DNA from: Dehalococcoidia bacterium
GTDB taxonomy: Bacteria > Chloroflexota > Dehalococcoidia > Lucifugimonadales > Lucifugimonadaceae
Direction: 5' to 3'
Length of the DNA stretch: 64,000 nucleotides
Assembly (NCBI GenBank): GCA_009693115.1
Contig: SHXW01000003.1
Coordinates: 1-64,000, forward strand
Shown piece after piece: positions 1-64,000 of this stretch. Each line of letters opens with the position of its first letter. Positions within the stretch are counted from its first letter, which is position 1. The notes beneath the pieces were generated by a model. That model made no database searches, was not told the DNA's origin, and saw nothing but the letters and a program-made list of their open reading frames with translations. The position numbers and the translations under genes were made by a program.

Positions 1-154
1 CATCCCGACCGTCGTGCCGCGGCGTCTGCAAAGAAGCAGCAGCGCCTTCAACCACCCTCATCCTGCCTGCTGCCCTCACCCGGACGTGGCGCGCCCCGGC
101 GGGATTGACGTAACCTTCCGCGCTGACATCACTCTCTCTCGCGCCTGAGGCGCG

Positions 155-178
155 CCCTCCCCCATCGAGGGGGAGGGG
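155..178. repeat. Short palindromic repeat, family D
   Basis: CCCTCCCCC and GGGGGAGGGG flank the 5-nt loop ATCGA. Nearly the same palindrome recurs at 4202-4226 and 38370-38392. It sits just upstream of the first gene. The rest of 1-206 holds only a possible fragment of repeat family C at the window edge; I see no gene there. Confidence 0.6.
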
Positions 179-206
179 ATTTCTTGCAGTTCATGGAGGA
201 CCCCAA

Positions 207-1859
207 ATGCACTTCGACATCCTGATCGCTGGCGGCACTGTGATTGACGGCACCGGGAAAAAGGGCGTCAGGGCGGACGTCGGCATCAAGGGCAGGACCG
301 TCGCCGCCATAGGCGATCTGTCTGGCAGCAGCCCCTCATCGCGGTCAAGCGGCTCGTCAGGCGGCGCCACAACAGCGGACGTGGAGCAGGCCACCGCGGA
401 CCGGGTCATTGACGCCCGGGGCCTGATCGTTTCGCCGGGGTTCATAGATGTGCACGCCCACTCCGACGGAGCGCTGCTCATAGACGGCCAGCACGCCAAC
501 GGGATCAGGCAGGGCATCACGACGGAGATCATCGCCCCGGACGGCATCACCTACCCGCCGCTGCCGCCTGCCAAATACAAGGCGCACCGGCAGTACCTGT
601 CGGGCATTCTGGGGCTGCCGCCCGAAGACCTCGACATGTCCTCCATGGAGGCGGCGCGCAAGAACTATCACCATAAGACGTCCTGCAACGTGGCGGCGTT
701 CCTGGGCCACGGCCCGGTGCGCATGAACATCATGGGCATGGCGGACAAGCCGATGCGCGGCAAGGACATGGACCGGGCGAAGGCGCTTGTCCGGGAGAAC
801 ATGGCGCAGGGCGTGGCGGGGTTTGCCACGGGGCTTTCGTACTACCCGCAGTCATATTCGGACTCACTGGAGCTTGTCGAACTTTGCAAGGTGGTGAAGG
901 AGTTCGACCTGCCCCTCTCCATCCACACCCGCGACCACAACACGGAGCGTGCGTTCCTCGGCGGCGGCATCAACGAGGCGCTGGAGTTGGGCCGCAAGTC
1001 CGGCGTGAAGGTGCACATAGAGCACTACCGCACGTCGGCAGCCACCGCAGGCCAGGTGGAGAAGATACTGGAGCCGATCGAGAAGGCGAAGCGGGACGGC
1101 GTGGACGTGACGCTAGAGACCTACCCCTACCCCGTGGGGTCGAGCTTCCCTCCGGCCTTCTACCCCGGCTCGTGGCAGGAGGGAGGCGCGAGCGAGATCC
1201 TGAAGCGCCTGGCCGACCCCAGGTTGAAGAAGCAGTACATCACCGACCTTGAGAAGCGCCCGATGCGCGGCACCATGGCCGGGAACCTGTGGACGTGGAT
1301 CGGCTCGGAGAAGAACAAGCACCTCGAAGGCATGGCCTGGGACGAGGTGGCGAAGGAACGGGGCGTCTCCGTCACTGAGATGGTGTGGGACGTGATGCTG
1401 GAGGAGGGACTCACATGCGGGTTCCGCGGCGTGCCGCCCGCAAGCACGCGCCTGTGGCGGCAGGTGGAGGCGGACGTGATGACGCTGCTGGCGCGCCCGG
1501 ACTACATGATCGGCTCGGACGCAATACCCATCGGGGGGCTGCCGCACCCACGGGCCTACGGCTGCTTCCCGCGCGTGGTGGGCCGCCTGCGCCGACGTCT
1601 GGGCTACCCGCTTGAACAGGTGGTGCAGCGCGTGACGCAGAACCCCGCTGAGAGGTTCGGCCTGAAACGGCGCGGGGTGCTGAAGAAGGGCAATTTCGCA
1701 GACATCGTGGTGTTCGATGCCGAAAAGATCACCGACAGGTCATCGTTCGAAGACCCGAAGGTGCACCCCGAAGGCATCCCGTTCGTGATCGTGAACGGCA
1801 AGGTGGCCGTTGACCACGAACGCGTGACAGGCGTGCTGGCGGGCGAAGCAGTGCCGTGA
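207..1859 (+). CDS. N-acyl-D-amino-acid deacylase-like amidohydrolase
   Basis: This is a 550-residue metal-dependent hydrolase of the amidohydrolase superfamily, D-aminoacylase-like branch, expected to act on N-acyl-D-amino acids or related amides in the cytosol. The beta-sandwich start (ILIAGGTVIDGTG) leads to the metal motif FIDVHAHSD (His83, His85), then SIHTRDHN and VHIEHYRTS histidines and the late MIGSDAIP aspartate. The C-terminal PAERFGLKRRGVLKKGNFADIVVF segment is typical of the family. A GGAGGA ribosome site lies 7 nt before the ATG. Two oddities: a Ser/Gly-rich insertion at residues 41-53, and Asp112 (EIIAPDG) where classical D-aminoacylases have a metal-ligand cysteine. The true substrate is therefore unsure. 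Confidence 0.85.
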   Translation: MHFDILIAGGTVIDGTGKKGVRADVGIKGRTVAAIGDLSGSSPSSRSSGSSGGATTADVEQATADRVIDARGLIVSPGFIDVHAHSDGALLIDGQHANGIRQGITTEIIAPDGITYPPLPPAKYKAHRQYLSGILGLPPEDLDMSSMEAARKNYHHKTSCNVAAFLGHGPVRMNIMGMADKPMRGKDMDRAKALVRENMAQGVAGFATGLSYYPQSYSDSLELVELCKVVKEFDLPLSIHTRDHNTERAFLGGGINEALELGRKSGVKVHIEHYRTSAATAGQVEKILEPIEKAKRDGVDVTLETYPYPVGSSFPPAFYPGSWQEGGASEILKRLADPRLKKQYITDLEKRPMRGTMAGNLWTWIGSEKNKHLEGMAWDEVAKERGVSVTEMVWDVMLEEGLTCGFRGVPPASTRLWRQVEADVMTLLARPDYMIGSDAIPIGGLPHPRAYGCFPRVVGRLRRRLGYPLEQVVQRVTQNPAERFGLKRRGVLKKGNFADIVVFDAEKITDRSSFEDPKVHPEGIPFVIVNGKVAVDHERVTGVLAGEAVP

Positions 1860-2010
1860 CCAGCCCTGCCCAGCGCTGAGGAATATGGGATCAGGGGGAG
1901 AGGGTCGAGGAAAATACCCTCTCCCCAGTCCTTTCGCGGAGGTCAGTGACGAGGTTGATAGAGGGCGAGGTGGCCACCCCGCCCTCTTCTTTTTTGATGG
2001 CGCGGGTCGT

Positions 2011-2571
2011 TCAGGCCGTGCGCCGGGACGTTTTCTTTGATGCCGCCGCCGCGGAACGCCTGAGACGGGCTGTCGCCGATGGGGCGCGGCGGACAGGCGT
2101 GACTTCGACGATCATCTCGATTTCGATGGGGATGTTCTCGAACACGGATGTGATGCCCACTGAGGAGCGGGCGTGGCGCCCGGCCTCGCCAAAGACCTCA
2201 TGGAGGAAGTCGGACGCCCCATTGGCGACGAGGGGCTGCTGCCGGAAGTCAGGCGTGGAGTTGACCAGGCACAGGAGCTTGACGATCTGCTTCACGCGGT
2301 CAAGGTCGCCGATGTGGCCCTTGAGAGTCTGCAGCATGTTGATGGCGACCAGCTTCGCGGCATCCTGCGCAGCTGGTATTGAAATTCCCTCGCCCAATCG
2401 TCCCGAGACCCACGTGCCATCGGCCCTCCGCGGGCCATGCCCTGAGACCCAGACGAGGTTGCCAACCTGTCGGCAACCGATGAAGCTGAAGGCCGGCTTG
2501 GGTGAGGGTTTCAGTTCGATGCCCATCTTCTTCAACTTGGCTTCGATCTTCATTTCCTGCTCCAGTGTCAT
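2011..2571 (-). CDS. RidA/YjgF-YER057c-UK114 family protein
   Basis: This 186-residue protein begins with a helical segment (TLEQEMKIEAKLKKMGIELKP) and continues with the RidA-like core (FIGCRQVGNLVWVSGHGPRR, then IGDLDRVKQIVKLLCLVNSTPDF). It resembles the Atu1372/SO_1960-type subgroup with an N-terminal helix. RidA proteins hydrolyse reactive enamine/imine intermediates; this subgroup is less well defined. The last 25 residues are an Arg/Ala/Ser-rich basic tail not expected for the fold. It lies on the same strand as the flavin amine oxidase-like gene that starts at 3985, and imine-producing oxidases are natural partners of RidA proteins. That link is inferred from position only. Confidence 0.8.
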   Translation of the reverse strand: MTLEQEMKIEAKLKKMGIELKPSPKPAFSFIGCRQVGNLVWVSGHGPRRADGTWVSGRLGEGISIPAAQDAAKLVAINMLQTLKGHIGDLDRVKQIVKLLCLVNSTPDFRQQPLVANGASDFLHEVFGEAGRHARSSVGITSVFENIPIEIEMIVEVTPVRRAPSATARLRRSAAAASKKTSRRTA

Positions 2572-2764
2572 GCGTGCGTGAAATTGATGCGCAAACCTTG
2601 ATGGTGCGAACGGCGCGGGTGCATTGTGGACTAATCCGGTGCCGGTGATGCAGGCGTGCGGCAGCGGCCCACTCCCCCGGCCCTCTGCCGCCGGTGGAAG
2701 GGCTTCCGTGCTGGGCTGTCCGGCCTGGCACGGAGCGAGCGGGTGTATCGCCGTTCAGGGCCGT

Positions 2765-3985
2765 TCAGGTTTTTGAGGATGGGAACCGGCCCACGTTGAA
2801 CAGCGATATGTCGTGCCTGGTCCGGCCGTCCAGCGCGAGGTCGGCCAGTATCTCGCCCATCGCGGCGGCGAACTTGAAGCCGTGGCCGGCGCATGGGCTG
2901 CCGATGACGACCTGTTTGTGCACCGGGTGCAGGTCCACGATGAAGTGGAAGTCAGGGGTGTCGGTGTACATGCAGACGGCCGCGCCGATGTGCCGGCCCG
3001 CCGCGTCAGGGATGTATTTCTGGAGGGCGGCGCGCATCTCGTCAGCTTCCTGCGGGGAGACGGTGCGGGCCGCGCTGCCGGGCGGGCTGTCTGGATCCAT
3101 GTCCACGCCCATGTGGTGGAAGGCGACTTTGAAGCCGTCGCCAAAGTTGGCCTGACAGTAGAAGAGCCTGCCCGGCTCGAACTCCCAGGAGTTGTTCGGG
3201 CAGTTCGCAGGCAGGAACGCAGTGGCGTTGCGGGCAGGCTCGAACCAGTGCAGCACCTGCCGTTCGATGCGCAGCGGCAGTGTCAGGCCCCCCTGTGACT
3301 GCGCGCCCTGTGCTTGTTGAAGTGCCTCGCCGGACAGATCCCCGGCGCCCAGCACCTTCGGCAGCCATGCGCCAACAGTGAGGACGAGCCGGTCCGCCGT
3401 GTACGCCCCCTTCGGCGTCCTGACCTCCACTCCCCCGCCCGGCGATGCCTTCCACGACAGCAGCGGCTCGTCAACGTGCAGGTCCGCGCCCGCCTCCGCA
3501 GCCAGTTTCAGATGGGCGGATATGCACTTTTCCGGAAAGAGCGCGCCGTTGTCTGGTTCAAACACGCCAATCATGCCGTCTGTTGGCCGAAAGACGGGCC
3601 AGCGCTTGCGTATTTCCGCCGCGGTCATCGGCTCATGGGGGAGCCCATAGGCCCCGGCAGAGCGCATGATGCCCGCCAGGCCGGGGCTGCCCTCCGGTCC
3701 CATGGAGATCCCCCCCGTGATGCGCAGCAGGCTCTCTCCGCTCTCCCGTTCAAGTTCACGCCAGAGCTGCATGGCGCGCTGGACTATCGGCACGTACGCG
3801 GGGCCTTCGGAGTACGCGGTGCGGATGACGCGGCCCCTGCCGTGGGACGACCCGCGGGCGTGAGGGGGCCGGAACTGGTCGAAGCCGATGACGCGCTTGC
3901 CACGCTTCGCAAGGTGGTACGCCGTCGCGCTGCCGTGCGCCCCGAGCCCTGCGACGATGACGTCTGCCTTAGTGTTGGATGACAT
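2765..3985 (-). CDS. solA: Sarcosine oxidase-like FAD-dependent amine oxidoreductase (MSOX family)
   Basis: A 406-residue DAO-superfamily flavoenzyme, likely oxidising an N-methylated or secondary amino acid to an imine. The Rossmann motif GLGAHGSATAYHLAKRG begins near residue 13 and is followed by GSSHGRGRVIRTAY, characteristic of monomeric sarcosine oxidase. Near the C terminus, AVCMYTDTPDFHFIVD contains the cysteine that covalently binds FAD in MSOX. I start at the ATG at 3985, immediately before the dinucleotide fold. The open frame extends further upstream, but that part translates repeat DNA. The exact substrate cannot be told; N-methyltryptophan oxidase and pipecolate oxidase share this architecture. 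Confidence 0.87.
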   Translation of the reverse strand: MSSNTKADVIVAGLGAHGSATAYHLAKRGKRVIGFDQFRPPHARGSSHGRGRVIRTAYSEGPAYVPIVQRAMQLWRELERESGESLLRITGGISMGPEGSPGLAGIMRSAGAYGLPHEPMTAAEIRKRWPVFRPTDGMIGVFEPDNGALFPEKCISAHLKLAAEAGADLHVDEPLLSWKASPGGGVEVRTPKGAYTADRLVLTVGAWLPKVLGAGDLSGEALQQAQGAQSQGGLTLPLRIERQVLHWFEPARNATAFLPANCPNNSWEFEPGRLFYCQANFGDGFKVAFHHMGVDMDPDSPPGSAARTVSPQEADEMRAALQKYIPDAAGRHIGAAVCMYTDTPDFHFIVDLHPVHKQVVIGSPCAGHGFKFAAAMGEILADLALDGRTRHDISLFNVGRFPSSKT

Positions 3986-4050
3986 GGTGGATTTCACCCT
4001 CTCGATTTCACCCTCTCCCCCTCTACCCTCATGAGGGTTTGAGGGAACGA

Positions 4051-4106
4051 GACCCACGCCCTGCGACCCGCTTTCGCAGGTACCCCGTCCCTTGCAGGGA
4101 GAGGGG
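4051..4106. repeat. Dispersed repeat family B, copy 1
   Basis: The element contains a 7-bp stem hairpin (CCTGCGA at 4060-4066 with TCGCAGG at 4074-4080), then TACCCCGTCCC and AGGGAGAGGG. Close copies occur at 16768-16822 and, shortened, at 43500-43530. The gap 3986-4226 is almost entirely repeat DNA: this copy, a family C element at 4145-4176 and a family D palindrome at 4202-4226. Confidence 0.75.
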
Positions 4107-4144
4107 AGAAACGTGGCCCTTAGACTACGCTCAGGGCGAGCGTC

Positions 4145-4176
4145 AGATCCCTCGGCTTCGCTCGGGATGAGGGTGG
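4145..4176. repeat. Dispersed repeat family C, copy 1
   Basis: The sequence starts AGATCCCTCGGCTTCGCTCG and ends GGGATGAGGG. Related elements lie at 5975-6015 and 9384-9435, and in reverse orientation at 52600-52660. Confidence 0.6.
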
Positions 4177-4201
4177 TTGCTGACCGCCCGCCCTTCGGGC
4201 A

Positions 4202-4226
4202 CCCTCCACCATCGAGGGGGAGGGGG
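4202..4226. repeat. Short palindromic repeat, family D
   Basis: CCCTCCACC-ATCGA-GGGGGAGGGGG, nearly identical to the element at 155-178. It ends one base before the stop codon of the minus-strand gene at 4227. Confidence 0.6.
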
Positions 4227-5780
4227 TCATCGCGACTTGAGATAGAGGGGCGCGAGGTAGTTGTCAACGGGAGCGAAGTCATCGCGCAAGACGATGGACG
4301 GCTGCGCGCCGAGCCACTTCTGCACGTCACCCTGCGAAACGATGCGGGTGATCGGGACGATGTTCAGCTTGCGGACTGCGCCGAGGCGTATCGTCACTTC
4401 ATCCAGCTCGCGGTCTGATGCCATGACGACGGTTGTTGAACGCTGGTCGAACTCCAGGTCGCCGTTCTGTGTCATGACGTAAACGTGAGGCCAGTTGTCC
4501 TGGAGAGTGCGGACGATGGCCCGCAGGAAGCGTCCCTGCTTCGGCGCATCGACTATGTTCATGGCGTAAATGCCGTCTTCACGCAGGAGGGACTTCACCT
4601 GCGCAGCGAACTCGGTTGTGGTCAGATGCCACGGGACGGACACGTCATTGAAGGCGTCGCCCACCACTATGTCGTACTGACCCTTTGGCCTGTCCGACAG
4701 CTTCATGCGGGCATCATCGTTGAAGGAGACGACGCGTGTGTCAGGGCGGAAGTCCAGGAAGTCGTGCGCCGCTGCCGTCACGGCGGGGTCTATCTCCATC
4801 ACCTCGATCACGCTCTGCGGATAGATCTCTTCCAGATAGCGGGGCATCTCGTACCCTCCGCCGCCAATGAAGAGCGCTCGGAAGTCCGGACGGTCTGAGA
4901 CATAAGCCGCCACGGTCTCAGAGAACAACTTCTGGTAGCCGTATTCGAGGTGCGTAGGGTCGCCGACCTTGATGTAGCTGTGTACGAGCTGGTCAAGCAC
5001 GAGTTCCTTCACTACGTAGCCCTCGACCTCCTTGTCGAACACCCGGATGCAGAAGTAGTTGCTTTCCCGCAGGCAAAGTGATTTCAACGGGTTGCTGAAG
5101 GACGCCGCGATGCCAGCCGCCAGGATGAGCGCGAGGCCCGTGAAGAGCGCGCGCGGCGACCTCCACAACCTGCCCGCCGCAAGGCCGAGCAGGACGAGTA
5201 TGCCCGCCAGGCCGTACACCGTGGCGCGCGACCCAAAGGTCTGCACCAGGAGGAAGCCGGTCAGAAACGTGCCCAGGATGGCCCCGGCGGTGGAGACGGC
5301 GTAGATGCGACCGGCGATCGCGCCAGTCTTTTCGAGGCTGCGCAGCGTGAGCTTTATGACGGTGGGCGAGACCATGGCAAGGATGTATGCGGGCAGGAAG
5401 AAGAGAAGGAGCGTGAGCAGAACGATGCGCAACATGATGGGCAGCGGGCTGATGAGGCCGGGCAGCCAGTTCGCCAGCGCAGGGACGAGCGCGGTGGCGG
5501 CGGCCCCGGCCATGAAGATGATGCCGAGCATCGTGCGGGAGCCCCAGCGGTCAGCGAGCATTCCGCCGACCCAGTTGCCGACGCTTATGCCCGCCAGGAT
5601 GACGCCGATGATGCTCGTCCATGTGTAGACGGATACGCCTATGTGCGGGGCGAGTATCCGCGCCGCGAGGATTTCCAGGACGAGTGTGACCGCGCTCGCC
5701 AGGAAGACGATGGCGTACGGCTCGAGTGCGAGGAGGCGCCCTGCGGCGCCCCGCGATGGCTCAGATGTGGTTGTAGTCAT
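4227..5780 (-). CDS. Membrane-anchored spermidine synthase-like protein
   Basis: A 517-residue fusion of a multi-span membrane domain and an aminopropyltransferase-like Rossmann domain. Residues ~20-210 contain about six to seven hydrophobic segments resembling an MFS half (SVGNWVGGMLADRWGSR is an MFS loop-like motif). Residues ~270-460 hold the spermidine-synthase fold: FIGGGGYEMPRYL, EVMEIDPAVTAAA, FNDDAR and DIVVGDAF. The aspartates that bind amine and decarboxylated SAM are recognisable, but catalysis is not assured, because many membrane-fused homologues are uncharacterised. I prefer the ATG at 5780 to a TTG further upstream. Confidence 0.82.
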   Translation of the reverse strand: MTTTTSEPSRGAAGRLLALEPYAIVFLASAVTLVLEILAARILAPHIGVSVYTWTSIIGVILAGISVGNWVGGMLADRWGSRTMLGIIFMAGAAATALVPALANWLPGLISPLPIMLRIVLLTLLLFFLPAYILAMVSPTVIKLTLRSLEKTGAIAGRIYAVSTAGAILGTFLTGFLLVQTFGSRATVYGLAGILVLLGLAAGRLWRSPRALFTGLALILAAGIAASFSNPLKSLCLRESNYFCIRVFDKEVEGYVVKELVLDQLVHSYIKVGDPTHLEYGYQKLFSETVAAYVSDRPDFRALFIGGGGYEMPRYLEEIYPQSVIEVMEIDPAVTAAAHDFLDFRPDTRVVSFNDDARMKLSDRPKGQYDIVVGDAFNDVSVPWHLTTTEFAAQVKSLLREDGIYAMNIVDAPKQGRFLRAIVRTLQDNWPHVYVMTQNGDLEFDQRSTTVVMASDRELDEVTIRLGAVRKLNIVPITRIVSQGDVQKWLGAQPSIVLRDDFAPVDNYLAPLYLKSR

Positions 5781-6164
5781 ATGAGGGGGCAGGGTATGGC
5801 CGGTACGGCCTGCGGTCAAACGTTCGTGAATGCCCCGCTCTGTTTAGGTATCCTCGGTGCGCTCGCCCCGGGCCCGCCGGAGAGGCCCGCATTGGCATCC
5901 CGAAGCCCCGGCGACGAATACAATGCCTCGCTGACAGCATGGGTATTGCAGGCCAAGGGCGAGCGGAACGAAAGAGATCCCTCGGCCCGGTGCGCCGGGA
6001 CCCGGAATGACACGGTTGCAGACAGGACGCCAACCAGAAGCCAGGACTTCGACCCCATCCCTGACCCTCCCGCGCCCAGGGCGCGCCGGGGGAGAGGGGG
6101 ATTCGGGACTTCACCCTCTCGCCAGCCCTCCCCCACTACCGGGGTAGAGGACTTGGAGGCATAT
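5781..6164. other. Repeat-rich gap between divergent genes
   Basis: This 384-bp gap contains a family C-like repeat around 5975-6015 (AGATCCCTCGGCCCGGTGCG and onwards), a family A repeat at 6059-6100 and a degenerate family D palindrome at about 6127-6150. The plus frame happens to stay open through it, but its translation (ERNERDPSARCAGTRNDTV) is that of the repeats, so I do not call a gene. Confidence 0.6.
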
Positions 6165-7109
6165 ATGGCAAGGCTTGACGGAAGAGTGGCGATAGTGACG
6201 GGCGGCGCGCTCGGCATCGGCGGCGGCACGGCGCGGCGGCTGGCCGCAGACGGCGCGAACGTGCTCATCGTGGACGTTGAGGCCGCGGCTGCGAAGCGCA
6301 ACGCAGACCGCATCAAGAAGGCGGGCGGCAAGGCCGTGTCCATGACCGGCGACGTTTCACAGGAGGCCGTGGCGAAGCAGATGGTGGCCAGGGCGCTGGA
6401 TGAGTTCGGCAGGCTGGACATCCTCGTACAGAACGCCTACGGCGGGGGCGCAGACCGGGCCGGGAGCGCGGTAGAGGTGACGCCGAAGGCCTGGAGGGAG
6501 GGCATGGACCTGCTGGTGGGAGCGCTCTACCTCGGCGCAAAGTTCGCCGTGCCCGCCATGGAGAAGTCAGGCCCGCCCCCCGGCGCGAAGAACATGTGGC
6601 TGCCCGGCAAGCGTCAACTAAAACCCGGCGAGCCGCCCGGGGCGACGCGCGGCGGGCGCATCGTGAACATATCTTCAGTGCACGGCGTGATGATGGCCCC
6701 GCGGGCGCTCATTTACGAAGCGGGCAAGGCGGCGGTGGTCGGCCTCACCCGTCAGATGGCGATCGACTTCAGCCCGCTGGGGATCACGGTGAACGCCATC
6801 GCCCCCGGCCACATAGTGACTGAGCGCGGCCAGACGATGTGGGCCGAGCAGGGCAACGAGGAGGGTTTCCACCTCTTTGAGTTGCAGTACCCGGTGCGCC
6901 GCTGCGGTACGCCGGAGGACATAGCCAACGCCATCGGCTTCCTGTGCTCGGATGACGCCTCGTTCATCACGGGTGTGCTGCTGCCTGTGGACGGGGGCCT
7001 GAGCATCCAGCTGCAGGAGAACATAGTGATGGACCTGCAGGAGTACATGCAGAAGCACCCGAAGCTGAAGACGCATTTCAACCCGCGCGGGCCGTCTACG
7101 AGGAAGTAG
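6165..7109 (+). CDS. Short-chain dehydrogenase/reductase
   Basis: A 314-residue SDR oxidoreductase. The cofactor motif VTGGALGIGGGTA is at residues ~10-22; Asp in VLIVDVEAA suggests NAD(H) preference. The active site is a serine in IVNISSVHG followed by YEAGK (YxxxK), and the C terminus has the usual FLCSDDASFITGVLLPVDGG. An insertion of about 30 residues before the catalytic serine (GAKNMWLPGKRQLKPGE) is longer than in typical classical SDRs. The start is the ATG preceded by GGAGG at 6155-6159; the open frame continues upstream only because of repeats. The substrate is unknown. Confidence 0.88.
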   Translation: MARLDGRVAIVTGGALGIGGGTARRLAADGANVLIVDVEAAAAKRNADRIKKAGGKAVSMTGDVSQEAVAKQMVARALDEFGRLDILVQNAYGGGADRAGSAVEVTPKAWREGMDLLVGALYLGAKFAVPAMEKSGPPPGAKNMWLPGKRQLKPGEPPGATRGGRIVNISSVHGVMMAPRALIYEAGKAAVVGLTRQMAIDFSPLGITVNAIAPGHIVTERGQTMWAEQGNEEGFHLFELQYPVRRCGTPEDIANAIGFLCSDDASFITGVLLPVDGGLSIQLQENIVMDLQEYMQKHPKLKTHFNPRGPSTRK

Positions 7110-7151
7110 TAGCCCGAGCAAGACCCGCTGTCCCATGGGGGCCATGGGGAT

Positions 7152-7976
7152 ATGGAGTCCCAGGAGAGTCAACGGTTGCCCAGAATCATCGCTCTGTACC
7201 GCCACCCGGTGAAGGGGTTCACACCGGAACAAAGGGAGTCGCTTACGGTCATGCCGAACGGCAGGGTTTCGGGCGACCGCGTGCTGGTGTTCAGGTATGC
7301 GGACGCGCCGCAGCCCAATGAGCTGGGGTGGATGCCGAAGGCGAACTATGCCGTGCTGTCCAACACGCCGGGGGTCGCGAAGGCGAAGCTGCATTTCGAT
7401 GAAGCCCGGCAGCGGCTGAGCATTGACTTCGGCCCCGGCGCGCCGGGCGTGGCGGAGGCCGGGCTGGACGAGGAGGGGAGACGCAAGCTGGCGCAGGCGG
7501 TGGCGAGTTTCGCTCTCGCTCAGGAGTTCAGCCCGCTGCACGGCCACCCGGAGAAGCTGCCCCTGAGACTGGTGGGAGACATGGACAGAGAGCACTTCCA
7601 CGATTCGGCTGAGGGCCGGGTGACGCTGTTTTCACGGGAGAGCCTGTGTGCCCTTGGCGAGGCGCTCCATGACCCGGACATGGACGGACGCAGGTTCAGG
7701 GCGAACATCGTGATCGAGGGTGTGAGCGAGTGGGCAGAGCTGGGCTGGGCCGGGAAGCGCGTACGCATCGGGAGGCTGGATTTTGAAGCGGTGAAACCCG
7801 TGGTGCGGTGCGTGGCGACGCACGCCAACCCGGTCACGGGCGAACGGGACTGCGACGTCATGAATACGCTGACGCGCGTCTTCGGCCATGAGAAGCCCAG
7901 CTTCGCAGTGTCACTCGAATGCAAATCAGGCGGCGGTGTTGTACATGTGGGTGATGAGGTGACGGTAGCGGGGTGA
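7152..7976 (+). CDS. MOSC domain-containing protein, YcbX-like
   Basis: A 274-residue protein with an N-terminal MOSC_N beta-barrel (IIALYRHPVKGFTPEQ) and a C-terminal MOSC domain. The segment VVRCVATHANPVTGERDCDV matches the conserved cysteine-containing motif of the YcbX/mARC group. These proteins carry molybdenum cofactor and reduce N-hydroxylated compounds, or act as sulfur carriers. It starts 42 nt after the SDR gene on the same strand, so co-transcription is likely. No ferredoxin domain is attached, unlike E. coli YcbX. Confidence 0.83.
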   Translation: MESQESQRLPRIIALYRHPVKGFTPEQRESLTVMPNGRVSGDRVLVFRYADAPQPNELGWMPKANYAVLSNTPGVAKAKLHFDEARQRLSIDFGPGAPGVAEAGLDEEGRRKLAQAVASFALAQEFSPLHGHPEKLPLRLVGDMDREHFHDSAEGRVTLFSRESLCALGEALHDPDMDGRRFRANIVIEGVSEWAELGWAGKRVRIGRLDFEAVKPVVRCVATHANPVTGERDCDVMNTLTRVFGHEKPSFAVSLECKSGGGVVHVGDEVTVAG

Positions 7977-8073
7977 CGGTAAAGGGGGGCGCAACCTGGC
8001 GATCACAGGTGTTGCCTGTTGAACCGAGATTGTTCCCCTGGCCCTGAGGATCCTCTGCCGACGGCAGGGGGCA

Positions 8074-9264
8074 TTACTCCCGCGGCAGGCCGAGGCCGCG
8101 CTGGGCGATGATGTTGCGCTGGATCTCGCTTGTGCCGGCGAGGATGGGGCCTGAGGTGAAGTAGAAGCGCAGTTTTGTGATGCGGCCATCTAGTCCCGGC
8201 CCTCCGGGAGCGGAGCCGGGCTCAAGCTGGCCGTACATGCCCAGCATCTCGACTCCAAACTCGTGCACGCGCAGGTTGACCTCGCTGCCGAGCAGCTTGC
8301 TCATCGAGGCCTCCATGACCGGGTTCTCACCCTTTGCCTGCCGCCATGCCGCCTCGTAGGTGATGAGGCGTGCCTGCTCGATCTGTATCTCGAACTCGGC
8401 GATGCGGCGGCGCACGTCGGGGTCGTCGGACAGCCGCGCTGCGCCGGGAGCACGACCTGGCGACGACCTTGCAAAGTCCTTCAGTTCGTCCAGGGTGCGT
8501 TGCGCCCAGGCGACATAGTCTATGTTCGCCCGCTCGAAGTTCAGGAGCGCGGTGCCCACGCGCCAGCCGTCGTTCAACGCGCCAACGAGGCCCGTCCTGG
8601 GCACGCGCACATCATCAAACGTGACCTGGTTGAACGAGTGCGACCCCGCCATGTTGATGATGGGGCGCACTGTGATGCCCGGAGTCGTCATGTCCACGAG
8701 GAGCATCGAGATGCCGCGGTGCCGGGGCTCGTCTGGGCCGGTGCGGGCGAGCATGAACATCCACCCGGCCCGGTGGGCGAGGGAGGTCCAGACCTTGCCG
8801 CCGTTGACCACGAAGTGGTCTCCTGCGTCCACGGCGCGGGTCTTCAAAGAGGCCAGGTCCGAGCCGGAGTCCGGTTCGGAGTAGCCCTGGCACCACTGGA
8901 CATCAGCGCGGGCGATGGCAGGCAGGTGTGCCCGCTTCTGCTCGTCCGAACCGAAACTCATCAGGATTGGCCCGATCATGCGGGTGCCGAAACGGTCGTT
9001 GCCCGGCGCGCGACGGTAGGCCATCTCCTCGGCGAAGACGAGGGACATCATGGGCGAGGCGGCCCTGCCGCCGTATTCGACGGGCCACGACATGGTGAGC
9101 CAGCCGCGGCGGGCAAGCTCACGCCGGATGCTCATGGTCAGCGTCCAGTCGGCGTCTTGCGACTCATCGGCGGGGCCCGTCCAGCCGGGCGGGAGGCGCT
9201 CGTCAAGGAAGGCGCGCAGTTCGGCCCTGAAGGCCTCTTCTTCCTGATTGAAGGTGAATCTCAT
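8074..9264 (-). CDS. Acyl-CoA dehydrogenase
   Basis: A 396-residue flavoenzyme introducing a trans-2 double bond into acyl-CoA thioesters. The three canonical regions are present: N-terminal helical domain with AFLDERLPPGW, middle beta domain with QGYSEPDSGSDLASLKT and GGKVWTSLAHRAG, and the C-terminal helical bundle ending GTSEIQRNIIAQRGLG. I place the start at the ATG at 9264; a GTG 21 nt upstream is possible. It converges with the MOSC gene; an imperfect hairpin in the gap 7977-8073 (CTCTGCC/GGCAGGG near 8053-8068) could end both transcripts. Chain-length specificity cannot be judged. Confidence 0.9.
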   Translation of the reverse strand: MRFTFNQEEEAFRAELRAFLDERLPPGWTGPADESQDADWTLTMSIRRELARRGWLTMSWPVEYGGRAASPMMSLVFAEEMAYRRAPGNDRFGTRMIGPILMSFGSDEQKRAHLPAIARADVQWCQGYSEPDSGSDLASLKTRAVDAGDHFVVNGGKVWTSLAHRAGWMFMLARTGPDEPRHRGISMLLVDMTTPGITVRPIINMAGSHSFNQVTFDDVRVPRTGLVGALNDGWRVGTALLNFERANIDYVAWAQRTLDELKDFARSSPGRAPGAARLSDDPDVRRRIAEFEIQIEQARLITYEAAWRQAKGENPVMEASMSKLLGSEVNLRVHEFGVEMLGMYGQLEPGSAPGGPGLDGRITKLRFYFTSGPILAGTSEIQRNIIAQRGLGLPRE

Positions 9265-9578
9265 GTGTGCTGGGACCTGGACCACTCACCCGGCATTATC
9301 GGGAGTGGGGATTGGTTCGACAGCCGCCCTCAGCCCGAGCGCTGCCATGCTGACAATTTGAGACCCGGCCGGCCATGGTGGTCAGATCCCTCCGCTCCGT
9401 CCCGGCTGTGCCCGGACTTCGGTCGGGATGAGGGTTGCTGTTGAATGTAGATCTCGCGTTCATGCCCTCTCCAATGCAGAGGCAGGGAGTGCCGGGCGAA
9501 GTGTACGGCGTTAAAGCAAACGCCCACCCTGAGATGGCCCTACATCAGGCCAGAGGTGGGCGCGGGCAAATATCCAAA
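9265..9578. other. Intergenic gap with repeat family C copy
   Basis: A family C element runs from about 9384 to 9435 (AGATCCCTCCG to CGGGATGAGGG), followed by a small CCCTCTCC/CAGGGAG inverted pair near 9467-9489. I see no credible gene in this 314-bp gap. Confidence 0.5.
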
Positions 9579-9815
9579 TCAGGACCCGACGGCGAGGCAG
9601 GTGACGGTCTTGACGATGCCGGGCACCTTGTGCATGCCCTCGCTGATCAGGTTGCCGATGCTCGGGAGGTCATTCGCCTCGACGACCGCAATAATGTCGA
9701 ACGGGCCGGTGACGGTGTCCACGCTTTTCATGTTGGGCATGGGCCGGAGACGCCCGGCAACATCGTTGGTCTTGCCGACGGCGGTTTCAATCAGGATGTA
9801 GGCCCTGGTGGCCAT
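9579..9815 (-). CDS. Stand-alone Lrp/AsnC ligand-binding (RAM) domain protein
   Basis: A 78-residue protein consisting only of the RAM/AsnC-type alpha-beta domain: RAYILIETAVGKTNDVAGRL, then VTGPFDIIAVVEANDLPSIG and GIVKTVTCLAVG. It lacks the helix-turn-helix of full Lrp regulators, so it probably senses a small molecule or modulates a partner by oligomerising. The ATG at 9815 is preceded by GAGGT, 4 nt away. Such domains are common in Chloroflexota and archaea. Confidence 0.85.
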   Translation of the reverse strand: MATRAYILIETAVGKTNDVAGRLRPMPNMKSVDTVTGPFDIIAVVEANDLPSIGNLISEGMHKVPGIVKTVTCLAVGS

Positions 9816-10589
9816 GTTGACCTCACCCCTCTGGCGCCTGTCGCCCGGTAGGCCGGGCGACCTGTCCCCCGTGCACATGAACCCAGAGTTCACCTGAGCG
9901 GGGCTTCATGTTAGGCGTCACGCCTCTGAAGTGTCAACGCTCCGGACGCTGCGTTTGATGGATCGGTATCGCCCAGAGCGAGCGGCCAGGAGCGCGCCGA
10001 CACCGGGCTGAAGAGAAGTACCCCGTCCGTCAGGACAGGGTTGCCGTTGGGGCCGGATCTTCCGCTTCGCCCCAGATGGCGCAGTCCCAGATGGCCTTCA
10101 GATGGGGACTTCCGCGGAGGGCGTGAAGAAGCCGAGGTAGCGCTCTTGCGGCGCAACCTGGACACGCTCGGCAGCTGCCGGGCCGGCCCCCGCCGTCTGC
10201 GGCTGGTCCGTGTAGGCGCGTTCATCAACTACTTCGCGGCGGCCGGACGAGGCTTCGCGACCAAGCATGTTGAGGATAGTCAAGGACATTCCGTGCGGCC
10301 TGTACATCGCGGCGCTCCCTGGTTGCCTGTCGAGTCCTATCTCAGGGCCCGGCCATGGTGGTTTTTGGTCTTCGTCCGGCTTCATGGTCAAACTGGACGC
10401 CATGTCGGGCCGGGTTGTGAATCACCCTATTCCCGACGGGTAACAAGAAAAAACGGCCCTGAATGCCACTGTTTTGCGAGTTTTGACAGGCGTGCGCGCC
10501 CTCACGCGGGCGGGCGCTCGCGCAATCCGGAATGAGAATGGGAGGATTTCCTCAACTGGCTGTGCCGACGACGTTCGGGGGCACAAGGG
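9816..10589. other. Long gap, mostly without recognisable genes
   Basis: This 774-bp stretch holds a possible small minus-strand gene (10098-10307). Otherwise I find no conserved coding sequence. Several overlapping open frames on both strands are Arg/Pro/Ser-rich, as expected of chance frames at this GC content. Confidence 0.5.
10098..10307 (-). CDS. Possible small hypothetical protein
   Basis: A 69-residue frame beginning MYRPHGMSLTILNMLG and ending ERYLGFFTPSAEVPI. It has balanced acidic and basic composition, a high share of G/C at third codon positions and a GGGAG ribosome-site-like sequence 8 nt before the ATG. No family is recognised. It could be a real small gene or a chance frame. 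A longer version starting at 10403 exists but lacks a good ribosome site. Confidence 0.35.
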   Translation of the reverse strand: MYRPHGMSLTILNMLGREASSGRREVVDERAYTDQPQTAGAGPAAAERVQVAPQERYLGFFTPSAEVPI

Positions 10590-11900
10590 CTAGATGCTCA
10601 GCGCCTTTTCGAACTTCACAGCGCTACGGAACGGCCCGACCAATGCGAACACAAGTTTTTGTGGGTGGATAACGCGTTTCGCGACCCTCGTGATGTCCGC
10701 GGGCTTTACCGACTCGATTTCTTCAAGCATCTCGCTGACGGAGCGTATTTGCCCACGCAGGAGTTCCTGCACGCCGTTCGCGGAGGCGATCGACCGGCTG
10801 TCCTCCATGCGGAGGAGCAGCCTGCCCTTGGACAGTTCGACCGCCTGTTCAAACTCCATGTCGGTCACGCCGCCCCGGATACGTGCGACCTCTTCCATGA
10901 TGACGGGCACGGCGTCATGCGCCCGCTTGGGGTCAACACCGGACTCGATGACGAAGGATCCGCAGTCTCTGTAATGGCCGGAGCCGCTGTGGATGTCATA
11001 GGCCAGGCCGCGTTTTTCCCGCACCTCTTCGAAGAGGCGGCTGCTCATGGACTCACCGAGAACCACGGAGAGCAGGTTCAGAGCGTGGCGGTCCTTGTCG
11101 AACATGGAGAGCGCGTGCATGCCAATGGCGAGGTGCGCCTGCTCGGTCTTGCGGTATTCAACATGTGCCACCGGACCTGTGAGCCTGTCCAGAAAGGGGT
11201 GCATGGGCAGGATCGTGCCGTCTGCAAAGTCACCCATGAGCGTTTCGACCTGGTCCACAACCTCCCGGTGCGTAACCGCCCCGGCCACGGAGATGACCAG
11301 GTTGGAGGCGACGTACTGTCTGTGCAGGTAGCGCACCATTTCGTCGCGGGATATGGCGGCGACGGACTCCACAGTTCCCGCCACATCACGGCCCATGGGC
11401 TGTTCGGGCCAGAGGAGCATGTCTGTCATCTCGCCGACGCGGCCCGCCGGAGAGTCGCGATTGGCCCTTATCTCCTCAAAGACGACCTGTTTCTCTTTGA
11501 CGATGTCCTCATCCTTGAGGAGCGAGTTGCAGACCATGTCCGCTATGACTTCCAGGCCGCGGCGGTAGTGCGGCAGCGCTATGCGGCACCAGTAGCCGGT
11601 GATCTCGCGGTCGGTGAAGGCGTTCAGGATGCCACCGACACCTTCTACAGCCTGCGCGATGTCGCGCGGCAACGGGCGCTTCTCAGTCCCCTTGAAGAGC
11701 AGGTGCTCAAACAGGTGGGAGGCGCCTGCAAGGTGGGCATCCTCGTACCTGGACCCGGCGCCGAAGAGGAAGTTGATGCTGACGCCGTATGAATTAGGGA
11801 TTGTGGTCGTGATGATGCGCAGCCCGGACGCAAGCCTGGTCTTTTCGTAGGGGAGATTGAAGGCGTCCGGAAGAGCGACAACAGCGGTCTTGCGTGCCAT
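10590..11900 (-). CDS. M16 family zinc metallopeptidase (processing protease-like)
   Basis: A 436-residue pitrilysin/insulinase-family protease. The inverted zinc motif HxxEH is at His62-Glu65-His66 (SHLFEHLLFKGT), with a downstream glutamate in VFEEIRANRD as the third ligand. The second M16 half (YRKTEQAHLAIGM, EKRGLAYDIHSGSGHY) carries the R/Y pair that binds substrate. The size fits the bacterial single-chain YmxG/PqqL-like group. The ATG at 11900 is favoured because the 20 residues before it are unlike the family. Its role is likely peptide turnover or processing. Confidence 0.9.
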   Translation of the reverse strand: MARKTAVVALPDAFNLPYEKTRLASGLRIITTTIPNSYGVSINFLFGAGSRYEDAHLAGASHLFEHLLFKGTEKRPLPRDIAQAVEGVGGILNAFTDREITGYWCRIALPHYRRGLEVIADMVCNSLLKDEDIVKEKQVVFEEIRANRDSPAGRVGEMTDMLLWPEQPMGRDVAGTVESVAAISRDEMVRYLHRQYVASNLVISVAGAVTHREVVDQVETLMGDFADGTILPMHPFLDRLTGPVAHVEYRKTEQAHLAIGMHALSMFDKDRHALNLLSVVLGESMSSRLFEEVREKRGLAYDIHSGSGHYRDCGSFVIESGVDPKRAHDAVPVIMEEVARIRGGVTDMEFEQAVELSKGRLLLRMEDSRSIASANGVQELLRGQIRSVSEMLEEIESVKPADITRVAKRVIHPQKLVFALVGPFRSAVKFEKALSI

Positions 11901-12337
11901 GGGTGCCCGCCTTAACAGGTTTCGCAGATGCGCTGGACCGCTGATGGCTGATACCCGCATGCCCTCCGGAAATTGAGGGTGCGCAGGTCAGGTGAGCGGG
12001 ACGGACGTCATCCGCAGTACAAGCTTGAAAACGGCCCAGGGCAAACGCCGCGGGCATTTCCAAAGCGTATGGACAGGCTGGCTCTGGGTCAACATGGGTG
12101 TCACATTCAGATGAAAAGAGGCCATAAGTCCTGATCGACTGGGCAGAATGGCGTTAATGGCGCACCTTCCACGGGCCGGGGTGAACTCTTTCAAGTCATG
12201 GCAAACAGATAACGTCAGGGTCGAAATAGTGGCGACACGGCATCGGTGCCACCAACCTCACTCTCTCCCGGCGTGAGAGGGCGGGTTCAGACCCGGTCAT
12301 GTGAGAAGATGCCCGACCACAAGTAGAATCGTCCCTT
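11901..12337. other. Divergent intergenic region, no gene seen
   Basis: This 437-bp gap between divergent genes should contain both promoters. A small palindrome, CTCTCTCCC-GGCGT-GAGAGGG (about 12261-12280), resembles the dispersed GGGAGAGGG repeats. A 68-codon minus frame exists but shows no family signal. Confidence 0.4.
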
Positions 12338-15300
12338 ATGCAAGCAGAGACCACCTCTGAAGGCCCGGCAGGCGGCCAGGCGCGGCGTTCCCAGTTCTGG
12401 CTGCGGGCCGGGCTGATCGCGCTCCTGACCGTCGCCCTCGGGCTGCGGCTCTACGGCATCAACTGGGACCAGGGCGGGCTGTTCCACCCTGACGAGCGCG
12501 CCGTACTGATGAAGGCGTATGACCTCCGGTGGCCTGCGCCTTCCGAGATGGGCACCCTGCTCGACCCCGACAAGAGCCCCCTGAACCCGCACTGGTTCAA
12601 CTACGGCTCTCTTCCCATCTACGCGCTGAAGGCCATCCAGTCCGTCGCCTCGCCGTTCACGCACCTGAGCCTGCATGACCTCCGCCTGCCGGGCCGCGCC
12701 ATCTCTGCGCTGGCTGACACGGTGACGGTGGCCATCGTTTTCCTGATTGCCAGCCGGTGGTACGGGCGGAAAACCGGCTATATCGCCGCCGGGTTGTCTG
12801 CGCTCGCCGTCATCCAGATACAGCTGGCGCACTTTTACGCCTTCGACGGGCTGATGACGACGTTCATAGTGGCCGGGGTATTCTTCTCGCTTCGGGTGGC
12901 GCGCGAGGGCAGGTTCAAGGATTCGGCGCTGGCCGGGCTGATGTTCGGGCTGGGCATGGCGACGAAGTTTTCCGTGGCCCCGCTCGCGCTGACGGTCGTC
13001 TTCGCCCACGTCCTCTATGCCCTCTCGAAGCCCGGCGAGCAGGCCGGCCTGACCGGGGCGTTCGGACCGGACGGGGCACACAGGCAATGGCGGGCATATC
13101 GGGGTCTGCTGCTGGCGGGTGGTGTGGCCGTCGCTGCCATGCTGGCGATGCAGCCGTACATGCTGCTCGATTATCAGACGTTCATTTCAAACGTGAGCGA
13201 GCAGGCCAGGATGGTGCGGCGAGAGGCGGACCTGCCGTACACACGCCAGTACGTGGACACTCCAAAGTACTGGTATCAGGCGTGGCAGTTCGGGGTCTGG
13301 GGAGTCGGGCCGGTGGCTGGGGCGGCCATCTGGGCCGGGTTCTTCGCCTGTGTGGCGGTGGCGGTGGTTGGACGTCGCAAGGCGGACCTGGTCATCCTGT
13401 CGTGGACGCTGCCCTACCTGCTGATCACCGGCTGGTTTGAAGTCAAGTTCATGCGCTACATGCTGCCGGTGGCGCCATTCATGATGATTTACGGCGCCCG
13501 CCTGCTTGTCTGGCTGGGCGAGGGCATCCGGGCGCTCTGGCCATCCAGGAAATGGCTGGCGCTGGTGCCCGCGGCGATCGTGCTCGCGTTCACGGCACAC
13601 TATGCGCTGGCCTTTGTCTCAATGTATTCAGGCCCGCATCCGGCCCAGGCGGTTTCAAAGTGGCTGAATGCGAACGCTCCTGCCGGATCGATGGTGGATC
13701 AGGAGCACTGGGAGGAGGGGATACCGGACCTCGCCAGAGTCCGGTACCCGCAGGACCGCCTGCCGATCTATGAGCCGGAAACACCGGCAAAGTTTGAACG
13801 GATAGCGCGCGATATTGCCGCCTCCGACTACCTGGTCCTGTACAGCAACCGCCTTTACGCCACCGTCCCGAGGCTGCCCGAACGCTACCCGGCCACAACG
13901 CGTTTTTACAGGCAGCTTTTCGACGGTTCGCTCGGCTACGAACTTGTCTATTCGGCGCAGAAAGAGCGTTCGTTCCTGGGTGTGATGTACAGGGACGACC
14001 CATTCGCCCGTATACGGGACGAGGTGCCGCCGCCGGAGGGGTGGGACCCGGTCACAGGCTCGCTCCTGACGTTGGACTTCGGGTGGACAGACGAGAGCTT
14101 CACGGTTTACGACCACCCGGTTTCGTTTGTCTTTGAGAACAAGGGGCGCCTCACTCAGGGCCAGCTGCTTGCTGAGATAGGCGAGTCCGAAGTCATCCCG
14201 GTGGTTACGCCCGCTCCCAAACTCGGCCTGCTCCTGGCGGAGGAGGATCTGGCGGTACAGCAGGAGGGCGGGACGTGGCGGGAGATAGCGTTCCTCCGCA
14301 ACGTGCCCAACAGTGTGGTTTGGGCGGTGTGGCTGCTGGCCGCTCAATTGATGGCCCTTGCCGCGCTGCCGCTGTCGTTCGCTCTTTTCAAGTCATTGCC
14401 AGACCGCGGCTATCTGCTGGCGAAGCCGTTGGGCATCCTGCTGGTGGCGACAGTGGCGTGGCTGCTGGCGAGCCTCGGCTGGGTCAGGTTCAGCTTCTGG
14501 TCTGTGCTGCTGGGTGTCGGTGTGGTCGCCGCGGTGTCCCTTGTGGTGTTGCGGGCGCAGAGGCATGAGGTCAGGGACTTTGTCAGGCAGAGGTTCAAGT
14601 TCATCCTCTTCGCCGAGGCTCTATTTCTGATTGCCTTCCTGTGCTTCCTTGCGATCAGGGCGGCGAACCCGGACCTGTGGCACCCGAACCGGGGCGGCGA
14701 AAAGCCGATGGACTTCGCCTACCTGAACGCCGTGGTGCGGTCTTCCGTGATGCCGCCGTACGACCCATGGTTTGCCGGCGGATACCTGAATTACTACTAC
14801 TACGGCCAGTTCATCGTGGCATCGCTTATCCGTTTCACCGGTATAACGCCAGCGGTGGCTTACAACCTGGCTGTGCCACTGCTGTTCGCGCTGACGGCAG
14901 GCGCGGCGTTCTCGCTCGTTTACAACCTGGCGGAGCTTACTCAGAGGGCGCGCGGGCTGGCTGCTGCGTCCACGCGGTCGCCCTACGTGGCGGGTGTCGT
15001 CGCCGTCGTGCTCGTGGCGGTGGCAGGGAACATAGATGGGCTGGCGCAGGTCATCCAGAACAACACGGGCGGAGGCGCGGGCTCGGGAGACATCTTCAGG
15101 TTTAACTTCTGGCAAAGCTCGCGCATGATGGTCAGGGACTCGCCCGGTAATGAGATCACTGAGTTCCCATTCTTCACTTTCCTCTTCGCTGACCTGCACG
15201 CGCACCTGATAGTGATCCCGTTCGCGCTTCTGGCAGCCGGGCTGATGATCGCCCTTTATATAAGGGCGGGCCAGGGGCGGCCGTGGGTGGAGACTGTGGC

Positions 15301-16666
15301 CATACTGAGTGTGCTGGGCATCGTGACCGGCGCGCTGCGGGTGATCAATACGTGGGACTATCCGGCATCGCTCATGGCGGCCGTCCTTGTGGCAGGGGCG
15401 GGGCAGGTTGTGCGCGGCCATGGCGGGCTCGTCCGGAGGGTCGCCGTTTCGCTGGCTGGGCTGGTGTTCGTGCTGGCGGTCGGGTACGTCGTATTCCTGC
15501 CGTTTCACCTCAATTTCGAACTGTTCAACAATGGCATAGAGGCGAGCAAGTACCAGACGGTGCCGTGGCGTTACCTGGCGATACACAGCGTCTTCCTCGT
15601 GGCGCTGCTCGGCTGGGCCGCCTTCGAGTGGCGGGGGGCGGGCTGGGCGGGTTGGCGTGTCTACCGGGCCAGCCTTGCCGCGCGCCGGGTCAATGCGCCT
15701 GTGCTGGCAGTGGCGGCGGCCACCCTGGCCGGGGTGAGCGTCATCCTGGTGAAGGAGGGCTACGGCACGGTGGCTTGGCTCCTGCCAGTGGCAGCGATCA
15801 CCGCCTTCACAGCAGGGCTGGCTGTTTCACGCCGGACACCAGGAGTGGCTGGCGCGCTGCCCGCTGCGGTGATTGTTGTAACGGCGCTGATGCTGGGCAT
15901 CGGCGTGGACCTCTTCACCGTAAAGGGCGACATCGGCCGGCAGAACACAGTGTTCAAGTTTTATGTGAGCGCCTGGTGGCTCTTCGGACTTGCGAGCGCA
16001 TATTTCCTGTGGCTGCTCGGAGTGAACGGCAAGCTGTCCCTCCGGCGCATGAGCCCGCCGCGAGGGCTGTGGCTCGGGACGCTGGCGGTGCTGTTCGCAG
16101 GCGTGCTCGTCTACCCGGTGTTGGGCACGCGGGATCGTCTGGCGGACCGCTTTGATAACAGCTGGCAGGGCCTCGATGGGATGCTCTACATGCGGACGAC
16201 GGGCCATTTCGAGAACGGGAAGGCGATATCGCTCGCCTATGACCGCGCCGCGATCATCTGGCTGCTGGAGAACGTGGATGGCTCACCGGTGATTCTGGAG
16301 GGGCTGACAGACCAGTATCACTGGGGCAACAGGGTTTCGATTTACACGGGCCTGCCGTCGGTGGTCGGCTGGGACTGGCACCAGAGGCAGCAGCGCGTGG
16401 AATATGCCTGGGCGGTGACGCAGCGGCGTGCCGATGTGAACGACTTTTACCGGACGCTTTCGGAGGAGGAGGCGCTGGCGACGATCAGGAAGTACGGCGT
16501 CAGATACGTATATGTCGGCGAACTGGAACGCGTGCTCTACCCGGAAGAGGGCATTGCGAAGTTCGACCGCATGGCGGCTGACGGCCTGCGCGTTGTGTAC
16601 CAGAACGAGAAGGTGACGGTCTACGAGTACGTGGCGGTGACGGAAGGCGTGGCCGCGCAGCGGTAA
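12338..16666 (+). CDS. GT39-like glycosyltransferase fused to DUF2298 (Chlor_Arch_YYY) membrane protein
   Basis: A 1442-residue polytopic membrane protein. Residues ~20-560 look like a PMT/GT39-type C-class glycosyltransferase: a first membrane helix, then GGLFHPDERAVL with the Asp-Glu pair (residues 52-53) that is catalytic in this superfamily, and many hydrophobic segments. Residues ~690-1420 form a second large membrane domain containing YLNYYYYGQF (about 816-825), the signature of the DUF2298/Chlor_Arch_YYY family of Chloroflexi and archaea. In characterised genomes the two types are usually separate, often neighbouring, genes. Likely substrates are lipid-linked sugars, possibly supplied by the polyprenyl-phosphate transferases at 41905-43412; that is inference. 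Confidence 0.82.
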   Translation: MQAETTSEGPAGGQARRSQFWLRAGLIALLTVALGLRLYGINWDQGGLFHPDERAVLMKAYDLRWPAPSEMGTLLDPDKSPLNPHWFNYGSLPIYALKAIQSVASPFTHLSLHDLRLPGRAISALADTVTVAIVFLIASRWYGRKTGYIAAGLSALAVIQIQLAHFYAFDGLMTTFIVAGVFFSLRVAREGRFKDSALAGLMFGLGMATKFSVAPLALTVVFAHVLYALSKPGEQAGLTGAFGPDGAHRQWRAYRGLLLAGGVAVAAMLAMQPYMLLDYQTFISNVSEQARMVRREADLPYTRQYVDTPKYWYQAWQFGVWGVGPVAGAAIWAGFFACVAVAVVGRRKADLVILSWTLPYLLITGWFEVKFMRYMLPVAPFMMIYGARLLVWLGEGIRALWPSRKWLALVPAAIVLAFTAHYALAFVSMYSGPHPAQAVSKWLNANAPAGSMVDQEHWEEGIPDLARVRYPQDRLPIYEPETPAKFERIARDIAASDYLVLYSNRLYATVPRLPERYPATTRFYRQLFDGSLGYELVYSAQKERSFLGVMYRDDPFARIRDEVPPPEGWDPVTGSLLTLDFGWTDESFTVYDHPVSFVFENKGRLTQGQLLAEIGESEVIPVVTPAPKLGLLLAEEDLAVQQEGGTWREIAFLRNVPNSVVWAVWLLAAQLMALAALPLSFALFKSLPDRGYLLAKPLGILLVATVAWLLASLGWVRFSFWSVLLGVGVVAAVSLVVLRAQRHEVRDFVRQRFKFILFAEALFLIAFLCFLAIRAANPDLWHPNRGGEKPMDFAYLNAVVRSSVMPPYDPWFAGGYLNYYYYGQFIVASLIRFTGITPAVAYNLAVPLLFALTAGAAFSLVYNLAELTQRARGLAAASTRSPYVAGVVAVVLVAVAGNIDGLAQVIQNNTGGGAGSGDIFRFNFWQSSRMMVRDSPGNEITEFPFFTFLFADLHAHLIVIPFALLAAGLMIALYIRAGQGRPWVETVAILSVLGIVTGALRVINTWDYPASLMAAVLVAGAGQVVRGHGGLVRRVAVSLAGLVFVLAVGYVVFLPFHLNFELFNNGIEASKYQTVPWRYLAIHSVFLVALLGWAAFEWRGAGWAGWRVYRASLAARRVNAPVLAVAAATLAGVSVILVKEGYGTVAWLLPVAAITAFTAGLAVSRRTPGVAGALPAAVIVVTALMLGIGVDLFTVKGDIGRQNTVFKFYVSAWWLFGLASAYFLWLLGVNGKLSLRRMSPPRGLWLGTLAVLFAGVLVYPVLGTRDRLADRFDNSWQGLDGMLYMRTTGHFENGKAISLAYDRAAIIWLLENVDGSPVILEGLTDQYHWGNRVSIYTGLPSVVGWDWHQRQQRVEYAWAVTQRRADVNDFYRTLSEEEALATIRKYGVRYVYVGELERVLYPEEGIAKFDRMAADGLRVVYQNEKVTVYEYVAVTEGVAAQR

Positions 16667-16767
16667 AGCCGGGCGGAATGCCCCCCCGGCTACGCCCGGG
16701 ATGAGGGTGGCCGTTGGCTACAACTCTCGCTGCAGAGTCTCTCTCCCTGAGAGGGAGAGAGACTCGC

Positions 16768-16822
16768 GACCCACACCCTGCGACCCGTTGTCACGGGTAC
16801 CCCGTCCCTATCAGGGAGAGGG
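16768..16822. repeat. Dispersed repeat family B, copy 2
   Basis: It shares GACCCACRCCCTGCGACCCG and TACCCCGTCCC with the copy at 4051-4106, and ends AGGGAGAGGG. Where copy 1 pairs CCTGCGA with TCGCAGG, this copy can form CCCGT-TGTC-ACGGG instead, so a hairpin is kept despite sequence change. A family C-like fragment (GGGATGAGGG) lies at about 16698-16707. Confidence 0.75.
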
Positions 16823-16842
16823 AACGCCGGCCCGGCTGCTGC

Positions 16843-17427
16843 CTATTTCTCGACCTCGGGAACGATGAGGCCATAGTCATCATCCTGACGGCGGTAGACA
16901 ACGTTCACGGCCTTTGTCTCTTTATTCTGGAACACATAGAAGTTGTGGCCGAGCAGTTCCATCTGCGCCGCGGCCTCCTCTACGCTCATCGGCGTGACCA
17001 CGTGGGTCTTGGTACGGACTATGCGGCCGTCACCCAGTGTCTCGACAGGTTCGGCCAAGGACTCTATAGCGGGCGCTGCGGCCATCTGCGTGAACATGGC
17101 CTCTTCGAAGCGTGTTGCCTGACGCCGGCGACGGGTGAACCGTTCCTTGTAGTGGAGGATGCGCCGGTCGAGAGTGGATTCAACGACATCTATCGCCGCA
17201 TACGGCGACGCTCCACGCTCTTCGCTGCGGATCAGCCCGCCCTTGAGGCGGATGGTCACTTCCGCCACAAACCGTTCATCTTCGTCGCGTGCTCCCTCTT
17301 TGCGGATTTCGAGTTGCACGGGGACCGGCTCACGGAACCTGCGGTCGAGCTTGGCAAAGCGCTTTTCGGCGTACCGCTTGATGGCTTCGGTGAGCGTGGT
17401 ATTTTTGGCGACGAACGTGAGTTCCAC
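16843..17427 (-). CDS. hpf: Ribosome hibernation promoting factor, long form
   Basis: A 194-residue long-type HPF that pairs 70S ribosomes into inactive 100S dimers. The N-terminal S30AE/RaiA domain (residues 1-~100: TLTEAIKRYAEKRFAKLDRR, then a basic RRILHYKERFTRRRRQ stretch) binds the 30S subunit. The C-terminal dimerisation domain spans ~135-185 (IVRTKTHVVTPMSVEEAAAQ, then GHNFYVFQNKETKAVNVVYRR). The start is GTG, supported by GGAGGG 6 nt upstream. It is divergent from comF. Confidence 0.93.
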   Translation of the reverse strand: MELTFVAKNTTLTEAIKRYAEKRFAKLDRRFREPVPVQLEIRKEGARDEDERFVAEVTIRLKGGLIRSEERGASPYAAIDVVESTLDRRILHYKERFTRRRRQATRFEEAMFTQMAAAPAIESLAEPVETLGDGRIVRTKTHVVTPMSVEEAAAQMELLGHNFYVFQNKETKAVNVVYRRQDDDYGLIVPEVEK

Positions 17428-17591
17428 ACTGTCCCTCCATCTGACTTCGGAACGATCTCGGTTTCGGCGGAATCTCCTCCTTCATCTGGCGCCCAGCTCC
17501 ACTCGAAGAGGGGCTTTGCTGTGGCAACGCTTCTGGCGGTATTGTAGGCGGTGCGCCGGCACTTGGTATTTCAGGGCAGCGTGAGGAAATC

Positions 17592-18302
17592 GTGCTAGTC
17601 AACGCACTCAGAGAAACGGCGAAGGTGGCGCTTGACCTGGTGTTCCCGGCAAGGTGTGTGAACTGCCGGGCAGAGGGTACGCTGCTTTGCGCCAACTGCC
17701 TTGACGATGCCGTGCGGCTGGACGGGCCTGCGTGCAGCCGGTGCGCCGCGCCCATGAAGTCAGGCTCGCTCTGCCAGAAGTGCGCCGCCTCCCCCCGCCA
17801 AACCGGGGTTGACCGTCTGATTGCTGCGTATAAGTACGATGGGGCCATACGCGAGGCCATTCATGCGCTGAAATATGAGGGGCTGAGGGCGGTCGCGCCG
17901 CAACTGGGCGGGCTGATGGCACAACTCCCGGCTCTGGGCGGGATGAAGTTGGACCTGGCCATACCCGTGCCGGTGCACCCGTCGCGCCTGCGTTCACGGG
18001 GCTACAACCAGTCAGACCTGCTGGCGAAGGAGGTCGCGGCACGGTTGTCTCTGCCTCTGGATGCTCGGTCTCTGCGCCGTGTGCGGAACTCGCCTCCGCA
18101 GGCGCGCACCCCGGACGAGCAGCAGCGGGCGCGACAGGTCGAGGGCGCATTCGAGGCCATGCCTGATCGGGTGACGGGCAGGCGCGCGCTGCTCGTGGAT
18201 GACGTGGCGACGACCTGCAGCACGCTGAATGCCTGCGCGGGCGCGCTCAAAGCCGCCGGGGCCGGGTGGGTGGCGGCTCTCGTGCTCGCCAGAGAGGTGT
18301 GA
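17592..18302 (+). CDS. comF: ComF family protein (phosphoribosyltransferase-like)
   Basis: A 236-residue ComF/GntX homologue. The N-terminal segment carries four CxxC pairs (CVNC, CANC, CSRC, CQKC), a zinc-ribbon arrangement. The C-terminal PRTase fold has PVPVHPSRLRSRGYNQSDLL and the PRPP-binding loop ALLVDDVATTCST, where a Gly is replaced by Cys. In competent bacteria ComF helps DNA uptake or handling of single-stranded DNA, though many hosts are not known to be transformable. It begins with GTG preceded by GAGGAAAT. Confidence 0.88.
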   Translation: MLVNALRETAKVALDLVFPARCVNCRAEGTLLCANCLDDAVRLDGPACSRCAAPMKSGSLCQKCAASPRQTGVDRLIAAYKYDGAIREAIHALKYEGLRAVAPQLGGLMAQLPALGGMKLDLAIPVPVHPSRLRSRGYNQSDLLAKEVAARLSLPLDARSLRRVRNSPPQARTPDEQQRARQVEGAFEAMPDRVTGRRALLVDDVATTCSTLNACAGALKAAGAGWVAALVLAREV

Positions 18303-18376
18303 CATACCATCTCCCTCTCAGGTAAAGGCGAAACGACCCCTCACCCTCGCCCGTCTCCCGCAGGGGGAGAAGTGGC

Positions 18377-18403
18377 CCCTCGACCCTTCGACACGGCTCA
18401 GGG
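18377..18403. repeat. Short dispersed repeat, family E
   Basis: The sequence CGACCCTTCGACACGGCTCA followed by GGGCAGGC resembles a motif frequent in Chloroflexota intergenic DNA. A related shorter copy (CCTTCGACAGGCTCAGG) is at about 28202-28218. It lies between comF and the HAD gene, with a CCCGCAGGGGGAG segment just before it. Confidence 0.45.
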
Positions 18404-18431
18404 CAGGCTGACTCGGAGCAGGCAAGCGAAT

Positions 18432-19157
18432 ATGACAGTCCGCGCCATCTTCTTTGATTTCTACAACACGCTCGCCGGGTTTGACCCGCCGCGGGACGTG
18501 ATCCAGTCGCTCGCCGCGGCCGAGTTCGGGTTGACGCTCTCGAAGGAGGGCGTGGACGCTGGCTATCACCAGGCCGATGAACTCATGGCAAGGCAGAATG
18601 CAGGGCCAGGTCCGGTGCGGGCCATGGCGCTGCCTGACCGGGACGCCTTCTTCGCTCGGTTCGAACAGCTTGTGCTCAAGGGGTGCGGGCACGAGGTGGA
18701 CCTGGAGACGGCGGGCCGCATATGGCGGCGGGTGCGGGCGCAGAAGTACGGACTTGCCCTATTCCCGGATGTGCTGCCCGGTCTGGACGCGCTGCGCCCG
18801 CTCGGCGTGAAGCTGGGGGTCATCACCAACCTGGACACGACGGGCGAGCAGGTAATCAGTAATTTCGGCCTGACCGGGCATGTGGACTTCGCGGTCACCT
18901 CGCGGGACGCCGGAGCGGAGAAGCCGCACGCTCCGATTTTCATGATGGCGCTCGAGCGAGCCGGCGTGGTGGCGGGGGAGGCCGTGCATGTGGGCGACCA
19001 GATCGATTCGGACATCGAGGGCGCGCTGGCCGTGGGCATCCGTCCGATCCTGATGGACCGCTTCCACGGCTATGCGGGCTATTCAGCGCGCCAGCGCGTG
19101 GAGAAGATGGCGGATTTACCGGAGGCCATCAGGCGAATGTCCGGCCCGGTCCCGTAG
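18432..19157 (+). CDS. HAD superfamily hydrolase
   Basis: A 241-residue HAD-family hydrolase. Motif I is FFDFYNTLAGFD, in which the nucleophile Asp is kept but the second Asp of DxD is Tyr, as in 2-haloacid dehalogenases (DxYGT). Motif II is GVITNLD, motif III the lysine in GAEKPHAPIF, motif IV GDQIDSDIEGALAVG. The replacement of the second Asp weakens a phosphatase call and leaves dehalogenase-like chemistry possible. The ATG at 18432 follows repeat DNA that keeps the frame open upstream. Confidence 0.85.
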   Translation: MTVRAIFFDFYNTLAGFDPPRDVIQSLAAAEFGLTLSKEGVDAGYHQADELMARQNAGPGPVRAMALPDRDAFFARFEQLVLKGCGHEVDLETAGRIWRRVRAQKYGLALFPDVLPGLDALRPLGVKLGVITNLDTTGEQVISNFGLTGHVDFAVTSRDAGAEKPHAPIFMMALERAGVVAGEAVHVGDQIDSDIEGALAVGIRPILMDRFHGYAGYSARQRVEKMADLPEAIRRMSGPVP

Positions 19158-19225
19158 CAGGCCGCCTTGCTGAACCGTCCATCGGCGTATCATTGCCGCC
19201 GTTTCGCAGTCCCGTGAGTTGACCC

Positions 19226-19268
19226 CTCACCCTGACCCACGCCCAAAGGGCATCCGTCGTCGGGGGGG
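19226..19268. repeat. Dispersed repeat family A, copy 2
   Basis: CTCACCCTGACCCACGCCCA then AAGGGCATCC and a G-rich end. Matching copies are at 6059-6100, 27158-27207, 50171-50218, 61531-61626 and, reverse-complemented, 21976-22032. Confidence 0.65.
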
Positions 19269-19292
19269 CCTGCCCTGGAGGTTAGATCACCA

Positions 19293-20420
19293 ATGAAGAT
19301 CGAAAAAGTGGAAACGATGATCATCGGGCGGAACCTCATTGTCCGCATTTGGACGGACAACGGGTTGAGCGGCGTGGGACAGTCGGCGTGCTGGGCATAC
19401 CCCGAGGCCGTCGAGAAGATCATCGGCGTCTTCGCGGGGTACCTCAAAGGCAAGGACCCGCTACGCATAGAGCACCACTGGCAGTTCCTGTACCGCATGG
19501 GCCCGTTCCGCGGGTCTGCCCTTTCCGGAGCAGTCAGCGCGGTGGACATCGCCCTGTGGGACATAAAGGGCAAGCACTTCCAGGCGCCTGTCTGGCAGTT
19601 GCTCGGCGGGATGGTGCGCGACCGCATACGCCTGCACCTGCTCATGGGCGGCAACACTCCCGACGAACTCCGCAAGCGAGCGCGGGCGTCCGCCCAGGAA
19701 GGCTTCACGGCCCTGAAGTTCGACCCGTTACCCGAGGGGTACGGCGACATGTCACTTGCCCGCCTGATCTCGGACACGCGTGACAACGTGGCCGCGGCGC
19801 GCGAGGGCGCGGGCAAGGACGTGGACATCATTCTCGAGATCCACCGCAAGTTGACGCCGATGAACGCCATCGCGCTGGCCGAGGCGCTGACCGAGTTCCA
19901 CATCCTGTTCTATGAAGACCCTGTCCAGATAGACAGCATCCAGTCGCAGGGGGAGATCGCAAAACGCATCAGCATCCCCGTGGCGAACGGTGAGCGCATG
20001 CACTCGATCTGGGAGTTCCGTGAGCTGCTCGCTTACGGCGGGCCGCAGTACGTCCGCCCTGACCTCGGGCTGGCCGGTGGCATCACGCACGTGAAGAAGA
20101 TCGCAGGCATCGCAGAGTCCTACCACAGCGCCGTCGTCACGCACAACTTCCTCGGGCCGCTGCTAACCGCGGCGGCGTGCCAGATAGACGCCAGCATCCC
20201 GAACTTCGTGGTGCAGGAGTATTCACGCGGGGATGAGTCGGTTGCGATGAAGGTGTTCAAGACTGCGTACAAACGCGTGGGAGGGGTCATCCCCGTGGCG
20301 GACGCACCGGGCATAGGCGTGGAGCTTGATGAGAAGCTGCTTGCGAAGGCCAGGGCGGAGCCGCAGGACCTGACGAAGATACCGCTGCGCGCCGACGGGT
20401 CTGTGGCGTACTCGGTCTGA
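19293..20420 (+). CDS. Enolase-superfamily enzyme (mandelate racemase/muconate lactonizing type)
   Basis: A 375-residue member of the mandelate-racemase subgroup. The N-terminal capping domain contains GVGQSACWAYPEAVEKI and a barrel follows. Candidate metal ligands are Glu in IILEIHRK, Glu in FYEDPV and Glu in ANGERM. The catalytic-side THNFLGP and RPDLGLAGGITHVKKI resemble sugar-acid dehydratases such as mannonate/galactonate dehydratase. It abstracts a proton alpha to a carboxylate; the sugar acid is unknown. A divergent paralogue is at 57695-58885. Confidence 0.88.
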   Translation: MKIEKVETMIIGRNLIVRIWTDNGLSGVGQSACWAYPEAVEKIIGVFAGYLKGKDPLRIEHHWQFLYRMGPFRGSALSGAVSAVDIALWDIKGKHFQAPVWQLLGGMVRDRIRLHLLMGGNTPDELRKRARASAQEGFTALKFDPLPEGYGDMSLARLISDTRDNVAAAREGAGKDVDIILEIHRKLTPMNAIALAEALTEFHILFYEDPVQIDSIQSQGEIAKRISIPVANGERMHSIWEFRELLAYGGPQYVRPDLGLAGGITHVKKIAGIAESYHSAVVTHNFLGPLLTAAACQIDASIPNFVVQEYSRGDESVAMKVFKTAYKRVGGVIPVADAPGIGVELDEKLLAKARAEPQDLTKIPLRADGSVAYSV

Positions 20421-20451
20421 CCTGAAATACAAGTGCAGGCGGAGGTGGCCC

Positions 20452-20904
20452 ATGGCTGAAAAGAGAGAGGAACTGCTGGCGCACTATCAGCAGATGAGAA
20501 GTGAGCTGCTGTCGGCGATAGACGGCCTGAGCGACCGGCAGATGACGGAGACGTCAATCGACGGCTGGTCGGTAACGGACCACCTGGCGCACATCGCCTT
20601 CTGGGACGACCTCCGGGCCGGTGAGGTGGTCCGCATTTCAGCCGGGCACGAGTCGGCCTTGAGGATGACGGGCGGACAGGACACGGCATACAACACACTG
20701 GCTTACGAGTTCCGGCGAGGCATGAAGCCGGGCCAGGTGCGGTGGGAGCTGGAGACATCGAGGCGGAGACTGCTGGACGCGATCTCGCTGTCGACGGAGC
20801 GCGGGATGGATGCTTCGCTTTATGGCGAGGCGGGTCTCCGCACCAGGCACGAAGCCGAGCACGCGGGCTGGATCAAACGCTGGCGGAACGAGAAGGGCAT
20901 CTAG
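20452..20904 (+). CDS. DinB-like / maleylpyruvate isomerase N-terminal domain protein
   Basis: A 150-residue four-helix-bundle protein of the DinB/YfiT superfamily. DGWSVTDHLAHIAFWDD supplies two histidines, and HEAEHAGWIKRW near the C terminus supplies the third, matching the usual metal triad. Family members act as thiol (mycothiol or bacillithiol) transferases or hydrolases. GGAGGTGGCCC precedes the ATG, and the gene follows the enolase-family gene by 31 nt. Confidence 0.85.
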   Translation: MAEKREELLAHYQQMRSELLSAIDGLSDRQMTETSIDGWSVTDHLAHIAFWDDLRAGEVVRISAGHESALRMTGGQDTAYNTLAYEFRRGMKPGQVRWELETSRRRLLDAISLSTERGMDASLYGEAGLRTRHEAEHAGWIKRWRNEKGI

Positions 20905-20969
20905 CCGCTGCGCGGCCGCTGCGCGAGAGTGACTTGCGCCGGGCGGCGTGGCCCGTCAGGAAAAACACC

Positions 20970-22994
20970 ATGAGACTTGAAGAGATCAGACACATAACCG
21001 TTATCGGCGCCGGATTGATGGGGCACGGCATCGCGCTCGAATTCGCAGCCGCCGGCTTCCCTGTGCGCATCTTTGACAGCGACCCCGCCGTCCTGGAGAG
21101 GGCCGCAGAACACGCACGGCGCAGCGCAGCGCTCATGGCCGAGGCAGGCAGGATCAGGCGCAAGGACATACCGGCGGTGCTGGGGCGCATCAAAGCCGCG
21201 GACAGTATCGAGGCGGCGGCGAGCGACGCGGACGTGGTGGTCGAGGCGGTCTACGAAGACCTCGAAATCAAGCGCAAGGTCTTCGCCGTGCTCGACAAGG
21301 CAGCTCCTGCGCACGCCCTGCTGCTCAGCAACTCATCTGCGTTCATGCCGAGTCAGATCGCAGCTGGAGTTGACCGGCCCGAAAGGGTCGCCGTCGCTCA
21401 CTATTTCGACCCGCCGCACCTGCTCCCGCTTGTGGAGCTTGTGAGCGGGCCGCAAACCGCGCCGGAGACCATCGACACCGCCCGGCAGCTTTATGAGCGC
21501 ATAGGCAAGCGGCCCGTAGTCATTGAGAAGGAGATGCCGGGGTTTGTGGGCAACCGGCTGCAGGGCGCGCTGGGGCGCGAGGCGCGGGCGCTTGTGGACG
21601 CCGGTGTGGCGACGTCCGAGAACGTGGACACAGTGGTGAAGTACGGCTTCGGGCGCAGGCTCGCGCTGGCAGGGCCGTTCGAGGTGTGGGAGCTGATCGG
21701 CTGGGACCTGGTGTCGGTGATCGGCGGCGAGCTGTGGAAGGACATCAGCCGAGACAGCGGAGCAGCGCCCTCCCGGACGCCCTCACCCGAACCGCCTCCC
21801 TACGAGGGAAACGCCCGTGAGCAGGCAGCCAGAACCAGGTACTCAGAGGACATGATGGCGCGCGTTGAAAGCGCGGCGAGCTGGTGCGGGACCTCTGCTC
21901 TCGAGGCGGCGAATCTGCGAGAACGCATGGAGCGCACGCTGGTCGAGATGGTCCGGTGGGACGCCGCTGGAGGGCCACTCCCCTCTCCCTCGGGGTCCCT
22001 TTGGGCGCGAGAGGGAGAGGGTCAGGGTGTGGATAAAAGGCCTCACCCGCACAAGAAACACCCCGGCATCAACCGGGTCGCCGTTATAGGCGCGGGCCTC
22101 ATGGGCCACGGAATCGCCCTCGAATTCGCCGCCGCAGGTTACGAGGTCACGTTCACCGACCGTTCGAAGGAACTGCTCGGCAGCGCGACGCAGCGCGCCC
22201 GCAAGGGGCTGGACCTGCTCGCAGAGGCGGGGCGCATTCCGGCCGGAGAGGTCGAGGACGTGCTCCTCAGGATGAAGCCGCAACCCGGTCTGGCAGAGGC
22301 TGTCCGGGGGGCGGACCTGGTCATCGAAGCCATCTCCGAAAACCTCGAACTCAAGCGCAAGGTCTTCGCCGAGCTGGACGCCGCCGCCCCGGCGCACGCC
22401 ATCCTGCTAAGCAACACATCCACATTCCTGCCCAGCGCGCTGGCGTCCGCCACGAAGCGCGCAGACCGGGTGGCTGTGGCGCACTACTTCAACCCGCCGC
22501 ACCTGCTCCCGGTCGTCGAGGTGGTGCGCGGCCCGCAAACGTCGGACGCCACGATAGATACAGTCATGGGCTTGTTCCGAGACATGGGCAAGCAGCCTGC
22601 GCTTGTTCAAAAAGAGGTGCTGGGGTTCATCGGAAACAGGCTCCAGTTCGCCTTGTTCCGCGAGGCGTTGTCGCTCGTGCAGCAGGGCGTGATCAGCGCG
22701 CCCGATCTGGACCATGTTGTGAAAAACAGTTTCGGGAGACGCCTGCCATCGGTCGGCGTGTTCGACCGGAGGACGCTGCTGAGCAAGCACCTGGCGTCGC
22801 GCAGCGGGAACGAGGTGACGCCCACGCTGGATAACTTCACAGATGTTCCGCCGGTGCTTCTGGAGAAGGTCCGCAAGGGCGAACTTGGCACGAAGGCGGG
22901 CAAGGGGTTTTACGACTGGACGCCGGAGTCCGCCGAGGCGTTGCGACTCCGCATTGGCCGCGGGCTTGTTGAAATGGCGAAGTGGGACGCCTGA
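20970..22994 (+). CDS. Tandem (duplicated) 3-hydroxyacyl-CoA dehydrogenase
   Basis: A 674-residue protein made of two 3-hydroxyacyl-CoA dehydrogenase modules. Each starts with a nearly identical NAD fold (ITVIGAGLMGHGIALEFAAA near residue 9, VAVIGAGLMGHGIALEFAAA near 370) and has the catalytic-histidine motif (AHYFDPPHLLPLVELV, AHYFNPPHLLPVVEVV). Module 2 ends canonically with KAGKGFYDWTPE; module 1's C-terminal segment is aberrant (SRTPSPEPPPYEG). The linker, residues ~333-366, is encoded by a copy of intergenic repeat family A. Module 1 may have reduced activity. The start is the ATG at 20970; the role is in fatty-acid or related acyl-CoA oxidation. Confidence 0.88.
   Translation: MRLEEIRHITVIGAGLMGHGIALEFAAAGFPVRIFDSDPAVLERAAEHARRSAALMAEAGRIRRKDIPAVLGRIKAADSIEAAASDADVVVEAVYEDLEIKRKVFAVLDKAAPAHALLLSNSSAFMPSQIAAGVDRPERVAVAHYFDPPHLLPLVELVSGPQTAPETIDTARQLYERIGKRPVVIEKEMPGFVGNRLQGALGREARALVDAGVATSENVDTVVKYGFGRRLALAGPFEVWELIGWDLVSVIGGELWKDISRDSGAAPSRTPSPEPPPYEGNAREQAARTRYSEDMMARVESAASWCGTSALEAANLRERMERTLVEMVRWDAAGGPLPSPSGSLWAREGEGQGVDKRPHPHKKHPGINRVAVIGAGLMGHGIALEFAAAGYEVTFTDRSKELLGSATQRARKGLDLLAEAGRIPAGEVEDVLLRMKPQPGLAEAVRGADLVIEAISENLELKRKVFAELDAAAPAHAILLSNTSTFLPSALASATKRADRVAVAHYFNPPHLLPVVEVVRGPQTSDATIDTVMGLFRDMGKQPALVQKEVLGFIGNRLQFALFREALSLVQQGVISAPDLDHVVKNSFGRRLPSVGVFDRRTLLSKHLASRSGNEVTPTLDNFTDVPPVLLEKVRKGELGTKAGKGFYDWTPESAEALRLRIGRGLVEMAKWDA
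21976..22032. repeat. Repeat family A copy embedded in frame in a coding sequence
   Basis: An 11-bp perfect inverted repeat (CCCTCTCCCTC at 21981-21991, GAGGGAGAGGG at 22011-22021) encloses TTTGGGCGCGA and is followed by TCAGGGTGTGG. Read on the minus strand it matches the family A intergenic copies. It is translated as PLPSPSGSLWAREGEGQG in the linker between the two dehydrogenase modules. Confidence 0.8.
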
Positions 22995-23158
22995 ACCCGG
23001 TTTGCCGTCCGGCCCTCTGGCAGGCCCCTATGGCTAGCCTGGGGCGCACAGACGCGGCAAGTTAACCTGCCCCTCCATGTCTTACTGAGCCGCAGCGAAT
23101 AGCCTCTGGCTGATTTCAACGCTTCCCCTGGCCTATGTCGCATGCGCAAGGCGCGCAA

Positions 23159-23183
23159 GGGGCGTCCCGGTTTGGGACGCCCC
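23159..23183. terminator. Hairpin between convergent genes
   Basis: GGGGCGTCCC (23159-23168) and GGGACGCCCC (23174-23183) form a perfect 10-bp stem with loop GGTTT, midway between the ends of the convergent dehydrogenase and glutamine synthetase genes. There is no T-tract on either side, so termination efficiency is uncertain. Confidence 0.55.
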
Positions 23184-23240
23184 CTAGGTCAACTGATGCG
23201 AGAGGCGCTGAAACAGATTCAGCTTGCCCCCGGACAGAAG

Positions 23241-24368
23241 CTATTTCTTCTTCGCCGCCACAGGTTTTGCGGACTTCGCGCCGCCCTTGTCCGCTGCGCC
23301 ACACACCGTCTCTATGATCAGGCGGGTCACAACGTAAGGGTCCATGTTGGCGTTCGGACGGCGGTCCTCGATGTACCCCTTCTTGTCCTTGGCGACCTGC
23401 CAGGGGATACGGACGGATGCGCCGCGGTGCGACACGCCGTAGGAATACTCCTTGTACGACGCCGTCTCGTGGGCGCCGGTCAGGCGTTCCTGAATGCGGT
23501 CGCCGTAGTTGGCGATGTGGAGGTCATGGCGGGGCTTGAGCGCTTCCGCTGCGGCCAGGCACGATTCGTAGTCCTCGCGCATGTCCTTCGTGGAGAAGTT
23601 CGTGTGGCAGCCAGCACCGTTCCAGTCGCCCCGGACGGGCTTCGGGTCCAGCTTAACGGACACGCTGTTGCCCGAGGCCGCAGGGAAGTCCTCGGCGGTG
23701 CGATACAGGAGCCAGCGGGCCATCCAGAGCTGGTCAGCGACCTCGGGGGCGATGACCGGCCCGACTTGGAACTCCCACTGACCGGGCATGACCTCGGCGT
23801 TGATGCCTGAGATCTTCAGGCCGGCGCGCAGGCAGTTTTCAAGATGCTCCTCTACGACGGGGCGGCCAAAGACCTCATCCGCTCCCACGCCGCAGTAGTA
23901 ACCGCCCTGCGGGGCCGGAAAGCCGTTGTCCGGCCAGCCGAGGGGCTTGATGCCGTCGAAGAAGGTGTACTCCTGCTCCAGGCCGAACCATGTGTCGTGG
24001 TGGGCGTACTTCGCCGCAACCTCACGGCAGGCGGCGCGGGTGTTCGTCGGGTGCGGGTCGCCATTGACGAGCATCACCTCTGCGATCACGAGCTTGTGCG
24101 GCTCCCCCCGGATGGGGTCATCGCAGACGAAGACCGGCTTGAGGACACAGTCAGAACGGTCACCGGTGGCCTGTTGAGTGCTTGAGCCGTCGAAACCCCA
24201 GATTGGGGGCTCCTCGCCGATGGGTATCACCTTGGCCTTGGACCGCAGCTTGCTGGTGGGCTTGGTGCCGTCTATCCATATGTATTCGGCTTTGTAGTAT
24301 TTGTACTTCAAGGTCGTCTCACTCCGTACCTGCGCTAAGGGGTTTGTCTGCAGGCTCTGGCCTGCCAT
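23241..24368 (-). CDS. glnII: Glutamine synthetase type II (eukaryote-like)
   Basis: A 375-residue GSII enzyme that condenses ammonia with glutamate using ATP. Family signatures are YIWIDGTKPTSKLRSK, IWGFDGSSTQQATGDRSDC, the ATP/metal segment WFGLEQEYTFFD, NAEVMPGQWEFQVGP, GAGCHTNFSTKDMR, and SYGVSHRGASVRIPW. GSII is the short, eukaryotic-type enzyme also found in Rhizobiales and actinomycetes; it lacks the adenylylation loop of GSI. About 20 residues precede the usual start, so an internal TTG at the LKYKYY position preceded by GGAG is an alternative. A Lys/Ala-rich tail ends the protein. Confidence 0.93.
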   Translation of the reverse strand: MAGQSLQTNPLAQVRSETTLKYKYYKAEYIWIDGTKPTSKLRSKAKVIPIGEEPPIWGFDGSSTQQATGDRSDCVLKPVFVCDDPIRGEPHKLVIAEVMLVNGDPHPTNTRAACREVAAKYAHHDTWFGLEQEYTFFDGIKPLGWPDNGFPAPQGGYYCGVGADEVFGRPVVEEHLENCLRAGLKISGINAEVMPGQWEFQVGPVIAPEVADQLWMARWLLYRTAEDFPAASGNSVSVKLDPKPVRGDWNGAGCHTNFSTKDMREDYESCLAAAEALKPRHDLHIANYGDRIQERLTGAHETASYKEYSYGVSHRGASVRIPWQVAKDKKGYIEDRRPNANMDPYVVTRLIIETVCGAADKGGAKSAKPVAAKKK

Positions 24369-24544
24369 GCGCGACTGGCCGCAATATTACATGCGCGCGC
24401 CGCGCTGAGATTCCGCAAACAGTAACCGATGGGTGTTACACCTGTGTTTCAAACATTCGTCACAGATGAAAGTGGCTTCCGGTGGGCGCAGCCGCAGCAG
24501 CCGTGGATCATCAGGCCGGACGCCCGCTCCGCGCCCTGTCCGCT

Positions 24545-26053
24545 TCAGCCCTTGCTGCCTGCGAACGCGGTGGAGACGTGCCTGCGCTGGATCTTGCCTG
24601 TGGCCGTGCGCGGGAGTTTGTCGGCGATGTATATGCGGTCCGGCACCTTGAACTTCGCCAGTCGCTCTGCGCAGAAGGCGCGCAGCGTCGCCTCGTCTGA
24701 GTTACCCCTGAGCACGACTGCGGCCTGAACAACCTCGCCGTACTTCTCGTCCGGTACGGCGAAGCACACGGCCTCGGTCACCGCCGGGTGTTGGAGCAGC
24801 ACGGCGTCCACCTCCAGCGGCGAGATCTTTTCGCCGGCGCGGTTGATCAACTCCTTGATGCGACCGGTCAGCGTCAGGTACTTCTTCTCGTCAAGGAAAC
24901 CCTGGTCGCCCGTACGGAACCACCCGTTCACGAACGACTCTGTATTCGCCTTCGGGTTGTTGTTGTAACCGTGCATCACATTCGGGCCCTTGATGACGAC
25001 CTCGCCTCGGTGGCCGGGTGCAGTGAACGTGCCGGGGCGGTCCATTTCAAAGATGGCGATCTCGACGCCTGTGCCCGCTCCCACAGAGCCGGGCAGGCGT
25101 TTGCCGGGCGGCAGCGGGTTCGATGACATCTGGTGCGATGCCTCGGTCATGCCGTAGGCCTCGAGCACCGGCGAGCCAAACCGGGCCTCCAATTTTTCAA
25201 ACACCGCAGGGACGAGCGCAGACGAGCAGGACCGTATGAACCGGAAGCTCTCGTGCGGCGCGCCGTCTTCATCTGCGCGCTGGAGGAGAACCTGGTGGAT
25301 GGTCGGCACGGCCGAGTACCAGGTGGAGCGCGTCGCCTTCTGCACTGGCCAGAACGCGCTGGCCGAAAAGCGCGGCGGTATGACGATGGCCCCGCCCGAG
25401 TTAAGGGTCGAAAGCGTGGCTCCGAGAAGCCCATGCACGTGGAAGAGAGGCATGACTATAAGCGAGATGTCATCCGGAGTGAGCGCGTATGTGTCCCTGA
25501 TGTTCTTGAGGGAGGCCATCAGGTTGGCGTGGCGCAGCGGCACGCCCTTCGGGCGGCTCGTCGTGCCGGAGGTGTGCAGGAAGAGGGCGACATCGTCCGG
25601 GGAGGGGGGCGCGGGGTCACGGTGCGCGGTGAGAGCGGCGCCGTTTCTTGCGAGGACTGTGCGGCCAGCGCCATCGAGCGATGCCTCAATGACCGGTATG
25701 CCCAGCTGCGTTGCAGCGTCGCGCCCTGCATGCGGGCCGGGCGGGACGATGGCGAACTGGGCGGCGGCGTCCTCCATGAAGAACTTGAACTCGTCCAGGG
25801 TGTAGGCCGAGTTCAACGGCGCGGCGATGGCCCCTGCCTGCGCGGTGGCAAGGAAGACGGACATGAACTCGAGTGTGTTTGGCAGAACGATGCTGACGGA
25901 ACGCTGCCGGCTCACTCCGGCACCAGCGAGGAGCCCGGCGACGCGCTCTATTTCGGTGGCGAATTCCCGGTAGGAGACTCTTGGGCCGTCAGGGATGATG
26001 ATCGCCGTGTGCGACGGGCTGGCGGGCTGGAGGACGCTGTTGAGTGTGTTCAA
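24545..26053 (-). CDS. AMP-forming acyl-CoA synthetase (oxalyl-CoA synthetase-like)
   Basis: A 502-residue ANL-superfamily ligase activating a carboxylic acid to an acyl-AMP, then a CoA thioester. Motif A3 is LFLHTSGTTSRPKGVPL; others are VMPLFHVHGLL, EAYGMTEASHQM, GWFRTGDQGFLDE, and the C-terminal GRIKELINRAGEKISPLEV with the catalytic lysine in RTATGKIQR. Overall the wording is closest to the Pcs60/AAE3 oxalate-CoA ligase group, so a short dicarboxylate substrate is possible. The apparent start is TTG at 26053. Confidence 0.87.
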   Translation of the reverse strand: MNTLNSVLQPASPSHTAIIIPDGPRVSYREFATEIERVAGLLAGAGVSRQRSVSIVLPNTLEFMSVFLATAQAGAIAAPLNSAYTLDEFKFFMEDAAAQFAIVPPGPHAGRDAATQLGIPVIEASLDGAGRTVLARNGAALTAHRDPAPPSPDDVALFLHTSGTTSRPKGVPLRHANLMASLKNIRDTYALTPDDISLIVMPLFHVHGLLGATLSTLNSGGAIVIPPRFSASAFWPVQKATRSTWYSAVPTIHQVLLQRADEDGAPHESFRFIRSCSSALVPAVFEKLEARFGSPVLEAYGMTEASHQMSSNPLPPGKRLPGSVGAGTGVEIAIFEMDRPGTFTAPGHRGEVVIKGPNVMHGYNNNPKANTESFVNGWFRTGDQGFLDEKKYLTLTGRIKELINRAGEKISPLEVDAVLLQHPAVTEAVCFAVPDEKYGEVVQAAVVLRGNSDEATLRAFCAERLAKFKVPDRIYIADKLPRTATGKIQRRHVSTAFAGSKG

Positions 26054-26192
26054 TGTGATGGTGCCTCTGCTTTGTGCGTGCTTCCCGTAGGTTTCGAGGT
26101 TCAGGGGTTCAGGCGCAACCGCACGATTCTAAACGTTCGAGGCGCTGGAGTGCCCCCAACCTTTTACCCACTCCCGCAACGGCAAAGCGGAC

Positions 26193-27086
26193 CTATCCCC
26201 AGCTCCAGCGCGTCCAGCCGGAGAGAGGCCTGTCTGGAGCAGCGCTCGCAGTTCCGGTGTTCTGTATGCCCTGCGCGGCAAGCTGGAAGGCGTTGACGGC
26301 GCTCGTCTGAGGTTCGACGCACAGCGCGGTGCCATCCTTCGGCGTATAGACCATCAGGTGCGACACTTCTGGTGAACTGACCATGGCCAACGTCACTTCA
26401 GGCCATTTCAGGACGGCCTTCCGCCCCGGTCGCATCCTGAAGCACCCGTCTATCGAGCCCGCGGCCAGTTCCGCTCCCCTGTGGAGCTGCGAGATGATGG
26501 CCGGAGTCAGCACGCGTCCTGTCGGGGTGATGGCCGCGTCCAACTCCCACATCACGTCCACGTCCGCCTGAAGCGAGACCTGGCCAGTGCCCTTGACCGT
26601 CCTTTTGAACCACGGGTGCCAGCCGAAGCCCGTGGGGAACTCCCTTTCGCCCGGGGCGGCCTCGATGGTCATTGTCTGCTGGAGGGCCGGGCCGTCCAGG
26701 GCGGTCGTCGAAGTCACAACGCCCGCATAAGGCCAAGGCTTCTCAAGCGCGATGCGCAGGGAGACGCTCGTTGGAGTCTTTTCGACGACCTTCCACTCCC
26801 GCTCTCGCAGCAGGCCGTGGATGGCGTGGACGCCTGAGTTCATGGGCAGCGTGTGTTCGCCGTCCTTCGCCACGAGCCTGCCGTCCCTGATGCGGTTGGG
26901 CCAAGGGGCCATGATGAACGATCCGGTGCCCTGGGGCAGCTTCGATGGGTCGAGTACGCCGTCGCCGCCGTAGAGCAGTTCGTGCTCCACCCCCCCTGTC
27001 TTCGCCCTGACCGACCTCAGCGCCGCGCCTGCGCCCGGTGAGACTGTCGCCTGGCCAAACTCGTTGCGGATGGTGATGTTTTCCAT
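26193..27086 (-). CDS. Aldose 1-epimerase family protein
   Basis: A 297-residue galactose-mutarotase-like protein. IMAPWPNRIRDGRLV, a histidine pair (GVHAIHGLLRER) and GFGWHPWFKRT provide the expected catalytic His residues. A glutamate in CVEPQTSAVNAFQL near the C terminus would be the general base. It probably interconverts anomers of a hexose. GGAGGCAGC precedes the ATG at 27086. It lies downstream of argB but across a repeat-filled gap, so it is probably transcribed separately. Confidence 0.87.
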   Translation of the reverse strand: MENITIRNEFGQATVSPGAGAALRSVRAKTGGVEHELLYGGDGVLDPSKLPQGTGSFIMAPWPNRIRDGRLVAKDGEHTLPMNSGVHAIHGLLREREWKVVEKTPTSVSLRIALEKPWPYAGVVTSTTALDGPALQQTMTIEAAPGEREFPTGFGWHPWFKRTVKGTGQVSLQADVDVMWELDAAITPTGRVLTPAIISQLHRGAELAAGSIDGCFRMRPGRKAVLKWPEVTLAMVSSPEVSHLMVYTPKDGTALCVEPQTSAVNAFQLAAQGIQNTGTASAAPDRPLSGWTRWSWG

Positions 27087-27157
27087 GCTGCCTCCGTGGG
27101 GGCGCTGGCCTGACTGGGTTTTGTCTATTCTCCCTTGCAGGGAGAGGGGAGTTTCAC

Positions 27158-27207
27158 GACCCACTCCCTGGCCCTCTCGCGCCCCGAGGGCACCCGAGGT
27201 AGAGGGT
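27158..27207. repeat. Dispersed repeat family A, copy 4
   Basis: CCTGGCCCTCTCGCGCCCCG followed by AGGGCACCCG and AGAGGG; close to the copy at 61531-61626. Just before it, CTCCCTTGCAGGGAGAGGGG (27130-27149) is the end portion of family B. Confidence 0.65.
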
Positions 27208-27240
27208 ACAGCGACGCGGAGGGAGGGGGTCTCGGCAAGC

Positions 27241-28032
27241 CTAAACGATGCGCGTGCCTGTGTCTTCGCCCGCGATGCATTGCAGGAGCGCGCCAGCGAT
27301 CCGGCCGTCAATGATGTGGCCGGAGCCCACAGTTTCGAGCGCGTCGGCACAGGCCTCGATCTTGGGGATCATGCCGCCGCCTGCGACGCCGGAGTCGATC
27401 AGTTCCCGCGCCTGCCGGCGGGTCATTCGCGGTATCAGGCGGCGAGTGGCGTCCAGCACGCCCTCGACGTCTGTCTGGAAGACAAGCTGCCTGGCCTTCA
27501 GAGCCTTCGCAAGCTGTCCTGCAGACGTGTCCGCGTTGACGTTGAGTATGCGCGCCTCGCCTGCCTCCCGCGGGTTTGCGTTGATGGCCGTGGGCGCCAC
27601 AACGGGGACGGCTCCTGCGTTGAGGATGGCCAGCACCGGCGCTGGATCAACGGCCACGATCCTGCCGACGAGGCCGAGTTCAGGGTCCATGACCTCTGCC
27701 TTGAGCATGGCCCCGGACACACCGGAGATGCCTATGGCGCGCCCGCCGCAGGCGATGAACTCGGCCACGATTTCTGAGTTCACCAGCCCGGCGAGCACGG
27801 CCACCGCCACATCCAGCGTGGCGCGGTCCGTCTTGCGCAGGCCGCGCACGAATTCGGGCTGGATGCCCTGCTTCCTGACCCAGTCGGATATGACCTTGCC
27901 GCCGCCGTGGACGACGACGGGTTTAAACCCGCGCTTCCAGAGTTCGACTATGTCAGGCGTGGTGGAGTCGCCCTCGCCGAGGGTGCTCCCGCCCACCTTG
28001 ATGACGATGATGTCCCCCGGCCGCGCGATCAT
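27241..28032 (-). CDS. argB: Acetylglutamate kinase
   Basis: A roughly 263-residue amino-acid-kinase-fold enzyme phosphorylating N-acetylglutamate in arginine synthesis. IVIKVGGSTLG binds ATP, PVVVHGGGKVISDW is the family glycine loop, LNVNADTSAGQLAKALKA and VFQTDVEGVL are the late ATP site, and AGGGMIPKIEACADAL is diagnostic of ArgB. A GTG 12 nt upstream could also serve as start. It follows argJ on the same strand across a 225-bp gap with repeats; together they form the core of a cyclic acetyl-transfer arginine pathway. Confidence 0.9.
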   Translation of the reverse strand: MIARPGDIIVIKVGGSTLGEGDSTTPDIVELWKRGFKPVVVHGGGKVISDWVRKQGIQPEFVRGLRKTDRATLDVAVAVLAGLVNSEIVAEFIACGGRAIGISGVSGAMLKAEVMDPELGLVGRIVAVDPAPVLAILNAGAVPVVAPTAINANPREAGEARILNVNADTSAGQLAKALKARQLVFQTDVEGVLDATRRLIPRMTRRQARELIDSGVAGGGMIPKIEACADALETVGSGHIIDGRIAGALLQCIAGEDTGTRIV

Positions 28033-28257
28033 CGGGCCGCCCACGCGTTGCGCGTCTCAGCGGGTCGACATGGCGCTCGCCGGGACAACTCCGACATGGC
28101 GGGATTCTTCGCCCCTTCAGCGTTGCCGAGGGGACTCAGAATGGCAGCAAATGCAGGATGGTTCATAGGAAACGTGGCAAGGGGCGTGGCAGGAAACCGG
28201 GGTCCTTCGACAGGCTCAGGAAGCGCACCGCGGGGTGCTTGATAGAGCGCGGCAACA

Positions 28258-29478
28258 CTATGTCGTGTAGGCGGAGTTCTCGACCACGTAGCCCTCTGTG
28301 AGGTCCGACCCCCATGCCACGCCATTCCCGCTGCCCAGATGCAGGGCGACGCGAAGACACACCTCGTGCTCGCCCAGGGCGGCCACGACGGACTGGATGT
28401 TGTAGGGGATCGCCACGCCGCCTTCGACGATCTGTATGCCGTTGATGAATATCTGTATCTTCGCTTCCGCCACCGGGATGCCGGTCTTGCCGATGGCCAT
28501 CATGATCCGGCCCCAGTTGGGGTCGCGGCCGTATACGGCGGTCTTGACGAGCGGCGACGATACGATGGACCGGGAAATTGTCCTGGCATCCGATTCGGTC
28601 TTCGCGCCCTCCACGGTGCATTCGATCAGGTGCTTCGCGCCCTCGCCGTCACGGGCGATCTCCTTGGCGAGGTACTCGCACACCTGTCTCACGGCCTCGG
28701 CGAAGGAGCGGGAGGGGGCATCGCCGCCTTTGAACGCAGCGTTGTCCGCGGCGCCATTGGCCAGGAGCAGCACGGTGTCGTTCGTGCTCGTGTCGGTGTC
28801 CACGTCTATCTGGTTGAAGGAAACGGCCACGGCGTCTGACAACGTCTTCCTGAGGAAGGACTGGTCAACCGCGGCGTCGGTGGTGATGAACGCCAGCATC
28901 GTCGCCATGTTCGGGTGAATCATGCCCGCGCCCTTGGCGCAGCCGCCGATGGTGACGGTCTTCGCACCCGCCTTGAACGAGACGGCAATCTCCTTGGGCC
29001 GGGTGTCGGTGGTCATCACAGCGCGGGCGAAGTCATGCCCGCCGTCGCGCGCCGGTTTGATCGTGCCCATGTGCTTACGGATGAGGGCCATGGGCAGTTC
29101 GACGCCAATGACGCCCGTCGAGCAGATGAGGACCTCACCCGCCTTCGCTCCGATGGCCTTCGCGGCCAGCGCCTGTGTTTCATTGGCGTCCTTGAGGCCG
29201 AAGGGGCCCACGGCGCAGTTGGCGCAGCCGCTGTTGGCCACGATGCCCATTACCGGCCCGGCGGCCTTGATGACATCCCGGCTGGCCACAACGCTGGGCG
29301 AAACGATGGTGTTCTTCGTGAACGTGCCGGCGGATACGGCGGGACGTTCAGACACGATCAGCCCCAGGTCGCGTTTGTTCGGGCCGGGCTTCTTGATGCC
29401 CGCGAACACAGACCCGGCAAGGAAGCCCTTTGCCGAAGTCACCGAACCGTCTTTCAGGACTGTTATGTTTGCGCTCAT
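28258..29478 (-). CDS. argJ: Bifunctional glutamate N-acetyltransferase / ornithine acetyltransferase
   Basis: A 406-residue OAT precursor that self-cleaves into alpha and beta chains. The cleavage motif HPNMATMLAFITTDA near residues 183-197 contains the nucleophilic Thr that becomes the beta-chain N terminus. KKPGPNKRDLGLIVSE, TGVIGVELPM and the C-terminal DPNWGRIMMAIGKTG are family signatures. It transfers acetyl from N-acetylornithine to glutamate, recycling acetyl groups; whether it also uses acetyl-CoA cannot be told. A GGAGATGGTGAG site precedes the ATG. Confidence 0.94.
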   Translation of the reverse strand: MSANITVLKDGSVTSAKGFLAGSVFAGIKKPGPNKRDLGLIVSERPAVSAGTFTKNTIVSPSVVASRDVIKAAGPVMGIVANSGCANCAVGPFGLKDANETQALAAKAIGAKAGEVLICSTGVIGVELPMALIRKHMGTIKPARDGGHDFARAVMTTDTRPKEIAVSFKAGAKTVTIGGCAKGAGMIHPNMATMLAFITTDAAVDQSFLRKTLSDAVAVSFNQIDVDTDTSTNDTVLLLANGAADNAAFKGGDAPSRSFAEAVRQVCEYLAKEIARDGEGAKHLIECTVEGAKTESDARTISRSIVSSPLVKTAVYGRDPNWGRIMMAIGKTGIPVAEAKIQIFINGIQIVEGGVAIPYNIQSVVAALGEHEVCLRVALHLGSGNGVAWGSDLTEGYVVENSAYTT

Positions 29479-29622
29479 CTCACCATCTCCGCTACGAATT
29501 CCGGAAACCGGGATTGTAGCCCAATGCCATCCGACAAGCGTAAGGGGTACCGACTCAGGGATGGAGGATTGTACCGGTTCAGGATTGGCGGCATTTCACG
29601 GCCAGCCCGGTACGATAGCGCA

Positions 29623-30186
29623 ATGACAAGAGTCCGGAACGTGTTGCCGCTGGCCTGCTTCGCACTCGCGACGTTCCTGACAGCCTGTCAGAGTGCCTCT
29701 GATGCCAGGGACGGCGCGTGTCCAACTGCGCCTTCGCCAGATGGCATGGTCACAGCGCAGGTCGTAAACGTCGTGGACGGCGACACCATTGATGTGCTGA
29801 TCAACGGGCAGCAGCGCCGGGTCCGGTACATCGGCATTGACGCCCCTGAAACGGTCGCCTCAAATCGGAAAGCGGAGCCGTTTGGCCAGGAGGCATCAGA
29901 GCGCAACCGGTCACTCGTGGATGGCAGGGCCGTCTGCCTGGAAAGGGACCTTTCGGAGACAGATCAGTTCATGCGCCTCCTCAGGTACGTCTGGCTGAAT
30001 GAGGACACCATGGTCAATGGCTTGCTTGTCTCCGAGGGCCTCGCGCTGGCCCGGCCTTATCCGCCTGATGTGAAATACGCTGACGTGTTAGAGGAGTTCG
30101 AGATTCGGGCTAAAGAGCACGGCCGGGGACTCTGGGCCATGGGCCAGACGTCCGCGGTCACGTTTGATACGACGCATGTGCCGTGA
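29623..30186 (+). CDS. Thermonuclease (SNase-like) family lipoprotein
   Basis: A 187-residue secreted nuclease. The N terminus is a lipoprotein signal with lipobox LTAC near residue 20, so it should be tethered to the outside of the membrane. The SNase domain has VVDGDTIDVLINGQQRRVRYIGI in order, with catalytic Arg (RVRYIGIDAPET), Glu (FGQEAS) and Arg (MRLLRYVW). The start is the ATG at 29623. It likely degrades extracellular nucleic acids, Ca2+-dependent in the known family. Confidence 0.9.
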   Translation: MTRVRNVLPLACFALATFLTACQSASDARDGACPTAPSPDGMVTAQVVNVVDGDTIDVLINGQQRRVRYIGIDAPETVASNRKAEPFGQEASERNRSLVDGRAVCLERDLSETDQFMRLLRYVWLNEDTMVNGLLVSEGLALARPYPPDVKYADVLEEFEIRAKEHGRGLWAMGQTSAVTFDTTHVP

Positions 30187-30193
30187 GGCGGTA

Positions 30194-30853
30194 ATGGACT
30201 TCAAGATGCGTTTCTTCAGTCTCGAGTCCCGCCTTTCAAGACGGGGCTTCTGGGTGCTCGCCACGGTGCCCGTCGCCAGGAACGGGCAGATGCCCGTTCC
30301 GCCGGACCAGCCCTTTCTTGAAGGCGTGCGGTTCCTGCGCGCTGCGTTGCAGACCCTCCCTTCTCCCCGCCCTGCGCGCGTCATCCTGGTCATTCCGGCA
30401 GGAGAGACGCCAGCCGCGGACAACGTGGCCCATTATCTCGCGCGGTCATTCGCCGAGGCTGGCAAGACGGCCGTCTTCTTGTCGCTGGAAGACACCACCG
30501 CCCGGCCCGGTCCCGATGGCCCCGCAACGTCCGGCATCGTGTCCGCGGGCACATGGGACAGGGTCGAGATGCTCCGGGCCGACGGCGCAACTCTGGCCGA
30601 AGCGCCTCCGGACAGGATCCGGGACCTGCTCGCCCGGGCGTCGCGAAGGGCGGAGTCCGTGATCGCATTTGCCGGGCAGGAGGCGTCAGGCAACAGACGG
30701 CTGCCAGCCGCGCTGGCCGCAGGCTCGGACGGGGTTGTGCTGGTGGCAGACGCCTCCGGGGATGGAGTCAGGGAGGTGCGGCTCCTGGCAACGGAGATCG
30801 GGCGAGGTGGCGGGCGCGTCCTGGGCGTCGCTCTCTGCCGCAGGAGCAGGTGA
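30194..30853 (+). CDS. Degenerate CapB/BY-kinase-like P-loop protein without Walker A
   Basis: A 219-residue protein resembling the cytoplasmic ATPase part of capsular chain-length regulators: FLEGVRFLRAALQTL, RVILVIPAGETPAADNVAHY, LARSFAEAGKTAVFLSLED, and DGVVLVADASGDGVREVRLL before GGRVLGVALCRR. The place where relatives have a Walker A loop (GxGKS/T) reads PAGETPAADN, so ATP binding is unlikely. No Tyr-rich tail is present. It starts 7 nt after the nuclease gene, so they are probably co-expressed. The function is unknown; a scaffold or regulatory role is conceivable. Confidence 0.6.
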   Translation: MDFKMRFFSLESRLSRRGFWVLATVPVARNGQMPVPPDQPFLEGVRFLRAALQTLPSPRPARVILVIPAGETPAADNVAHYLARSFAEAGKTAVFLSLEDTTARPGPDGPATSGIVSAGTWDRVEMLRADGATLAEAPPDRIRDLLARASRRAESVIAFAGQEASGNRRLPAALAAGSDGVVLVADASGDGVREVRLLATEIGRGGGRVLGVALCRRSR

Positions 30854-30943
30854 CGGCGAAGGTCGGCGGGATGCCGTAATCTAACTTCAGGTGGCCGCCT
30901 CGAACTGCGGCGGCCAGTCTGGTGACGAGGGAACACCCCTGTA

Positions 30944-31924
30944 ATGAAAACGTACGACCTACTCATCGCAGGCCGCGGGGCAGCCGCATACGCAGCCGGC
31001 CTTTATGCCGGCCGCTACCGGCTGGACACCGTGCTGGTGGGCGACTCCTTCGGAGGAGAAACGGCCATAGGCGGCGTGATTGAAAACTACCCCGGCCAGC
31101 CGGAGATAGACGGCTTTGACCTGATGATGAAGTTCCGGGAGCAGGTTGAAAAGCTGGAGGTCCCGGCCATAGACGCCAACCTGTCGCACCTCCGCAGGGA
31201 GGGTGACGCCTTCACCGCCGAACTGACGGACGGGCAGAAGGTGCGGGCGCGGTCTGTGATCCTGGCCATCGGCCGGGAGCGGCGCAAGCTGAACCTGCCG
31301 CATGAAGTGGAGTGGATGGGCAAGGGCGTGTCCTACTGCTCGACCTGCGACGCCCCGCTCTACCGCGGCAAGGACGCCGCGGCAGTCGTCGGCGGAGGCA
31401 GCGCGGCGGTCGAGGGCGCAATCCTGATCGCCAAGTACGCCAGGACGGTCTATCTGATCTACAGGCGGGAGAAGTTCACCCGGCCCGAGCCGGTGCTGAT
31501 CCAGATACTCGAACAGACTCCGAACGTGAAGGTCCTGTACACGACCGAGGTGAAGGAACTGATCGGCTCAGAGGCATCGGGGCTAACCCACATCCGCATC
31601 AGCAAGCCGTTTGGCGGCCAGGATGTGCTGAAGGTTGACGGCCTGTTCGTGGAGGCGGGCGCTGACCCGCGGGTTGAGGTCGCGAAGGAACTCGGCATGG
31701 AGTTGAACGGGCAGACGGGCGAGGTCCATGTTGACCGGCTCATGTGCACCAACGTGCGAGGCGTCTATGCCGCGGGAGACTTGACGGACAGCTCCGGCCC
31801 GCTCAAGCAGACAGTGACAGCGGCTGCGCAGGGGGCGATCGCCGCGCTGTCGGCGTACCAGTACGTTTCGGAGCACAAGGCCGGGCACGGGGCGAAAGAG
31901 GCCAAGCAGCCGGCGCACGCATAG
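30944..31924 (+). CDS. Thioredoxin reductase-like FAD/NAD(P) oxidoreductase
   Basis: A 326-residue class II pyridine nucleotide-disulfide oxidoreductase. The FAD motif GRGAAAYAAGLYAGR is slightly unusual (Ala instead of Pro in GxGxxG). The redox motif SYCSTCDAPLYRG has the CxxC cysteines, the NADPH fold is AVVGGGSAAVEGA, and GVYAAGDLTDSSGPLKQ ends the FAD site. The C terminus extends ~15 residues (EHKAGHGAKEAKQP). It could reduce thioredoxin or another small thiol protein; no thioredoxin gene is in view. Confidence 0.88.
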   Translation: MKTYDLLIAGRGAAAYAAGLYAGRYRLDTVLVGDSFGGETAIGGVIENYPGQPEIDGFDLMMKFREQVEKLEVPAIDANLSHLRREGDAFTAELTDGQKVRARSVILAIGRERRKLNLPHEVEWMGKGVSYCSTCDAPLYRGKDAAAVVGGGSAAVEGAILIAKYARTVYLIYRREKFTRPEPVLIQILEQTPNVKVLYTTEVKELIGSEASGLTHIRISKPFGGQDVLKVDGLFVEAGADPRVEVAKELGMELNGQTGEVHVDRLMCTNVRGVYAAGDLTDSSGPLKQTVTAAAQGAIAALSAYQYVSEHKAGHGAKEAKQPAHA

Positions 31925-32039
31925 GCTGGCCGCAACGGACGGGCTGCGCGCAGCCTCCTCTCTGTGAGGGAGAGGCGCTCCAACATCTGCCGACGCGTAC
32001 AGCGCGTACCCGTCAGAGACGGGTGATGAGGGTCACAAG

Positions 32040-32252
32040 ATGAAATCAGCGCTGATGGAAATACTGGCCTGCCCGGCGTGCAAGTCGAAGCTCAATCTAG
32101 AGTCTCCGGCACGGAGCGGTGATGACGTTGTATCGGGCACGCTGCGGTGCACGAAGTGCGGCGAGGCCTATCCGATCAAGGACGGCATCCCAAACCTGCT
32201 GCCGCCCGAATACCGTGACAGGCCGGCATCATCCCTGCCCGGCGCGCACTGA
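32040..32252 (+). CDS. Trm112-like zinc-ribbon protein
   Basis: A 70-residue protein with two CxxC pairs (LACPACKSKL, LRCTKCGEAYPI) and the family ending KDGIPNLLPPE. Bacterial Trm112/UPF0434 homologues are thought to activate methyltransferases, as in archaea and eukaryotes. The zinc pair is intact. The last 14 residues extend past the usual end and overlap a 20-bp direct repeat. Confidence 0.88.
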   Translation: MKSALMEILACPACKSKLNLESPARSGDDVVSGTLRCTKCGEAYPIKDGIPNLLPPEYRDRPASSLPGAH

Positions 32253-32318
32253 ACCCGGGGGTTAGTTGCGGCGGTCAGGGCGGGACTTCTCATCACACCC
32301 CGGCGCGCACTGAACCCG
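32238..32318. repeat. Pair of 20-bp direct repeats
   Basis: CCCGGCGCGCACTGAACCCG occurs identically at 32238-32257 and 32299-32318, 61 bp apart. The first copy includes the TGA stop codon of the Trm112 gene. Confidence 0.8.
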
Positions 32319-32358
32319 ACCAGCGCGCGGCGTGTCTCGCCGAGAAACTGGCCGTCGC

Positions 32359-35300
32359 TCACTTCCAGTTCTTCGTTTTCAGGCCGGGGTCTTCGACAGG
32401 GACGGGTTCGAGATCGCTCACGATGATGTTCAGCGTCCCTTCGCGCCTTGACACAGTGCCGCGGGCGATCAGCACCGGCTGCCGCGCCTTCGCACGAAGC
32501 CGCTCATAGACGGCGGGCCAGAGTACGAGCGGCGAATGGCCGTGCTCGTCTTCCAGTGTCATGAACACGGCCTTTGCCAGCGGACGCTGACGGCGGATGA
32601 CGATGCCGGCCACAGCGACTTTCGTACCGTCAGGCAGTGAGCCTAGCTGGCTGCTGCGGACGACATCCGCCGGGAACGCCCACCGCAGCGAGCCGATGAT
32701 GTGGCCGGACGGATGGACGCCGAGCGTCCGGTACTCACCCATCATCCGGTCCCAGTCGGACTCATCAGGCAGGACGGCCATGTCCGCCTCGACAGGCAGC
32801 GCGAGTGACAGCTGCGAGCCTATAGGCTTGTATCTAAGCCCCGTCTCCCACAGGAGCGCCCTCCTGTCCGCCACACTGTGCGCATGGTCAAAACTGTCAA
32901 AGGCCCCGGCCCTGACAAGGTGCTCGACCTGCTCGCGCAGCAGCCCGGTGCGCTGCATGAAGTCTGCGAGTGACTTGAAAGGCCCGTGCTTCGCACGCGC
33001 AGCCAGCGCGACCTCCGCTGTGGCCTCCCTGACCTTTGCAACATGGGCCAGGCCCATCCTGATTGCGCCGTCCTCCATGACGGCAAGCCTGCCGCTCCGG
33101 TTCACATCAGGGTTCAGGACGCGCACGCCGTGGTGTCCGGCATCCTCCTTGAGGGATTCAAGGTTGTAGAAGCCCATCGGCTGGTTGTTGTAGAGGCCGG
33201 TGAAGAACTCCAGGGGGTGGTGGTGCTTCATCCACGCCATCTGAAAAGCTGTTACTCCAAAGGCGAAGGCATGCGCCTCCGGGAACTGGTATTCACCGTT
33301 GAACTTGCGGAATATCTTCTGCGCCGCAGCGGGCGGAACACCTTTCGCCGCCGCCCCCGCCATGAACTTCTCGCGCCAGTGCGGGATCTGCCGGTCGCGG
33401 TCCCGGCGTGAAAATGCCCGGCGCATCTGGTCCGCCTCTGAGGGCGGCATGCCTGCGACGTGGATCGCCAGTTCCATGAGCTGGTCCTGGTAGAGCGGCA
33501 CGCCGTATGTGCGCCCCAGTGCGGCCCGCTCCAGTTCGTGGTCGAAATGCCAGTCCGAGTCAATGCCTGTCCGCCGCCGGATGAGCAGGGTCACGCCATC
33601 ATTAACACCCACTCCGGGGCGGACAGCGCCGACCTCCATCGCCATGTCGGTCAGGTTCACAGGCTTGAACCGCCCGACGGTCTGCCTCTGCGCGGCTGAC
33701 TCGATCTGGAACACGCCTATCGTGTCTCCGGCGTGGATGTCCGCGTAGACGGCTGGGTCCTCGAAGTCTATGCGGGAGAGGTCTACCCGCTCCTCCGTGT
33801 TCTGACGGATAAGCTCAAGCGCCTCCATCATCTGCGACAGCGCGCCGAGGGCCAGGAAGTCGATCTTCACGAAGCGGGCGTCGTCAATGCTGTCCTTGTC
33901 CCACTGGCAGATGTAGCGGCCCTCAATGGCCCCGCGCTGGAGCGGCACGACCTCGGAAAGCGGCCGCGCGCTCAGCACCATCCCGCCCGGGTGCTGGGCA
34001 AGGTACTTCGGCAGCCCGGCAAGCTCCCGGCTCAGTGCGATCAGGTCTCGCCACAGCGGCGCCTCCGCCCTGTCCCGGAACCCCGGCGCTGCCTGCATCT
34101 CAGATGCAACATCACCGGAGCCGAAGCCGCCGTCCATGCCCTTCGACAGTCTGCCCACGTCCTCCGCAGGCAGGCCGAGGGCCTTGCCGAGGTCGCGCAC
34201 GGCGCCCTGAGCCTTGTATGTCGCGATCATCCCGGTCAGGACGGCCTTCTCATAGCCCCACTTCTTGTGGACGCGCAGGATCAGCTCCTCCCTGATCTCC
34301 CGCGGGAAGTCGAGGTCAATGTCCGGCAGAGACGAAAGCCGGTCCGCAGGGATGAAGCGGTCAAGCTTCAGGTTGAACTGGAGGGGGTCTATGTGCGAAA
34401 GGCCGATCAGGTAGCCCACAAGCAGGGACACCGACGACCCCCTCCCCCTGCCGGGCGGCTGCACCTCCACGGGCAGGCCCCTTTCGACAAGCCCCAGGTC
34501 CTCCTGGACTTCACGGGCGGTCCTGATGATGTCGTGGTACTGGAGCAGGAACCCCGCCAGACCGTGCTTTTCGATCAGGGCAAACTCTGTGTCCAGCCGC
34601 TCCCGGACCGGGACCGTGATGCACCCGTACCGGCGCACAGCCGCCTCTTCGCAGAGTTTCCGCAGGAACGAAAGCTGGGTCTCGCCGGGCGGGAGGCCGT
34701 TGTATTCAGGGAATTCATAGATCGGGTCGCCGGTGAGGTCAAAGGAGCACCGCCGGGCTATGCGGACGGTGTTTTCCACGGCCTCCGGGAACTCCCTGAA
34801 GAGCGCCGACATCTCCTGCGGAGACTTCAGGAAATACTCGTCGTTGGCCCGCCGTTCACGGTGCGTCTCTTCGAGCGACTTGTTGTGCTGGATGGCGATC
34901 AGGGCGTCATGCAGCCTGTGGCGTTCGCGGGTGTGGTAGTGGACGTTGTTCGTGGCGACGACAGGGATGCCGAGTTCGTCCGCCAGCGTCGCCAGCCCCC
35001 GATTCAGCGCGCTGTCGCCCTTTACGAAGTGATGCTGGAGTTCGATGTAGTAGCGGTCCGGCCCGAACCAGCCCCTGTAGTTCATCGCGAGCCTGCGGGC
35101 GGCTTCCGCCTCTCCCGCCGCGACAAGCTGACGCAGCCCCCCCCGGCTGCAACCTGAAAGACAGATCACGCCCTCCGCGTGACGGGCAAGGAGAGACGGG
35201 TCAAGTTCCGGTTTCGTGCGCTCCGCTGCGGTCATGTGCGCCGCGGTGACGAGGCGGCAGATGTTGCGGTAGCCCTCCAGCGTCTCGGCAATGAGCGTGA

Positions 35301-35640
35301 CGTGGCCCCCGCCGCAAAGCGTCAATTCGACGCCGATGACCGGCTTCATGCCGAGGGCCTTTGCAGACCTTGCGAACTCCATCGCTCCGCAGAGGTTGTC
35401 GTGGTCGGTGATGGCCAGGGCTTCAAGGCCGAGTTCTTTTGCCCGCAGGATGAGGTCCCAGACAGTGGACGCCCCTTCCTTGAACGAGTACGCGCTGTGC
35501 GAGTGAAGTTCTGCATACGCGGCAGCAGGAGCAGAGACCGGACGGTCTGATGGCAGGGCCTGACCGGCGCGCACCTTCCATCCGGGGCGTTTGTCCCCGA
35601 CCGGCGACCCGTCCACCCGTCTTGTGCCGAACTCCCCCAA
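32359..35640 (-). CDS. dnaE2: Error-prone DNA polymerase III alpha subunit
   Basis: A 1093-residue C-family polymerase of DnaE2 type. The PHP domain starts near residue 43 (AELHSHSAYSFKEGASTVWD, ALAITDHDNLCGAMEFA). The catalytic palm motif LPDIDLDFPREIREEL is near residue 440. The finger segment VPLYQDQLMELA and a C-terminal HhH/OB region (GIVIRRQRPLAKAVFMTLED) follow. Position next to imuB and a length under 1100 residues favour DnaE2 over replicative DnaE1. It starts with TTG, 8-9 nt after AGAGGG, and only 12 nt after the DUF6504-like gene. It should perform mutagenic translesion synthesis with ImuB. Confidence 0.93.
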   Translation of the reverse strand: MGEFGTRRVDGSPVGDKRPGWKVRAGQALPSDRPVSAPAAAYAELHSHSAYSFKEGASTVWDLILRAKELGLEALAITDHDNLCGAMEFARSAKALGMKPVIGVELTLCGGGHVTLIAETLEGYRNICRLVTAAHMTAAERTKPELDPSLLARHAEGVICLSGCSRGGLRQLVAAGEAEAARRLAMNYRGWFGPDRYYIELQHHFVKGDSALNRGLATLADELGIPVVATNNVHYHTRERHRLHDALIAIQHNKSLEETHRERRANDEYFLKSPQEMSALFREFPEAVENTVRIARRCSFDLTGDPIYEFPEYNGLPPGETQLSFLRKLCEEAAVRRYGCITVPVRERLDTEFALIEKHGLAGFLLQYHDIIRTAREVQEDLGLVERGLPVEVQPPGRGRGSSVSLLVGYLIGLSHIDPLQFNLKLDRFIPADRLSSLPDIDLDFPREIREELILRVHKKWGYEKAVLTGMIATYKAQGAVRDLGKALGLPAEDVGRLSKGMDGGFGSGDVASEMQAAPGFRDRAEAPLWRDLIALSRELAGLPKYLAQHPGGMVLSARPLSEVVPLQRGAIEGRYICQWDKDSIDDARFVKIDFLALGALSQMMEALELIRQNTEERVDLSRIDFEDPAVYADIHAGDTIGVFQIESAAQRQTVGRFKPVNLTDMAMEVGAVRPGVGVNDGVTLLIRRRTGIDSDWHFDHELERAALGRTYGVPLYQDQLMELAIHVAGMPPSEADQMRRAFSRRDRDRQIPHWREKFMAGAAAKGVPPAAAQKIFRKFNGEYQFPEAHAFAFGVTAFQMAWMKHHHPLEFFTGLYNNQPMGFYNLESLKEDAGHHGVRVLNPDVNRSGRLAVMEDGAIRMGLAHVAKVREATAEVALAARAKHGPFKSLADFMQRTGLLREQVEHLVRAGAFDSFDHAHSVADRRALLWETGLRYKPIGSQLSLALPVEADMAVLPDESDWDRMMGEYRTLGVHPSGHIIGSLRWAFPADVVRSSQLGSLPDGTKVAVAGIVIRRQRPLAKAVFMTLEDEHGHSPLVLWPAVYERLRAKARQPVLIARGTVSRREGTLNIIVSDLEPVPVEDPGLKTKNWK

Positions 35641-35652
35641 CCTGCGATCCCT

Positions 35653-35931
35653 CTAGCCTGCCTGCCGCATCCACCGACCGCTCATGCCGTCGTGAAAGAC
35701 GGTGAGCCGCCGCCCGTCCTCCATGAGCAGCGCGTAGTAAGTGCGGCGCATCTCGTGCTCACTCCCGCGCCACCACTCATCGAGAACCTTCCACATGTCA
35801 TCAATGGCCGCCACTCCCACCCAGGCCGCTGGGGCTGTCCGCGGGCGCGCCTGCCCACTCTTTCCGGCCGGTTGGCGCGCGGCCACCTGCACACTCAGAG
35901 GCGCTCCGTCCGGGCCTGTCTTCACCTGCAC
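35653..35931 (-). CDS. DUF6504-like small protein between imuB and dnaE2
   Basis: A 92-residue protein whose C-terminal half (DEWWRGSEHEMRRTYYALLM, then EDGRRLTVFHDGMSGRWMRQ) resembles the DUF6504 domain often found at the C terminus of ImuB-type polymerases or as a small neighbour. I place the start at GTG 35931, 14 nt after the imuB stop; no clear ribosome site precedes it. The frame stays open far upstream inside imuB, so a frameshifted fusion with ImuB is possible. The function is unknown, presumably a mutasome accessory. Confidence 0.65.
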   Translation of the reverse strand: MQVKTGPDGAPLSVQVAARQPAGKSGQARPRTAPAAWVGVAAIDDMWKVLDEWWRGSEHEMRRTYYALLMEDGRRLTVFHDGMSGRWMRQAG

Positions 35932-35945
35932 CGGCTGCGGGGCGT

Positions 35946-37154
35946 TCAGGGGCTGAAGGGCAGCAGGGCGTGTCGTCTCTCCGGGACCCGTGACCACGGC
36001 TCCACCTCCACAACTCTGTAAACAGGCGGCGTATGTCCGAGCCATGCCTGCATCTGGCCCATCGCCTCGGTGAGACCGGCCTCCCTCCGCAGGTCGGCCC
36101 AGAGTGATTCCTGTCTTCCCGACTCCCCGGTCAGGCCGCCGAAAGTGAGGCGAAGGTCTTCGATGGGGCCGGGCCAGGGCGAGACCGTATCGAGCTTCGC
36201 CTTGATCGCCAGGAACGCCCTGTCCTTCCGCGCAGGCTCCTTGAATGCCAGATGCACCGACCAGGGCGTGCGCTGAAACACGCGAGCGCCGAGGGTCGCA
36301 TCCTTTGCGCACATGCCCGCCAGCTCAGGCCTCCGGTAGGCGCGGGCGACCAGATTATCGAGGGCGGCCAGGATGACAGGCATGCTGACCGTCGCCGCAG
36401 GGAATGACAGGTATTCAGAGACCTCGGACGGGTTGCTGATGGGAATGAGAGGGCTGTCGTCCTTCCCGTTGGCAAGCTCCCAGACGAGGATTCCGTCCGG
36501 CCCGAACTGCCCCTGCATGGCGCTGACCGAGATGGCGGCGACATCACCCAGAGTATCCAGCCCGAAGGTCTGCAGGCGTTGGACAAGCCAGTAAAGCCCC
36601 GGCTGCCTGTCGAGCAGCAGGCTGACTGGAAAAGCCGACAGGAACCTGCCGGGCTCGCCAACAACCTTCCGTGCGCTATGGGGTTTGCTTATCGAGGCGG
36701 CGACGAAAGCCAGCCACTTATTCGGCCCCACTCCGACCCGGAGGTCAAAGATGGGGGCCACGGAACCCAGGGCGGTCACGACACGCGCGTCATTGCCGTA
36801 CAGCCTTTCCGCTCCCGCGATGTTGACGTATGCCGCGCCGAGGCCTCCGTCTTCCACTTCCGGGATCCGTGCGTCAAGGCCATCCAGGATTTCCGAGAAG
36901 GCAGACCGGCAGGCCGCGATGTCCGCATCTGCCACGAGAGCAGTTGGATGGCGGGACAGCGCCTGGTCAACCGGCATGCCCCTTGAAACGCCCTCAAGCC
37001 CCGGCGACCAGTCGAGGACGGCGCGCTCTTGAACGATCAGGAGGTTCTCTTTTTTCGTCTGCAGCCCCTCTCGACGGCGCGTCTCGACCTGCCACATGAA
37101 GTGAGGCAGAAGGATGCAGGCTATGGACCTGATCGAGTCACCCAGCAAGGCCAC
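35946..37154 (-). CDS. imuB: ImuB-like Y-family DNA polymerase homologue
   Basis: A 402-residue Y-family protein. IRSIACILLPHFMWQVETRR replaces the usual DMDAFFA strand, and the second catalytic motif reads AYVNIAGAERLYG instead of SxDEAYLD; both lack the acidic triad, as in ImuB, a catalytically dead adaptor that links DnaE2 to the beta clamp. Downstream GPNKWLAFVAASISKP and FGLDTLGDVAAIS match the palm and thumb helix-hairpin-helix. I choose the GTG at 37154, preceded by GGGAGCGACG. It is divergent from the SRAP gene and heads an operon with dnaE2. No imuA is present here. Confidence 0.87.
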   Translation of the reverse strand: MALLGDSIRSIACILLPHFMWQVETRRREGLQTKKENLLIVQERAVLDWSPGLEGVSRGMPVDQALSRHPTALVADADIAACRSAFSEILDGLDARIPEVEDGGLGAAYVNIAGAERLYGNDARVVTALGSVAPIFDLRVGVGPNKWLAFVAASISKPHSARKVVGEPGRFLSAFPVSLLLDRQPGLYWLVQRLQTFGLDTLGDVAAISVSAMQGQFGPDGILVWELANGKDDSPLIPISNPSEVSEYLSFPAATVSMPVILAALDNLVARAYRRPELAGMCAKDATLGARVFQRTPWSVHLAFKEPARKDRAFLAIKAKLDTVSPWPGPIEDLRLTFGGLTGESGRQESLWADLRREAGLTEAMGQMQAWLGHTPPVYRVVEVEPWSRVPERRHALLPFSP

Positions 37155-37222
37155 CGTCGCTCCCGTTCCTTCCTTGTCCCTGACATGGTCCCTGATATGC
37201 AGATGCAGGGGATGGCATAATA

Positions 37223-37234
37223 GAACATGCGTGC
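37223..37234. promoter_or_regulatory. Candidate LexA (SOS) box
   Basis: GAACATGCGTGC differs by one base from the Gram-positive-type palindrome GAAC-N4-GTTC. It lies about 70 bp upstream of imuB and 120 bp upstream of the divergent SRAP gene. The operator used by this lineage is unknown to me, so this is a motif match only. Confidence 0.35.
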
Positions 37235-37270
37235 TAGCAGCGCCAAACAGGAGTGTCCCGCCTGTGCCAG

Positions 37271-37301
37271 AACAGGCAGAACACAGGCAGAACACAGGCA
37301 G
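37271..37301. repeat. Short tandem repeats in the imuB/SRAP intergenic region
   Basis: Three direct units, AACAGGCAG (37271-37279), AACACAGGCAG (37280-37290) and AACACAGGCAG (37291-37301). Each is preceded by G, giving GAAC half-sites at 37270, 37279 and 37290. They lie 56-87 bp before the SRAP start codon. Confidence 0.7.
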
Positions 37302-37356
37302 CCTGTACGCCCGTGATGGCCTTCGCCGGTGCACCTGAGAGCGGTAAACTGCGGCC

Positions 37357-38040
37357 ATGTGCGGCAGGTTCGTTTACATGGCCGTTGACGGCCTTTATCT
37401 GCGGTTCAGGATCGCCGGCGGATCATCCACCAGGCCCGAACTCCATCGCGCCTTCGGCCAGGAGCACCCCGTCACGCCACGGTTCAACATCGCCCCCACA
37501 CAGCAGGTCATCACGGTTACGAACGGGACGGGCGACAGGCGGGCGGAGGCGATGCGCTGGGGGTACGTTCCGGGCTGGGCGAAGGAGGGCCAGAAACTCC
37601 CTCTGAACATCAACGCAAGGGACGACCGCCTGGTTCAGTCAGCCATGTGGCGCACGCCACTCCGGAAGTCCCGCTGCCTTGTGCCGGCGGACGGCTACTA
37701 CGAATGGCGCAGGGATGGCAGGGCGCGGCACCCCGTGTTCTTCCGGCGCAAGGACCGGGCCACGTTTTCATTCGCTGGCCTCTACGACCCGGACACCCGT
37801 TCGTGCGCCGTCATAACAACCAGCGCCAATGAACTGGTCGCGAGCGTCCATGACCGGATGCCCGCGATGCTGGATGAAGAGGCGGAAAGCCTGTGGCTGG
37901 ACCCGCTTACGCAGTCACCGGAGCAGTTGCTGCCCCTGGTGCGGCCCTTCCCGTCGGATGAACTCGAAGCCTGCCCGGTGAGTCCGCTCGTGAACTCAGT
38001 GGCGAACGACACACCGGCGTGCATCATCCCCGCAGGGTAG
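37357..38040 (+). CDS. SOS response-associated peptidase, SRAP/HMCES family
   Basis: A 227-residue SRAP protein (YedK/HMCES) that crosslinks covalently to abasic sites in single-stranded DNA. The nucleophile Cys2 is exposed once the initiator Met is removed (MCGRFVYM). Other signatures are PRFNIAPTQQV, MRWGYVPGWAKEG, NINARDD, CLVPADGYYEWRR with the active-site Glu, and VHDRMPAML with the His. NARDD replaces the more common NARxE. It is divergent from the imuB operon, which fits a DNA-damage role. Confidence 0.93.
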   Translation: MCGRFVYMAVDGLYLRFRIAGGSSTRPELHRAFGQEHPVTPRFNIAPTQQVITVTNGTGDRRAEAMRWGYVPGWAKEGQKLPLNINARDDRLVQSAMWRTPLRKSRCLVPADGYYEWRRDGRARHPVFFRRKDRATFSFAGLYDPDTRSCAVITTSANELVASVHDRMPAMLDEEAESLWLDPLTQSPEQLLPLVRPFPSDELEACPVSPLVNSVANDTPACIIPAG

Positions 38041-38172
38041 CCGGACTGCTGACGGCAGGCCGGCGCGGCAGGCGGCGGGGGCGGGAACGGAACGGAACCG
38101 GTTAACTTAACGGGAACAGGGCTGGCAGGCAGGCTGATTCCGGGCATGGTTGCTGTCAAAACCACTGTCAAA

Positions 38173-38200
38173 GAGGCCCGGCGTGGATACGCCGGGCCTC
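38173..38200 (-). terminator. Terminator downstream of tRNA-Pro
   Basis: An 11-bp perfect stem (38173-38183 with 38190-38200, GAGGCCCGGCG/CGCCGGGCCTC) with a 6-nt loop, followed on the minus strand by TTTGACAG. It lies 22 nt past the 3' end of the tRNA. The T-tract is short. Confidence 0.75.
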
Positions 38201-38222
38201 TCAAGCCGAGTTCAATTGTGGT

Positions 38223-38298
38223 TGGTCGGGGAGCCGGGGCTCGAACCCGGGACCTCAGCGTCCCGAACGCTGCGCGCTACCAGCTGCGCTACTCCCCG
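38223..38298 (-). tRNA. tRNA-Pro (CGG anticodon)
   Basis: A 76-nt cloverleaf on the minus strand: acceptor CGGGGAG/CTCCCCG, D arm GCGC...GCGC, anticodon stem CAGCG/CGCTG around loop TTCGGGA (anticodon CGG), T arm CCGGG-TTCGAGC-CCCGG, discriminator A and an encoded CCA end. It closely matches bacterial tRNA-Pro(CGG). A terminator hairpin follows. Confidence 0.97.
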
Positions 38299-38369
38299 AA
38301 GATGTGCACCCCGACGATTATACGGGCGAAGCGGCGGGAAGCACGTGGAGGCCACGCGCCTTCCTCGCA

Positions 38370-38392
38370 CCCTCCCCCATCAAGGGGGAGGA
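38370..38392. repeat. Short palindromic repeat, family D
   Basis: CCCTCCCCC-ATCAA-GGGGGAGG, just downstream of the hydroxyacid dehydrogenase stop codon at 38401; third clear copy of this palindrome. Confidence 0.6.
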
Positions 38393-38400
38393 GACGGCGC

Positions 38401-39396
38401 CTACACGGGCGGGACGATGGAGAGGACCTCCCCGCCGCGGGCAAGGCGCGAGATGTTCGCCACCACGAACTCCGCAGCGTTGATGTTGGACTCGATGGCC
38501 CGCGTCGCCAGATGAGGCGTGACGACCACGTTCTGCATCTTGAGCAGCGGGTTGTCCATGCTCACGGGTTCGATCTCAGTCACATCAAGGCCTGCGCCGA
38601 AGATCGTCTTCTTCTGCACCGCCCGGATCAACGCAGCCTCATCCACGACAGGCCCGCGGCAGGTGTTGACCAGGATGGCGGTGGGCTTCATGAGCGCGAA
38701 CTCGCGGTCGGACATCATGTGCTTCGTCGTGCGTTCAAGCGGCACGTGCAGGGTGACGATGTCCGACGTGGACAAGAGCGTCTCGAAGCTCACGCGCCTC
38801 GCTCCCGATGCCTGCTCGTACTCGGCTGCGAACTTCGTGACGTCATGGAACACGACATCGCACTCCCAGCCCTGGAGGCGCTTTGCCACCCGCGACCCGA
38901 TACGGCCCAGCCCGACGATGCCAACCCGCTTGCCGACGAGTGTGTGGTACTCCTCGGGCGCACCCTTCACGCCGTCCATCCACGTCCCGGCCTTGACGCT
39001 GGCGATCTGGACATCAAGCTTGCGGTACACGGAGAACATGAGGGCGATGGCGTGTTCGGCCACAGCGACAGCGTTCGCGCCGCCGTTGTTGGCGACACGC
39101 ACGCCCATTTCTGCGAGCGCGGTCTTGTCCAGCCAGTCGGTGCCTGCGCTGCCCGTCTGGACAAGCTTGAGGTCCGGCAGCTTCCTGATGAGGTCCGTCG
39201 TGAAGGAGCGCGGCACGCCGGGGTGGATGGCTATGGCGCCCTTGCACTCCTTCGCCAGATCTGCCTCTGAAAGCGCGGCGTCTGCGAATTTGAACACGAC
39301 TGCATCGCCGTTCTGCTTCGCCAGCAGGTTCAGGGTGTCCAGCCGGGCGCGGGAGTCTGCGTTGTCCTTTGCTAGAAAGACCGCCTCTTTGGACAT
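38401..39396 (-). CDS. D-isomer-specific 2-hydroxyacid dehydrogenase
   Basis: A 331-residue NAD-dependent dehydrogenase interconverting 2-ketoacids and D-2-hydroxyacids. The Rossmann motif is VGIVGLGRIGSRVAKRL; the catalytic set is Arg in VNTCRGPVVDE, Glu in LDVTEIEPV and His in VVVTPHLATRA. An HP-less N-terminal domain and about 330 residues match the glyoxylate/hydroxypyruvate reductase or phosphoglycerate dehydrogenase-like group without the ACT domain. GAGGTGAG lies 8 nt before the ATG. It is divergent from thrB-lysC; the substrate is unknown. Confidence 0.9.
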   Translation of the reverse strand: MSKEAVFLAKDNADSRARLDTLNLLAKQNGDAVVFKFADAALSEADLAKECKGAIAIHPGVPRSFTTDLIRKLPDLKLVQTGSAGTDWLDKTALAEMGVRVANNGGANAVAVAEHAIALMFSVYRKLDVQIASVKAGTWMDGVKGAPEEYHTLVGKRVGIVGLGRIGSRVAKRLQGWECDVVFHDVTKFAAEYEQASGARRVSFETLLSTSDIVTLHVPLERTTKHMMSDREFALMKPTAILVNTCRGPVVDEAALIRAVQKKTIFGAGLDVTEIEPVSMDNPLLKMQNVVVTPHLATRAIESNINAAEFVVANISRLARGGEVLSIVPPV

Positions 39397-39542
39397 GTGT
39401 GGCTCACCTCGTGCTAATGGCCGGTTGTCGGGTCATGGCGTCCGCATTTCATCTGTTGCTTGTTTCCGCCAGCGTCCAGCGGGCAGAGGTCCCTCGCCAT
39501 GCATGGAAGACCTCGCCCAATTGGGAGTCGTCCCAGATGGCG

Positions 39543-39570
39543 TTAAAGACTCTGGCTGCGGGATTATACT
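39543..39570 (+). promoter_or_regulatory. Possible sigma-70-type promoter for thrB-lysC
   Basis: TTAAAG (39543-39548) and TATACT (39565-39570), 16 bp apart, about 107 bp upstream of thrB. The -10 element matches five of six consensus bases; the -35 is weak. The 280-bp divergent gap holds no gene. Confidence 0.3.
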
Positions 39571-39676
39571 TGCAAGGTTGTGGCTGAACACGGCGGGACC
39601 CGGAACCGCGCCCACAGGGCGCCCGCAGGCCTTCTCCCTTGCGGACCACCACCCTGCACAGCCATCTTGAGCGATA

Positions 39677-40573
39677 TTGGACACAGTCACTGTACGCGTC
39701 CCCGCCACCACCGCCAACCTGGGACCGGGGTTCGACTGCATCGGCCTCGCGCTTGACCTCTGGAACGAGGTCACGGTCGAGCGCGGCGCGTTCGGCGTCA
39801 CGAGCCACGGCGAAGGCGAACGAGAGCTGCCGTCCGACGCCCGCAACCTGGTGGTCACCGGAGCCAGGGCCGCCTTTACCGCAGCGGGCAAGCCCATGCC
39901 TCCTCTCAAGTTCACCTGCCGCAACGCCATCCCGCACGGGCGCGGCCTGGGCAGCAGTTCTGCGGCCATAGTCGGGGGCCTGCTGGCCGGCGCCGCGCTC
40001 GCCGGGCTGGATACAGACCTCCCCCACCTGCTCAAGCTGGCGGCGGACATCGAAGGCCACCCTGACAATGTTGCCCCGGCCCTCTACGGCGGGTGCTGCA
40101 TAGGTGTCCACGATGGCGAAGAGTGGTCAGTGGGCCAGGTGCCCCTGCCGCAGGGGCTACACGCCGTCGTCTTCGTGCCCGAGGCCCAGAAGAACACGAA
40201 TGAGATGCGCTCCCAGCTCGCGCCGCAGGTGTCTCGGCAGGACGCCATTTACAACATCGGCCGCGCCGCTCTGCTGGTGAACGCTCTTGCCACCGGCAGG
40301 CTGGAGTTGCTGAAGCAGGCGACACAGGACAGGCTGCACCAGCCGGCGCGCTCGCAGGTCTTCAGGGCGATGAACACGATCATCAAGGCTGCGCTGAACG
40401 GCGGGGCGCACGGAGCGTTCCTGTCCGGAGCCGGCCCTGCGGTGCTCGCTCTAACGACCGGGCGGGAAGTGACCGTGAATTACGAAATGTGCGAGGCGGC
40501 CCGCCTGCACCAGCTTCCGGGCAAGGGCATGATTCTCAGGGTGGCCCTGAAGGGCGCTCATGTTGTTGAGTGA
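39677..40573 (+). CDS. thrB: Homoserine kinase
   Basis: A 298-residue GHMP-superfamily kinase phosphorylating homoserine for threonine synthesis. RVPATTANLGPGFDCIGLAL is the N-terminal signature, IPHGRGLGSSSAAIVGG the ATP-binding GHMP loop, and GAHGAFLSGAGPAVLAL the third motif. The only start that keeps the first strand is TTG at 39677, with a weak ribosome site. It is followed after 18 nt by aspartate kinase, so the two steps of aspartate-family synthesis are likely co-transcribed. Confidence 0.94.
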   Translation: MDTVTVRVPATTANLGPGFDCIGLALDLWNEVTVERGAFGVTSHGEGERELPSDARNLVVTGARAAFTAAGKPMPPLKFTCRNAIPHGRGLGSSSAAIVGGLLAGAALAGLDTDLPHLLKLAADIEGHPDNVAPALYGGCCIGVHDGEEWSVGQVPLPQGLHAVVFVPEAQKNTNEMRSQLAPQVSRQDAIYNIGRAALLVNALATGRLELLKQATQDRLHQPARSQVFRAMNTIIKAALNGGAHGAFLSGAGPAVLALTTGREVTVNYEMCEAARLHQLPGKGMILRVALKGAHVVE

Positions 40574-40591
40574 TGCCCTGGGGGCAACAGC

Positions 40592-41875
40592 TTGGACTAC
40601 ACAGGCGCATCATTCCTGACTGGATCTAAAGTGAACGGACCGCACCGGAAAGTCATCGTCCAGAAGTACGGAGGCAGTTCCGTTGCCGACGCCCAGAAGA
40701 TCGGCGGCGTCGCCAGCCGCGTCTGCCGCCGCCGGGATGACGGCGTTGACCTCGTCGTCGTCGTCTCTGCCATGGGAGACACGACCGACGGCCTGATAAC
40801 GCTGGCGCGCGCTGTCGTGGGCACGGCGTCCTCCCCGGACCCGCGGGAGATGGACACCCTCCTCTCCACTGGCGAACTGGTCAGCGCAACACTCATGGCG
40901 ATGGCGATCAAGGCGCGCGGATATGAGGTGATCAGCCTGAGCGGCATCCAGGCGGGGATCAGGACGGATGCCACGCACGGGTCAGCGCGTATTGCGGACA
41001 TAGACACAGGGCGCCTTCAGGCCGAACTTGACGCCGGGCGCGTGGTCATAGTCGCCGGGTTCCAGGGACTCTCTGACAACGGTGATGTCACGACGCTGGG
41101 CCGCGGCGGTTCTGACACCACAGCAGTCGCCCTCGCGGCTGCGCTCAAGGCGGAGAGGTGCGAGATCTACACGGACGTTGACGGCATCTATACGACCGAC
41201 CCGCGACTTGTGCCCGATGCCCGCAAACTCAGGGAGATCGGGTACGAAGAGATGCTTGAGATGGCGGTGCTTGGTGCGAAAATGAACCCGCGCTCGATAG
41301 AGCTGGCGGCGGTGTACGGTGTGCCTGTCCTGGTGGCGTCTTCCTTCGTCGATGCGCCCGGCACACTTATCCACGGAGGAGTCTCGACTATGGAGGTCCG
41401 CAGGGCGGTCACTGGAATCGCGGTGGACCGCAACATCGCCAAGATCACAGTCCGGGGAGTGCCGGACAGACCCGGGGCCGCGGCCGCGATCTTTGAGCCT
41501 CTGGCCGAAGCGGGCGTCAGCGTGGACGTGATCGTGCAGAACTCGCCGCAGGGCGGGGTCTCAGACATGTCCTTCTCAGTGTCAGAGGGAGATTTCCAGA
41601 GGGCGAGGGAGATCCTGGAGAATGGCCTTAAGGCGGGGCACTCCGGCGTGCTCGCCCAGAGCGGGTTGGCGAAGGTGAGCATCGTCGGCACAGGCATGCA
41701 GAACTCGCCCGGATACGCGGCCCGGATGTTCCGCGCCCTGGGGGACGCGAACGTGAACATCGAACTCGTCACAACCTCTGAGATCCGCATCACCTGCCTG
41801 GTGAGAAAAGAGCAGGTGCAGGCCGCGGCGCAGGCCCTTCACCGCGTATTTGAACTGGAGAAGCCCGGGGCCTGA
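40592..41875 (+). CDS. lysC: Aspartate kinase
   Basis: A 427-residue aspartokinase catalysing the first step to Lys, Thr and Met. VIVQKYGGSSVADAQKI and the SARIADIDTG loop mark the kinase domain; TLGRGGSDTTAVALAAAL and YTDVDGIYTTDPRLV are the nucleotide sites. Two ACT domains (ITVRGVPDRPGAAAAIFEPL and VSIVGTGMQNSPGYAARMFR) bind effectors such as lysine or threonine, so feedback control is expected. The start is TTG at 40592 or GTG at 40631; the latter fits the usual N terminus. Confidence 0.95.
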   Translation: MDYTGASFLTGSKVNGPHRKVIVQKYGGSSVADAQKIGGVASRVCRRRDDGVDLVVVVSAMGDTTDGLITLARAVVGTASSPDPREMDTLLSTGELVSATLMAMAIKARGYEVISLSGIQAGIRTDATHGSARIADIDTGRLQAELDAGRVVIVAGFQGLSDNGDVTTLGRGGSDTTAVALAAALKAERCEIYTDVDGIYTTDPRLVPDARKLREIGYEEMLEMAVLGAKMNPRSIELAAVYGVPVLVASSFVDAPGTLIHGGVSTMEVRRAVTGIAVDRNIAKITVRGVPDRPGAAAAIFEPLAEAGVSVDVIVQNSPQGGVSDMSFSVSEGDFQRAREILENGLKAGHSGVLAQSGLAKVSIVGTGMQNSPGYAARMFRALGDANVNIELVTTSEIRITCLVRKEQVQAAAQALHRVFELEKPGA

Positions 41876-41904
41876 GGCTGCGAGCCCTCCCGCCCTGAAC
41901 ACAG

Positions 41905-42648
41905 TTGAGCAAACTCTTCCTCAGCATCGTGGTACCCGCCTACAACGAGGAAGCGCGGATAGGGGCCGGACTTGAAAGGCTGACGGCCTATCTCAACACC
42001 CGGCCATGGAGTTGGGAACTGCTTATCGTGGACGATGGCTCGGGAGACCGCACCGTCGAGATCGTCCGCAACTTCGCCGCCCTGGAGCCGCGCGTGAAAC
42101 TCATCAACGCTCCCCACGGCGGCAAGGGCGCTGCGGTCAAGCGCGGCCTGTCGGAGGCACAGGGCGAGTGGCGGTTCATGTGCGACGCCGATCTTTCGAT
42201 GCCGCCGGAACATATCGACCGTTTCTTCGCCGGAGAGGGTGGCAGGCCAAGGTTCGATGTCTCTATCGGGTCTCGAGAAGCGCCCGGCGCAAACCGCATC
42301 GGCGAACCGCTGAAACGCCACATATACGGCCGCCTGTTCAACTACCTGGTCCAGGCCGTCGCTCTTCGGGGCATCAGGGACACGCAGTGCGGGTTCAAGC
42401 TGTTAAGCGCAGAGGCGGTCGAGACCATCTTCCCGCGCCAGCGCCTGCTTGGGCTGGGCTTTGATGTTGAAGTGCTTTTCCTTGCCCGCAAGGCGGGGTT
42501 CACCATCGGCGAGATAGCGATTGACTGGCGCTACGAGGGGCAGAGCAAGGTCACGCTCAGCAAGGGCGCCCTCGGGTTCTTTGACGTGGTGCGTGTCCGG
42601 CTGAACCACCTGGGTGGCCGCTACCGCGGCATCAGGAGGGCGAAGTGA
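41905..42648 (+). CDS. Family 2 glycosyltransferase, dolichyl-phosphate glucosyltransferase (ALG5)-like
   Basis: A 247-residue GT-A enzyme. LSIVVPAYNEEARIGAGLER and LLIVDDGSGDRTVEI bind the nucleotide sugar; MCDADLSMPPEHID holds the metal-binding DxD. RDTQCGFKLLS and the C-terminal WRYEGQSKVTLSKG match the ALG5-like subfamily that makes polyprenyl-phosphate-glucose. No membrane helices follow, unlike ArnC-type enzymes. The start is TTG. Its stop overlaps the start of the next glycosyltransferase, a sign of translational coupling. Confidence 0.87.
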   Translation: MSKLFLSIVVPAYNEEARIGAGLERLTAYLNTRPWSWELLIVDDGSGDRTVEIVRNFAALEPRVKLINAPHGGKGAAVKRGLSEAQGEWRFMCDADLSMPPEHIDRFFAGEGGRPRFDVSIGSREAPGANRIGEPLKRHIYGRLFNYLVQAVALRGIRDTQCGFKLLSAEAVETIFPRQRLLGLGFDVEVLFLARKAGFTIGEIAIDWRYEGQSKVTLSKGALGFFDVVRVRLNHLGGRYRGIRRAK

Positions 42649-43412
42649 CACTCACGCAAGGTGGCGGGCCTGAACGCGGCTCGGTGACGGGATGGGGAGG
42701 CCTGCGCGTGGCGGTAGTCGTCCCCACATACAACGAAGCACAGAACCTGCCGGAACTGATCGCGCAACTGGACGCCTTGAAGGTGGACGGGCTGGGCTAT
42801 GTCGTGGTGGACGATGGCTCTCCGGACGGCACGGGTGACGTGGCAGACACGCTCGCCGCGGCCCGGCAGGGGCGGTTCCTCGTCATCCACCGCAAGGGCA
42901 AGCAGGGGCTCGGGACGGCGTACGTGGCTGGTTTCAAGGCCGCGCTGGACGCAGGGGCGGAGTTCATCGTCGAGATGGATGCCGACCTGTCCCACCCGGT
43001 ATCGGAAGTCCCGGCCATGGTGGCGAAATTGAAGGAGGCGGACGTCGTCATCGGCTCCCGCTACCGGAAGGGCGGCAGCGTTGACCCCGGTTGGAGCTTC
43101 GTCCGCAAGCAGACGAGCGCATGGGGCAACCGCGGCATCCGCCTGATCATGGGCCTGAAGGTCAAAGATGCCACCTCAGGGTTCAAGTCGTTCCGCAGGG
43201 GGGCGCTGGAAAAGATTGGCCTGGACACGGTCAAGATCGCAGGCTACGGCTTTCAGGCAGAGGTCACCTATGCCTGCCAGAAGTCGGGGCTGCGGATAGT
43301 CGAGCACCCCTACGCCTTCATTGACCGCAAAGCCGGGAAGTCGAAGATGACCATGGGCATCGCCTTCGAGGCGTTTTATCGCCTCACCCTCATCCACCTG
43401 CGCGGGCGCTGA
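42645..43412 (+). CDS. Polyprenyl-phosphate mannosyltransferase (DPM1-like), family 2
   Basis: A 255-residue GT2 enzyme of dolichol-phosphate mannose synthase type: VVVPTYNEAQNLPELIAQL, VVVDDGSPDGTGDV, the DxD-bearing VEMDADLSHPVSEVP, IGSRYRKGGSVDPGW and the diagnostic DATSGFKSFRRGALEKI. It makes polyprenyl-phosphate-mannose, the usual donor for C-fold glycosyltransferases. It starts with GTG inside the previous gene (4-nt overlap GTGA). No C-terminal membrane domain is present. Confidence 0.9.
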   Translation: MTLTQGGGPERGSVTGWGGLRVAVVVPTYNEAQNLPELIAQLDALKVDGLGYVVVDDGSPDGTGDVADTLAAARQGRFLVIHRKGKQGLGTAYVAGFKAALDAGAEFIVEMDADLSHPVSEVPAMVAKLKEADVVIGSRYRKGGSVDPGWSFVRKQTSAWGNRGIRLIMGLKVKDATSGFKSFRRGALEKIGLDTVKIAGYGFQAEVTYACQKSGLRIVEHPYAFIDRKAGKSKMTMGIAFEAFYRLTLIHLRGR

Positions 43413-43716
43413 GACCGGACGCCATCCGCCTGAAGTGATTGGCGCGGGTGAGTTGGTGGATGTCAGACCTCAACCCCCACCCTCTCAGGGGAGATGCGCG
43501 ACCCGGAACCTGCGACCCGCTTTCGCAGGCAAGGCCCGACTGGTCTTTCTGTCCGGCACTCCTGCTGAAATGTGTGAAAACCCGCGCGTGTTTTCCTTTG
43601 ATGGACCGTGGGTCACTGCCTAGCATGCCCCGCAAACGCTCCATGGCACCCCGCACTGGCCGGAGCAGTTACCAGACAGTTCATTCCCCCGAACCTTTCG
43701 GGCAGTGGAGGCCGGA
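43413..43716. other. Gap with a partial family B repeat
   Basis: A partial family B element at 43500-43530 (CCTGCGACCCGCTTTCGCAG, identical to the hairpin core of the 4051-4106 copy), preceded by ACCCTCTCAGGGGAGA. No gene is recognised. Confidence 0.5.
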
Positions 43717-44595
43717 TTGACCACGTTATCAAGGGTAGAAGCGGCAACAATCACACAGAGGCCATTGGGCAACGTTGAGGAAGAGGCCATAGCCCACGCG
43801 CTCGCCGGACGGTGGGAGCAGGCCGCGGCCGCGAATGCCCATGCCATCAGTCTGGCGCCGGGGCATGTCGAGTCTTACAACCGGCACGCAAAGGCGCTCA
43901 TAGAGACCGGACGATACGCCGAGGCCAGGGCCTCCGTGGAGATGGCCCTCCAGATCAAGCCGGGCCATGCCATCGCGAAGCGTCACATGGAACGATTAGA
44001 CAGGCTGCTTTCGGCAGGCGCCGTTCGCAAGCTCGGCGGCGCGTCGCCCGTCGCCCGCTCCAGCTCCTTCATCTCAGACCGCGCCCTGTCCACTGTGACG
44101 GAACTGCGCAACCCTGCCCACGCCGGGATACTCGCCACCATCTCGCCCGGTGACACTCTTTCTCTCACAATCGAAGGCAACCGCATCAAGGTCCTGAGTG
44201 CCGACGGCCACACACTCGGCAACCTTGAGATCCGTCTGGCGCATCACCTGCGCAAATTAATCGCCGGCGGCAACCGTTATGAAGCCACGACCACCAAGGT
44301 CTCCCACAACACCGTCGCCGTGATGCTTACCGAGGTGTTTCGTTCACCCGGGCAGGCGCGACTGGTTTCGTTCCCGCCCGCGCTGCAAAAGTATTCGGCA
44401 GTCCGGCCTGAGGCGGACTTGGATGATTACCGTCAGGCGCGTCCTGACGGCAACCAGGGCGCAAGCCTGTCCGGTTTCCACGACGAAGAGGAGATGCCAT
44501 CTCGCGCCGAGGACGGCTCGCGCCGTCTCCGGGCCATCCTGGAGAGCGCTAACTCGAGCGACGGCGTCGCCTCTGAGGACGACACCTCGGAATAA
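43717..44595 (+). CDS. TPR protein with a C-terminal beta domain
   Basis: A 292-residue protein. Residues ~15-90 contain two TPR-like helix pairs (ALAGRWEQAAAANAHAISLA, ALIETGRYAEARASVEMALQ). A central globular part of about 75 residues (GDTLSLTIEGNRIKVL, LGNLEIRLAHHLRKLIAGG, VSHNTVAVMLTEVF) has a pattern reminiscent of HIRAN domains. The last ~60 residues are acidic and low in hydrophobics. I choose TTG at 43717 because GGAGG precedes it by 5 nt; GTG at 43705 is possible. The function is unknown. Confidence 0.75.
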   Translation: MTTLSRVEAATITQRPLGNVEEEAIAHALAGRWEQAAAANAHAISLAPGHVESYNRHAKALIETGRYAEARASVEMALQIKPGHAIAKRHMERLDRLLSAGAVRKLGGASPVARSSSFISDRALSTVTELRNPAHAGILATISPGDTLSLTIEGNRIKVLSADGHTLGNLEIRLAHHLRKLIAGGNRYEATTTKVSHNTVAVMLTEVFRSPGQARLVSFPPALQKYSAVRPEADLDDYRQARPDGNQGASLSGFHDEEEMPSRAEDGSRRLRAILESANSSDGVASEDDTSE

Positions 44596-44721
44596 CGGGG
44601 CGACAGGCTACGGCCACAGTCAACTGAACGAGGAAATGTCCGGAATCTGGTGTGGCAGGTTCATACCGCACCCACCCTCCAGCATCCCCCTGCGCGTGGC
44701 AGGCTGGAGCCGCGCTCCTGA

Positions 44722-46062
44722 CTATGCCTTGCCGGCGCGCTCAAGGACCCGGCCGACAGCGTCAACGAACCCGTCCAGTTCGCCCGCCTCGTGAACCGTG
44801 GAGACGTTGCCCGCGCAACGGTTGGACATGAGGTAGCCCTCGTTGAGCAGACCCATAAACATGGTGCGCGTCATCTTATTGTCGTTCTTCGCAAAGCTCC
44901 GGTAGTCAGTCACCGGGTCCGGGGTGAACTGCAGGGCAAAGAGCGACGCCACGCCCGTGACGCTCATCGGCGCCTCGACCTCGCTGAACAGCTTCCTCAG
45001 CTTCGAGCGCAGGTAGTCACCCTTCTGCTCTAGCTCGGCATAGGCCGCCGGGGTCAGAAGTTCGAGCGTGGCGATGCCTGCCGCGGCCGTCATCGGGTTT
45101 CCATTGAACGTGCCGGCGTGCTGCACACGCGGCGCACCTCTGGAAGGATCGTAGAGGGCCATGATTTCTTCTCGACCGCCAAACGCGCCCACAGGCATGC
45201 CGCCGCCGATGACCTTGCCGAAGCAGGTCATGTCAGGTGTGACGCCGTAGTGCTCCTGCGCGCCGCCACGGGCGACGCGGAAGGCGATGACCTCATCGAA
45301 TATGAGGACGATGCCGAGTTCCTTCGTCAGCGAGCGCAGGCCCTTCAGGAACTCAGGCCTGGCGGGGATCATCCCGCACTGGCCGTTCACGGGTTCCACT
45401 ATGACCGCGGCAAGTTCATGAGCATGGGCGCGGATGATCTTTTCGCAGGCATTGATGTTGTTATAGGGCATCACGACAACGTCTTCGGTGATCGCCGTGG
45501 GGATGCCCTCGAACCCTGCCACGGCGTCCGGGTGCATGGCGTCACCGGCCTGGTCAAGATTCGGCGCGACGCTGAACGAGACGATGTCGTGCGTGCCGTG
45601 GTAGGCGCCTTCGCACTTGGCGATCTTCTGCCTCCCGGTGAAGGCGCGGGCGGCGCGGATGGCGTTCAGCGTGCCCTCGGTGCCGGAGTTGACGAAGCGC
45701 ACCTTGTCCACGGACGGGACACGGTCAACAAGGATCTCGGCCCACTTGATGACCGATTCGCTGGGCGCAGGGAAGGACACGCCCCGGTCGAGCTGGCCCC
45801 GCAACGCCTCGATGACCTTCGGGTGCCTGTGGCCCACGATGAGGGTGGTCATGTTGTTGACCATGTCCACCCGCTCGTTGCCGTCCACGTCATAAATGTG
45901 CGTGCCGCGGCCCGATGTCAGATAGACAGGGAAGGGCGCCCACCAGATGGAGTTGCGGGAGTCACCGCCGGGCATGACCCTGGCGGCGCGCTCCTGCAGC
46001 GCAGCCGACTTCGGGTTGGCGGCCGTGTAGCGGGTGATCTCGTTTTGAAGTGCGTCAGGCAT
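44722..46062 (-). CDS. Class III aminotransferase (glutamate-1-semialdehyde aminomutase-like)
   Basis: A 446-residue PLP enzyme. Motifs include the N-terminal VMPGGDSRN, VRFVNSGTEGTLNAIRAARA (phosphate binding), IFDEVIAFRVA with the PLP Asp, and MTCFGKVIGGGMPVGAFGG with the Schiff-base Lys. It resembles HemL in wording, but its active-site tract (DSRNSIWWAPFP) and its context away from haem genes make a different amino donor likely. Related genes in this phylum are annotated only as aspartate aminotransferase family. Confidence 0.85.
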   Translation of the reverse strand: MPDALQNEITRYTAANPKSAALQERAARVMPGGDSRNSIWWAPFPVYLTSGRGTHIYDVDGNERVDMVNNMTTLIVGHRHPKVIEALRGQLDRGVSFPAPSESVIKWAEILVDRVPSVDKVRFVNSGTEGTLNAIRAARAFTGRQKIAKCEGAYHGTHDIVSFSVAPNLDQAGDAMHPDAVAGFEGIPTAITEDVVVMPYNNINACEKIIRAHAHELAAVIVEPVNGQCGMIPARPEFLKGLRSLTKELGIVLIFDEVIAFRVARGGAQEHYGVTPDMTCFGKVIGGGMPVGAFGGREEIMALYDPSRGAPRVQHAGTFNGNPMTAAAGIATLELLTPAAYAELEQKGDYLRSKLRKLFSEVEAPMSVTGVASLFALQFTPDPVTDYRSFAKNDNKMTRTMFMGLLNEGYLMSNRCAGNVSTVHEAGELDGFVDAVGRVLERAGKA

Positions 46063-46209
46063 CTGGCTTGTTCCTTGTCCGATCCCCTGCCAGCGAACCT
46101 CAATGAGAGGAGCAGGTGAACTGTAATCAATAAATCAGCCAGCAGGACTCTGAAATACATTCAGAGTGACACGCTGGCGCCCCATCCTCGACGGCGCGCC
46201 GCAATCGTA

Positions 46210-46992
46210 CTACCCGCGGACAACGTTCGATAACACGCCAAGCAACTCCGGCAGCGCGTCTACCGCCTTCGCCCGCACGGACAAGCTCGCGATGGGCGTC
46301 ATCCTCGTCTCGTTGGGGTTGATCTCGATGATGGTCGCTCCAGCGGCGTGCGCGATCCATGCCAGCCCGCTCGCAGGGCGCACCGTGCCCGACGTGCCAA
46401 TGGCGAGGATGCAGTCGGCCCGATCTATCTCCGTCTGCGCCGCGGCCATGCGGTCGGGCGGGATAGGCTCGCCAAACATCACAGAGTCGTACTTCACAAT
46501 GCCGCCGCACTGCGCGCACGGCGGCGGGAGTTCCCGCGGCGGCACAAAGGTGCCCCGTGGCGTCCGGAGTCCGCACCCAAGGCACCGGAACTTGCTGCGG
46601 TTGCCGTGTATCTCGATCAACCTCGTCAGCCCGGCCCGCTCCTCGAGTCCGTCCACGTTCTGCGACACCGTGGCCTTCAGCACGTCCAGCCGTTCCAGCC
46701 CTACTAGCGCGTGGTGCGCCGGGTTGGGCTGCGCCTGCTCCAGGGCGCTCCTCAGTTCCAGCACGTATGGGTCCTGAGTGTGCGTAACTTCGCGTGTCCA
46801 CCAGCCCTTCGGGTCCTTCAGGAAGTTCTGATAGCCGTCCATGCGAGGCTCGCCGAACTTTGTCCACAGGCCGTCATCGCCACGGAAGGTGGGGATGCCG
46901 CTCTCCGCAGAAAGGCCCGCGCCGGTCATGGCGACAACGTGACGCGCTGATGCGATGGCGTGCGCTGCTGCTGCGAGCATTGGGTTTGTCAC
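46210..46992 (-). CDS. cobB: NAD-dependent protein deacylase (sirtuin)
   Basis: A 260-residue sirtuin removing acyl groups from lysines with NAD. GAGLSAESGIPTFRG is the NAD-binding signature, SQNVDGLEERAG and EIHGN give the catalytic His, and the zinc knuckle is CLGC plus CAQC. AIGTSGTVRPASGLA and IIEINPNET finish the fold. The Ala-Tyr-x-x-Arg acyl-pocket pattern of SIRT5-type desuccinylases is not obvious. It starts with GTG. Confidence 0.92.
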   Translation of the reverse strand: MTNPMLAAAAHAIASARHVVAMTGAGLSAESGIPTFRGDDGLWTKFGEPRMDGYQNFLKDPKGWWTREVTHTQDPYVLELRSALEQAQPNPAHHALVGLERLDVLKATVSQNVDGLEERAGLTRLIEIHGNRSKFRCLGCGLRTPRGTFVPPRELPPPCAQCGGIVKYDSVMFGEPIPPDRMAAAQTEIDRADCILAIGTSGTVRPASGLAWIAHAAGATIIEINPNETRMTPIASLSVRAKAVDALPELLGVLSNVVRG

Positions 46993-47086
46993 AGCCCGGC
47001 TCTCCGTGGCCCACCCTCTTCCCGACCGGAGGCCCCCAGAGAGGGCCGTAGCGGAGGAACATGGCGCTCCGACATCAGAGAAGTCT

Positions 47087-48400
47087 TCACGCCTGTATGA
47101 CCCGGCCTGCGCTCACGGTGTACCTGGCTGCGCGGCCCAGATAGGACTGGTCAACTACTTCGAACTCCGTCGACGTCAAGAGCACCTGCTCGTACTGCGA
47201 GGCGCGCTCGAGCACGAGCCGACGCCGCGCCGGGTCGAACTCGGACATGACGTCATCAAGCGCTACAACTGGCTTGCGCCCTGTAGCTGCCGCCACCGAT
47301 GCCGCCTCGGCCAGCTTGAGCGCCAGCGCAATGGATCGGGCCTGGCCACGCGACGCGTAGGAGTCCGCTGCCTGATCGTTCAGGCTGATCAGCAGGTCGT
47401 CCCTGTGCGGCCCTACAAGCGAGATGCCCTGCGCCAGTTCACGCTTCCGCAGGTAGCCAAGAGAATCCGAAAGGATGTCTGAGAGCCTGTCAGCAGGGGC
47501 GCTGGCAAAGTCTGCTGCCGGGTCATCATCGTTGTGCGTCAGTTTGGGCTTGTATACAAGCCCGAGCCGTTCCTGCCCGCCGGTCAATCCCCGGTGCTCT
47601 TCCACCCCGAACATATCGAGTTCCGCCACGACGCGCCGTCGCCTGTCGATGATGGCCGCACCCTCGACGGCCAGGCGGTCATCCCAGAACTCAAGTTCGT
47701 CCTCGCCGGCCCTGCCGTCCCGCACGCGGCGCAGCAGGCCGTTGCGCTGGTAAACGACCTGGTGGTAGCGCTGCAGCGCCTTGAGATAGCCGGAGTCCGT
47801 CTGCGAAATGAGAATATCCAGGAACCGCCGTCGCTCTGCCGACCCGCCCATGACGAGCTGGAGGTCGGTCGCCTCGAAAAACACGACGTTCAGCTTGCCG
47901 ACGAACTCCGCGGCGGAGCGCTGGATGCCGTTCACCCGCAGCGTTTTTCTTATCGGCGAATAGTCCCCGTCCTCAAACACCGCGCCCGGCGCTGCAACAT
48001 CTATGTCCACCTGCGCCTGGATCGTGGTGTCTCCCTCGCGTCCTACGCCGAGGACCTGGACGTGCCCGCCTTTTTCACTCACAGCCCAGTTCACAAGCTC
48101 GCGGCCTGATGAGGTGCGAGGGGACTTTGCGATTGCAAGCAGGTATGCGGCTTCAAGCAGGTTGCTCTTGCCCTGGCCATTGGCGCCGCAGAAGACCGTG
48201 ATGCCCGGCCCGAGTTCCAGCTTCGTGTCAACGTGGTTGCGAAAACCCGACAGGACAAGCTTTGAGAGGTGGATGGCAGGGCTCCGGAAACAATCTGGAT
48301 CACATGGGAGACGTGATGCTGAACCTGGTTTACTCTGTTGACATCTTCGCCGTGACTGACCGGACTCGCCATCCCGAGGCCTCGCATGACCGGGGGTCAT
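47087..48400 (-). CDS. recF: DNA replication and repair protein RecF
   Basis: An SMC-like ATPase that loads RecA at gaps with RecOR. From residue 43 the protein reads IHLSKLVLSGFRNHVDTKLE, with Walker A FCGANGQGKSNLLEA, the ABC signature region and Walker B KPVVALDDVMSEFDPARR. The last residues VVDQSYLGRAARYTVSAG are typical. The only ATG/GTG/TTG in frame before this is the ATG at 48400, giving 42 extra residues without homology; an ATC at 48274 preceded by GGAG may be the real start. The gene is not next to dnaA/dnaN here. Confidence 0.9.
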   Translation of the reverse strand: MTPGHARPRDGESGQSRRRCQQSKPGSASRLPCDPDCFRSPAIHLSKLVLSGFRNHVDTKLELGPGITVFCGANGQGKSNLLEAAYLLAIAKSPRTSSGRELVNWAVSEKGGHVQVLGVGREGDTTIQAQVDIDVAAPGAVFEDGDYSPIRKTLRVNGIQRSAAEFVGKLNVVFFEATDLQLVMGGSAERRRFLDILISQTDSGYLKALQRYHQVVYQRNGLLRRVRDGRAGEDELEFWDDRLAVEGAAIIDRRRRVVAELDMFGVEEHRGLTGGQERLGLVYKPKLTHNDDDPAADFASAPADRLSDILSDSLGYLRKRELAQGISLVGPHRDDLLISLNDQAADSYASRGQARSIALALKLAEAASVAAATGRKPVVALDDVMSEFDPARRRLVLERASQYEQVLLTSTEFEVVDQSYLGRAARYTVSAGRVIQA

Positions 48401-48858
48401 AGGCCGGGGGATCTGGGGCGTGAGCAGGTCAGAACGTCCGCATCCCAGTATTCCTCACCGTCGCTCCGCTCAAGTCCGGCATGACGCTCAAGCCGGAGCG
48501 CGTAGTCAACATCAAAGTACGAAAAACATACAGCGGACAGGCCGATTTTACATGCCGCTCCCACCTGGCCTCTCGTGACACGAGGCTGAGGCGCATGTAA
48601 AGTTTGGCGATCACACCTATGACCCAACCGAGGTCAGTTCATCCCCCTGCGCCTGACTGGCGCCACCCGGCAGCGGGCGCGGGACAGGGTGAGGGGTGAC
48701 CAACCGGGCAGATGGGGTCAACACTTCTCCCTCGTCTCGCACCCTCTTCCACCGGGAGAGGAACTCATCCCGAAAACAGCGCCAGGTTCAACATCACCTG
48801 AAGTGCGCCCGCAACCTCAGTTCAAGAGTTCAAAAACCCGCAGGTTGGAGACGTTCAG
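48401..48858. other. Divergent intergenic region with repeat fragments
   Basis: This 458-bp gap contains an imperfect inverted pair around 48470-48505 (GCTCCGCTCAAGTCCGGC with GCTCAAGCCGGAGC) and a repeat-like tract at 48685-48765 (GACAGGGTGAGGGG, then CACCCTCTTCCACCGGGAGA). No gene is seen. Confidence 0.45.
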
Positions 48859-49905
48859 ATGCAGTACCGCAAACTCGGCGACACGGACACCAGGGTCTCG
48901 GTGATGGCCCTCGGCTGCTGGCCCTTCGCCGGCGATGCCACCTGGGGCGCGCAGGATGACAAGGACTCCATCGCCACCGTCCACGCAGCGCTCGACAGCG
49001 GCATCAATTTCTTCGACACCGCAGAGGGCTACGGGGACGGCCGTTCAGAGCGTGTCCTGGGCCAGGGGCTGAAAGGGCGGCGCAGCAAAGCGATAGTCGC
49101 CACCAAGGCCAGCCCTGACCACCTGAGGTCAGAAGACATCACACTCTCGTGCGAAAAGAGTCTGCGCAACCTTGGCACTGACTACATAGACCTTTATCTG
49201 ATCCACTGGGCGAGCCGGGCGGCGGTGATGGCGGGACGGAGCGCGGCGATTGGGTCAGGAGGGTCAGCGGAGAAGGAAGTGCCCCTGCAGGAGACAGTGA
49301 ATGCACTGGAGCGGTTGAAGAAGCAGGGCAAGGTGCGCGCCATCGGCGTATGCAACTTCGGCGTGCAGGACCTCTCTGCCATTACGCGCTTGACGGGCAT
49401 TGTGGTGAACCAGCTCCCGTACAGCCTGCTGTGGCGGTCCATCGAGTACGAAATCAAGCCGAAGTGCGCCGATAGCAAGGTGGGCCTGATGTGTTACAGC
49501 CCGCTGGCGCAGGGCCTGCTCACCGGCAGGTACAAGACGGCGGACGATGTCCCCGAAGGCCTGGCCCGGACGCGCCTCTTCTCAAACAAGCGGCCCCTTG
49601 TGCGCCACGGTGACCCGGGCGCTGAGAAGGAAACGTTCACGGCCATCAACAAGGTCGCAGCCATCTCGAAGAAGCTGGGCGAGCCGATGGCCTCTGTCTC
49701 CCTCGCGTGGGTGAAGCAGAGGCGCGGCGTCACGACGTTCCTTGTCGGCGCACGCACCCCGGGCGAACTGAAGCAGAACCTGCCCGCTCTCGACGTGCGT
49801 CTGAGCGCAGAGACGGTCAAGGAACTGAATGCAGTCACAGAGGATGTGAAGCGCTACGTGGGCCGCAACCCTGACCCGTGGAACTCGGGCAACAGGACGC
49901 GATGA
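48859..49905 (+). CDS. Aldo/keto reductase
   Basis: A 348-residue NADPH-dependent AKR. The tetrad is visible as Asp and Tyr in FFDTAEGYGDGRSE, Lys in IVATKAS and His in LIHWAS. LLWRSIEYEIKPKCADSKVG and the C-terminal VGARTPGELKQN (cofactor 2'-phosphate) fit the AKR11/12-like bacterial group. GGAG lies 8 nt before the ATG. Substrate unknown. Confidence 0.92.
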   Translation: MQYRKLGDTDTRVSVMALGCWPFAGDATWGAQDDKDSIATVHAALDSGINFFDTAEGYGDGRSERVLGQGLKGRRSKAIVATKASPDHLRSEDITLSCEKSLRNLGTDYIDLYLIHWASRAAVMAGRSAAIGSGGSAEKEVPLQETVNALERLKKQGKVRAIGVCNFGVQDLSAITRLTGIVVNQLPYSLLWRSIEYEIKPKCADSKVGLMCYSPLAQGLLTGRYKTADDVPEGLARTRLFSNKRPLVRHGDPGAEKETFTAINKVAAISKKLGEPMASVSLAWVKQRRGVTTFLVGARTPGELKQNLPALDVRLSAETVKELNAVTEDVKRYVGRNPDPWNSGNRTR

Positions 49906-49945
49906 CGGACCGCACAGACCGCGCGCTGCCGACGGGCGCTACCAG

Positions 49946-50152
49946 ATGATCTCAGTCACGATAAACGGTCAGAAGCACGATCTTGACCGCCCGATGACCG
50001 TCCTGGCCTACCTCGAATTGAAGGGCCTCGCCGGGCGTCAACTGGCGGTGGCTGTAAACGGCGTCGTCCTCCGCAAGGAAGAGTTCGCGTCAACGACTGT
50101 CAGCGATGGCGACCGCATGGAGGTCGTCCGCCCGGTCGGCGGGGGCGAGTAG
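49946..50152 (+). CDS. thiS: ThiS-family sulfur carrier protein
   Basis: A 68-residue beta-grasp protein (VTINGQKHDLDRPMTVLAYL, VAVNGVVLRKEEFA, DRMEVVRPVGGG). ThiS carries sulfur as a C-terminal thiocarboxylate on Gly-Gly for thiazole synthesis. Here a Glu follows the glycines, so the tail is GGGE; trimming would be needed, or the protein serves another sulfur pathway. No other thi genes are in the window. Confidence 0.8.
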   Translation: MISVTINGQKHDLDRPMTVLAYLELKGLAGRQLAVAVNGVVLRKEEFASTTVSDGDRMEVVRPVGGGE

Positions 50153-50170
50153 CAGCGTTTGTTTTCACCG

Positions 50171-50218
50171 CCCACCCTGACCCGCACCCAGCAGGCATCC
50201 CGTCAATGGGAGGGGGGG
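50171..50218. repeat. Dispersed repeat family A, copy 5
   Basis: CCCACCCTGACCCGCACCCA then GCAGGCATCC, CGTCAA and GGGAGGGGGGG; it fills most of the gap between thiS and the MFS gene. Confidence 0.6.
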
Positions 50219-50255
50219 CTCCTTGAAGGGTGCAGACAGGGCGGGATGACTTCAA

Positions 50256-51788
50256 GTGTCTGAGCGCACCAGTGAGCCACCTGCCAGCGAGGGCCGCGCC
50301 GCCGCCCTGTTCGTAGGCGGGGCAGCGCTATTTCTGGCTGCCCTGGACTTTTCGATCAACGTCTCGCTGCCGACGATGCGCGATTCTCTGCACGAGACGC
50401 TCGTCAGCGTGCAGTGGATCATCATTCTTTACCACGCCGCCCGGAGCGGGATCGGGTTTGTGGCAGGCGGCCTCGCAGACCGCTTCGGACTGAAGCGGCT
50501 ATTGCTGTCAGGGGCCGCCGCCTACACGCTGGCTGTGGGCCTCATCTCGCTGCAATCCGGGTTGCCGGGCATAGTGGCGCTGAGAGTGCTACAGGGCGTG
50601 GGAGTGGCGATACTTTTCACGCTTGGCCCCGCTCTCGTAGCCAAAGCCTTCACCTCTGACGATGCAGGGCGGTCCCCTGGCAGGCGAGCACCGTCCCTGA
50701 GACGCGGCGCGGCTCTCGGCATCACGCTTGCCGCGGTGGGAGCGGGCCAGCTGGCGGGCACGCTCGGCGGCGGGTGGCTCGTACAGAACATGGACTGGCG
50801 CGCCGTCTTCTGGGCCAGGGTGCCGATAGGCGTGGCGATCATCCTTGCGGGCTCGCTGGCGCTGAAGGAGCCATGGGCGACCCGGCAGGCGGACGAGAAG
50901 GCTGGGGGGTTCGACTGGCCCGGCGCAGCCATCCTGTTCAACTTCCTTTTCCTGCTTGTGCTCGCACTATCCTTCGCACGCCTCGATGGTTGGTCCGCCC
51001 TGCGGCCCTCCGCCTGCGCTGCTGTAGCGGCTGCGCTGCTCGGTGGTTTCATCTGGAGGAACAGGCGAGCGTCGCACCCGTTGGTCCCCACCGGACTCTG
51101 GGCCGTTGAAGGCGTGATCCCGGGCGCACTTTCGAACCTCCTCGCAACCACCGGCACGTTCGTCGTGTGGTTCCTCTTTCCTTTCTACATGTCCGACGTG
51201 CTTGGCCGGAGCCCGCTAACACTCGGGGCCATACTGGCGACGATGGCCGCCGCAGGGTCGCTCGGGTCATTCGCCGGCGCGTGGCTGTGCGGTCGCGCCG
51301 GTGAACGCGCGGCGACGTTCCTGTCCGCCCTGATCAGCGCGGGAGGGGTGGCGATGACGGGCATGCTCGGAGCGGACGCAGAATTGAACGCAGTGGCGGG
51401 AGGGGTGGCGCTGCTGGGGTTCGGGTTCGGGATACACCAGGCGGCGAGCTACGCGCTCACCCTGCGGTCAGTCCCGGCCCGGATGGCGGGAGCGGCCTCT
51501 GCTTCCCTATCGGTGACGCAGACGGTCGGGACGGTGGCATCCGTATCTCTGATGACAATGTTCTTCAACCAGGCCGGGCCGGGCCAGAACTTTGCAGCGG
51601 CATATTCAAACACATTCCTTCTCGCTGCCGTGGTCACCGCCGCGGCGGGAGTGGCAGTGCTGCGGCTGAGGGGTTGGACGCGCCGCGATCTCTCAGGCGC
51701 TGCCGTTCAAGTGGAAGAATCTCCCTCCGGCCCGCTCGCGCCCGGTGGGCGCCCCGCCGCGGGAGCGGTTCAGCGCGAGTTTGAATAA
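50256..51788 (+). CDS. MFS transporter, DHA2/EmrB-QacA-like exporter
   Basis: A 510-residue inner-membrane transporter with about 14 predicted helices. Helix 1 ALFLAALDFSINVSLPTM resembles the DHA2 motif LDxTIVNVALP. Motif A is FVAGGLADRFGLKRLLLSG and motif C-like segments follow (GAGQLAGTLGGGWLVQ). An insertion between helices 4 and 5 (SDDAGRSPGRRAPSLRRG) is unusual. DHA2 members export drugs or lipids by proton antiport. The start is GTG. Confidence 0.87.
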   Translation: MSERTSEPPASEGRAAALFVGGAALFLAALDFSINVSLPTMRDSLHETLVSVQWIIILYHAARSGIGFVAGGLADRFGLKRLLLSGAAAYTLAVGLISLQSGLPGIVALRVLQGVGVAILFTLGPALVAKAFTSDDAGRSPGRRAPSLRRGAALGITLAAVGAGQLAGTLGGGWLVQNMDWRAVFWARVPIGVAIILAGSLALKEPWATRQADEKAGGFDWPGAAILFNFLFLLVLALSFARLDGWSALRPSACAAVAAALLGGFIWRNRRASHPLVPTGLWAVEGVIPGALSNLLATTGTFVVWFLFPFYMSDVLGRSPLTLGAILATMAAAGSLGSFAGAWLCGRAGERAATFLSALISAGGVAMTGMLGADAELNAVAGGVALLGFGFGIHQAASYALTLRSVPARMAGAASASLSVTQTVGTVASVSLMTMFFNQAGPGQNFAAAYSNTFLLAAVVTAAAGVAVLRLRGWTRRDLSGAAVQVEESPSGPLAPGGRPAAGAVQREFE

Positions 51789-51923
51789 TCCGGCTCACGG
51801 CGCAGAGCGCAATTCCCGTGAAAGGGCGTGCTAGACTCTCGCATCTACCACCCGGTAGCAGCGTCCGGTACCGGGCCGTTTTTGCCACCTCATCTGGCGG
51901 GTTCCCTGCACGAGGAGAACGTG

Positions 51924-52580
51924 ATGACGAAACGCCATTCGCTGGCGCTCATGGGAGTGTTGCTGGCCTCTCTGGCAATAGCGGCCATCGCCGCTGCGTG
52001 CGGAGGCGAAGACACCTATAACGTCATCAAGACGTCGGAAGCCCAGAACAAGGTGGACAACGCCACGGCCACATCCGCCGCCGTGACGACCGCAATTGCA
52101 AAAGGCGAAAAGCCTGTGTCGTCCAGTGACGCCTCCGGCGGGCAGCTAGGCGCGGCAGGAGCGCTCAGGGCCACAGCAGTGGCGGCCGCCACGGCCACCG
52201 CCGCCGCGGGAGGCTCGCAATCCTCCGCGCTGGCGACGGCCACTCCTTCCGCCGCCGACGTGCTGGAGGCTCCGCCCGGAGCCCCGCTGACCGGCACCAT
52301 CACCGTGAAGATCGTCAACCGTGGCGAGATGGACCCGACCGTGTTGAAGATAAAAGTTGGCACAACTGTCATCTGGGAGAATACAGAGCGGACCAACCAC
52401 TCTACGACCTCCGACCCCGATCAGGCGGAAAGCTGGAACTCAGACTATATGGCCCGCCGCATAGGCGAGACCGAGAACCGAAAGTTCTCCCACACGTTCA
52501 CCAAGCCCGGGCGATACACATACAGGTCTGACGTGCCCACAGACCCCGCCCTTTCGGCAGTGATCTTCGTCATGCCGTAG
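51924..52580 (+). CDS. Cupredoxin-like lipoprotein lacking copper ligands
   Basis: A 218-residue exported protein with a lipoprotein signal (lipobox AIAAAC near residue 29). A low-complexity Ala/Thr/Ser tether follows, then a cupredoxin-like beta sandwich at ~125-218 (VLKIKVGTTVIWENTERTNHS, FSHTFTKPGRYTYRSDV). The usual Cys-x-x-x-His-x-x-x-x-Met is missing: YTYRSDVPTDPA replaces Y-C-x-x-H-x-x-M. Only the first His (TNHS) remains. Copper binding is therefore unlikely. GGAG precedes the ATG. Confidence 0.8.
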   Translation: MTKRHSLALMGVLLASLAIAAIAAACGGEDTYNVIKTSEAQNKVDNATATSAAVTTAIAKGEKPVSSSDASGGQLGAAGALRATAVAAATATAAAGGSQSSALATATPSAADVLEAPPGAPLTGTITVKIVNRGEMDPTVLKIKVGTTVIWENTERTNHSTTSDPDQAESWNSDYMARRIGETENRKFSHTFTKPGRYTYRSDVPTDPALSAVIFVMP

Positions 52581-52896
52581 GCGAGTTCGACCGGACCGCA
52601 GCAGCCCCTCATCCCGACCGCAGTCCCGCGCAGTGCGAGGGACGGAACGGCGGGATCTGACCTTTTGCCTTCGACCCGGGGCTGATCCCCCTCAGATCAG
52701 ACAGGTTGCGAAGCAGGGCGTCAGGTTCCCCGGCTTCATCCCGGAAAGCCGATCCTACGCTCGGAGTAAAGGCGGTTGACGGCGCGTGCGGCCGTATCCA
52801 GGCGCGACCAGTACATAGATTGCGCTTCTTGGATCGTCAGAAGATTCGTGGCACACCGAGGGCCGTCTATCGGTCTATGTGCGAGCCGTGGGTCGC
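52581..52896. other. Gap with reverse copy of repeat family C
   Basis: At about 52606-52660 the sequence reads CCTCATCCCGACCGCAG and ends GGCGGGATCTGAC, the reverse complement of the family C element at 9384-9435. The rest shows no recognisable gene. Confidence 0.5.
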
Positions 52897-53826
52897 CTAC
52901 GTCAGCTGGCGCAGCCGGGGGTCCAGCTTGTCCCGCAGCCAGTCCCCTGAGAAGTTCAGCGAGATGACGATCAGGAAAATCGCACCGCCCGGGATGAGCG
53001 TCTGCCAGGAGGCGAACTCGATGTAGTCCCGGCCGTCGTTCACCATCACGCCCCAGGCGGGCGTCGGCGGCTGAATGCCCGCGCCCACGAAGCTCAATAC
53101 CGATTCCGCCAGGAACAGGCCTGCCGTGTTCAACGTGGCTATGACAATGGCGGTGTTCAGGACCCCGGGGAGTATGTGCCGCAGGATGATGCGGACATCT
53201 CCAGCCCCGCAGATCCTGGCAGAGTTCACGTAGTCCAACTCGCGCAGGACCAGAGCCTGGGCGCGCAGGACGCGCACGTAGCCCACCCACGCCAGCAGCG
53301 CCAGGACGAAAACAAGTATCGGTAACCCGCGTCCAAAAATTAGCGTGAGGATCAGAGCGGTCAATAGGAACGGCAGCGCGTACCAGATGTCCACGAACCG
53401 CGTGATCACCTCATCCACCAGGCCGCCATAATAGCCCGAGACCACCCCCAGCGAGACGCCAAGGAATGTGCCGCTGACGAGGGCAACAGACACGACCACG
53501 AGTGAGATCCGGGAGCCGAAGAGCATACGGGTGAGGATGTCCCGGCCCACGTGGTCTGTCCCAAGGACGTAGTAATTGCCCGTCGTCTCACTCCGGTGGA
53601 ACGGGGCGGTATGACGGTCAGACAACTCGCCGATGTCGCGCGGGTACGGAGCGAAGACCGGCCCTATCGCCGCCATGACAACCAGGCCAGTGAGGATGCC
53701 GCCCGGGATTACCGGGTAGCCGCGCATGATGCGCCAGAACCCGGCGAACAGTCCCGTGGAGCGCTTTTTGATTTCGAATGTAGGCGCAACAGCCGCCGAC
53801 TGGCCCTGTGAAACGATTTCCGCCAT
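52897..53826 (-). CDS. ABC transporter permease, DppC/OppC type
   Basis: A 309-residue permease of the peptide/nickel family. An N-terminal helix near residues 38-60 is followed by YYVLGTDHVGRDILTRMLFG, the OppC signature, and five more helices. The EAA loop, contacting the ATPase, is LRAQALVLRELDYVNSARIC then GAGDVRIILRHILPG. It starts 17 nt after the DppB-type permease stop; both should be translated from one message. The matching ATPases are not in the window. Confidence 0.92.
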   Translation of the reverse strand: MAEIVSQGQSAAVAPTFEIKKRSTGLFAGFWRIMRGYPVIPGGILTGLVVMAAIGPVFAPYPRDIGELSDRHTAPFHRSETTGNYYVLGTDHVGRDILTRMLFGSRISLVVVSVALVSGTFLGVSLGVVSGYYGGLVDEVITRFVDIWYALPFLLTALILTLIFGRGLPILVFVLALLAWVGYVRVLRAQALVLRELDYVNSARICGAGDVRIILRHILPGVLNTAIVIATLNTAGLFLAESVLSFVGAGIQPPTPAWGVMVNDGRDYIEFASWQTLIPGGAIFLIVISLNFSGDWLRDKLDPRLRQLT

Positions 53827-53843
53827 CTTCTAGCTTCCTGCCT

Positions 53844-54806
53844 CTACCGGGAGCGCCGTCCCAGCCTGATGCGTGGGTCCACAAGTGCGTACATGATGTC
53901 CGCCAACAAGGCGAAGACCAGGAACATCAAGACATAGATGAATACTGAGCCCAGGAGGAGCGGAAAGTCATTGTCGTTCACAGCGGTGAACAGGGCCACG
54001 AACCCGATCCCGGGCCATGCGAACACGCTCTCCACCACCAGGGCGCCGTGCAGCCAGTTGGAGAAGATGATCAGGGCGGAAGTGAGCGGAGGGATCAGCG
54101 CATTCCGGAAGGCGTGCTTCCAGATGACGGTCTGGTAGGACACGCCCTTGCCTCTCGCCATCTTTACGAACTCGGAGTCAAGCACTTCAAGCATGGAGGA
54201 GCGGGTAAGGCGCATCAGGCCGGCGGCAGCGGGCCACCCGAGCGTGATGCTCGGGAGAATGTAATAGCGGAAATCAAAGTCTTGCGGGCGCGTCCCGGCC
54301 GGGAGAGTAAACGGCGTGTTTCTCAACCACACCGCGAAGACGAGGATGAGCACGATACCCACAAGGAATGGCGGCGCTCCCTGCCCAAACACCGCGAACA
54401 TGCGGCCAAGATAGTCCCAGAACGTGGCGCGCTTGACCGCAGCCAGGACGCCCAGCGGAATGCCGACGATGATGGCGAACGCCCAACCCCCGAGAGCCAG
54501 CTGCAGGGTGGCGCCGATCTTGCGGCTCAGCACCTGAGAGACAGGCCGCTGCTGTGCGAGGGAGACCCCGAGGTCGCCACGGATGGTGCGTCCGATCCAC
54601 TTCACATACTGGACCGGGACAGGGTCATTGAAACCCAGCTTTTCTCCGAGGCGTTCCCACTGGGCTTCCGTTATCCCGTAGCCGCCGTCGGGAACAAATA
54701 GCTGGCGGGGGTCGCTGTGCAACTGGATCAGCGAAAAAATGATGACCGTGGCGCCGATCACTGAGATCAACGACGTGAACAGTCTCTGGAGGAGGAACCG
54801 TCCCAT
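53844..54806 (-). CDS. ABC transporter permease, DppB/OppB type
   Basis: A 320-residue permease. FLLQRLFTSLISVIGATVII is the first helix. The periplasmic stretch ending GRTIRGDLGVSLAQQRPVSQ and the EAA loop (LTRSSMLEVLDSEFVKMARG, KGVSYQTVIWKHAFRNALIP) match DppB/OppB. It pairs with the DppC-type gene downstream and the binding protein upstream. The gap before it contains a strong hairpin (54961-54993). Confidence 0.93.
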   Translation of the reverse strand: MGRFLLQRLFTSLISVIGATVIIFSLIQLHSDPRQLFVPDGGYGITEAQWERLGEKLGFNDPVPVQYVKWIGRTIRGDLGVSLAQQRPVSQVLSRKIGATLQLALGGWAFAIIVGIPLGVLAAVKRATFWDYLGRMFAVFGQGAPPFLVGIVLILVFAVWLRNTPFTLPAGTRPQDFDFRYYILPSITLGWPAAAGLMRLTRSSMLEVLDSEFVKMARGKGVSYQTVIWKHAFRNALIPPLTSALIIFSNWLHGALVVESVFAWPGIGFVALFTAVNDNDFPLLLGSVFIYVLMFLVFALLADIMYALVDPRIRLGRRSR

Positions 54807-54960
54807 CCGCTGTCAGCCCCTTCCGGATCAGGCGGGCCTTACGGCCCACGGTCAGTTGAAATAACTCAGGACACGTTGAGAGGTACGACAGGATAGGGCC
54901 TTGGATTTGAATCCGCAAACCCCGCCGCCCATGGCCACCCGGCGTGGCAAACCTTGTTCA

Positions 54961-54993
54961 CAAGTGGGGGCCCCTGGCAGGGGCCCCCACTTG
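54961..54993 (-). terminator. Strong hairpin between binding-protein and permease genes
   Basis: A perfect 16-bp inverted repeat (54961-54976 CAAGTGGGGGCCCCTG with 54978-54993) with only one base between arms. It lies 45 bp past the binding-protein stop and 155 bp before the permease start. It probably stabilises or partly terminates the upstream message so that binding protein exceeds permease. Confidence 0.75.
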
Positions 54994-55038
54994 CTTTCCA
55001 TTCCGATTTCCCGGGCCACAGCGGCCCGTCCGTGTCAG

Positions 55039-57111
55039 CTACTTGGACAGAACCAAGAATTCCGGGTTCGCTGACACGTTGGAGTAGTGCATCTGGGGGC
55101 CCTGCCAGGAGGCGATGCGCTTCGTGGCCGCAACGCCCTTCGGGACCTGGAAGAGGCCGTTGTACAGCTGCTGGTAGATCATGTAGTCAGCTGTGGCCAT
55201 GTGCATGGCCGTGCGCTTCGCCTTGTCCTTTTCCGAGTTGATGGCAAAGTGCCACTCAGCCAGCGGGTTGGTCTCGAAGCCTATGCCCCAGCCCGGGCGG
55301 CTGATTGAGGAATCAACCGGCGGGTATGGCAGGTCAACAGGCCATACGTTCGAGTGGACGTCACCGTTCTTGATGACCGGCATCCACTGCGTCCGAAGGC
55401 GCATGCGGGGGCTGATCACGCCGCCGTAGTCCTCGCGGAGCTGGTCGACCTTGACGCCGACCTTGCCCAGCATGGAACCCAGGGCGTCTGCCACTGTCAG
55501 GCTAACCTCACCGGCCTCGGCCGGGTAGGCCTGTATGGACATGTCAAAGCGGGTGCCGTCCGCCTTCTTCGGATACCCAGCCTTGTCCAGGAGGGCATCG
55601 GCGGCCGCGATGTCAAACTTCAGTTCCCAGAGGACGCCAACTCCCACCGCTCCAGCCTTGGTGGCAGTTCGGGAGTTGTAGGACCACTCGCCGGTCCAGC
55701 GCTTGGGGTCCCAGCCCGGGTATTCGGGGCCCATGTACTCAGAGTAGATGGGGGTCCCAAGGTTGCCCAGGATGACCTTGTTGATCTCGTCACGGTTCAT
55801 TGCCGTGCCAAGGGCCAGACGAACCAGGCGGGCCTGTTCCATGTCATCCATGCCGGCCGGGTTGTTGGTGTCCGTGTAAGGAACGGACTTGCATGTAGCC
55901 GAGACCGTGCACTTGCCTGTGGACGCGTCACCCCACGGGTTGCCGATCCACGGGTAGTCCTTCTCGTAGGGAGGCGCTGCCCACGGGTTAAGGGCTGCGC
56001 CCGTGCGGGCGTGGAACTCCTGCCACAGGTTGCCCGAGTAGATCAGGGACTGGCCGACGTAGCCACCAGGCATGGTCTCCAAGTAGCGGATGCCGCTCGT
56101 GGGGTCCTTGATCAGGTCCGGCACCGTCTTGAAGTCCAGCTCCGCCAGATCGGCGGCGCCGCTCTTCATCATGGCGACGCGTGTCGTGGTCTCTGGCACC
56201 TGCACCGTGTCGATTGTGGCGACGTTGCCAATCTGGCGCCAGTGCTTGGTGAGAGCTTCCACCGCGCATCGTTCGTTCGGGATGCACTTGCCCATCACGT
56301 ACGGGCCGGTGCCTATTTCACGGTCGCTGGACCACTTCAGGCCCATCTTGTCAAAGGCCTTCTTGGAACGCGGGCCGCTCGCAGCGCCGAGCAAGCCGAA
56401 CTCGGAGAGGGGCAGGCCGAAGTACAACGGGGCCACGAGCCCGATCTCCACTGTGTATGCGTCCAGCTTGGTCGTCTTCAGGAAGATCGCAGCGAAGTCA
56501 CCTGCGTCCCCGTGGGTGGACTCGGGGTTGGTGGTGGCGTTGGATGTGTTCATCCACCACTCGAAGTCATCGGCATCAAAGTCACCCAGAACCAGTCCGG
56601 GGGCGTCAATCGGCGACTGCCATGCGATGCCCTTGCGGATCTTCATGGTCACTTTCGTGCCGGCGGGGTCAATCGACCAACTTTCCGCCATCATCGGGGC
56701 CATCGCGTCGCCCTTGTCATACCAGAACATGTACTCGTAGATGCCGAGGCTGCCGCCCGCGCTGCCGCGGTAGGGGCCGATGAACGGCATCCCGTAGATG
56801 CCCTCAACTACGCGGATTGCCCATGTGACCTTGCCCTGCGGGCCAGATGCCGCCGCCGCGGCCGGGGCCGCAGTGGCTATGGCCACAGCCTTGGCGACCG
56901 CCGTGGCGGTCGGCGCGGCCGGGACTGACGTTGCAGCCGCTGCTGCAGGCTTTGCGGTCGCAGCCGCCCGAGGCGCCGCCGGGGCCTTGGTGGCCTGCGG
57001 TGCAGTCGTCGTCGCCTCACCGCCGCCGCAGGCTACTGCAACGACTACGAGGAGGCTGGCTAGCGCGGTGAGCGCCAGTGCCCAGCGTTTGGTGAACCAC
57101 TTGCCTGACAT
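55039..57111 (-). CDS. Extracellular solute-binding protein, family 5 (oligopeptide type)
   Basis: A 690-residue lipoprotein binding protein. The signal peptide (KRWALALTALASLLVVVAVAC) ends at a lipobox cysteine, followed by a ~60-residue Ala/Thr/Pro tether. The SBP_bac_5 domain follows (SWSIDPAGTKVTMKIRKGIA, AMNRDEINKVILG, DALLDKAGYPKKADGTRFDM). It is longer than the usual 500-600 residues through the tether and inserts. GGAGGGGTGT precedes the ATG at 57111; an in-frame ATG at 57123 has no such site. Ligands may be peptides or other small organics. Confidence 0.93.
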   Translation of the reverse strand: MSGKWFTKRWALALTALASLLVVVAVACGGGEATTTAPQATKAPAAPRAAATAKPAAAAATSVPAAPTATAVAKAVAIATAAPAAAAASGPQGKVTWAIRVVEGIYGMPFIGPYRGSAGGSLGIYEYMFWYDKGDAMAPMMAESWSIDPAGTKVTMKIRKGIAWQSPIDAPGLVLGDFDADDFEWWMNTSNATTNPESTHGDAGDFAAIFLKTTKLDAYTVEIGLVAPLYFGLPLSEFGLLGAASGPRSKKAFDKMGLKWSSDREIGTGPYVMGKCIPNERCAVEALTKHWRQIGNVATIDTVQVPETTTRVAMMKSGAADLAELDFKTVPDLIKDPTSGIRYLETMPGGYVGQSLIYSGNLWQEFHARTGAALNPWAAPPYEKDYPWIGNPWGDASTGKCTVSATCKSVPYTDTNNPAGMDDMEQARLVRLALGTAMNRDEINKVILGNLGTPIYSEYMGPEYPGWDPKRWTGEWSYNSRTATKAGAVGVGVLWELKFDIAAADALLDKAGYPKKADGTRFDMSIQAYPAEAGEVSLTVADALGSMLGKVGVKVDQLREDYGGVISPRMRLRTQWMPVIKNGDVHSNVWPVDLPYPPVDSSISRPGWGIGFETNPLAEWHFAINSEKDKAKRTAMHMATADYMIYQQLYNGLFQVPKGVAATKRIASWQGPQMHYSNVSANPEFLVLSK

Positions 57112-57694
57112 ACACCCCTCCATTGGGATGGAACTAAGGGACTTGTACCCATGCCACCGGGCGTGACCCGGGCCAAGAGATGTATCTGGCCCTGACGCCG
57201 GGGCCGCACCAGTCTAAATACGGCAAGGCGCGCAAGAGAACGTACCCGTTGCGCACCACGCTCGCCGCCGTGTTCAGCTTCTCCTGTCCACCTTCTCCCG
57301 TCGCCCGTGCCAGAACGCGAAGTCGTGACAGAAACTACCATGGCCGCAACATGTTGTCAATCTTGGCAACGGCTTCCCCCAGCGGTCGCACAAACGGCAT
57401 GGGACGACGGTGCGCGTCTGGATTTGCCAGTTCGCGACGAAATCCGTCACAGCGTGAGGAAGGCCGTCGTTGCCCAGGGCCCCTGCCGCGGCTCGACCTC
57501 GGGCGGCACCGGCCTGCGAGGGGCCGGACTTTCACCACTTTCACTCGCGTCAGACTCACGGCCCGTCCTGGGCCGGGAGTTCAGCCGGCTGAACAGGCAT
57601 AAGGCTAGACTCGTCCCATGCACCAGCGCCCGCCAGCGCCCGTTGGATGGATGTTGTCCGGTCCTGACACCATGCGTCCCCGGCAGGAGACTTC
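57112..57694. other. Divergent intergenic region, no gene seen
   Basis: This 583-bp gap between the binding-protein gene and the enolase-superfamily gene should hold promoters for both. I find no conserved coding frame and no member of the repeat families described elsewhere. Confidence 0.4.
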
Positions 57695-58885
57695 ATGCCT
57701 TACGACACCAGCTTCGCCATCCGGACCGTCCAGCCCCTCCACATCGCCTTCCCGGAGAGCGCCGGGTACTGGGAGGGCTACCGCGCAGGCGAAACATCAC
57801 TCCAGACGGACCGTTTCGAGTTCAAGCCTGGCTGGCAGACCGTATATGCACGTTACGTTGAGACGCCGCTGGTCAAGGTCACGTTCACGGACGGCTCTAC
57901 TGGCTGGGGCGAGGCCAACTGCGGGATAGGGCCAGAGGTGGCATGCCTGCTGCTTGAAGGCGTCATAGGGCCGATGGCTGCAGGGCGCGAGTTCGTCCAC
58001 CCGGTGCAGCTCTGGGACTTCCTGTACGACGCCCAGCGCGGGCGCGGATATTCAGCCGGGTACTATCTGGACGCGCTCGCGGCGCTGGACATCGCGGTGT
58101 GGGACGCTCTGGGCAAACGGGAGGGTGCGCCCGTGGCGGCCATGCTCGTCCCTGCCCCACGCGCCAGCATCCCGGTGTATCTCTCCGGTGTGCGCAAACC
58201 CTCTCTCAAAGAACGCGCCGAGAGTCTTAATAAATGGATCGATACCGGCCTGCGCGGGGCGAAGATATTCCTCACCGGTGATATTGACGCCGGACTCAAG
58301 GAGTTGGACGGGCTGCAGGCCGCCGCTCCCCGTCTTGAACGATGGATGGTGGACACGCTCTGGATGTGCGCGTTCAGTGACGCGGCCCGCGCCAAGAAGG
58401 AATTCGCAGCGCGCGGCACGGTCTTTTTTGAATGTCCGCTCCAGCCGGAGGACCTGGCAGGCCACCGGGCCCTTGCTGCGCTGCCGGGCGCGCCCATCGC
58501 TCTTGGCGAGCACTTCCGCACGCACTATCAGATCGGAGAGTGGCTCGCTGCGCCCCGCGCCCTGGATGTGTACCAGCCAGACATAGGCCGAACAGGCATC
58601 TCTGACTATGTGCGTCAGCTCGACGCCTCGAACGCCGCAGGCATACCCGTCACGCCGCACATGGGCACGGGTGTCTCCATCTTCCAGGCGGCGACGCTGC
58701 ACTGCGCGGGCATCGCCTCGGCGGCGTACCTGCAGGAGTTCCAGGGCGGCCTTTCGGACAAGCTGGGCAAGGCTTCCGACAGCGCGTGGTCGTACCGGGA
58801 CGGGGCGTTTGTCCTGCCCGACAGGCCGGGCCTCGGTGTAGAGCTTGATGAGGCGGGGATAGAGCGTTTTGTTGTGCGCCGTTGA
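57695..58885 (+). CDS. Enolase-superfamily enzyme (mandelate racemase type), second paralogue
   Basis: A 396-residue MR/MLE-type enzyme. The capping domain has TDGSTGWGEANCGIGPEVA; the barrel has the base Lys in LRGAKIFLTGDI (about residue 189) and candidate metal ligands Asp in RWMVDTLWM, Glu in FFECPLQPED and Glu in IALGEHFRTH. YQPDIGRTGISDYVRQL and the C-terminal RPGLGVELDE are typical. It differs greatly from the paralogue at 19293, so a different acid sugar is expected. Confidence 0.88.
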   Translation: MPYDTSFAIRTVQPLHIAFPESAGYWEGYRAGETSLQTDRFEFKPGWQTVYARYVETPLVKVTFTDGSTGWGEANCGIGPEVACLLLEGVIGPMAAGREFVHPVQLWDFLYDAQRGRGYSAGYYLDALAALDIAVWDALGKREGAPVAAMLVPAPRASIPVYLSGVRKPSLKERAESLNKWIDTGLRGAKIFLTGDIDAGLKELDGLQAAAPRLERWMVDTLWMCAFSDAARAKKEFAARGTVFFECPLQPEDLAGHRALAALPGAPIALGEHFRTHYQIGEWLAAPRALDVYQPDIGRTGISDYVRQLDASNAAGIPVTPHMGTGVSIFQAATLHCAGIASAAYLQEFQGGLSDKLGKASDSAWSYRDGAFVLPDRPGLGVELDEAGIERFVVRR

Positions 58886-59027
58886 CTCTCCCGGCGTAAC
58901 CTGAGCGGGTTAACTGTCAACGGCGCACCCACCGGAGCCCCATCTGAGCCCTGAAATCCCACACAACGGCCCTGCGGGCGGAACCGAAACCGCTCCACAG
59001 ACAGGGGCGGCGCAAACGGGCGCGCGG

Positions 59028-60275
59028 TTGCCTGCCACGCCCGATGCATCGACCGCGCCGTCAACGCGCGGCTCTGACCTGCGTTCGTCCTTCGGCATCC
59101 TGAAGATGCGGGACTTCCAGTTCCTCCTGCTCGGCAACGCCATGACCTTCGCCGGTTTCCAGGTCCGGCAGATGGCCATCGCCTGGCTCGTACTGGACCA
59201 GACCAACTCGTCCCTCAAGGTGGGTATCGTCAACGCCACGCCGGGCATCGCGATCATCTGCCTCTCGCTCTTTGCGGGCGCGGTCGTGGACAGGACAGAG
59301 AGGCGGCGGATCATCGCCGTGGCCCGGTTCGCGATCATGGCCCTGATGCTCCTGTCGGCGGTGATGGTTTCGGCGGATGTGGCCGAGTGGTGGCACTTCA
59401 TATTGATCGGACTGGGTATCGGGGTCATGTTCGCGTTCCACAACCCGGCGAGCCAGTCTTACGCGATGGACGTTGTGGGCCGTGAGCGTCTCATCAAGGC
59501 GGCTTCGATCAATACCGCCATCTCCAATGTCGCCAACATCGCCGCTCCTGCGCTGGGGGGCGTTCTGCTGGGGTTCGGGATCGAGTGGGCGTTCTGGCTG
59601 CTGTTTGCCCTGTACGCCACTTCGTACCTTTCAATGCTGCCCATCCGCAAGAGGACGGTGGCGGAGAAGACATCACGCAGCATCCTCACAGACATGCGGG
59701 ACGGGCTGAAGTACGTGGGCGAGACCCCCGCGATCAAGTGGCTCCTGGTGCTCTGCCTCGGATCGATGTTCGGCGGAATAGCAATGGCGATGATGCCCGT
59801 TTTCGCGCGCCATGTCTTCGACGTCGGCGCGGGCGGCTACGGGTGGATGCTCGCCGTGCAGGGCGTGGGATCCCTGGTGGGAGCGGTCCTCCTGACGCTG
59901 GCCAGAGAGGTGAGACACAAGGGCCTGGTTGTCATGGGCAATATGGCGCTTGCTGCTGGAGGGACGCTGCTCTTCGCTCTGGCGCCGGAGTTTGGGATCG
60001 CGCTAGTGGGCCTGTTCATATCAGGCATGTGCCAGGGCGTCATGTTCATCATGGTGCCCACGGTCATCCAGACGCACTCTGTGCCTGAGATGCGCGGCCG
60101 CGTCATGAGCATCTTCTTCATGGTCGTGCTGGTGTTCCAGCTGGGCTGGATAGTGGGCGGAGCGCTGGACGGGGCAGTGGGGCCGAGAGGAACGGCGATG
60201 ATCGCCGCCGTGGGCACGTTCACGATAGCCGCGATAGCCTTAGTGGCCTCGCCTGCGCTCCGAAAACTAACTTAG
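59028..60275 (+). CDS. MFS transporter, MFS_3/EntS-like
   Basis: A 415-residue transporter with about 12 helices: MRDFQFLLLGNAMTFAGFQV as helix 1, AGAVVDRTERRRIIAVARFA as motif A, MFAFHNPASQSYAMDVVGRE and the second-half AVQGVGSLVGAVLLTLAREV. It belongs to the group including enterobactin exporter EntS. The start is uncertain: TTG at 59028 lacks a ribosome site, ATG at 59106 is just before helix 1, and a CTG at 58944 is preceded by GGAG. Confidence 0.88.
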   Translation: MPATPDASTAPSTRGSDLRSSFGILKMRDFQFLLLGNAMTFAGFQVRQMAIAWLVLDQTNSSLKVGIVNATPGIAIICLSLFAGAVVDRTERRRIIAVARFAIMALMLLSAVMVSADVAEWWHFILIGLGIGVMFAFHNPASQSYAMDVVGRERLIKAASINTAISNVANIAAPALGGVLLGFGIEWAFWLLFALYATSYLSMLPIRKRTVAEKTSRSILTDMRDGLKYVGETPAIKWLLVLCLGSMFGGIAMAMMPVFARHVFDVGAGGYGWMLAVQGVGSLVGAVLLTLAREVRHKGLVVMGNMALAAGGTLLFALAPEFGIALVGLFISGMCQGVMFIMVPTVIQTHSVPEMRGRVMSIFFMVVLVFQLGWIVGGALDGAVGPRGTAMIAAVGTFTIAAIALVASPALRKLT

Positions 60276-60422
60276 AAACCATCTCAACAGCAAAACCCCT
60301 GATCCTCAGAAGCTGTTGTTTCAGAACAGTCTTCTCCCTCTGAGCCGCCGCGGCCAGGACCGAGCCGTCCCACAGCGGGCAAGGCTATTTCGGGACAGAC
60401 TGCCGTGGCTTGCCGGGAGCCT

Positions 60423-61439
60423 TCAACCCTTCTTCACGGTCTTGCCCGGCCCGGACAGGGCCTTCTTCACGGTCTTGCCCGGCCCGGACAGCGCCTTCTT
60501 CGCACGACGCCAGGCTGACGGCCCCCTCGGACTCAGGTTCGCCGCGAGGAACGCGGCCGTCCCCGGCGTTGACATGATGACGGACCCGGCCCAGTCACGC
60601 AGCGCGGTCATGGTCGCCCGTTCGTTTGTGTAAGGCTGGCGCCAGCCTTCAAAGCGCGCCCATCCCCCCTTGCCATCCGGGAGGAACACCGCACCGCCTG
60701 CCTCCAACACGAGCAGAGACGTGGCCGCGTAGTCCCACACGTGCGAGCCTGACCCGCTGACGGAGAACTGCATCACTCCCGCAGCGACCATCGCTGACTC
60801 ATACGCCGTGCTGCCCGAGACGCGGGGCTCCCCCATGGCCTTCCGCAGTGGCTTGCCCACGCGGTACGCCCAGAACAGCCATGCCGGCAGGCCGGAAAGC
60901 CTGCCTGTGATGGGCGCGCCATCGCCTTCAGGCTGTTTGATTTCGAGCCGGCGTGCGCCCCGGCCTTGCGCGGCCGCGGGGATGAACCACGCGCCACCGC
61001 CGACCCGGGCATGAAGGATGGCGCCCGCGCCGCCGTCTGCAGGCCAGGGGACCCAGACCGCGCCCGCCACAGGCTTCCCACGATGCAGCACCGCGACCGA
61101 CACCGCATGCACGGGCAGGCCGTTTACAAAGTTTGTCGTTCCGTCTATCGGGTCAACGGCCCAGACCCAGTCGGCTGCAGGCGGGGGTTCCGCGGGCGCG
61201 TCCTCCTCGCCGAGGAGCATATGGCCGGGGAACCTTTCCACCGTAAGCGATTCGATCAGCTTCTGACTGGCCCGGTCAACGTCCGTGACTAGGTCAGCGC
61301 CCGCGACTTTGCCCTTGTTGGAAACCTCAAGCACACCGCCAAAACGCCCGGCTACCAGGGCTCCCGCCTGCCGGGCAGCGTCAACCGCGGCGTGTTCGAG
61401 CCGGGCTAGCAGAGCGTCATCAAACGCTGGGGTGGACAT
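60423..61439 (-). CDS. Inositol monophosphatase family protein
   Basis: A 338-residue Mg2+-dependent phosphatase fold. LLGEEDAP gives the first metal Glu, WAVDPIDGTTNFVNGLP the DPxDGT motif, and SHVWDYAATSLLVLEAGG the late WDxAA motif. It may hydrolyse inositol phosphate, histidinol phosphate or another sugar phosphate. A basic tail of two 11-residue units (KKALSGPGKTV twice, then KKG) is encoded by 33-bp tandem repeats and is absent from the family. Confidence 0.88.
   Translation of the reverse strand: MSTPAFDDALLARLEHAAVDAARQAGALVAGRFGGVLEVSNKGKVAGADLVTDVDRASQKLIESLTVERFPGHMLLGEEDAPAEPPPAADWVWAVDPIDGTTNFVNGLPVHAVSVAVLHRGKPVAGAVWVPWPADGGAGAILHARVGGGAWFIPAAAQGRGARRLEIKQPEGDGAPITGRLSGLPAWLFWAYRVGKPLRKAMGEPRVSGSTAYESAMVAAGVMQFSVSGSGSHVWDYAATSLLVLEAGGAVFLPDGKGGWARFEGWRQPYTNERATMTALRDWAGSVIMSTPGTAAFLAANLSPRGPSAWRRAKKALSGPGKTVKKALSGPGKTVKKG
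60428..60493. repeat. 33-bp tandem repeat at the 3' end of the phosphatase gene
   Basis: Two adjacent 33-bp units (60428-60460 and 60461-60493) differ at one base near the end. They encode the repeated KKALSGPGKTV tail on the minus strand. Confidence 0.85.
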
Positions 61440-61822
61440 TTGAGTGTGATCCTCACCTGTAAAAAGGAGCCAATGAGACCGATGACTGTATCTTCTTTCC
61501 AGGCGAGAGGCGGGTGATCAATCGGGCGTTCGACCCGCACCCTGACCCTCTCGCGCCCAGAGGGCATCCAAGGCAGAGGGAGTTCACTCGGCGCCCGCGC
61601 CCAGAGGGCACCCGAGAAAGAGGGGAACAGAGACCCTTGGACCCTTCCATGAACTCAGGACGGCACTAGCTCAGGACGAGCAGGCCGGGGTCGGCACGAG
61701 CCTGGCAGATTGCCTAATATATGTCCCGGCCGGTTCAAGGTAAGATCTTATTGCGCGCGGCAACACGCGCCGGGCCGCCAATGCCGCAGCGACGCCCGGA
61801 AGTAGAAATAAAGGAGGCCGCA
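61440..61822. other. Repeat-rich divergent gap with family A
   Basis: Family A repeats occupy 61531-61626, with two partial units (CGCGCCCAGAGGGCATCC and CGCGCCCAGAGGGCACCC). The remainder before htpX shows no gene. The plus frame stays open from 61721, but the htpX start is at 61823. Confidence 0.6.
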
Positions 61823-62743
61823 ATGGCCAACATGCCACTTCAGTTCAAGCGCGACCGAGAGCTCGTGATGCGGATGTACCTCACGATGTTCTTGCTGGGC
61901 GTGCTGTACGCATTCTTCGCCCTCGTAATGAACGTAGGACTCGGGGTGGGGATGGTCCCCATCGCGATAATTGTCGGCGTGATGGTGTTTGTCCAGTACA
62001 TGATCTCGGACAAGCTCATCATCTGGTCGTCAGGCGCGAAGGTCGTGACAGCGGAGCAGGAACCCGAACTGCACGCCATGGTCGATCGGCTGGCACACAA
62101 CGCCGGCATGGTCAAGCCGAAGGTCGCCATCATCCAGAGCCCTGTGCCGAACGCCTTTGCCACGGGGCGCAACCCGAAGAACTCTATCGTTGCAGTCACT
62201 ACCGGCATCCGCGAACGCCTCACGCCCAGAGAGCTTGAGGGCGTGCTGGGGCACGAGTTGGCACATGTCAGAAACAAGGACATGCGCGTCCTCGCCATCG
62301 CGAATTTCCTGGTCACCATGACCAGCTTCATCATGACAATGCTCTTCTGGAGCATGCTCTTTGGCGGCATGAGGCGCGAAAAGGAAAACAACGGAGGTGC
62401 AATGATGTTGCTGTACCTCATCACGGTTGTTGTCTACTTCATCGGCCAGTTGCTTGTGCTCGCCCTGACCCGTTACCGCGAGTACGGCGCAGACCATTCC
62501 GGGGCGGAGATCAGCGGCGACCCCGGCGCGCTTGCCTCGGCCCTCGAAAAGATCAGCGGGGCAATGGCCCGCATCCCGGAGAAAGATCTCCGCAAGCTGC
62601 AGACCGCCAGCGCCTTCCTGCTGATCCCGCCGCACTTCAAGGGCGACGACATGGTGCACCTGTTCTCCACCCACCCGCGTGTTGAAGACCGCATCCGCCG
62701 CCTGCGTGAACTTGAACAGCGCGCCCGCTTCGGCGTGCAATAG
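61823..62743 (+). CDS. htpX: Zinc metalloprotease HtpX (M48)
   Basis: A 306-residue membrane protease for quality control. Two N-terminal helices (MFLLGVLYAFFALVMNVGLG, then GMVPIAIIVGVMVFVQY) are followed by the zinc motif GHELAHVRNKD (HExxH) and, after a further helix pair, the third ligand Glu in YREYGADHSGAE. The end STHPRVEDRIRRLREL is typical. AAGGAGG lies 6 nt before the ATG. The next gene is the PspAB homologue, a common pairing. Confidence 0.95.
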   Translation: MANMPLQFKRDRELVMRMYLTMFLLGVLYAFFALVMNVGLGVGMVPIAIIVGVMVFVQYMISDKLIIWSSGAKVVTAEQEPELHAMVDRLAHNAGMVKPKVAIIQSPVPNAFATGRNPKNSIVAVTTGIRERLTPRELEGVLGHELAHVRNKDMRVLAIANFLVTMTSFIMTMLFWSMLFGGMRREKENNGGAMMLLYLITVVVYFIGQLLVLALTRYREYGADHSGAEISGDPGALASALEKISGAMARIPEKDLRKLQTASAFLLIPPHFKGDDMVHLFSTHPRVEDRIRRLRELEQRARFGVQ

Positions 62744-62773
62744 GCCCCGGGGCAGACTAATCAGCCATCCTCG

Positions 62774-62799
62774 CAGGGGCACGACGCGTCGTGCCCCTG
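62774..62799 (+). terminator. Perfect 26-bp palindrome after htpX
   Basis: CAGGGGCACGACG (62774-62786) is directly followed by its reverse complement (62787-62799), then TTGTTG. It should form a strong hairpin ending or attenuating the htpX message before pspAB. Confidence 0.75.
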
Positions 62800-62831
62800 T
62801 TGTTGAAATGTGATTGTGGGGGACTGACGCA

Positions 62832-63437
62832 TTGGGACTATTTGGCCGCAAAGACAAGGAGAAGGTGGAGGTCCAGGACTGGCCCCGCCTATCCACGATC
62901 GTCAAAGTAGAGGAGTCCCTGCGACAGCGGGAGGAAATCACACCCGCCCGGACGGCCGGCGTGCTGTACCGCCACTCGGACCTGAACCCCTTCCTGAAGG
63001 ACATTGAGACCAATATGCGCGAGGCGCTGAACACCGGGGAGGGCGCCACGCAGACAGGCTTCCGGTTCAAGGATGAAGACGGGGGCCTGCGATGGGCCAT
63101 CCTGGAAGACACAAATTTCCGGGATCTGGCATCGTCCACATACACAGCTGGAAACGCCATCGCATCCAATGGTGCGAAGGACTGCCTCATCGCCGCCGTG
63201 TTCCTGTTCAACTTCACGCACAGCGTGCGCGAGACGGACACCCGGTCGTTCCTGCGGTCCTACTGGATTTACCGCTACACCCGCCACGCCTATTACCCCT
63301 TCGTGCCGACGAGCGACAAGGAGGGCGACCGCGACCGGCCCTCAGAGCTTGAACTGGCCCGGTTGGTGCACCGGGCCGGTCTGGAGGTAGACCGCGAACT
63401 GGAAGAGTGGCGCGGCCTGTGGGGGATACCGTTTTAG
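62832..63437 (+). CDS. PspA-associated protein PspAB-like
   Basis: A 201-residue protein beginning GLFGRKDKEKVEV with no signal or membrane segment. The pattern LRWAILEDTNFRDLASSTYT, then SYWIYRYTRHAYYPFVP and the ending EEWRGLWGIPF resemble PspAB proteins found beside htpX and PspA genes in actinobacteria and archaea; their mechanism is unknown, a link to membrane stress being inferred from neighbours. I prefer TTG at 62832, giving the typical MGLF start, to a TTG at 62814. Confidence 0.75.
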   Translation: MGLFGRKDKEKVEVQDWPRLSTIVKVEESLRQREEITPARTAGVLYRHSDLNPFLKDIETNMREALNTGEGATQTGFRFKDEDGGLRWAILEDTNFRDLASSTYTAGNAIASNGAKDCLIAAVFLFNFTHSVRETDTRSFLRSYWIYRYTRHAYYPFVPTSDKEGDRDRPSELELARLVHRAGLEVDRELEEWRGLWGIPF

Positions 63438-63478
63438 CGGAACATCTTCAATACCCCGCAAGTGGACGCGGGTGATGG

Positions 63479-64000
63479 GTGCTTAACATTCCTCGAACAG
63501 TTGCCGTGATATGCCCGACGGGTGAAGATGCTGCGCCCCTGCATGACGCTCTGCACGCGGCGAGCGGCGTTGCAGCCGCACACGTCGCCGTTCTGACGGC
63601 CGGCAACGGCCCCCTGCCCGCAGGCTGCGATGGACTGTTCCTGGCCGGGAGACGGGGGTTTTCAAGAGCAGATGCGATCCCCCAGCCTCTTTTGGCCGCC
63701 ATCGCGAATGACATCCCCATCCTTGGCATAGGCTGGGGCATGCACGCCATCAACGTCGCGCTTGGGGGCATGCCGCCTGAGGCGTCGCCCGGACACGGCC
63801 CCTCGCCTGACGGCGGGGCGCTGAAGAACCCGGTATTCCTTTCGCCGGGCGGCAAGGTCTCCTTCACCATCGGCGGGTCAGGCTGGGTCAACGTCCCGTG
63901 CGCGCACACCCACGGCATCAGGGACGCAGGGAGAGCCCCCGAGATGCTCGCGACGGCCTATGCCCAGGACGGCGTGGTAGAGGCGATAGAGCGTCCCGGA
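63479..64000 (+). CDS. Class I glutamine amidotransferase-like (peptidase C26-type) protein, partial
   Basis: The gene runs off the window end; 174 codons are visible from GTG 63479. The frame resembles gamma-glutamyl-GABA hydrolase/PuuD: CDGLFLAGRRGFSRAD, PILGIGWGMHAINVALGG and, near the edge, AHTHGIRD and YAQDGVVEAIERPG. In PuuD-like enzymes the second motif reads GICRGMQ; here residue 85 is Gly and 86 Trp, so the nucleophile Cys is absent. It may be an inactive paralogue or have another role. No stop codon is seen. Confidence 0.7.
   Translation, partial: MLNIPRTVAVICPTGEDAAPLHDALHAASGVAAAHVAVLTAGNGPLPAGCDGLFLAGRRGFSRADAIPQPLLAAIANDIPILGIGWGMHAINVALGGMPPEASPGHGPSPDGGALKNPVFLSPGGKVSFTIGGSGWVNVPCAHTHGIRDAGRAPEMLATAYAQDGVVEAIERPG

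Follow-up and report, generated by a model that had tools for sequence, protein, structure and literature searches.

The best-known examples of palindromic repeats that encode protein come from Rickettsia and Wolbachia. The Rickettsia palindromic elements (RPEs) are about 100-150 bp long and, in their obligately intracellular parasitic host, often lie within genes (Ogata 2000/2002, as described in PMC2229807 and PMC10969869). Intragenic REPs that carry GTAG or CGTC tags are short palindromes that are mostly extragenic, occur singly, in pairs or in groups, and in some cases lie in frame within conserved genes (Di Nocera 2013, PMC3733652). Some bacterial MITEs, such as ERIC/RU-1 and NEMIS, contribute ORFs that are fused to genes; they are 100-200 bp long, are bounded by terminal inverted repeats and use TA as their target site (PMC2229807).

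The repeat described here, found in a window of 64,000 nucleotides (the whole stretch of DNA that was analysed) and in the remainder of the same genome, is a new family of this known kind that behaves like RPEs and the intragenic GTAG/CGTC REPs. As with RPEs, it is a dispersed palindrome that is intergenic and is also found in frame in conserved, presumably functional enzyme genes (valS, carA, a pyruvate-dehydrogenase-E1/transketolase-like gene, hyuA and a tandem 3-hydroxyacyl-CoA dehydrogenase gene), where the conservation of the host genes argues that the copies are translated. It is set apart from RPEs by description, because its copies are about 30-50 bp rather than 100-150 bp in length, its host belongs to the SAR202-type Chloroflexota, and it is mostly kept out of genes. 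As with the tagged REPs, it is a palindrome in the range of 20-40 bp (the core is mostly 29-34 bp) with many copies (77), most of which are extragenic, and it too occurs singly, in pairs or in groups, with some copies in frame within conserved genes. A GTAG/CTAC tag is present in only two of 51 copies, and CGTC/GACG is found somewhere near 18 of the 51 with no fixed position in the flank consensus. There is also no match to the Y1 (RAYT) transposase family PF01797 in the window genome, which is 95.6% complete. These absences place the repeat outside the tagged REP classes and thus in a new family. Such a transposase was considered as the mover and rejected, since neither this genome nor most of the repeat-rich relatives contain it; CGTC-tagged REPs likewise have no known transposase (PMC3733652). 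The repeat shares with MITEs the character of a small non-autonomous element able to extend or interrupt ORFs in frame. However, the size of 100-200 bp, the terminal inverted repeats and the TA target sites are not seen here, although the DNA of relatives is too divergent to define exact junctions. No description of the family was found in the literature on SAR202 or Chloroflexi palindromic repeats that is readable without subscription.

The tandem dehydrogenase gene and its linker

The repeat copy of main interest lies inside a gene for a tandem 3-hydroxyacyl-CoA dehydrogenase (HAD), whose features are as follows.

20970-22994, plus strand: gene for the tandem 3-hydroxyacyl-CoA dehydrogenase, a single open frame of 674 amino acids
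20982-21965, plus strand: HAD module 1, with boundaries inferred from alignment
21774-21815, plus strand: second, decayed repeat copy within module 1, in sense orientation, read as TPSPEPPPYEGNA
21971-22036, minus strand: long-form palindromic repeat copy in the linker, antisense to the gene, predicted to be translated as GPLPSPSGSLWAREGEGQGVDKR
22077-22919, plus strand: HAD module 2, with 3HCDH_N (residues 370-548) and 3HCDH (residues 552-650) assigned by Pfam

Two stretches each of 3HCDH_N (E 2.6e-121) and 3HCDH (E 1e-28) are present in the ORF, and both modules match the 3-hydroxyacyl-CoA dehydrogenases (PF02737 and PF00725), with NAD-binding and C-terminal helical domains above the Pfam cut-offs. 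Both also retain what we take to be the catalytic His-Glu pair (H144/E156 and H505/E517). In contrast to the usual enzymes of this family, two complete modules are arranged head to tail in a single chain, and the C-terminal half of the first is eroded. In the alignment, the Rossmann domain of module 1 is intact, whereas the latter half of its C-terminal domain (21750-21965) has decayed and the GxKTGxGxYxW motif is lost. There is a codon signal along the whole ORF apart from 21750-22050, where it is weak. The erosion and the weak codon signal together indicate that the module junction is a tolerant region. An AlphaFold model built from three sequences only has a mean pLDDT of 56.6, with low confidence in the linker and in both C-terminal domains, and was given no weight.

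According to the earlier note, the linker is a repeat copy in reverse orientation that contains a perfect inverted repeat of 11 bp, and this reading is borne out. The arms are CCCTCTCCCTC (21981-21991) and GAGGGAGAGGG (22011-22021), the palindrome and the flank TCAGGGTG are conserved, and the linker is 79% identical over 48 nucleotides to the reverse strand of the family copies at 61533-61580 and 27159-27206. Its alignment score against other copies of the same genome is 42, and each of 1000 random 64-nucleotide segments of the window scores lower (maximum 29). As single-stranded DNA it folds better than shuffled sequences (z -2.4). The copy is in frame as GGPLPSPSGSLWAREGEGQGVDKRP between the two modules. 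The note's claim that length is preserved does not hold exactly, because this copy carries about six more bases (CCCTCT) than other long-form copies.

A further repeat-like stretch, 'SRTPSPEPPPYEG', had been suspected upstream within module 1. This segment (21774-21812, TPSPEPPPYEG) scores 35, above all 1000 control segments (maximum 29), and 22 of 25 bases match one copy. It is not among the matches of a profile HMM of the short sub-family, and an Rfam search over 19-25 kb of the window gave no relevant match. Since both scores exceed every control, both parts of the observation are considered real.

In Desulfatitalea, two adjacent but separate HAD genes are flanked by thiolase-like and beta-keto-acid-cleavage-enzyme-like genes, a neighbourhood that may point to the pathway in which the tandem enzyme acts.

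Repeat copies across the genome and inside other genes

The genome that contains the window is a fragmented draft of 2.0 Mb in 40 contigs. A 15-base core pattern, allowing up to two mismatches, matches it 98 times, compared with 12 matches for the reversed pattern, and about 77 family copies can be distinguished. The repeat exists in a short form, CACCCTGACCCTCTCCC-n-GGGAGAGGG, and in a long form, which has GCGCCCAAAGGGCACCCGAGG in its interior. Three further long-form copies are located in the window.

6050-6099, plus strand: intergenic, upstream of a short-chain dehydrogenase gene
27157-27206, plus strand: between genes, or at the upstream margin of a gene for an aldose epimerase
61531-61580, plus strand: apparently intergenic

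The first of these was considered as an in-frame case within an open frame of 674 codons, but was ruled out and assigned to the intergenic region because the real short-chain dehydrogenase gene starts downstream of it. Other repeats in the window include two direct repeats of 29 nucleotides located 61 nucleotides apart (32229-32318; TCATCCCTGCCCGGCGCGCACTGAACCCG), which are 90% identical and have a third, distant counterpart at 58146, and a 33-nucleotide tandem duplication (60428-60493, 97% identical) inside a minus-strand coding frame. The first residues of the ORF listed from 18372, PRPFDTAQGRL, resemble a further type of dispersed repeat at the start of a gene.

The family is strongly depleted within genes. 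When copies are required to lie in a frame that scores as coding on both flanks by a simple codon-usage measure and that is open across the copy, only seven of 75 testable copies qualify, compared with 50% of random positions. With a narrower definition of a copy and a retrained codon score, three of 64 pass, and the copy in the HAD gene is itself among those that fail. Under the narrower copy definition, the same trend to avoid genes is evident in three relatives. The family is patchy among relatives more generally, with tens of copies in five of them (G009, G030, G062, G077 and G046) and few or none in small-genome genera; those copies that were examined are mostly intergenic.

Despite this avoidance, the repeat is found in frame in at least six enzyme genes of the genome, namely the HAD gene, valS, carA, the E1/transketolase-like gene, hyuA and an enolase-superfamily gene. 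In valS the sequence reads NSAL-SVIPSPLQGEGPGVSVR-APL, compared with a short loop in eleven relatives (for example NSATGNGAPL). The E1/transketolase-like gene contains three tandem copies that add about 40 amino acids and are lacking from ten relatives. The hydantoinase A gene hyuA carries 21 additional residues (PTFPLPRVASGRERARVGVEG) that are absent in eight relatives. In carA, VAQPSRFEGEGRGAGRT and a second repeat-like stretch, SAHPLTPSLATKGNTP, are located within the linker between its two domains; this empty site is less clean than those of valS, the E1-like gene and hyuA, because the carA linker also varies in length among relatives. The enolase-superfamily gene carries FPPLPLRERALVRG in frame, and one in-frame case is present in the relative G060 (PDDISPLPQGEGQGEGMQPP). 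At the cut-offs applied, searches of the genome returned one match each for valS and carA, so the insert-bearing genes appear to be the sole copies in the assembly. The second proposal of the earlier note, that the repeat can enter genes without breaking the frame, is therefore supported by these copies and by the relatives that lack them and holds generally in this genome, and the repeat can add stretches of protein to enzymes in this way.

Several related loci are also of interest. The hydantoinase locus L064, whose gene has an in-frame repeat, contains a 28-residue insert further on, and its C-terminus runs into another long-form copy. The ORF L188, which includes ASTLTLALSLSGRGDAY, passed the codon filter but has no Pfam match and was left out of the count. 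In a relative of another genus (G002), the same domain linker of carA holds another repeat-like peptide of distinct sequence (SVPEPVEGG...LRQAQPSG), which gives the impression that this domain junction is a common landing site.

Antisense copies occur at seven loci (HAD, valS, carA, E1, hyuA, enolase and that of G060), and at five of these the copy is read in one common frame, PSPxxGEGQGxG. These numbers are small, and a shared reading frame is at present suggestive. The repeat consensus is free of stop codons in five of the six frames, which would account for the existence of survivors within genes. Such insertions would persist only where their length keeps the frame and where the site is a linker or a surface loop, and most of the survivors would read as PSPxxGEGQGxG.

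Probable order of fusion and insertion

The earlier note had proposed a comparison of orthologous loci for separate genes. Among relatives, all from genera other than that of the window genome, such genes are indeed found (G005 and G034; G083 and G081), but so are fused ones. In four members of one genus, g11 (G030, G020, G074 and G077), the same tandem HAD is encoded as a single polypeptide; the linkers span about 22-50 residues, and at the DNA level none of them is the repeat. In the relatives with separate genes, the stop and start codons overlap by a few nucleotides and there is no spacer. Module-1 and module-2 sequences fall into separate groups with support of 99/98, which indicates that they are old paralogues derived from an old tandem duplication and that fusion did not depend on the repeat. 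In the related genus g12 (ten loci, with two others), the first HAD module no longer has its NAD-binding domain, and about 80 residues of its C-terminal domain are left and fused before a complete HAD. In two genomes of this set, the remnant is a separate gene of 135 residues that overlaps the next gene.

We consider it likely that the linker arose by in-frame insertion of a dispersed REP-like palindrome into a HAD gene that was already tandem, and probably already fused, and that the insertion was tolerated as a linker. The element would be a palindrome of about 30-50 bp that is mobile now or was until recently, presumably through a transposition mechanism. It would have entered the junction of the two modules in frame, and the inserted copy would be tolerated as a flexible linker rich in Pro, Gly and Glu, probably without being of benefit. 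An order in which fusion preceded the repeat is the simpler one. However, the linkers of the window gene and of the fused relatives lack homology to each other, and across the relatives split arrangements alternate with fused ones, so this order is probable rather than proven; the fusion in the genus of the window genome could be independent of that in g11.

One alternative, also put forward in the earlier note, is that an intergenic repeat between two HAD genes became the linker once the stop codon of the first gene was lost. The copy starts right after the residues (LVEMVRWDA / LVEMAKWDA) that are homologous to the C-terminus of stand-alone HADs, and family copies are mostly intergenic, as would be expected for such a fusion. 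This route is nevertheless unlikely, given that the fused relatives have linkers free of the repeat, that the genes of the split relatives overlap and leave no spacer in which a repeat could have resided, and that other genes have demonstrably taken up family copies in frame.

It is very improbable that separate genes were joined by collapse at a repeat during assembly or binning. Such repeats can mislead assemblers and the draft is fragmented, but this one is merely some 50 bp long, all 674 codons are open with a coding signal on both sides, relatives have both modules adjacent or in the same chain, and the same repeats are located within independent conserved genes on other contigs. Equally hard to credit is a chance resemblance to the repeat of the GC-rich codons in an ordinary Pro/Gly/Glu linker of low complexity. 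In its favour, relatives' linkers are likewise rich in Gly, Ala, Pro and Glu, but they lack such DNA, and neither the control scores nor the conserved palindrome and flank fit this explanation.

Biological meaning

The insertion into the HAD gene may be one case of a broader process. Perhaps a tag-less palindrome, moved by a putative enzyme and with PSPxxGEGQGxG as its preferred frame, repeatedly supplies ready-made flexible linkers where the domains of conserved enzymes meet, and has in this way shaped multi-domain proteins of free-living SAR202-type bacteria, including the tandem dehydrogenase. We regard this as a speculative proposal with the odds against it. The many SAR202 genomes allow the preference for one frame, and that for domain junctions, to be tested. 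The presence of a tag-less family in a free-living member of the Chloroflexota, in genes with no second copy in the assembly (valS and carA), indicates that this route is not peculiar to reduced parasites. In addition, the pairs of insertions and empty sites offer a natural test of how conserved enzymes absorb 14-40 foreign residues.
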